DNA of 26,604 nt from IMG/VR virus record IMGVR_UViG_3300030102_002434, positions 1-26,604 of that record; one strand, written 5' to 3'. The notes under the pieces were generated by a model that saw only the letters and a program-made list of their open reading frames with translations, had not been told where the DNA came from and did not search any database. Of the stretch, positions 1 to 26,604 are shown in pieces. Every line of letters begins with the position of its first letter. Position 1 is the stretch's first letter. Origin of the DNA: a virus. A program made the translations under genes and the position numbers.

Positions 1-21
1 CGCAACCCGTTCAAAGATTAG
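1..21 (+). CDS. 3' end of an upstream gene (partial, tentative)
   Basis: Frame 1 reads RNPFKD followed by TAG, so a gene entering from the left may end here, 16 bases before the next ATG. Six residues cannot identify it; a capsid or other head gene would be expected at this place in a podovirus. Frame 2 is also open from the edge into the next gene, so the boundary is not certain. Confidence 0.3.
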   Translation, partial: RNPFKD

Positions 22-37
22 CAAAGGTAGCGTAAAG

Positions 38-469
38 ATGGCACTCCGTTGGCCTGATAAAGACCCTGATGAACTCCTAGACTACACTGTAGACTGGTCT
101 CGTTATCTTGACACGCTGACCATTGCGTCTGTTGAGTGGCGGTACGTGTTTAGCGAAGATGTTACTATAAGCACTGTTCTACGGAAAAAGGGAACAGAGT
201 CTGACGCTTTGTCTGCCAGTTCTAACATCGATACGAAAGGCGACGACGATCCCAGCACATCTGAGGATGAGTCAAATCCTGTGGGCGGACTAATCGTCAA
301 CAGCATACCCGCACCGACAAGCACGACTGCTTCTATTGTGTTGCAGGGTGGGGTGGCAAACAAAGACTACACTTTGATATGCGAGATTACAACCAGCACC
401 TCTGCCAAAACGAGTGCGGCAATCGTTACGAAGCGACTTATCAATTTGCGAGTGAGGGAGCGTAACTGA
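38..469 (+). CDS. Fibre-tail adaptor-like virion protein (Ig-like fold)
   Basis: A 143-residue protein. The N-terminus has the pattern of a short acidic lead-in, then a DYTVDWSRYL segment and an IASVEWRY strand. The C-terminal half is beta-strand rich, with TASIVLQGGVANKDYTLICE followed by a strand ending in LINLRVRER. This layout (WxxxL, a V-W strand, a VxLxGGxxGxxYxLxCxIxT core, and a terminal RxxxLRV strand) matches the small proteins annotated as phage fibre-tail adaptor proteins in podoviruses and siphoviruses. An acidic, Ser/Asp-rich loop at residues 64-82 is unusual. The chosen ATG follows AAAGGTAG. The gene is coupled to the next by a TGATG overlap, and lying directly before the adaptor and nozzle genes supports a tail-assembly role. 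The fold is inferred from pattern only. Confidence 0.55.
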   Translation: MALRWPDKDPDELLDYTVDWSRYLDTLTIASVEWRYVFSEDVTISTVLRKKGTESDALSASSNIDTKGDDDPSTSEDESNPVGGLIVNSIPAPTSTTASIVLQGGVANKDYTLICEITTSTSAKTSAAIVTKRLINLRVRERN

Positions 470-1149
470 TGCCCTACAACTATCTTGACATTGTAAATGA
501 AGTCAGCAGGCGGCTAAACGAAACCGAGTTGACAAGCACGAATTTTTCGACTGCAAAAGGTTTTTACTCGACTATCAAGGATTCTGTTAATTCATCAATT
601 CATGACATCAACCAGTATTATCTCTACTGGCCCTACAACCACAACTCGGATGAAATCACTCTGGTTGCCGGGGAGACCCGTTACTCGTTTGCAGACGAGG
701 CTAAGTATGTGGATTTCAACACATTCCGGGTAAAGCGTGACAGTAGCTTGAACGTAGGCAGCGCACGTAAGCTGCGTAAGATCACCTATGTCGAGTACGT
801 CGAGCGGTACATCGATCAAGAAGACGAAACAGATACGTCAAAAGGCGGTGTTCCAGAATTTGTATTTCGTTCGCAAGACGGCTACTTTGGCATCGTGCCC
901 ATGCCCGACAAGGCATACGCCGTAGAGTATGAATATTTTATGCACCCTGTAGGTTTGTCGCTTCACGACGACGTGCCCACGATCCCGGAACCGTACAAAC
1001 ACGTGATTGTAGATGGGGCTATGTACTACTGTTACATGTTCCGCGACAACATGGAAATGGCGTCCATAACCAAAAACAAGTTTGATGAAGGCATGAAGAA
1101 CATGCGTAAGATACTTGTAAACGAAAACTATTATGTGAGGGCAACCTAA
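469..1149 (+). CDS. Head-tail adaptor / tail tubular protein A-like connector
   Basis: A 226-residue protein closely resembling the podovirus adaptor family (T7 gp11-like, SU10-type adaptor). The N-terminus is helical (YLDIVNEVSRRLNETEL), followed by SINxxIxDIN-like and WPYN segments. A beta region covers residues 60-145, and PEFVFRSQDGYFGIVPMPDK and a VEYEYF strand are typical of the family. The C-terminal helical part has IPEPYKHVIVDGAMYYCYMF. In this family the protein forms a ring below the portal and docks the tail nozzle. Start: the ATG overlaps the preceding stop (TGATG) and follows GTGAGGGAG. The nozzle gene begins 2 bases after its stop, the usual gene order. Confidence 0.8.
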   Translation: MPYNYLDIVNEVSRRLNETELTSTNFSTAKGFYSTIKDSVNSSIHDINQYYLYWPYNHNSDEITLVAGETRYSFADEAKYVDFNTFRVKRDSSLNVGSARKLRKITYVEYVERYIDQEDETDTSKGGVPEFVFRSQDGYFGIVPMPDKAYAVEYEYFMHPVGLSLHDDVPTIPEPYKHVIVDGAMYYCYMFRDNMEMASITKNKFDEGMKNMRKILVNENYYVRAT

Positions 1150-1151
1150 AT

Positions 1152-3230
1152 ATGCCTGATCGTTGGCAGACATACGGAATAGAATTTCGTGGTGGTTTGA
1201 TATCGAACCTCAGCCCTCTGCAGCACGGTGTTGCTGCTCCCGGTTCAGCCCGTGTTATGAATAACTACGAGCCGTCCACACAAGGCGGCTACAGGCGTAT
1301 TGAGGGATTTACCAAATACAACACAAACGAGGTCACAGGACAGGGAAATGTTCTGGGAGTGGTCTTGTACAACGATACGGCTGTTGTGGCGCGGGATCAG
1401 TCGGCAGGTAATCCAAGACTTTACAGCGCAAGCAAGGGGTCGGGTTCGTGGACAGATTTGTCTGCAGAGGTGGCCACCGCAGTAGTAAACGGGACCGTTA
1501 GCAGTAATACAAATGTCGCTGTTGACGGGAACTCCGGCACCATTGAGGTAGGTGATACGGTCACGGGCACTGGTATTTCGGGAACCGTGACGGTAAGCAC
1601 TGTCACAGATCAGAACAATATTGTGCTGAATACGGCAGTTTCTCTTTCTGACGACGTGGCTTTAACTTTTACAAAGCCTGTTTTGACGTTAGGTGCAAAT
1701 TCAGGAAAAGTACGATTTGCAAAGTACAACTTTGACGGCACTGACAAGCTGTTTATCGTAGATGGTGTAGGGTACCCGTTTGTTTTGAGCGGGACCGCTG
1801 CAAGCGGATTAACTCAACTGTCAACCCCTACCGACATCCAAGGTGCAGGTTTTGTAGTAGCCTTTAAGAACCACATTTTCGTTGCGAATGGTCAAAATGT
1901 TGTTTATTCAGCCCCATACTCCGATAGTGACTTTACAGATGGGTCTGGCGGTGGTATAATCAACATAGGTGCAACTGTAACTGATCTAATTGTTTTTAGG
2001 GAACAGTTGATCATTTTCGCAGAGGACAGGATTTTACGGCTAGTCGGCAGCAGTCAACTAGATTTTCAGCTACAACCGATTGCAGATGATATAGGTTGTG
2101 TGGAGCCAGATACGGCACAGGAAATATCTGGAGACATCATATTCTTGGGGCCGGACGGTTTGCGTACGGTTGCGGCCACGGAACGAAATCAGGACTTTGA
2201 ATTGGCGTCTGTATCCAAGCCTATTCAAAAGCAGATGGTTCAACTGACATCCCGAAACAGTTCTTTTGCATCTGTAGTTATCCGGGAGAAGTCCCAGTAT
2301 AGACTTTTTGGGTTCACAAGGTCGGTTGCAGCGGGAACATCCAAAGGAATTATTGGCACACAACTTCAAGGCGAACGGGGAGTAGGCTTAAACTGGGCAG
2401 AGACAACGGGCATCAAGGCGTTTGTTGCAGATTCCACTTACACAGGCACGACAGAAACCATCCTGTTTGCAAATAACGATGGTTATGTGTATTTGATGGA
2501 ATCGGGAAATAGCTTTGACGGGGACTCTATCCCTTCGACTTTCTCTACGCCATACTTTCCGATTAGTGATGCAAAGCTCCGCAAGACTATCTACAAGGCA
2601 ACAATTTATACAGAGTCTCAGGGTACAGTCGCTTTATCCCTAAACTTAAAATACGATCTGAGTGAAGAGGGGGTTATTGAGCCAAACACTCTTCAGTTGG
2701 AAAACACATCATCTGCAGGCGGTGTGTTTATCTTTGGAGCGCCAAATGTACAGTTTGCAGACGGGGCCAAGATAAACAATGGTGGCGGATATTCGACAGG
2801 CGCATCAAGTATGGTTGTTGATTTAATGTCGTTGGACAGTACCTCATCCCCGACCCTAGCTTCCGGGGATACATTTCAGATTATAACGAGCAGCGCATCG
2901 TCTGCAAACTTTAAAAAGACGTACACCCTATCCAGCACCCCCACAATAACAGGTGATGCAACTGTAACTCCGTCTACGGCAACAACCACTCTTGCATTTA
3001 CTCCAACTTTAGCAGCCGACGTATCAGACAACGACAGCATTATTTTCACCAGCGTTGGCGGGATTGACAATACTTCAGTGTACAGTGGAGAAAGTTTGAA
3101 GTCGATCTTTGACAGCCAAACATTGGGGTCGGGGTTCACCGTATCTTTGCAATTTAGCAGCACAGATACCAATCCACCCTATTCACTCGACTCAGCAGTT
3201 CTTGAATACGGCCAGTACGGAAGAAGGTAA
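1152..3230 (+). CDS. Tail nozzle / tail tubular protein B-like protein
   Basis: A 692-residue, beta-rich protein. The N-terminus has the nozzle-family signature: FRGGLISNLSPLQHG, then PGSARVMNNYEPS and GGYRRIEGF. Residues 60-450 contain repeated strands with surface and blade-like motifs, such as KLFIVDGVGYPFV, KNHIFVANGQNVVY and REQLIIFAEDRILRL, as in T7 gp12-type propellers. The C-terminal 230 residues are Ser/Thr-rich and end in YGQYGRR, a common tail-nozzle ending. In the virion it would form the distal tube and carry the fibres. The start follows GAGGG at 10 bases spacing. It lies between the adaptor and the fibre gene, as in T7-like genomes. A sigma70-like sequence lies inside it (see findings). 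Confidence 0.8.
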   Translation: MPDRWQTYGIEFRGGLISNLSPLQHGVAAPGSARVMNNYEPSTQGGYRRIEGFTKYNTNEVTGQGNVLGVVLYNDTAVVARDQSAGNPRLYSASKGSGSWTDLSAEVATAVVNGTVSSNTNVAVDGNSGTIEVGDTVTGTGISGTVTVSTVTDQNNIVLNTAVSLSDDVALTFTKPVLTLGANSGKVRFAKYNFDGTDKLFIVDGVGYPFVLSGTAASGLTQLSTPTDIQGAGFVVAFKNHIFVANGQNVVYSAPYSDSDFTDGSGGGIINIGATVTDLIVFREQLIIFAEDRILRLVGSSQLDFQLQPIADDIGCVEPDTAQEISGDIIFLGPDGLRTVAATERNQDFELASVSKPIQKQMVQLTSRNSSFASVVIREKSQYRLFGFTRSVAAGTSKGIIGTQLQGERGVGLNWAETTGIKAFVADSTYTGTTETILFANNDGYVYLMESGNSFDGDSIPSTFSTPYFPISDAKLRKTIYKATIYTESQGTVALSLNLKYDLSEEGVIEPNTLQLENTSSAGGVFIFGAPNVQFADGAKINNGGGYSTGASSMVVDLMSLDSTSSPTLASGDTFQIITSSASSANFKKTYTLSSTPTITGDATVTPSTATTTLAFTPTLAADVSDNDSIIFTSVGGIDNTSVYSGESLKSIFDSQTLGSGFTVSLQFSSTDTNPPYSLDSAVLEYGQYGRR

Positions 3231-3236
3231 AACACT

Positions 3237-5384
3237 ATGGCAGGCTATACACGAAACGATACAGCAGGCAACATCGCAGATGGTAACATAATCAGCGCGG
3301 CTCCTATCGACGGAGAGTTTGACGCTATTGAAAGCGCGTTTAATTCATCAACAGGACACACCCACGATGGCACTGCAGCTAACGGGGGTCGCGTAACCAA
3401 GCTGGGGCCGTCCGGAGAACTCACGCAAGCTGGCAGTGCGCTGACAGTGACAACAAGTGTTGAGGTTTCAACAGATAAGCACATCCAATTCCGAGACAGC
3501 GGGATCACGGTTAAGTCTGGTGCTGATGGTCAGTTGGATATCGATGCAGATGGCGAAGTTGAGATTGTTTCGCCTACTGTAGATATAGACGCCTCTACAG
3601 CCGTCACTATCGATACAGCAACCCTGACTATTACGGGTGCTGCTAACGTGACAGGTGATCTCGACGTTGATAACATTAACATCGATGGTAACACCATTAT
3701 TTCAACAGACACTGATGGCAACATTGCTCTCACCCCTAATGGAACTGGTGAAGTAGACATCAGCAAAGTAGACATTGACAGTGGTGCGATTGACGGCGTG
3801 ACACTCGGTACGAACAGTGCCGTCACTGAGGCGCAGATTGATAACATCAACATCAACGGCAACGCAATCACCTCTACAGATACAAACGGTAATATTGCTC
3901 TCACGCCCAATGGAACTGGCGACGTGCAACTTGACGCTGATACTATCCGTGTCGGCGACAGCAACGCTGACGTTACAATCACAACGAACGGTACAGGCGA
4001 TCTTACGCTGAATACCAACGCCGGTACAGACTCCGGATCGATTGTAATTGCGGATGCCGCAAATGGTGATATCAGTCTGTCCCCTAATGGTACAGGCACA
4101 GTTGTAATTAACACAGACCTCGACGTAGACAATATCAACATCAACGGTAACACCGTTTCCTCTACGGATACGAATGGTAATATCGTAATCGCTCCGAATG
4201 GAACCGGCGACGTGCAACTCGACGCAGACACGGTTCGTGTCGGTGACAGTAACGCCGATGCTACAATCACCACAAACGGTACAGGTGATTTGACCCTCAG
4301 CACAAACTCCGGCACGGACTCTAGCACTATTGCCATAGCTGACGCGGCAAATGGGGACGTTACACTCGACCTGAACGGCACGGCTAACCTTAACGTAGAT
4401 AGCTCAAGCACATCCGGCAAGATACTTTATACGCTGACAGAGGCCAGTGCCACGGCAGGGCCTGTTTTAGATTTGTTCAGAAGCAGCAGTTCTCCTGCTG
4501 ACGATGATGAACTGGGTCAAATTCAGTTCAGCGGTAAAGATAGTGGCGGGGGAACAAACACTTACGCAACTATAACGGGACAAATTGAAGACGCCTCTGC
4601 CGGAAGTGAAAACGGAATTATAAAGTTTGATGTAGAGGGAATTACCACAGACTACGGCCACGGCATATATGAGTCTCTGGCTATCCGTGCCGGAAGCGGC
4701 GGCTTCCCTATTGTGTATTTTGGGCACGGATCAACCCAGCTACAATGGCACAAATGGGGTGGCAATTCTTCAAACGGAAGCTTGACCTTAAGACCGGCTG
4801 CACCAGCAGTTAACAACGATAGAACGATAGAACTTCCGGATCAGAGCGGCATACTGGGATACGTTGCACTCAGTACCACAACCGTATCGTCTGCAGTGGC
4901 AGATATCACATTTGATAATCTAAGCACAACATTTGATACGTTTGTATTCCACATGAATCTTCACCCGGCCACAGACAATGTAGGACTCAGGGCACAATTC
5001 TTGGATTCTTCTGGAACCGCGATTTCTGGGGCGTCGGATTACGGTTACGGTTACCATGTGAATCAGGCAATCATTGGGGCTGATAACAGCGAAGCTCATA
5101 TGAGGCTTGGACATCAGGCTATTGGCAATGGGTCTCACGAGGGACTTAGGATATCCGGAACGCTGATGGGTAGAAACTACGCAACTGGCACAACCGACTC
5201 TATGCCCCCTGTATTTTTCGGTCAGTATCAAAGTTTTGATCAAGCAGCGACTCCTCAAGGCGGAGCCTTTAATGGTGGTCTAGGTTCTGCAAATCAACAA
5301 ACGATTAGAGGAATTAAATTCTTCTTTGATTCTGGCGATATTGAAGCGGGTTCAATTAGCATATTTGGTATCCAAGCAAACTAA
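3237..5384 (+). CDS. Tail fibre protein with repeated beta modules
   Basis: A 715-residue fibre. The N-terminus (residues 1-65) includes DGEFDAIESAFN and GHTHDG, an attachment-type start common in marine phage fibres. Residues 85-390 are a low-complexity shaft of short beta repeats: variants of NINI(D/N)GN, STDT(D/N)GNI and PNGTG(E/D)V alternate with RVGDSNAD and TTNGTGDLTL. Residues 395-530 form a globular beta segment ending in RTIELPDQSG. The last 180 residues (VSSAVADITFDNLST onward) are a distinct C-terminal domain likely to contact the receptor. No endosialidase, pectate-lyase or self-cleaving chaperone motif was recognised. The start follows AAGAAGGT. It sits just after the nozzle, to which such fibres attach. 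The receptor cannot be predicted. Confidence 0.8.
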   Translation: MAGYTRNDTAGNIADGNIISAAPIDGEFDAIESAFNSSTGHTHDGTAANGGRVTKLGPSGELTQAGSALTVTTSVEVSTDKHIQFRDSGITVKSGADGQLDIDADGEVEIVSPTVDIDASTAVTIDTATLTITGAANVTGDLDVDNINIDGNTIISTDTDGNIALTPNGTGEVDISKVDIDSGAIDGVTLGTNSAVTEAQIDNININGNAITSTDTNGNIALTPNGTGDVQLDADTIRVGDSNADVTITTNGTGDLTLNTNAGTDSGSIVIADAANGDISLSPNGTGTVVINTDLDVDNININGNTVSSTDTNGNIVIAPNGTGDVQLDADTVRVGDSNADATITTNGTGDLTLSTNSGTDSSTIAIADAANGDVTLDLNGTANLNVDSSSTSGKILYTLTEASATAGPVLDLFRSSSSPADDDELGQIQFSGKDSGGGTNTYATITGQIEDASAGSENGIIKFDVEGITTDYGHGIYESLAIRAGSGGFPIVYFGHGSTQLQWHKWGGNSSNGSLTLRPAAPAVNNDRTIELPDQSGILGYVALSTTTVSSAVADITFDNLSTTFDTFVFHMNLHPATDNVGLRAQFLDSSGTAISGASDYGYGYHVNQAIIGADNSEAHMRLGHQAIGNGSHEGLRISGTLMGRNYATGTTDSMPPVFFGQYQSFDQAATPQGGAFNGGLGSANQQTIRGIKFFFDSGDIEAGSISIFGIQAN
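3669..4384 (+). repeat. Direct repeats encoding the fibre shaft
   Basis: Imperfect direct repeats begin at 3669, 3840 and 4128, each starting with GA(T/C)AA(C/T)AT(T/C)AACATC. The copies at 3840 and 4128 are 288 bases apart and are alignable across roughly 255 bases, differing mainly at third codon positions. The copy at 3669 is shorter (171 bases to the next). The reading frame is preserved throughout, so these are coding shaft modules and not a CRISPR array or an element. Confidence 0.8.
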
Positions 5385-5400
5385 ATAGCAAGAGGTAACT

Positions 5401-5700
5401 ATGAAAAGATTGGTCGTGGATTTTTCAGATGCTAACGATGGCGGGGCTTACACGGGTTCGCAGGTCGTCGATTTAACATCCGATGAAATTTCTGAAAAAG
5501 AATCGCAGAGCCGCTCGGATGAGCAGCGGGGACTAGATGTGATAAGACTGGAACGTGATAAGCGTTTGTCCGAAACCGATTGGTGGGCTTCCTCAGATCG
5601 CACAATGACAGCAGAAGAAACTGCTTATCGCCAAGCCTTGCGCGACATAACAAAAACGCACAACAATCCACGCACCGTGGTGTGGCCTACCAAGCCGTAA
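5401..5700 (+). CDS. Tail assembly chaperone-like protein (Phage_tail_APC type)
   Basis: A 99-residue protein. Residues 50-90 carry the family pattern: a basic/acidic helix with RDKRLSETDWWASSD, then AYRQALRDI, and a terminal segment ending VVWPTKP. This R-D-x-x-L-x-x-[ST]-D-W ... YRQ-x-L-R-D-I pattern is the hallmark of Phage_tail_APC (Pfam PF16778) proteins found next to fibre genes. They are thought to assist tail or fibre assembly. The N-terminal 45 residues (KRLVVDF, QVVDLTSDEIS) are variable in the family. The ATG follows AGAGGT. Lying immediately after the fibre supports a fibre-linked role, though whether it is a chaperone or a minor component is not settled by the sequence. Confidence 0.65.
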   Translation: MKRLVVDFSDANDGGAYTGSQVVDLTSDEISEKESQSRSDEQRGLDVIRLERDKRLSETDWWASSDRTMTAEETAYRQALRDITKTHNNPRTVVWPTKP

Positions 5701-5704
5701 TTCT

Positions 5705-5911
5705 ATGAGGCTAGAGCAAACAGTGGAACCCCTTCTCAAGACACAGCTAGAACTAGAGGCACACGAAAAAGAGTGTGCTATCCGGTATGCTGCGGTTCAA
5801 GATCGACTCGACTCGTTGGACAAGCGCATGTGGCGTCTTGAGGCAATGATTATGGGGAGTACCATTCTTGTTGTAGCAATGGTAGTCTCAGTGTTTATGG
5901 GAATTAGATAA
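5705..5911 (+). CDS. Small single-TM protein, holin/XhlA-like
   Basis: A 68-residue protein with an N-terminal amphipathic, coiled-coil-like stretch (residues 8-46, heptad-like in DRLDSLDKRMWRLEAMI). One C-terminal membrane segment follows (residues 50-66, STILVVAMVVSVFMGIR). This helix-plus-C-terminal-TM layout is that of XhlA/hemolysin-type proteins and some small holins, so a lysis role is possible. No endolysin or spanin gene is seen beside it in this window, which weakens the lysis assignment. A membrane-linked tail or ejection role is an alternative. The start lies 4 bases after the previous stop with only a weak ribosome site, so expression may depend on coupling. Confidence 0.45.
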   Translation: MRLEQTVEPLLKTQLELEAHEKECAIRYAAVQDRLDSLDKRMWRLEAMIMGSTILVVAMVVSVFMGIR

Positions 5912-5913
5912 CG

Positions 5914-7260
5914 ATGGCAGCAATCACAACAGACGAACAGCTAAGTTCAGAAATAACAAAGCAGGCAGGTACAGACGTTGCAGATGTGAAGTCAACTCTT
6001 ATCGGCACACCGGGAGCGGGAGAAGAAATCTCACAAGGAACCGGTCAACTTTCTGATCTGGAATCTTTATCCACTTTCCAAGCTGACGAAACGGGCTTGA
6101 GTACGACAATTCCAACAGCACCCGGTTCGGATGTAGGGCAGATTGGTGAAATCTCCGACATCACTTCCGGCTTGGAAGACCTCGGCCCGATGGATTCCGC
6201 GCAATTCACACCAACTGACCCGTATGTTGATATGACTGGCGTCGAGGGCACTCTGTCACCGGGAGCCACAGCCGAGGCTGCACAAGCCGAACTCGACCCC
6301 CGCGCAACCGTCCAGTATCAACTCGGCGAAATCATGTCGAGCCTCGAAGAAGGTTCGCCGATGCCAGCGTGGGCATCCCCGCAAATTCGCAAGGTCAACG
6401 CCATCATGCAAGCCCGTGGTTTGGGTTCCTCGTCGATGGCAGCGGCGGCTATCACACAAGCCCTCATGGAATCCGGCATACAAATCGCCACACAGGATGC
6501 GAACAAGTATGCAACCATACAGTTGCAAAACTTGAGCAACCGGCAACAGACTGCTCTTGCGAACGCAGCACAGGTTGCTGCAATGGACAAGGCAAACCTT
6601 TCCGCCCGGTTGCAGGGAGCCGTCACCGAGGCGCAGGCTCTTCTCTCAGTAGACCTGAAAAACCTTGACAATAAACAAAAAAGTGATACACTAACATATA
6701 GTGCCCTTGTGCAGGGATTATTCAAAGATGCGGCTGAAGAAAACGCCCGTCTGCAATTCAATGCCAAGAACCAGTTGCAAGTAGACGAGTTTTTTGCCGA
6801 GTTGAGTTCGCAGGTTGAGACGGCCAACGCCAATCGGGTTGCGGCAATGCGTCAGTTCAATACCTCTGAATCAAATGCAATGTCGCAGTTCAATCAGCAG
6901 GTCGCAGATTCCCGCGACAAGTTCAACGCAAACATGGGATACGCTATAGATCAGTCTAACGCGGTGTGGCGTAGAGAGATTAACACTGCGGATACGGCAA
7001 CACAAAACGAAACAAACCGCATCAACGTACAGAACAGTTACAACGCCACACAAACTGCCTTAAACCAGTTGTGGCAGATATATCGCGACAACGCCTCTTG
7101 GAACTTTCAAAAGGGTGAGAACGCCCTACAGCGTGAACACGACTTTGGCACCATAGCCATTCAGTTCGCGAACTCAAAAGAGATGTACTCAAAAGAACAA
7201 AAGGACGCACTTGCAAGCGGCATTGGTAGCTGGCTTGCAAGCTGGGCAGCAGGAAGCTAA
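5914..7260 (+). CDS. Internal virion / ejection-type structural protein
   Basis: A 448-residue protein. Residues 1-125 are acidic, Gly/Ser/Thr-rich and probably disordered. From about residue 130 to the end it is almost entirely helical and rich in Gln, Ala and Asn, including RKVNAIMQARGLGSSSMAAA and long stretches with NRQQTALANAAQVAAM and QFN repeats. A short hydrophobic end (GIGSWLASWAAG) could be amphipathic. Such Ala/Gln/Asn-rich helical proteins after the fibre genes in marine podoviruses are usually internal virion proteins that leave the capsid with the DNA. No enzymatic motif is visible. It is coupled by TAATG to the next gene at 7260. Confidence 0.55.
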   Translation: MAAITTDEQLSSEITKQAGTDVADVKSTLIGTPGAGEEISQGTGQLSDLESLSTFQADETGLSTTIPTAPGSDVGQIGEISDITSGLEDLGPMDSAQFTPTDPYVDMTGVEGTLSPGATAEAAQAELDPRATVQYQLGEIMSSLEEGSPMPAWASPQIRKVNAIMQARGLGSSSMAAAAITQALMESGIQIATQDANKYATIQLQNLSNRQQTALANAAQVAAMDKANLSARLQGAVTEAQALLSVDLKNLDNKQKSDTLTYSALVQGLFKDAAEENARLQFNAKNQLQVDEFFAELSSQVETANANRVAAMRQFNTSESNAMSQFNQQVADSRDKFNANMGYAIDQSNAVWRREINTADTATQNETNRINVQNSYNATQTALNQLWQIYRDNASWNFQKGENALQREHDFGTIAIQFANSKEMYSKEQKDALASGIGSWLASWAAGS

Positions 7261-7769
7261 TGTCATTCAGCAAATTTTTCAATACCGTCACAAGCTATTT
7301 GGAACCCGTTGTTGACTTCGTTCTCGGCGACGAAATCATGACACCCGACTTGGCCCGCGCTGGGAAAGGTCCGCAGCGCGAGGGAGGCTTCTTGGGTGAT
7401 CTCGTGAAAGGTGGGGCTAAAGCTTATATGTCTATGTCTGAAAGGAACTCTGATGATCGGGCATTCCAATCTCCCGAGTACCGAGAGCCTACTATTCGTC
7501 GATATTCAGGTCAAGCACCCCGCGCCCAAGCACTCGCCCCCGCCCCGCAAATCTTAGGTGCTAGTGATCCGCGAGTTCGCAGGATGTTGACTAATCTTTC
7601 TAATAGAAATTATGCGAACGCTCAGATGAACCGTCTGTCTTCCGACATGCGGGTCGCCATAAACCGTCGCCAAGGGCAGCGCACCATTGGCTTGGATCGC
7701 CCCGCAACTCCACAGGTTCAAGAAGCGGCTCCTGCACAAGTTCGCAAACATTCACAGGATGTAACCTAA
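7260..7769 (+). CDS. Hypothetical virion-module protein (169 aa)
   Basis: Not recognised as a family. The N-terminus (SFSKFFNTVTSYLEPVVDFVLGDE) is amphipathic and aromatic, as at the start of some membrane-interacting ejection proteins. Residues 60-169 are basic, rich in Arg, Ala, Pro and Gln, and probably disordered, with RVRRMLTNLSNRNYANAQMN the most helical part. The start ATG shares its A with the upstream TAA, and the stop overlaps the next start in the same way. It is therefore one of a run of three tightly coupled virion genes. An internal or minor structural role is inferred from position only. Confidence 0.55.
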   Translation: MSFSKFFNTVTSYLEPVVDFVLGDEIMTPDLARAGKGPQREGGFLGDLVKGGAKAYMSMSERNSDDRAFQSPEYREPTIRRYSGQAPRAQALAPAPQILGASDPRVRRMLTNLSNRNYANAQMNRLSSDMRVAINRRQGQRTIGLDRPATPQVQEAAPAQVRKHSQDVT

Positions 7770-8323
7770 TGTCTGAAACAGATGCACAGATTCTCAACAG
7801 GGGTTCCGTCGAAAACACGGACCCCTTTGCCTATGCACCCCCGGGTCATTCCTTAACTATTGACAACTCACGCTGGCCGTGGGGCAAACCACCCCGGGAT
7901 GCCGATCCGGAAGTCGCCCTACAACGGGCTTTGGATGGACTGGAGAAGCCGTCTATAAAAGAAGAAATGATGAAGCTTCTGATGGTCGGCGTGTCCGTTG
8001 AGGTGCTTATTGAAGGATTTCTGTTGCAGGGGTTTCAAGAGGGAAAGTTTACTCCGGACGTTGCCGTGCTTATGAAACCGGTTCTCGGGCTTATGATTGC
8101 AGATATGGCAGAGGACGAGGGTATTCCGTTTCGCTTGTTTGAGAATGACGATGCCATGGACGAGGGTAAGATGGACGATAAAACCTTCTTCCGTATGATG
8201 AAAGAGAACAATCCTAGAATGTTTGAGTTTATCAGAGAAAAGGTCAATGCTCAAATCAGGGAGGGCAATATGCCTACCCAACCACAAGATAGCAATTTTT
8301 TAGAAATGGGGGGGTCTGAATAA
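7769..8323 (+). CDS. Hypothetical structural-module protein (184 aa)
   Basis: The N-terminal segment DPFAYAPPGHSLTIDNSRWPWGKPPR (residues 18-43; key residues P-P-G-H-S-L-T and W-P-W-x-x-P-P-R) is a signature I associate with hypothetical proteins of marine podo- and myoviruses. Residues 60-120 are helical and hydrophobic (MMKLLMVGVSVEVLIEGFLL, then VLMKPVLGLMIADMAEDEGI). The C-terminus is acidic and disordered. No catalytic motif is seen. The first ATG overlaps the previous TAA, and the stop overlaps the next ATG (TAATG), so translation is coupled on both sides. A virion or assembly role is likely from context, but the molecular function is unknown. Confidence 0.6.
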   Translation: MSETDAQILNRGSVENTDPFAYAPPGHSLTIDNSRWPWGKPPRDADPEVALQRALDGLEKPSIKEEMMKLLMVGVSVEVLIEGFLLQGFQEGKFTPDVAVLMKPVLGLMIADMAEDEGIPFRLFENDDAMDEGKMDDKTFFRMMKENNPRMFEFIREKVNAQIREGNMPTQPQDSNFLEMGGSE

Positions 8324-10380
8324 TGGGTTTTGGAATAGCATTAGCTTCAGGCTTCATGAGAGAACTCAATACTATTGGAAAAGAAAAACGGATGGCGGAA
8401 GCACAGGCTGCCGCTAATGCGGCTGCGGCTGCAGAAGCAGATCGTCAGGCCCTTTTCCAGTTCGGTTTAGACACACAACGAGATGTGGCCTCCTCCAAGA
8501 GAGAGTTAGAAGCGAACAAAAGGCAATCCGTATCCGATTCATTGGCGCAAGCCTTAGAAGATGGCACTATAACGCCTGCCGGTATGCAAGCAATAGGAAA
8601 GGGTTTTACATTTTTTAAGCCTGAATGGGTTGACTTGTCTAAAACGCAAGCAGCTATGGACGCTGCCGCTAATACTGAAATCTTCAAAGGGAACGCGGGA
8701 TTAAGTTACACACTGGAATTAGCAGGGGATAAGGATTCATACGGAAAATCCGCTTACGATCAATCTCGTATATTCTGGGATAGTTGGGAAAAGCAGCTAT
8801 CAACTCAGCAAGGATTTGACAATGCTCTTGAATTTTTCTCAGGAAACGAGGACGCCCGGGATAGACTACAGAGCTTGGTTACTAAAAATGAACGGGAATT
8901 GCGTGTAGGCAACATTAATAAGCAAAGAAAAGCTAATGTAGAATTAACAGGTTTACAGTATATAGACCTGTCTCAAGACTTTGGTTCGGCTTCCCGTCTA
9001 TTCGACGAGCTTGGCTTCCAGAATGTGGAAGAGGAATCACTGAAAGCTATCGGAGAACAACTTTATAATGTTGCCGAAGATGAGCAGGCCATACTATTCC
9101 CCACCCGCGACACTTCAGACGGCGGTTTAGTTGGGGGCATCTTTATTCCCATGAAAAAAACAGATGTCACTCTTCTGGATACGATGGCATCTCGTACGGG
9201 TTATGCTTCTGCTCAAGCTATGGTTTCCGCGTTTTCATTCCGAGCAGGCCAGCGGGAAGAGGGCATGACGGATCAAGACTTTGCCTCGAAACAAAATGCT
9301 GTTCTCATGAAAGCGGTACAACTCGAAAAGGATGGTTATGGTGACATGCTTTCCAACCCGGCTTTGATGGACGACGGAGATACCGCCAAATTTTATGGCA
9401 CTCTCAAAAAGAAGTTTGGAAAAGATCGGCAGGCAATGGTGCAGGCCGTTTCTCTTTTGGTTGGCACCCCCGAAGGTGCTTTTGTAAAAACACGTAAATA
9501 TAGGTACTCTGGTAACGTCAATCAGAATATTCAAGCAATACAAACTGGCAGTGCATTTGTAGAGAACGTGACCGGATTAAAAATCGACGATTTTAACGAG
9601 GGGTTCAAGGCACAAGATGAAGCTGTTGCGTACATCGACAGGCTCATGGCCTTGGAACAAGAAATTGGCGAGAAAGTTGGTACGGGATGGATTCGTGACG
9701 TTCAAGCCATAACAAAGACTCTCGGTGTTCAGTTCCAGCAGGGCTTTACTGCCGTAGGCTCTCTCTTTAATGAGTCTCCTGACTTCCAGATGGCAGCAGA
9801 TGATGTTAGTCAATCGGATTTACAAGCCACGATCAGAAGGGTTTATCCGAGAATTGAACTTAACAAGATATCTGAGTCTGAGGCAATTCGCTTGACCCTT
9901 GCTGCAAAGATGGCACGAGCCGTCGATCCGGCAGGCCGCTTGTCTAACCAAGATTTTGAAATTCAACTTCGCAGGCTCGGCGATAAAAACTTCAGCACTC
10001 CGCAGTCTATTCGTGCGGCTCTTCAGTTGGTCCGTAAAGAGTTCGCGGCTGACTTGGAGTACAAGACTATGCTCAAACGGGTTAGCGGAGATAAAACAGC
10101 ACTAACACCACAGGTTGCCCGGACTGTTCAAGCGCATATAATTATGCGTGACATGGAGCGCACCCTATTCGGAGCGAAGGGATTTGACGAGGTAGCCCAG
10201 ACAGGTGCTGCCACTGCGGATGCTGCTACTGGGGGTGCTGACGCCACACCAGTTAGTACCTCGCAATCTAGGCGTACGCTAGACGGCAACCCACTCTATA
10301 AAGGGTCTGATGGCTTGTATTATCTAGACCCAGAAGCGACTCAAAAAGTTCCCGAGGACAGAGTAAAGGACATCAAGTAG
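8323..10380 (+). CDS. Large helical internal virion-type protein (685 aa)
   Basis: The N-terminus (residues 1-70) has a hydrophobic start (GFGIALASGFMREL) followed by a long Ala/Glu/Arg-rich coiled coil (MAEAQAAANAAAAAEADRQA). The remainder is mixed helical, with no recognised enzyme motif. The last 60 residues are Ala/Thr-rich, ending in a short SRRTLDGNPLYKGSDGLYYL module. Size and position, between a small virion gene and a 1518-residue ejection protein, parallel T7 gp15 relative to gp16, so it may be a component of the DNA-ejection tube. That comparison rests on layout and not on similarity I can demonstrate. The start overlaps the preceding stop (TAATG), with a G-rich ribosome site just upstream. 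Confidence 0.55.
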   Translation: MGFGIALASGFMRELNTIGKEKRMAEAQAAANAAAAAEADRQALFQFGLDTQRDVASSKRELEANKRQSVSDSLAQALEDGTITPAGMQAIGKGFTFFKPEWVDLSKTQAAMDAAANTEIFKGNAGLSYTLELAGDKDSYGKSAYDQSRIFWDSWEKQLSTQQGFDNALEFFSGNEDARDRLQSLVTKNERELRVGNINKQRKANVELTGLQYIDLSQDFGSASRLFDELGFQNVEEESLKAIGEQLYNVAEDEQAILFPTRDTSDGGLVGGIFIPMKKTDVTLLDTMASRTGYASAQAMVSAFSFRAGQREEGMTDQDFASKQNAVLMKAVQLEKDGYGDMLSNPALMDDGDTAKFYGTLKKKFGKDRQAMVQAVSLLVGTPEGAFVKTRKYRYSGNVNQNIQAIQTGSAFVENVTGLKIDDFNEGFKAQDEAVAYIDRLMALEQEIGEKVGTGWIRDVQAITKTLGVQFQQGFTAVGSLFNESPDFQMAADDVSQSDLQATIRRVYPRIELNKISESEAIRLTLAAKMARAVDPAGRLSNQDFEIQLRRLGDKNFSTPQSIRAALQLVRKEFAADLEYKTMLKRVSGDKTALTPQVARTVQAHIIMRDMERTLFGAKGFDEVAQTGAATADAATGGADATPVSTSQSRRTLDGNPLYKGSDGLYYLDPEATQKVPEDRVKDIK

Positions 10381-10381
10381 G

Positions 10382-13300
10382 ATGGCTCAACAAGTTACTG
10401 TAGAGAAGTTAGAGGAAGCACCGGTTACCGGAGTTTTTCCAGATACCACTGGTGGAACCGTATCTGTCGCCGGGGGTAGTGGAGAAAAACCTGTAGGAAC
10501 TGTCCCTCGCCCTGCGGCACAGCCTGTCGAATCGCAAGTCGTATTGAGTAGCGACGATCCTGTCATACCCGTGCGGACCGAGGTTAAGCCCGGACAGGAC
10601 ATTGCACAGGTTGCTGGGGAAGATATAGCAGCTAAAGTCAACCCCTCTTTCGACTCTATTCTGCAAAGTGCCAGTGGGGATGAGTACATGCGACTTCTAT
10701 CCCTGCAAGAGGACGCAGAGGCGGGCAACGCAGATGCTCAAATGAGAATTCTGTCGATGACAGAAAGCACAGTCCCCCTTACAGAAACTGTCAAGCCTTT
10801 CGTTGAAGATCAGAAAGTTGTTATCCCGGCAAACATTACCGACCCCAATGCTGTAGACAGGGCGCAGTTGCTTGGGGAGCAGTCGATTATGCTGGATAAC
10901 ATGCTGCGTGAGGATGTTCCTGACGCTCGTGTTCGTCAAGTTCTTGTCGATAACGGACTTGGAAATTTTGGTGATGTTCTTGTAGAACGACTCGCAGAAG
11001 CAGGCCGAGGCGTTACAATGCTCGGTACTTTTCCGATTGGAAAGTCGCCGATGAATACGGCTGCTTACTATTACGGTCTGTCAGTATATGACTGGATGGC
11101 AGGACGTGCGTCTAGTCCGGGTGTCGCATACGCATCGTACGGACCTGAGATTCAAAGAGACAGTCAAGCAAACTTAGATGCTATTGCAAAGGTTCTTCCG
11201 GGACCGACTATTGGCATGGCAGCCAACGATTTTATTCGTAATCAACTCCAAGAGCGTGTCAACAATGGGTTGATGACTCAAGAAGAATACGATCAAATAA
11301 CCACAGAAATCGTAGACGGTCAGGTTATAGATCGCACTCTAATCAGCGACGAAGCTGCGAACAACATACTTCAACTATCCTTCAATACCCTGCCCCTCTA
11401 TGAACGGTTCGGCGTAATCGCTCTTGAAAATGTGGTGGGTATGGCCGGTTTTGGTGCAGCTACAGCCATGAAAGGTCGTAGTACCCTGAAGGCCGTACGC
11501 AATCTACAAAAAGAATTTCCAGAACTGCAGAACTATACCGATCCCCGCGACGTTCTCCGGATAGCACAAGCTAACAAGCAAGCCCGTGGTTTGAAGATGC
11601 ATTTCCTGAACATTGGTATGCGCGAGGAGCGTATCGATGCGGGAATCAACGATCTTGTGACTCAAACAAGCCGTCTCAGCGACGAACTTGCGGAAATGCG
11701 GTATCGGGGAGTAGTTCCGGGACAGAGCGGATACGCAACTTATGTCGCAAAAGAGCAGCAGTTAAATGTTTTAGAATCTCGTCTTCTTCGTGCCAAGTTC
11801 ACGGGTCGCACCATACCCATGGTCCGGGAGAATGTGCAAAATTCCCTTATCATATCCGCTGGTCAACTAGGTGCCCGCGAAATTTTACCTATGTTTACAG
11901 GGTTTGATCAAGAAACCTCCGAGTTCTTCGGCGCACTGAGTATGAGTCTCGGTGGATATCAGGCAGTAAAAGGTTTGGGTCGTCGCACCGGGCGTACAGC
12001 TTTAAGGTTTGTTGACGGCAACCTAGGAACAACCGTAACCAGCGGCTTTGGTCGGGTTATGGACTTTTTTGCGTTCGCCGCCACTGGGGGTGAGGTAGGA
12101 CGGGCTGTCAGTCTCAAGGGAAAATCGCTGTTCAGTGACGACGGTATTAAAATCTATGAGGAGAGTCTGGGCAGGCGACTGAGTTCGCAGGAACGCAGAA
12201 GCATAAACTATGCCACTCGTCTCATACAGAACATGACAGACGAGGGCAGAGCAACGGTCTTAAAAGCTACGGACGATTACTTGGAACTTCAAGATCGTAT
12301 CGTATCTAAATTCCCTGAAGGAGAAGCGCAGGACAAGGCTCGTGAATTATTTACGCTATCCTTCGCACAGGCAACCTCTATAGGCCCGATGGCAGCTTTG
12401 AATAATCTAGCCGTAGGTAAGATAGCGCCCCGTGCCTTGAAAAATCTGAATAGCGACGAAATGATCGCGCACACCCAAGCATCTGAGCGACAGATTGCAG
12501 TCACAGAACGGGCACTTCAAAATTTACAAGATCACTTAGACGCCGTTCCAGATATGGTTGGAAAAGAATCTGTTCAAGAGTACATATCAAACGGTTTGAA
12601 CTCTCTTCAGGCACACAAACAAAATTTAAGAGGCGACTATGAGGATACCCTAGCAGCATTAGATGATCTGGAAAAATTTGTATTTGACGACGTAACCGTC
12701 GATCTTCCCGAGAACCTGTTTGCAAACATTCTGTATACTCGAACCCACCTCAAAGAAAAGTTAGGTCAGTCCGTATCTATGAAGCAGGAGATCATTGATC
12801 TGCAGCGCACATTTGAAGAGGGTCTTGCCAGACGCATGTCCATCGTAGAGGATATGCGGGGTCAAGGGGCTGGTTACATGGTCCTTCTTGGCAGAACTAC
12901 AGAAGATATGATTGACACACACATGGAAAGTTTGTTCGCCCGGGGGAGGGCAGCCTACGCTCCTGTTGTTAAATTTTCAGAAGGTCGTCGCCCGATCGAT
13001 ATGACTCCTTTGGTGGAAGAGACTATTGAAAAATTTGGTCGCATGACGGACATAGAAAACTTCTTTACAGCGGGAGGGGATTTCTTCAGCGGCAAGTTGG
13101 GTCAACAAACCCAAGAAGTTTTCGATAATATGGTTCGTCGCGTTCTTCCTCCGGAGAAGCTAGATCAAATGCGGGGAGCCTTGAGAGCAGGCGGAATAGA
13201 TGACAAGTCACTTTCAGATATTGAGGTCGCTATTCGTGCAGAAAAGGCTTCCGATGCCTTGGGTATATTCTCGCAGGCTAATCCCTATGAAGTGGAAATC

Positions 13301-14938
13301 ATGCGTCGGGCATTTCGTGACTACGCGTATCGCCTCGGTCCCGACGATAGAGAGTTGGCTAAAATAGCGGGGGACTTTGCAACCAGTCTAAACAATCTGA
13401 TAAGGACGCAAGACAAAGACATGTACGCTCTTTTAGAGCAGGCGCGACAAACTTACCGCAATGAGGTTGGTGATCGTCTTCGCCCCCGTCAAATACTCAC
13501 AAAAATAGATAATTCTCGGAGAGGACCGGAGAAAGTGGCGAGGGGACCAAATGACCCGTACAGGTTTGCGTATGCAGATGTTGATCCCGTGACCGCGTTT
13601 CGCCCTATAGGTAACGCTGTAAACGGCCTAGCTTCGGGAGGAACGGCTGCTCTCAACGCTCGTCAAGACATGCCAAGATTGATGTCACAGTTGACGACAG
13701 ACTTTGGCGAACGTAAGGTCGTCGATGGTGTTATGATGCCACTGTTCGACCTCGACACACCTGAAGGTCTAGCTAAATTTAATTCTTTAAAGTCCGTCAT
13801 TTCGGAGCGTGTGTTCGCAGATTGGGGTGAAAAAACTCTCAAATCCATCCAGCAGCCGCGAATGGTAACTAGAACGACTCTTGAAAACAGGGTCGGTGGT
13901 TATGATTTCACCCGGGGAGTTAACTGGGGTGACATTACGGATCGTGCAAAGGTTACAGTTTTAAAGGACGGAAAGGTTACCACAAGACCTATATTTGACG
14001 CACAGGCGATGATTTCTTCTGAAAACGATATTGTTAGACTCATGCAAAACGATGCTAACATCCGCCGTAAAGTTCAAGACTTTGTTGAAGAGGCGTCCTC
14101 GACAACTAGCCAGCTTCGTAGAAACGCGGACTCAGCAATAGCAAATGAAAAAGAAGTATTTGATTTGCTGCGACCTTATATAGGTGTGGATGATCCTGAT
14201 AATTTCTACAAAATGTTTGTCACAAATGGCTCCTTGGATAAGCTAGACACAACGAAAAGTATGGCAGTCGAACTCCTACAAAAAAGTGGCAAGTCCCCAG
14301 AGGAAGCCGCCGACATGTTCGACATGGCTGCCGCAAGCCTGATAACCCGTGGCTTGATGAGCCGGGGTGGGCTTCAGAATGTGTCTGGCAGAACCTTTGT
14401 AGGATTGGACACAGACACAAAAGTGGTTCGCCAGTTCACTACTCCTCAAGATATGCTTCAGGATATTCAACAGAACAGAGAAATCTTGGATGCTGTATTG
14501 GGAAGTGATCACGTAAGTTATCTCGAAGACATAACTGAATTCTTGAATATGGCTGCAGACACTACCGTCGCAACCAGCACTGGGTTCCAAGGAATCACCC
14601 GGGGATACGGTACAAACGAGTTGTTGAGTCGTATATATAACGTGGCACGGGGCATGGTTAGCCCATTGTACGTTACCTCGGAAGCTGCCGTTCGTCTTGC
14701 AAGTCAAGCTAATGTAGAAATGTTTCAGATGATCGGACAAGACGCAAATGCTGCGCGTATCGTTCGTGATCTGTTTAAGTATCCAGAGTTAATTACCACC
14801 AATGACATGGAGTATCTGGATAGAACCTTCAAAGTCTTTGTGACGAAGGAAATGGTAAAAATGGGCTTGCGTCCGTCCACATATATGCTGGTAGAGCAAG
14901 CAGGAACTCAGGAGAATGAAAACAATGAAGATGAATAA
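10382..14938 (+). CDS. Giant ejection-type internal virion protein (1518 aa)
   Basis: This is the longest gene in the window. Residues 1-100 are Pro/Val/Gly-rich and disordered. From about residue 115 onward it is helical, with several amphipathic or hydrophobic stretches, for example ERFGVIALENVVGMAGFGAA (from about residue 341) and FFGALSMSLGGYQAVKGL (from about 514). Length, helical content and position as the last large gene of the virion module match gp16-like proteins that span the envelope during DNA ejection. The family's usual N-terminal lytic transglycosylase (E-S ... G-x-M-Q pattern) was looked for and not seen, so cell-wall opening may be done elsewhere. The start lies 1 base after the preceding stop. 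The stop overlaps the start of the Met-rich gene. Confidence 0.6.
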   Translation: MAQQVTVEKLEEAPVTGVFPDTTGGTVSVAGGSGEKPVGTVPRPAAQPVESQVVLSSDDPVIPVRTEVKPGQDIAQVAGEDIAAKVNPSFDSILQSASGDEYMRLLSLQEDAEAGNADAQMRILSMTESTVPLTETVKPFVEDQKVVIPANITDPNAVDRAQLLGEQSIMLDNMLREDVPDARVRQVLVDNGLGNFGDVLVERLAEAGRGVTMLGTFPIGKSPMNTAAYYYGLSVYDWMAGRASSPGVAYASYGPEIQRDSQANLDAIAKVLPGPTIGMAANDFIRNQLQERVNNGLMTQEEYDQITTEIVDGQVIDRTLISDEAANNILQLSFNTLPLYERFGVIALENVVGMAGFGAATAMKGRSTLKAVRNLQKEFPELQNYTDPRDVLRIAQANKQARGLKMHFLNIGMREERIDAGINDLVTQTSRLSDELAEMRYRGVVPGQSGYATYVAKEQQLNVLESRLLRAKFTGRTIPMVRENVQNSLIISAGQLGAREILPMFTGFDQETSEFFGALSMSLGGYQAVKGLGRRTGRTALRFVDGNLGTTVTSGFGRVMDFFAFAATGGEVGRAVSLKGKSLFSDDGIKIYEESLGRRLSSQERRSINYATRLIQNMTDEGRATVLKATDDYLELQDRIVSKFPEGEAQDKARELFTLSFAQATSIGPMAALNNLAVGKIAPRALKNLNSDEMIAHTQASERQIAVTERALQNLQDHLDAVPDMVGKESVQEYISNGLNSLQAHKQNLRGDYEDTLAALDDLEKFVFDDVTVDLPENLFANILYTRTHLKEKLGQSVSMKQEIIDLQRTFEEGLARRMSIVEDMRGQGAGYMVLLGRTTEDMIDTHMESLFARGRAAYAPVVKFSEGRRPIDMTPLVEETIEKFGRMTDIENFFTAGGDFFSGKLGQQTQEVFDNMVRRVLPPEKLDQMRGALRAGGIDDKSLSDIEVAIRAEKASDALGIFSQANPYEVEIMRRAFRDYAYRLGPDDRELAKIAGDFATSLNNLIRTQDKDMYALLEQARQTYRNEVGDRLRPRQILTKIDNSRRGPEKVARGPNDPYRFAYADVDPVTAFRPIGNAVNGLASGGTAALNARQDMPRLMSQLTTDFGERKVVDGVMMPLFDLDTPEGLAKFNSLKSVISERVFADWGEKTLKSIQQPRMVTRTTLENRVGGYDFTRGVNWGDITDRAKVTVLKDGKVTTRPIFDAQAMISSENDIVRLMQNDANIRRKVQDFVEEASSTTSQLRRNADSAIANEKEVFDLLRPYIGVDDPDNFYKMFVTNGSLDKLDTTKSMAVELLQKSGKSPEEAADMFDMAAASLITRGLMSRGGLQNVSGRTFVGLDTDTKVVRQFTTPQDMLQDIQQNREILDAVLGSDHVSYLEDITEFLNMAADTTVATSTGFQGITRGYGTNELLSRIYNVARGMVSPLYVTSEAAVRLASQANVEMFQMIGQDANAARIVRDLFKYPELITTNDMEYLDRTFKVFVTKEMVKMGLRPSTYMLVEQAGTQENENNEDE

Positions 14939-15242
14939 AAAACCAAAGGGCTATGCGTACGGGTCGATGGTTCGCAAGCCTATGTATGGGGGCGGCATGG
15001 CCATGTCAGCTAACCCTATGATGGATCGCAAAAACAAGATGGGCATGTCCGGCGGCATGGGTATGATGTACGGCGGCATGGCAAAGAAGAAGCCACAGAA
15101 GCTGGCCATGGGCACCAAGAAGGACGGCCTCAAGGATGTCCCGGCAGCCAACAAGGGCCTTGGCAAGCTGCCTGAAAATGTCCGCAACCGTATGGGCTAC
15201 AAAGCTTACGGCGGCATGATGAAAAATAAAAAGATGCGCTAA
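14925..15242 (+). CDS. Methionine/glycine/lysine-rich small protein
   Basis: About 105 residues, of which 19 are Met, with much Gly and Lys and few acidic residues. YGGM, GGMAM, SGGMGMM and AYGGMM recur, separated by basic KKKP or NKK segments. The composition points to a flexible, strongly basic protein. Nucleic-acid or membrane binding, or a methionine-based redox or metal role, are possibilities only. Of three in-frame ATGs (14916, 14925, 14931), 14925 is preferred because AGGAG at 14910-14914 stands 10 bases before it, whereas it is almost touching the first. Either way it overlaps the end of the 1518-residue gene. Similar Met/Gly/Lys-rich small proteins occur in marine phage genomes in my recollection, without known function. 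Its stop overlaps the opposing gene's stop. Confidence 0.7.
   Translation: MKMNKKPKGYAYGSMVRKPMYGGGMAMSANPMMDRKNKMGMSGGMGMMYGGMAKKKPQKLAMGTKKDGLKDVPAANKGLGKLPENVRNRMGYKAYGGMMKNKKMR
14991..15218 (+). repeat. Dispersed GGCGGCATG repeats within the Met-rich gene
   Basis: The nonamer GGCGGCATG occurs at 14991, 15051, 15072 and 15210, always in the same frame, encoding GGM. The near-identity at DNA level suggests growth by local duplication. Confidence 0.6.
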
Positions 15243-15466
15243 ACGTAACGACCAGACTTCTCAAATATCTCATCGTTCACGGACTTGAGATACCTGATTA
15301 AGCTGGCAACCTTGTAGGTAGCTTCATAGCTAGGCATACCTGCTTCCATCGTTTGAATGAATACTTCGGGGTCAACGGACTGGGTTTCCAGTTCGATGTC
15401 CCCGTTTTCATTTAGGAACACCTGTAGGTTAAACAGGGTGGCCTTCGATTTCTTTTGCTTGCTCAT
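15239..15466 (-). CDS. Hypothetical protein (75 aa), end of replication operon
   Basis: Not recognised. The N-terminus is basic (SKQKKSKAT), then a beta hairpin-like LFNLQVFLNENGDIELET, then a helical C-terminus (YEATYKVASLIRYLKSVNDE). It overlaps the end of the PD-(D/E)XK gene by 38 bases and has no clear ribosome site, so coupled translation is likely. It is the last gene of the leftward operon, and its TAG shares bases with the stop of the opposing Met-rich gene. Confidence 0.6.
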   Translation of the reverse strand: MSKQKKSKATLFNLQVFLNENGDIELETQSVDPEVFIQTMEAGMPSYEATYKVASLIRYLKSVNDEIFEKSGRYV

Positions 15467-15938
15467 AGTGGGTTCGCAGGTCCGAGATAGCTAGGTTGTG
15501 GCAGTCTGCCCGTACTTCGTAGCCGTTGTCCGGATCAAGCTGACCCTTTTTCATAAACACAGACTTATCGAAGTATTCTTCTTTTGACAGGTATCCGAGG
15601 AACCAGCCTTTGGAAAAGTCTTTCAAGATGCGCGTGAACGCGTACACATCACAGTCTTGCTTTGTATTGAAGTTGCTGATGCTGCACGAGTAGTGGGGCA
15701 ACGGGGTTGCTGACGTTTGTTTTGTCTTTACTTCCACCTTGCGACCATCCTCTAAAACGATATCGTAGTCGTACGAGTTTAGCCACGAACCCCCGAGTAC
15801 ACTGAGTACCACCTGTTCGCCGAGAAAGCCCGCGACACTGCCACCGCCCCGTAGGATAGAGTTGTGCAGCAGACCCATCTCAGTGGCCTTGTTACGGGCC
15901 TTGAGGAGCATTTCATCGCTAATCTTTACTTCGATCAT
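15429..15938 (-). CDS. PD-(D/E)XK-fold nuclease-like protein
   Basis: A 169-residue protein. A helix containing GEQVVLSVLGG (E41) is followed by DYDIVLEDGRKVEVKTK, giving E41 ... D59 ... E69-x-K71. This is the helix-strand-strand layout and spacing of PD-(D/E)XK endonucleases (restriction or Holliday-junction-resolvase type). A downstream strand pair (DCDVYAFTRIL, KGWFLGYLSKEEYF) fits proteins of the restriction-enzyme superfamily. It could cut host or incorrectly structured DNA or act in recombination; the substrate cannot be told. An open frame extends upstream to 16019, but the ATG at 15938 is preferred because AAGGAG stands about 10 bases before it. It overlaps the preceding 46-aa gene by 20 bases. 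Confidence 0.65.
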   Translation of the reverse strand: MIEVKISDEMLLKARNKATEMGLLHNSILRGGGSVAGFLGEQVVLSVLGGSWLNSYDYDIVLEDGRKVEVKTKQTSATPLPHYSCSISNFNTKQDCDVYAFTRILKDFSKGWFLGYLSKEEYFDKSVFMKKGQLDPDNGYEVRADCHNLAISDLRTHYEQAKEIEGHPV

Positions 15939-16059
15939 TCTCGTACTTCTCCTTTTTCTTTTGCCACTCTTCGTAGCACGGATGGTTGCGGGGCGGGTCG
16001 TATTGTAACCAACCGTCACCCCGCTTCCATACCAGACGTGTTTCCTTCTTAGGCGGCAT
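15919..16059 (-). CDS. Small basic protein (46 aa) between reductase and nuclease
   Basis: A short frame starting MPPKKETRLVWKRGDGWLQY and ending KKEKYENDRSKD. It is rich in Lys, Arg, Trp and Tyr with a single Cys. The ATG follows GAGGTGG at about 9 bases and overlaps the end of the ribonucleotide reductase by 11 bases. Its end overlaps the nuclease start by 20 bases. The ribosome site plus overlaps on both sides favour a real, coupled gene. I do not recognise the family. Without it, about 110 bases would lie unused between two tightly packed genes. Confidence 0.6.
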   Translation of the reverse strand: MPPKKETRLVWKRGDGWLQYDPPRNHPCYEEWQKKKEKYENDRSKD

Positions 16060-17977
16060 TTAGGTCTACCACCTCACACACACCAGCCGTACACGCGAGT
16101 TCGCGGGAACCGGATGTGTTGTCTTCTTTTTCGTACTCCGAAAGAGCCGCCCAGTCAATATCTAAATTGCCGTAGGTGTACTGCCATTCCAAGTATTCAT
16201 CAGGTTCGATGTCCTGATATGGAGCCTGCTGATATGTATGATCCGAGTGAGGCAAGAAGGACACGCCTGATGCCACATCGAAATTGTCATACACCCACGA
16301 ACCCACGTCCATCCACTCGTGTTCCCTTACAGTGATGGTGACAGAGGGTTTGTGTTCACACCAGTGCATAGCATAGGTCTTCCACAACTCTAGCTGCTCT
16401 ACTGCTGACATATCATTGCGAGTAACGGCACCCTCGGGTGACTGCATGGCAAACGAAAATACAGTTGTGGAGTCGGGCTTCATCACACACGCTTCACTAT
16501 ACACCCCTTGCTCCTTGAGGAACTGTGTCAGGGGGTCTTTGTTATCTCCGCGAACTGTGCGGATGTAGTGATCGTTGTGTCGAGCGTGGATGCCACTAGC
16601 GGCGTCTACGAGTTGAGACACAGTGCCCGACGGCTTTACACAGGTGATGGCAGCGGACTGAGGGATTCCAAGCATCTGGGCAAACTGTAGATTCGTATCG
16701 ACGGCGACTTGTTTCATCTCTTCGAGCCAGCGAGGGGAATCGACGGTTTTGGATAAAATCGAGTGGTCCATAATACCAGTCAAGGAAACGCCCAATAAGC
16801 GTTCTTCTTCTGTGTTGTCTCGCCATATTTTCCTCAGATATTTAAATTCAGTTAGTGTGGACTGCAGGGTGCCCAGAATGGTTGCAAGGCGTACCTTGCG
16901 CTTCAAGGATTGCAGTGTGTCGCTTTCGCGCACGACCACCTCTGACAGGTTGCAAAACTGGTAGGGACGCAAGATTATTTCAGAGCAAGGGTTTGTGCCC
17001 CACATGTGACCCGTTTCACGGCGTCCGTTCCGAGCAACTTGTACGTCTGCAGCCTCGCGGTTGAAGATGCCACGCTCCCCGGACTTGGAATCGTATAGGG
17101 ATACCCACTCACGCATAAAGGTGCCTATCTCTGGTTTGCCTTTGTAAGCAACCGAGTTGTTAGCCAGCGCACGTTGACCCTCGTTCTCCCACCACGCACC
17201 CGACTTGGCATGTGCCATCTGATCGTCATTGAGGTTCGACAGGGAGATCAAAGCAGAGCGACGGACGCCGCCAACAACGACAATCTCACCGATCTTACAC
17301 ATCAAGTCGTGACACTCAATCGGAAACAGCTTGCGTCCCTGCGCCTTGCGAAACAGGGCAACAGTGAAATGGAACAGATCGTCGAGAGGTCCGGGACCAG
17401 ATGCCCTGCCACCCATGGTCTTGAGACGCGCACCAGAAGGCCGTACCTGCGACAAGTCCCACTTCGGAACTTGACCCACATACAACAACCCAATCAGTTC
17501 GCGCAACGACTTGGCCCATCCGGGCTTTGAGTCGCCCACCTTGATAATGGTATCAGTTTCGTGCATCGCATCGCTAATGACAGGAAGCTTGTCTACATTC
17601 TCACGCTCAACAGAGAAGCCAACACCTGTACCACACATCAAAATGTACATACATTCGTCGAATGAGCGTGGGCTATCCACAGGAATGTAGCTACAGTTGT
17701 AGCCGCAGATATTGTCCCGCTCCAAGGCAGAACCCGCAGTCATCATACCACGCATAGAAGGCATAATTTCTTGACCGATAATAGCTTGCTCAATATCAAA
17801 CATATCATCGTCGCTGAGGGTGAAGTTATGCTTTCTTTTAACGTGATCACGCATGAAGTTTGTGTATCGATAAACAGTCTCATCCCAGTTCTCACGGCGT
17901 TGCTCGGTGTCGAGCCAACGGGCGTAGCGGGACTTGTGGATGAATTGTTGATAGGGTGTGGGCAACATATTATTCAT
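16049..17977 (-). CDS. nrdJ: Class II (adenosylcobalamin-dependent) ribonucleotide reductase
   Basis: A 642-residue enzyme that reduces ribonucleotides to deoxyribonucleotides for phage DNA synthesis, with vitamin B12 coenzyme as radical source. The active site is complete: NPCSE (N329, C331, E333) carries the thiyl-radical cysteine and catalytic Asn and Glu. C95 (NCSY) and C342 (11 residues after C331) are the likely reducing pair. The C-terminal CTAGVC supplies the shuttle cysteines C629 and C634. GTGVGFSVE and VKPSGTVSQL (substrate and phosphate region) are also present. The layout resembles the monomeric Lactobacillus-type enzyme (739 aa) but is shorter, and no R2 subunit or nrdG is nearby. 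The start is the ATG at 17977 after GAGGAGAAG, overlapping the DUF3310 gene by 8 bases; the TTG at 17992 lies upstream of that ribosome site and is rejected. Confidence 0.92.
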   Translation of the reverse strand: MNNMLPTPYQQFIHKSRYARWLDTEQRRENWDETVYRYTNFMRDHVKRKHNFTLSDDDMFDIEQAIIGQEIMPSMRGMMTAGSALERDNICGYNCSYIPVDSPRSFDECMYILMCGTGVGFSVERENVDKLPVISDAMHETDTIIKVGDSKPGWAKSLRELIGLLYVGQVPKWDLSQVRPSGARLKTMGGRASGPGPLDDLFHFTVALFRKAQGRKLFPIECHDLMCKIGEIVVVGGVRRSALISLSNLNDDQMAHAKSGAWWENEGQRALANNSVAYKGKPEIGTFMREWVSLYDSKSGERGIFNREAADVQVARNGRRETGHMWGTNPCSEIILRPYQFCNLSEVVVRESDTLQSLKRKVRLATILGTLQSTLTEFKYLRKIWRDNTEEERLLGVSLTGIMDHSILSKTVDSPRWLEEMKQVAVDTNLQFAQMLGIPQSAAITCVKPSGTVSQLVDAASGIHARHNDHYIRTVRGDNKDPLTQFLKEQGVYSEACVMKPDSTTVFSFAMQSPEGAVTRNDMSAVEQLELWKTYAMHWCEHKPSVTITVREHEWMDVGSWVYDNFDVASGVSFLPHSDHTYQQAPYQDIEPDEYLEWQYTYGNLDIDWAALSEYEKEDNTSGSRELACTAGVCEVVDLNAA

Positions 17978-18287
17978 GGTTCTTCTCCTCAATAAGTTTC
18001 TCTAAGTACCACTGTGCTTTCTTCAAGTCTTCGATACCATTTTTATAACGATACCGCCATAGGTACTTTACTATATTTCCCTGCAGGTAATACTCGTACC
18101 CGTCGCTTGTTGCAGCGCGGATAGCATCTATACATTCAATCCCTGCTTGATTGTAATGCGGTGGTGAGTTCACCATGTCGGGTTTGTTCGCATAAAATGT
18201 GTCTAGCATTTCTTCTTCTCTAGCCGTCCACTCTTCTGTTTTCATCTTCATGTACGCCTCGTGTCTCATCGAATCCGGACTGATCAT
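17970..18287 (-). CDS. DUF3310 protein, T7 gp1.7 nucleotide-kinase-like
   Basis: A 105-residue protein. Residues 37-100 hold the DUF3310 pattern: VNSPPHYNQAGIECIDAIRA, then GNIVKYLWRYRYKNGIEDLKKAQWYLEKLI. The same domain forms part of T7 gp1.7, reported as a nucleotide kinase acting on deoxynucleoside monophosphates. A role in dNTP supply fits its place between a MazG-like enzyme and the ribonucleotide reductase. Activity has not been shown for most DUF3310 proteins, so the enzyme name is tentative. The start ATG forms an ATGA overlap with the MazG gene's stop. Confidence 0.75.
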   Translation of the reverse strand: MISPDSMRHEAYMKMKTEEWTAREEEMLDTFYANKPDMVNSPPHYNQAGIECIDAIRAATSDGYEYYLQGNIVKYLWRYRYKNGIEDLKKAQWYLEKLIEEKNHE

Positions 18288-18619
18288 CTATCGTCGCCAT
18301 CGCCGTGCAGTTTTCCCATAGCCTTACGCGCTTGAAGTTTGTACACGTTCATCTCTGCGATTTGCTGTAAAGAGTAGCCTAGATCATCCGCAAGAGTAGC
18401 GCAATACCAAAGTACATCCCCGATCTCTTTTGCAATCTGGTGCCGATATTCCGCATCATCCCGCCCATCACGAATTATCTTCTTTACTTTGTCAGCAACT
18501 TCACCGGCCTCACCGGCAAGACCGAGAGCCGGATAAGTAATCTTCATACGCTCTGGATAGATGGCAAAGCCCCGTGCCTTCGTCTGATAGTTATTGAGGT
18601 TCCAGTTCTCTTTGATCAT
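18284..18619 (-). CDS. MazG-like nucleotide pyrophosphohydrolase
   Basis: A 111-residue protein of the all-alpha NTP pyrophosphatase superfamily. GLAGEAGEVADKVKK gives E37-x2-E40 and KEIGDVLWY gives E65-x2-D68, the metal-binding signature. The preceding N-terminal helix carries YQTKARGFAIYPE. These enzymes hydrolyse nucleoside triphosphates to monophosphates plus pyrophosphate. In phages they are proposed to clean or rebalance nucleotide pools or affect ppGpp levels, and which applies here is unknown. The single-domain length is like other phage MazG proteins and half that of E. coli MazG. It is translationally coupled on both sides by ATGA overlaps. Confidence 0.85.
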   Translation of the reverse strand: MIKENWNLNNYQTKARGFAIYPERMKITYPALGLAGEAGEVADKVKKIIRDGRDDAEYRHQIAKEIGDVLWYCATLADDLGYSLQQIAEMNVYKLQARKAMGKLHGDGDDR

Positions 18620-18963
18620 TGTGTCTTTCCAAAGTTTATTTTAACAATATTGGTGTTCGGATCGTGGGTCACATCTGGTGAGGATTCGGTTTCCTCAATC
18701 ATAGCTTGTTTTGTGGCCTCGAACTGCAATCTAGCTATGCCCGCCTGCATAACACGGTCAAAGTCTGATTCCATGAGTTCAACAATTCCGGACAATATCA
18801 CCGTGCCTGCGGGGACGTACTCCTCGTCCCCATCGTCATCTGTGGTATCGTACGCCGTCATTGTTACATGCTCTTCGTCGCTGCCCTGTTTGAAAATTAA
18901 GTACCACCTATCTTTGAGAAGACTGGCACGTTCCAAGGTGCTTTGAATTTCGTTATCATCCAT
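18616..18963 (-). CDS. Hypothetical acidic protein (115 aa)
   Basis: Not recognised. It begins MDDNEIQSTLERASLLKDRW, then a strand (YLIFKQGSDEEHVTMTAYDT), a very acidic loop (DDDGDEE), a helix (residues about 60-95) and a short basic NIVKINFGKTQ end. The acidic loop may mimic nucleic acid or bind metal, but no motif supports either. The ATG at 18963 follows AGAGGAG and overlaps the endonuclease I gene by 8 bases. Upstream in-frame codons lie inside that gene and are rejected. The stop overlaps the MazG start (ATGA). Confidence 0.6.
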   Translation of the reverse strand: MDDNEIQSTLERASLLKDRWYLIFKQGSDEEHVTMTAYDTTDDDGDEEYVPAGTVILSGIVELMESDFDRVMQAGIARLQFEATKQAMIEETESSPDVTHDPNTNIVKINFGKTQ

Positions 18964-19327
18964 GTGTACACCACTCCTCTGGTATCGATCCCTCGGCCCA
19001 CTTAAAACCGTGCTTTGTAGCCCAGTCACCGTATGTGGTTTTGGAACCCTTGTAAATCCGGTTCGAGGCGCGGACAAATACAAATCGAATGTCCATGTCA
19101 GGATTTTGTTCCTTGACTAGCAACATCTTTACCCTGTCGCCCTTGTCGAGATGACCCTTAGTCTCAACATACACGTTCGTTTCCGGGAAATAAAAGTCCG
19201 GAGTGTAAGTTCGCGGCTTGGGTATGTAAACAATCCGTTCTTTTTCGTACTCAAATGTGATACCCCGCTCCACAAGTTTGCGGGCGACGTTGGATTCAAA
19301 TTGTGATCTGAAACGTATTTTTCTCAT
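18956..19327 (-). CDS. Endonuclease I, T7 gp3-like Holliday-junction resolvase
   Basis: A 123-residue protein that follows T7 gp3 closely through its catalytic core: FRSQFES, TFEYE, YTPDFYFP, VETKGHLDKGDRVKMLLVKE, IRFVFVRA, YKGSKTTYGDWATKHGFKWA and a final IPEEW. The four T7 catalytic residues E20, D55, E65 and K67 correspond to E11, D44, E55 and K57. In T7 this dimeric enzyme resolves branched DNA and degrades host DNA. T7 gp3 is 149 aa, and the C-terminal basic tail is missing here. The start chosen at 19327 overlaps the previous stop (TAATG). An open frame to 19450 exists but lies wholly inside the upstream gene and lacks family similarity. Confidence 0.9.
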   Translation of the reverse strand: MRKIRFRSQFESNVARKLVERGITFEYEKERIVYIPKPRTYTPDFYFPETNVYVETKGHLDKGDRVKMLLVKEQNPDMDIRFVFVRASNRIYKGSKTTYGDWATKHGFKWAEGSIPEEWCTHG

Positions 19328-19719
19328 TATCCTTGAAGCGGAAACGCCCCCTTTATTAAGTTTAGCCGCTTTAGCAGATACTGTTCTACTTTTGGGGTAA
19401 ACTTTCTTAAACGTGATAGTTCCTCGTTTAATGGGATCGTCGGTAAACATATAGCTGTGCCCATCCTTAAATGTTGATTGATCTGTTGAAACTCTTCTTC
19501 GATGCGAACAATATCCCGCACCTCTGTTTCCGAGGTGAGGTAGCCTGAGTCCGAATAATTGTCACGCAAAGTTAAAGGCAGCGAACCCTCAAGGTTTCGT
19601 ACCTTGACTAAGGCGGGTTCGCCGCCTTTACTTTCATGGCTATCGATGTATACGTGTCGAAGCTGCGGGTTCAGGCCCAGCAACTTGAGGTCGTACCCAC
19701 TGGTGTACAAGATAGGCAT
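19327..19719 (-). CDS. Hypothetical protein (130 aa)
   Basis: Not recognised. Predicted mixed alpha/beta: YTSGYDLKLLGL and LRHVYIDSHESKGGEPALVK look like strands and loops, followed by helices (VRDIVRIEEEFQQINQHLRM, and SRLRKFTPKVEQYLLKRLNL). It is moderately basic at the C-terminus. The ATG follows GAAGGAA and lies 1 base beyond the exonuclease stop. Its stop overlaps the endonuclease I start, so the two are coupled, and its function may relate to DNA processing. No conserved catalytic residues can be named. Confidence 0.55.
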   Translation of the reverse strand: MPILYTSGYDLKLLGLNPQLRHVYIDSHESKGGEPALVKVRNLEGSLPLTLRDNYSDSGYLTSETEVRDIVRIEEEFQQINQHLRMGTAICLPTIPLNEELSRLRKFTPKVEQYLLKRLNLIKGAFPLQG

Positions 19720-19720
19720 A

Positions 19721-20599
19721 TCATAGTTCCTTCTTTACCAGCTTTGTGTACCACGTCATTGGCGGGTTCTTGGCTTTTGATGTAATCTTTGGGTGATACT
19801 CTGCATTTTTCCAGCAATGTTCCTTGAACGAGCAGAAAGTACAAGTCTTCGGCATGAGCCGATTGCCTGTCTCAATCTTTTCGCCCTTGATAGTGTACAC
19901 TTCCGGTACAGATGTAAACGGCACCTTGAACTTGGCGTCGGTTACAATAGCACGAACCCGACGATTAGCCTCTTCGAGATACGCCTTGCGATCTTCTTCT
20001 TGATCGTCCGGTGCCTCTACAAAATCCCACTCACCGCTCGACTTGTTGATAGCAATCCAGCCGCCGAAGGGTAAGCCTTTGGACTCAGAGTACAGGAACC
20101 CCTGCATTATGTAGCCAAACGGATCGTCTTCCTTGATAGAGTCGTAGCCGCCCCGTCCTGAGAACTTGTTTTCAAAAGACCACGGGCTTGTGGACTTGAT
20201 GTCCCACACCTTGTCGTCGATGATGACATCCAAGGTTCCATTGACAGTCTGCCCATCAAGTTCGAGGGAACATTGACTCTGTTCTTGCTCAACATTGATG
20301 CCTGCGGCCTTCATAATCAAGACTGCCGCAGCCTCTACAAGGTCACCCATGAGAAAACGTACAACATCGTTGTACGCAACATCTTGCTTGTGACCCTGCT
20401 TTTCTAGCTGCTGTTGACACAGCGGACGCCCAATACCAGACATCCGGATTCGGTAATCCGAGTTCCGGCTGAACTGCTTGCGTATCGCTGCTTTACAGTC
20501 TTCCCCAAACGCCTCAATGAGGTCGTCGAGACGAGAGGAGTCTATCTCCCCTCGCCCCGCCTTTTGAAGGAAGTCCTGAACTTCCAAGAGATGAAGCAT
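19721..20599 (-). CDS. Cas4/RecB-like PD-(D/E)XK exonuclease with Fe-S cluster motif
   Basis: A 292-residue protein. RecB-type nuclease motifs appear in order: E90 (GDLVEAA), D124 (GTLDVII), D133-x-K135 (VWDIKST) and Q166-x3-Y170 (QGFLY). Four cysteines sit where Cas4 and AddB nucleases bind a 4Fe-4S cluster: C61 (RPLCQQQ) and C253, C256 and C262 (CTFCSFKEHC). Such enzymes degrade DNA from ends, often 5' to 3', and in phages act in recombination or host-DNA recycling. It has no Cas neighbours, so adaptation into CRISPR arrays is not implied. It takes the place a T7 gp6-type exonuclease would fill. The start overlaps the preceding stop (TGATG). Confidence 0.85.
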   Translation of the reverse strand: MLHLLEVQDFLQKAGRGEIDSSRLDDLIEAFGEDCKAAIRKQFSRNSDYRIRMSGIGRPLCQQQLEKQGHKQDVAYNDVVRFLMGDLVEAAAVLIMKAAGINVEQEQSQCSLELDGQTVNGTLDVIIDDKVWDIKSTSPWSFENKFSGRGGYDSIKEDDPFGYIMQGFLYSESKGLPFGGWIAINKSSGEWDFVEAPDDQEEDRKAYLEEANRRVRAIVTDAKFKVPFTSVPEVYTIKGEKIETGNRLMPKTCTFCSFKEHCWKNAEYHPKITSKAKNPPMTWYTKLVKKEL

Positions 20600-21453
20600 C
20601 AGCTTGCAAAACGCTGTGCAAGGTCAATGTCGTCATCGCTAGCGGCCATCTTCACAGACGCCTTGTACTCGGACATAACAGAGTCGTTATGGCCTTTTAC
20701 AGTCTCTGCAAACTGCTTGATCAGTTCCTTGTCCGTATCCGTGATAGATACCTCCTTGACCAAGGACAGCTTCGGAGTCCAGTAGATCACACCGCCATTC
20801 TTCTGCTTTTCGGTAGACAGTTCGATGACCGCCTTTTGCATAAGAATCTTGCGACGAGTGAGTTGATTGTCGATGAACTCACGCACAGGACGGAAACCAG
20901 ACCGCTTGAAGTACGCCATGAACGGGACCGACTCCAGTGGAGTAGGCGCACCGCTTGCGTCAGCGGCGTCCGGAGCATCGATAACACCGTAGATCACTTG
21001 ATTACAGCTAACAGACTTACTTAGGATCACACGCGGATCGTCTGAGGCAAGCTGGTCTTCTTCAGAGCGGGTCAAGCGGCCACACTTGTTACCACCTGCC
21101 GAGTCCGGAAACTCGCCAGACAAGCTAGTGCGCTGCACAGACTTACAGGAAAACTTTTGCTCTTCCTGATCCCACACAGACCACTCGTAGGTCCGCATCA
21201 AGGGGCGGATTTGAACAGAGTCAGCGTACACGGGGCCGGAGCCATTCCAAATACGCCACGCGCCACGCTTGAGCGTGATGCCGTCGTCGTTCTCTGCTTC
21301 ATAGTTGATGGTTAGGCGGGGCAAGCCCACACGCGGAGTGGAATCCACGTCAGCCTGTCCCGACATTTTCATCAGGGTTTCTTCATCGCCCGCGTCAAAG
21401 GCAGTTACAAAGTTATTTAGTTCGTCGTTCATAGTTTGAAGTTCTGTACCCAT
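20599..21453 (-). CDS. Replication-module protein, possible ssDNA-binding protein (284 aa)
   Basis: Not confidently recognised. Residues 42-110 are strand-rich with aromatic positions (RLTINYE, GAWRIWNGSGPVYAD, RTYEWSVWD). A Cys-containing middle region follows (FSCKSV, NKCGRL, VSCNQVIYGVID), then a second beta region (PFMAYFKRSGFRP, GGVIYWTPKLSLVKEV). The tail is acidic, ending DDDIDLAQRFAS. A beta-rich body with an acidic tail containing a late Phe, lying between the polymerase and an exonuclease, suggests an ssDNA-binding protein analogous to T7 gp2.5, but no OB-fold signature can be proved by eye. It has its own strong promoter upstream and the ATG follows TGAGGAC. The stop overlaps the exonuclease start (TGATG). 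Confidence 0.5.
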   Translation of the reverse strand: MGTELQTMNDELNNFVTAFDAGDEETLMKMSGQADVDSTPRVGLPRLTINYEAENDDGITLKRGAWRIWNGSGPVYADSVQIRPLMRTYEWSVWDQEEQKFSCKSVQRTSLSGEFPDSAGGNKCGRLTRSEEDQLASDDPRVILSKSVSCNQVIYGVIDAPDAADASGAPTPLESVPFMAYFKRSGFRPVREFIDNQLTRRKILMQKAVIELSTEKQKNGGVIYWTPKLSLVKEVSITDTDKELIKQFAETVKGHNDSVMSEYKASVKMAASDDDIDLAQRFAS

Positions 21454-21487
21454 GGTGTCCTCACTATTGGGTGTTGAAGGTAGAAGT

Positions 21488-21517
21488 ATTATACCGTTAA
21501 TACCTCTTCTAAGTCAA
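21488..21517 (-). promoter_or_regulatory. Near-consensus sigma70 promoter overlapping polymerase gene end
   Basis: Read on the minus strand: TTGACT at 21517-21512, an 18-base spacer, then TATAAT at 21493-21488. The polymerase stop codon TAA (21491-21489) lies inside the -10 hexamer. The next gene's ATG is at 21453 with its ribosome site in between, giving a leader of about 30 bases. It would drive the 284-aa gene and the genes beyond it. Confidence 0.75.
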
Positions 21518-23036
21518 GCCAGTTTTTTCCCATTTTTAATTCTATTCCTACGGGCATGTCGTAACGCACATTGTAACGACGTTCTGTCTCTTGTGGAATC
21601 GCTAACATACTGGCTGCCATGATGTCAATGCACTTTTTTTCCTCACCCGGAAACACGTCCATGACAATCGAATCGTGTACCGTGTTGCAGATGACAGACT
21701 GTAACCCACTGTCTTTTAATAATTTATGGAGCATCACCAAAGCGATGGGTAGAAGATCGGCGGTGGCAAACCCCTGCACGGGATAGTTGCAGATAGCTGT
21801 CCGGTTTGTGGCGGTTCCCCACTCGGTCCAGCGGGTTCCCGGGAAACAATACTGTCTCCCAGACGGCAACTTAATGTGACTTTTGGTTACGGCATCCCGC
21901 TGTAAAAGTTCGTGCCAGTCACTCACACCGCTATACTTTTGCTTGAACGCGCGGTAGTACCGCTTCTGATCTTCGGTACCGCTAACACCCCCATACAAAG
22001 GCTTGAAGGTGTGTGCCTTGGCCTCTTGGCGTGTACAGCCAATGATGTTGGCCGTATAGCTATGCACATCAGTCCCGGCATCCACATCGTTTCGTATCCC
22101 CGCATCCTTTGCAAGGAACCCGGCAACGCGAAATTCTAGCTGGGCGTAGTCACCCTCAAGGATCGAACCACCCTCGAACCTGCTTTCGACAGCACGGCGG
22201 ATAATAAAGGTTGAGCCGCGTGGCATATTCTGGAAGTTGGGGTTGCGAGACGATAGGCGTCCCGTGGCTGTTACACACTGTTGATACTCTGTGTGGATGA
22301 AACCATCCGAATCCATGTTGTTCTCCATGCCCTCGACAAAAGACCGCAGGTAAGTTCGCACAGCAGAATATCGAACGTACGCCTCTGCAAACTCCCGGGC
22401 GTCACCGCGCAAGTCTGTCATCATTTCTTCGAGTGTGGATTTGTCAGTCTTGAAGCCACCCGAGGCCGTATCAAACGTGTCGCGAGGAACGAGTTTGAAC
22501 CCGGCAACTTCCCCGGTGCTTTTGTAAAGGACGCCGGAGCCGCCACAGGTCTTACAGATACGAACAGCCTTACCGGGGGTACCATCCTTGCGAGGTGGCG
22601 TGTAGCGGCCCCTCCCAGCGCAATCTGGGCACTGTTCACCGGTAGTCTTGTATAGGATTGTGGTCTCGTTCAAGATGTGCCGTTTGAACTCACCCTTCGC
22701 CATCCGGGTCCGCTGCTTGGGCTTCTTTGTTGCGCCGCGAATCTCGTGACCCAGATTGAAGATGGCGGCCCACCGCTTCTTGTCTTTGATCGCGCACGAA
22801 TAGAATAGGCGTGACCTGTCGTCAGGGCTGTCGAGGTTGACCGGCGTATCACCAACGGCGTTCGCGGCTAGCTCCTGTAGGCGTCGTTCCAAGGTGAAGA
22901 GTTCGTTTTCGTATTCTTTTCGGATGTCAGCGAGAGTGTCGCGATTGATCTTGATGCCGTTACGTTCGATATCTGCGAGTGCGTCGGTGACCTCAAGCGA
23001 CAGACGCAAAGTGGGCAAGAGTGCCTGATTGTTCAT
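21489..23036 (-). CDS. Family A DNA polymerase, polymerase domain with DnaJ-type zinc finger
   Basis: A 515-residue replicative polymerase without its own exonuclease domain. Motif A is GDYAQLEFR (D296), motif B is RQEAKAHTFKPLYGG (R336, K340, F344, Y348) and motif C is VHDSIVMD (D455). F344 stands at the E. coli Phe762 position, where T7 has Tyr. Residues about 82-190 are an insertion between the NLDSPDDRSRLFYS thumb segment and the KTDKSTLEEM segment. It holds a two-repeat DnaJ-like finger: CPDCAGRG (C136, C139) and CKTCGGSG (C161, C164). A polymerase with a partial DnaJ domain was described for phage HMO-2011. The ATG at 23036 follows GAGGA at 8 bases; in-frame codons up to 23081 lack a ribosome site. 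It overlaps the exonuclease gene by 44 bases in another frame. Confidence 0.92.
   Translation of the reverse strand: MNNQALLPTLRLSLEVTDALADIERNGIKINRDTLADIRKEYENELFTLERRLQELAANAVGDTPVNLDSPDDRSRLFYSCAIKDKKRWAAIFNLGHEIRGATKKPKQRTRMAKGEFKRHILNETTILYKTTGEQCPDCAGRGRYTPPRKDGTPGKAVRICKTCGGSGVLYKSTGEVAGFKLVPRDTFDTASGGFKTDKSTLEEMMTDLRGDAREFAEAYVRYSAVRTYLRSFVEGMENNMDSDGFIHTEYQQCVTATGRLSSRNPNFQNMPRGSTFIIRRAVESRFEGGSILEGDYAQLEFRVAGFLAKDAGIRNDVDAGTDVHSYTANIIGCTRQEAKAHTFKPLYGGVSGTEDQKRYYRAFKQKYSGVSDWHELLQRDAVTKSHIKLPSGRQYCFPGTRWTEWGTATNRTAICNYPVQGFATADLLPIALVMLHKLLKDSGLQSVICNTVHDSIVMDVFPGEEKKCIDIMAASMLAIPQETERRYNVRYDMPVGIELKMGKNWLDLEEVLTV
22533..22631 (-). other. DnaJ-type zinc-finger segment in the polymerase
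   Basis: Encodes polymerase residues 136-168, with two C-x2-C-x-G-x-G repeats separated by 21 residues, enough for one zinc site. DnaJ proper has four such repeats. The finger is bracketed by similar segments, ILYKTTGE before and VLYKSTGE after, that also match at DNA level. Confidence 0.85.
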
Positions 23037-23577
23037 TGAACAGTTCCTCAAATGTAGTGCCAAAGGCTTCGAGTTGTGCAAGTGCTACTTGCTCGGTTGC
23101 AAGGACATCCGCCTTGCCGTATGTTTCAATTATATTCCAAGGAATGTCATAAAACGTCTTACCCTCCTTGAAATACGGCGCGATAAGGTCTGTCTCCTTT
23201 TGTACTCCACTATACTTTTCTGCAAGAGCAGCAAGTCCCAGAGGCCAACGACGCGACCTCGCCAATAAATATTCCGCAACCATCGTGTCATAGATATGCC
23301 CCTTGTATACGAATCCGCAGTCACGAATCCAAGATAAGTCAAACTTGATATTTTGTCCAACGATAACGTCAGCGTGGTTCAAGGCAGCTTGAAATTTTGT
23401 GAATGCGCCCTCTGTGGGCGGCTCCGTCGAGTGGTAGTAACACTGATAGTCAACGGTGCTGTTAAGCCATTTGTAGCCAATAGAAACAAGCGAGTTGCCA
23501 AAGTATGGCAGGGGCGTGGACTGCCCATTTGCCTTTTCTCGGTGCGTAGTTTCGATGTCAAAGGTCAGGACGTTCAT
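22993..23577 (-). CDS. 3'-5' exonuclease (DnaQ-like, polymerase proofreading domain)
   Basis: A 194-residue protein. Exo motif I is FDIETT (D7, E9), motif II is GQNIKFDLSW (N76, D80) and motif III is Y153-G-K-A-D157. HIYDTMVAEYLL is typical of family A proofreading domains. Together with the next gene it reconstitutes the T7 gp5 layout: exonuclease 194 aa plus polymerase 515 aa, against 704 aa for T7 gp5. It ends in a short frame-specific tail (AHFASVA) after the point where the downstream protein picks up in the +1 frame. It would proofread the polymerase in trans. The start overlaps the helicase stop (TGATG). Confidence 0.88.
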   Translation of the reverse strand: MNVLTFDIETTHREKANGQSTPLPYFGNSLVSIGYKWLNSTVDYQCYYHSTEPPTEGAFTKFQAALNHADVIVGQNIKFDLSWIRDCGFVYKGHIYDTMVAEYLLARSRRWPLGLAALAEKYSGVQKETDLIAPYFKEGKTFYDIPWNIIETYGKADVLATEQVALAQLEAFGTTFEELFNEQSGTLAHFASVA

Positions 23578-24815
23578 CAGTAGTACACCCCTCTGTGTAC
23601 ATCAATGTGGCAAGTCTCCATACCGTGCCAGCCATTGACTTTGTTCTTGGAAATGCAGATGTGCCGCACCGTGTTTTCCTCCTCCGATGTGCCCGTCTTG
23701 CCGATGCCGATGATAACATCAGCCTCGCCAGCCTTGCCAGTCTTTGAGTTGTCCATCATAGAGTAGTCAATAAATTGACGATCATGTCCGTCGTATGACG
23801 CCTGACTGACAGCCCATACCAACAGCTTGTTCCGCTTGGCAACCTCGCGGGCAAGCACATACGTTTCCTTGAGGCGTTCGTCGCCACGACTAAACGTGCC
23901 CTCGACCCGGAACTTGTCAAGCTGATCACAGAACATAACGTCCGGCTCATTCAACTGCGCGTAGTCGTTGAGTTCGTCCATCGACATGCCTACCGCATCC
24001 ATGACAGTCAGGTACGGATCGATCTCCTCGACATACCGCGCATCAAACTCGGCAGATGAGGAACACAACTCATCTGTCGTCATTTCAAAGTAAGACTGTA
24101 GTATACGCCTTTTGATCTTGGCAGCCTCTTCTTCGTTCGCCCAGTACACAACCTTTTGTTTTTGCTTGATATATTTGGCTGCGAGGAAAGAGCAGAAGGT
24201 CGTCTTGCCTGTCTCGGGTCGCGCAAATATGATGCCCAAGCCGCCACGATCCATTCCCGGCAACCGATTGGCAAGTATGTCCCAGTCGAATGGAAAGTCT
24301 GGCACAGCGGTCTCCTGCGAAAACAAATCAGAAAGTCCGCGCGTCACTTCCGTGTAAGTTGTCTTGTCGGACATGCGTCCGTCCTCAACCATATCGATCA
24401 GGGTCTTGAGTTCGCCAAAGTGTTCGGACTCGCCTGTAAAAATGGCAATCGCCTTTTCACCGATCTGACGTGCCCTGTCACGAACCCAAAAGTTCTTGAC
24501 CACATCATATTCGAGTTCCGTGGTGTCAGAAATTTTATCCGGTAGGGTGTCAATTATTTGATAGATTTCCTGCATAGCCGACGATGGCATTGCCGGATTA
24601 CGATCAGCAACCACCGCTGCCAACTGACGCGGGTGTAAGTCCACGGCATATTGCTTGTGGCTGTACGATATGCTGTCGAATATCGTGACCATGCGTCCCT
24701 CGAACATGTCGCGAGTGACAATATTCTTTACACGGTCATAGAAATTTTTGTTTAGGATATATCCGAGGACTTGACCCTCAAGGGATATACTTGTCGAAAG
24801 TGCGTTTTCGCTCAT
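23577..24815 (-). CDS. DnaB-like replicative helicase
   Basis: A 412-residue protein. The N-terminal 150 residues are helical and resemble the DnaB N-domain (SLEGQVLGYILNKNFYDRV). The RecA-like core follows: Walker A is ARPETGKTT (K204) with Ala in place of the first Gly, an acidic NEEEAAKIKRR stretch is the likely H1a region, Walker B is PDVMFCDQ (D297), and LVWAVSQAS supplies the H3 glutamine. As a hexamer it would unwind DNA ahead of the polymerase. In T7, primase and helicase are one protein; here they are separate but adjacent. The ATG lies 38 bases inside the primase gene with GAAGGAA upstream. Confidence 0.88.
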   Translation of the reverse strand: MSENALSTSISLEGQVLGYILNKNFYDRVKNIVTRDMFEGRMVTIFDSISYSHKQYAVDLHPRQLAAVVADRNPAMPSSAMQEIYQIIDTLPDKISDTTELEYDVVKNFWVRDRARQIGEKAIAIFTGESEHFGELKTLIDMVEDGRMSDKTTYTEVTRGLSDLFSQETAVPDFPFDWDILANRLPGMDRGGLGIIFARPETGKTTFCSFLAAKYIKQKQKVVYWANEEEAAKIKRRILQSYFEMTTDELCSSSAEFDARYVEEIDPYLTVMDAVGMSMDELNDYAQLNEPDVMFCDQLDKFRVEGTFSRGDERLKETYVLAREVAKRNKLLVWAVSQASYDGHDRQFIDYSMMDNSKTGKAGEADVIIGIGKTGTSEEENTVRHICISKNKVNGWHGMETCHIDVHRGVYY

Positions 24816-25581
24816 CGCTTGTCATTTCCTTCACATCTTTATCTAAGATAACTAAACTGGTAGGCCTAATAGCCTGTAACGTGCGAACCAACTTTAGTGC
24901 CTTACCGGTTGCATCCTTGTCAAGAGCAACAATGAGGCGATCATAGGTTCGCAGCGTTGGTATGTACGAGTCTAAAAGACTGGTTCCGAGTAGGGCTATG
25001 CCCGAGAGAATATCACTAACACTGCAAGCACTAGCACAATCTTCAAGAAGAACGCCGATACGTCCCCCGCCGCAAACGAAAGGATAACCTGACTTTCCAT
25101 ATCTCCACCATTTTGGTTTGATGTTTTTATCCAAAGCTCGGCCCGCCGCATCGACAACCCGATTGTTATGACGGACAAGATACACAACCCGCCGCGATCT
25201 GAAATCGTACCGGATGTCAGCCAAACCGTTTTGATACGCCCCGTACGCATTGACCCGGCGCACATATGATTCGGCATCAGGTTCCCGGGACAACGCCACA
25301 AACGTGTCCGGCAACTCAAAGCTTCCCTCATAAGTGTCGGGCCTTGGGCTTGCAAGCTTGACCTTGGCCAGCAAAGGATGATAAGAGGTGTCCTTGCGGA
25401 TGCGAAATCCGGTGCGACCCTTCACATCACAGTCGGCGTGAAAGCAATACCACAAGCGTTCGCCGTCTACCTCTGACACACTAAAAGTGTTTTTGTGGGA
25501 ACACGCAGGACAATCCATCCGCAAACTTCCGGAGCCGCCAATCGGTAAATCTTCTACAAAATCTTTTATCCAATCAGTCAT
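24778..25581 (-). CDS. DNA primase with zinc finger and Toprim domain
   Basis: A 267-residue protein. The N-terminal zinc-binding domain has CPAC (C24, C27) and a second pair C46 and C51. The Toprim domain has E180 (GVLLEDCASA) and the D-x-D pair D221 and D223 (IVALDKDATGKA). It matches the primase half of T7 gp4 in layout and would make RNA primers for lagging-strand synthesis. The start is the ATG at 25581. No ribosome site precedes it, and a candidate -10 box ends 7 bases upstream, so the mRNA may be leaderless. A TTG 36 bases upstream is in frame but lies within the promoter. Confidence 0.87.
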   Translation of the reverse strand: MTDWIKDFVEDLPIGGSGSLRMDCPACSHKNTFSVSEVDGERLWYCFHADCDVKGRTGFRIRKDTSYHPLLAKVKLASPRPDTYEGSFELPDTFVALSREPDAESYVRRVNAYGAYQNGLADIRYDFRSRRVVYLVRHNNRVVDAAGRALDKNIKPKWWRYGKSGYPFVCGGGRIGVLLEDCASACSVSDILSGIALLGTSLLDSYIPTLRTYDRLIVALDKDATGKALKLVRTLQAIRPTSLVILDKDVKEMTSDERKRTFDKYIP

Positions 25582-25588
25582 GCAAACG

Positions 25589-25617
25589 GGAGTACACCAT
25601 ATCGAAAATGCCGTCAA
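25589..25617 (-). promoter_or_regulatory. Candidate leftward promoter for the replication operon
   Basis: Minus strand: TTGACG (25617-25612), a 17-base spacer, TACTCC (25594-25589). The -35 is 5 of 6 to consensus but the -10 is weak. Predicted transcription would begin at about 25582, at the primase ATG. Confidence 0.5.
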
Positions 25618-25635
25618 GATAAAATTTTGCTTGAC
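25613..25635. promoter_or_regulatory. Inverted repeat, possible operator
   Basis: GTCAAG, an 11-base AT-rich centre, then CTTGAC: a 23-base imperfect palindrome matching at 9 of 11 position pairs. Its two arms contain parts of the two divergent -35 boxes, so a protein bound here could control both directions. The nearby ribbon-helix-helix-like gene is a candidate regulator (inference). Confidence 0.5.
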
Positions 25636-25659
25636 AGGTTCGCGGCTACAGATTACTCT
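25631..25659 (+). promoter_or_regulatory. Candidate rightward promoter for small early genes
   Basis: TTGACA (25631-25636, full consensus), a 17-base spacer, TACTCT (25654-25659). It has the same spacing and nearly the same -10 as the opposing promoter. The first gene starts at 25694, giving a leader of about 28 bases. Confidence 0.5.
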
Positions 25660-25693
25660 CTAATTACACTATACCCCTATAGGTTTACCTGTT

Positions 25694-25834
25694 ATGAATA
25701 AAATCAATAAGATAAACCCTATAGCTAAACAGTTACCTAAGTTTGGTAAAAGGGTAGTTCCGGATAAAAGACGGGCAAAAGAAGACAAGAGAGTAACAAA
25801 AGAGGTGCGAGATGCCGAGACCGCCAAAGATTGA
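25694..25834 (+). CDS. Small basic protein (46 aa)
   Basis: Starts MNKINKINPIAKQLPKFGKR and continues with KRVVPDKRRAKEDK. The NPIAKxLxxPKFxxRVVxxK pattern resembles very short basic proteins I recall from many unrelated phages, function unknown; that recollection needs a search. The ribosome site is weak (AGGT about 9 bases upstream). It overlaps the next gene by 23 bases in a different frame. It is the first gene after the rightward promoter, the position of early host-takeover genes in many podoviruses. Confidence 0.55.
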   Translation: MNKINKINPIAKQLPKFGKRVVPDKRRAKEDKRVTKEVRDAETAKD

Positions 25835-26009
25835 TGAACCAACAAAAACTTACAATTTGTTGATGACAAAATCTCAGTATGACAGGTTGGCAACCTACGC
25901 TGAATCTATGCAAAAGAAAAGTTTGGAACAAGTCGCAGTTGCTGACTTGATCCGGGATGCTATTGACATCTATTTGGAGATTTTAGATGAGGAAAATAAA
26001 GCTGTTTAA
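25812..26009 (+). CDS. Ribbon-helix-helix-like putative DNA-binding protein (65 aa)
   Basis: The layout fits the MetJ/Arc/CopG fold: after a basic-Pro lead (PRPPKIDEP), a short strand (KTYNLLM), a first helix (TKSQYDRLATYAESMQ), a turn with Ser (KKSLEQVA) and a second helix (VADLIRDAIDIYLEIL). Such proteins bind DNA as dimers and often repress their own promoter, so the inverted repeat at 25613-25635 is a plausible target. No direct evidence links them. The ATG follows AGAGGTG. It overlaps its neighbours by 23 bases on each side. Confidence 0.5.
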   Translation: MPRPPKIDEPTKTYNLLMTKSQYDRLATYAESMQKKSLEQVAVADLIRDAIDIYLEILDEENKAV

Positions 26010-26259
26010 AAACCGCAAGGGCGATGACCTTGTGCCGTATATCAAGTCGAAGGACAATCGACATGAGGTCATTGCACCCGTCTCGTCTGTCAGGATTGGT
26101 GAAACAAGCCGCGAACTTGTTAAATCACGGCAGTGTGTCGATTACGCCCGGTGGGTTACCCTGTACGTTGGAAAAAATGAAACTGATTGCAAAAGGTGGC
26201 TTGACAAATACAAAACGGCGGTGTTAAAACTTTCAAGACCGTATGAGATACCGGCGTAA
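25987..26259 (+). CDS. Hypothetical protein (90 aa)
   Basis: Not recognised. It is basic, beginning MRKIKLFKNRKGDDLVPYIK, with a probable strand pair (HEVIAPVSSVRIG, RWVTLYVGK) and a C-terminal helix (CKRWLDKYKTAVLKLS). The ATG is 7 bases after TTTGGAG and overlaps the ribbon-helix-helix gene by 23 bases. It is the last gene before a strong terminator, so it closes a three-gene rightward unit. Given its position it may be an early anti-host or regulatory protein, but nothing in the sequence shows this. Confidence 0.6.
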   Translation: MRKIKLFKNRKGDDLVPYIKSKDNRHEVIAPVSSVRIGETSRELVKSRQCVDYARWVTLYVGKNETDCKRWLDKYKTAVLKLSRPYEIPA

Positions 26260-26299
26260 GGCGTTATCATCATACACATGCGTTTTCTCCAAAAACCAT

Positions 26300-26337
26300 G
26301 AGGGGGGGCTGGCTTTCGGGCTGGCCCCTCTTTTTTT
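26300..26337 (+). terminator. Rho-independent terminator
   Basis: GAGGGG, a GGG bulge, CTGGC, loop TTTCGG, GCTGG, CCCCTC, then seven T. The outer stem pairs fully and the inner stem uses two G-T pairs. It ends the three-gene rightward unit. Confidence 0.85.
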
Positions 26338-26340
26338 GTG

Positions 26341-26369
26341 TTGACGCACCATTTTGTTATCTGTATTGG
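26341..26369 (+). promoter_or_regulatory. Candidate sigma70-like promoter
   Basis: TTGACG (26341-26346), a 17-base spacer, TATTGG (26364-26369), directly after the terminator and about 39 bases before the next ATG. The -35 is good and the -10 weak. Confidence 0.45.
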
Positions 26370-26407
26370 TAAAGATATAGAAACGCCAACACACAGGAGA
26401 TTGGCAC

Positions 26408-26604
26408 ATGAAGATCACAAAGAAGCAACGCGGCGACATGCTCCGCGCACATAACAAACTGCGGAATGTAATTAGTTACGTCGATGACTGTAGGGATATT
26501 AACGTGTCGCATCTCCGCGACATCGAAGAGGTTATCTGCGTCCTTCATCAAGTTGGTCAATTCCAGCCGAAGAAGAACGCAGAAGGTCATAGCGTGTGGT
26601 GGGG
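26408..26604 (+). CDS. Hypothetical protein, cut by window end
   Basis: The open frame begins MKITKKQRGDMLRAHNKLRN and runs to the window edge without a stop (65 residues seen). It has a basic N-terminus, a helical middle (HLRDIEEVICVLHQVGQF) and a basic tail. CACAGGAGATTGGCAC precedes the ATG, a good ribosome site, and a terminator plus candidate promoter separate it from the previous unit. The family cannot be recognised from the fragment. Confidence 0.65.
   Translation, partial: MKITKKQRGDMLRAHNKLRNVISYVDDCRDINVSHLRDIEEVICVLHQVGQFQPKKNAEGHSVWW

Follow-up and report, generated by a model that had tools for sequence, protein, structure and literature searches.

The window, the whole 26,604-nucleotide stretch of viral DNA analysed here, encodes on its minus strand a family A DNA polymerase with a long, cysteine-bearing insert (Table 1). 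Upstream of the polymerase lie genes for a DnaB-like helicase, a Toprim primase and, as an ORF of its own, a 3'-5' exonuclease. Since the relatives of the polymerase and the structural genes on the plus strand both match HMO-type phages, the window is assigned, by its sequence, to the HMO-2011-type marine phages, which are reported to be widespread and dominant in ocean waters (PMC9038755). The nearest named relatives of the polymerase are those of pelagiphage HTVC033P (46.5% identity), HMO-2011 (40%) and Roseobacter phages, CRP-1 among others. At 49%, the G+C content lies above the 34–39% reported for HMO subgroup X and the 32–35% for subgroups VII–IX. The region 15429..20599 (minus) holds nucleotide and repair genes, namely a class II ribonucleotide reductase, a MazG-like pyrophosphatase, a nucleotide-kinase-like protein and an endonuclease.

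Table 1 Features of the polymerase locus in the window (positions of the whole stretch)
Feature	Position	Strand	Remarks
Conserved 284-aa protein, acidic C-terminal tail	20599..21453	minus	next gene after the polymerase; possible partner for the basic insert
Family A DNA polymerase, 515 aa	21489..23036	minus	start ATG at 23036
Thumb insert, residues 82–193	22458..22793	minus	from profile alignment, AlphaFold2 secondary structure, lengths and charge
Zinc-ribbon hairpin CPDCAGRG-x17-CKTCGGSG, cysteines at residues 136–164	22545..22631	minus	basic turn RKDG at 149–152
Segment NLDSPDDRSRLF, residues 67–78	22803..22838	minus	equivalent of T7 FNPSS and Bst NINSPKQL
3'-5' exonuclease, separate 194-aa ORF	22993..23577	minus	Pfam DNA_pol_A_exo1, E=4e-11
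Ribosome-binding-like GAGGAA in the 18 bases before the polymerase ATG	23037..23054	minus	within the exonuclease gene

The polymerase matches the Pfam family DNA_pol_A at E=9.6e-48 and carries motifs A, B and C in its polymerase domain, as is characteristic of family A; recognisable motifs lie at residues 255 (VTATGRLSS), 296 (DYAQLEFR), 338 (EAKAHTFKPLYGG) and 451 (NTVHDS). AlphaFold2 models the protein with a mean pLDDT of 91.8 and a pTM of 0.81, the blocks of the insert ranging from 77 to 97. Structural comparison gives Z scores of 27–28 with Bst Pol I, Klenow and Pol theta and of 25 with T7. With T7, 388 residues can be aligned, and similar numbers with the other three; what is left unaligned corresponds roughly to the length of the insert.

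An earlier note on this DNA had placed an insert of about 110 residues in the polymerase thumb. Its coordinates, 22793..22467 on the minus strand, translate into residues 82–190, or 109 amino acids, and the location holds as well: model and profile alignments put the insert between two thumb helices, H1 (71–79) before it and H2 (199–208) after it, starting past residue 80 behind NLDSP. When the family profile is aligned with Bst Pol I, which required a looser cut-off as the strict one gave no match, positions 82–172 have no counterpart and only 5 Bst residues occupy the gap, which falls between NINSPKQLGVILFEKL and KTGYSTSADVLEKL. The same interval spans 96–112 residues in the finger-bearing group, as opposed to about 15 (12–18) in 20 relatives without the finger. 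A relative in which exonuclease and polymerase are fused is modelled with identical topology (pLDDT 92.7). Model and alignments alike thus describe the insert as an enlarged H1–H2 loop of the polymerase thumb.

Such a finger was already known: the polymerases of HMO-2011-type phages have been described with a ‘partial DnaJ central domain’ between the exonuclease and polymerase domains (PMC9038755, PMC6918029), in agreement with the note, which mentions the domain in HMO-2011 as one whose role is not established; in the literature surveyed we found no functional data on it. That published wording is imprecise, because the thumb belongs to the polymerase domain, and the more precise placement given here is that of a thumb-loop insert with one DnaJ-like zinc-ribbon hairpin.

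Is this, then, the loop that binds thioredoxin in T7? The thioredoxin-binding segment of T7 gp5, whose boundaries we take to be residues 258–333, ends immediately before F334NPSS and sits one helix earlier than the insert of the window. Here the order is reversed, with the segment NLDSPDDRSRLF preceding the insert, and anchors, model and profiles all bear out the two different sites that had been proposed, after NLDSP in one enzyme and before FNPSS in the other. Between the long thumb helix and N67, where a T7-like segment would lie, the window polymerase has just five residues (62–66), so that no such segment is present. An automatic multiple alignment that equated the two inserts through shared VAG letters was rejected as an artefact, since the NLDSP/FNPSS and TDxxTL anchors show different sites.

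Within the insert, the cysteines C136, C139, C161 and C164 fall at positions 22631, 22622, 22556 and 22547, exactly where they had been reported. All four are kept in 310 of 310 aligned finger-bearing polymerases, and two CxxC pairs spaced 10–40 apart turned up in 33 of 20,000 shuffles of the window polymerase; on both grounds the pattern is not a chance one. A scan of viral contigs that was blind to the finger and relied on exonuclease and polymerase motifs returned two classes once fragmentary sequence beginning after the finger had been set aside: proteins whose two CxxC pairs lie exactly 25 residues apart, and relatives that clearly lack the finger. The four invariant cysteines would bind zinc. 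Around the hairpin the model shows a strand pair, a helix (114–124) and two long strands (129–135 and 169–177).

The label ‘DnaJ-type finger’ stands in part. Searched with the family profile, the closest solved structure is DnaJ (1exk, E=3e-5), followed by antitermination protein Q (E=0.002–0.006) and primase zinc ribbons, and the Pfam family DnaJ_CXXCXGXG is matched by 15 of 15 members scanned (best E=2.5e-8). Such matches, together with hints in the HMO-2011 literature at a DnaK/DnaJ role by analogy with lambda replication, would suit a finger that recruits host DnaK or acts as a DnaJ-like chaperone. Yet the window protein itself scores below the Pfam cut-off (17.8 against 32.7 bits), has two CXXCXGXG motifs (at 136 and 161) where DnaJ/Hsp40 proteins have four and two zinc centres, and contains no HPD, the J-domain motif, anywhere along its length. 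By sequence, the insert resembles the DnaJ zinc hairpin (motifs II and III), and that part of the label is sound, but neither the J domain nor the set of four motifs is there and it is not a DnaJ. A link to DnaK therefore has no sequence support; as the match spans one generic zinc hairpin common to antitermination Q and primase ribbons, we regard a chaperone role as extremely improbable. A search for the whole 109-residue insert outside HMO-type polymerases gave no clear match, with weak ones in phage helicases and primase-helicases. The primase of the window (24778..25617, minus) retains its own N-terminal cysteine motif, CPAC...CFHADC, and the polymerase finger has therefore not replaced the primase zinc domain.

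When did the finger enter this lineage? In a tree from which the columns of the insert had been left out, the finger-bearing sequences all lie on one side of a branch supported at 100/100, and one change therefore explains the finger. The tree indicates that it was gained once, ancestral to the phage group, with a sister group that lacks it. It also lies in a loop other than that of T7, and both points agree with the independent acquisition suggested beforehand. Within the clade it was never lost, as expected for a replication function. One finger-less relative (L009, StenR_269) has a short thumb loop, yet a thioredoxin-domain gene (1809..2075) lies a little upstream of its polymerase.

The exonuclease of the window tells of a second event. 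Exonuclease and polymerase form one ORF in every HMO-type isolate for which the genes were read (8/8), whereas in the window the arrangement of exonuclease, finger and polymerase in a single protein is broken up: the exonuclease ORF overlaps that of the polymerase by 44 bases in another frame. The same split, with an overlap of a few dozen bases and a change of frame, occurs in 72 of 72 scorable clade relatives, in which both parts are present, and the exonuclease motifs are intact in all 63 that are long enough to judge. In all 22 relatives listed, the polymerase ATG has GAGGAA or GAGGAG ahead of it. A sequencing frameshift was rejected as the cause of the split, since relatives repeat the split itself, the change of frame and the start codon. 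Monophyletic at 100/99 and grouped with the HTVC033P type at 94/83, the split clade is nested inside the HMO-2011-type family, which points to one gene fission of a fused ancestor. The split is a new finding and is not described in the HMO-type literature surveyed. When more than 2000 HMO-2011-type polymerases were surveyed in a published study, the tree was limited to sequences above 540 aa, a threshold that may have excluded the split clade.

What could the insert do? Its most conspicuous property is charge: the insert of the window carries a net +14, the remainder of the protein −8, and among 107 representatives the means are +10.6 (range 4 to 20) and −3.3. T7 behaves likewise, with a segment of +6 on a protein that is otherwise at −19. 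K or R stands without exception at positions 86, 130, 149 and 150 and almost without exception at 181; in the hairpin turn, [KR]K[DN]G, K150 and G152 occur in 107 of 107. Outside the cysteines, the glycines and these few basic positions the insert varies, as one would expect of a structural staple, a zinc ribbon that keeps a long loop folded and makes no specific contact with DNA or protein. Such a staple, however, needs neither the conserved basic 149/150 turn nor a positive net charge in every member, and a loop of 15 residues suffices in the sister group, so that we consider it improbable.

We propose instead that the insert most likely forms a built-in grip on the DNA duplex that raises processivity, a reading to which we give about an even chance. 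It is favoured because the insert is basic, its basic positions are conserved and the corresponding loop touches DNA in related polymerases; the lack of a T7-like thioredoxin segment and the retention of the finger throughout the clade lend further support. In Taq and Pol I, loops at the H1–H2 position contact DNA; in Pol theta, processivity and the binding of duplex are both aided by loop 1, which is long and basic (PMC9841435, PMC9962433). Contact of the insert with DNA is suggested by this site. The four cysteines would bind zinc and stabilise the hairpin, allowing K86, K130, R149, K150 and K181, all invariant or nearly so, to line the backbone of the newly synthesised primer-template duplex on the upstream side of the active site. 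The result would be a higher affinity for the duplex and a higher processivity without host thioredoxin, as with insert 1 of DNA polymerase theta.

Basic charge, however, would suit protein docking equally well. Directly downstream of the polymerase lies a protein whose homologue is found in 302 of 360 loci, every one of them finger-bearing. Its last 15 residues have a mean net charge of −4.8, compared with −0.1 in control stretches, and an acidic tail is present in 82% of the downstream proteins but in 14% of the controls. The insert might thus chiefly be a docking platform for a phage replication protein, be it this acidic-tailed protein, the helicase or the primase. In T7 the C-terminal tail of the SSB binds the thioredoxin-binding domain (PMC7699545), and besides its basic residues the insert has conserved aromatics, W89 and F117, and a further one, Y79, shortly ahead of its start. 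The co-occurrence of finger and downstream gene, on the other hand, reflects a single clade and does not count as independent evidence. The 284-residue protein is a candidate SSB-like protein or polymerase partner; it has no recognised fold, a family profile search matched no solved relative, and the SSB label is a guess. Docking is the strongest rival reading; on balance we see it as a possible, if rather unlikely, chief role. The duplex grip and docking could coexist.

These observations might fit into a larger picture, which we put forward tentatively and as somewhat short of probable: phage replicases would independently have turned the thumb loop that is also enlarged in Pol theta into a zinc-folded, built-in processivity element, in place of a factor borrowed from the host such as thioredoxin. 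In the window clade this would go along with a proofreading exonuclease that has become a subunit of its own, making the family A replicase a two-chain enzyme. The literature surveyed gives no account of how HMO-2011-type polymerases stay on DNA. Once it is located in a thumb loop that is turned towards DNA in related polymerases, the ‘DnaJ domain’ becomes a concrete element for processivity or docking that can be tested, which argues against the chaperone reading. The natural split of exonuclease and polymerase also offers a convenient two-part enzyme for bench work.

How does the insert compare with known systems? With the cysteine-rich domain of DnaJ it shares the order CxxCxGxG-hairpin-CxxCxGxG, but it represents one hairpin of two zinc centres and lies, without a J domain, inside a polymerase. 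The zinc ribbon of phage antitermination protein Q shows the same hairpin pattern in a different protein with a different role. T7 gp5 likewise has a basic thumb insert in a replicative family A phage polymerase; there it is a flexible segment in another loop, here a zinc ribbon, no sequence similarity between the two is established, and a thioredoxin link is known for the T7 segment.

The HMO-2011-type polymerases are closest, with two CXXCXGXG motifs in the insert of a family A polymerase and the same downstream gene, but the papers put the domain between exonuclease and polymerase where we map it to the thumb, and the isolates have a fused ORF in place of the separate, overlapping exonuclease gene. 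Pol theta, finally, is the top-ranked fold match of the window polymerase (Z 28.3, tied with Bst Pol I). Its insert 1 is also a basic thumb loop near the upstream duplex, apparently at the same site, as is suggested by published work, by the order of the helices and by residue offsets; the H1–H2 loop is shared with Bst Pol I by profile, the Pol theta match comes from residue ranges and papers. The insert of this repair polymerase differs in being about 30 residues long, disordered in solved structures and devoid of a zinc ribbon.
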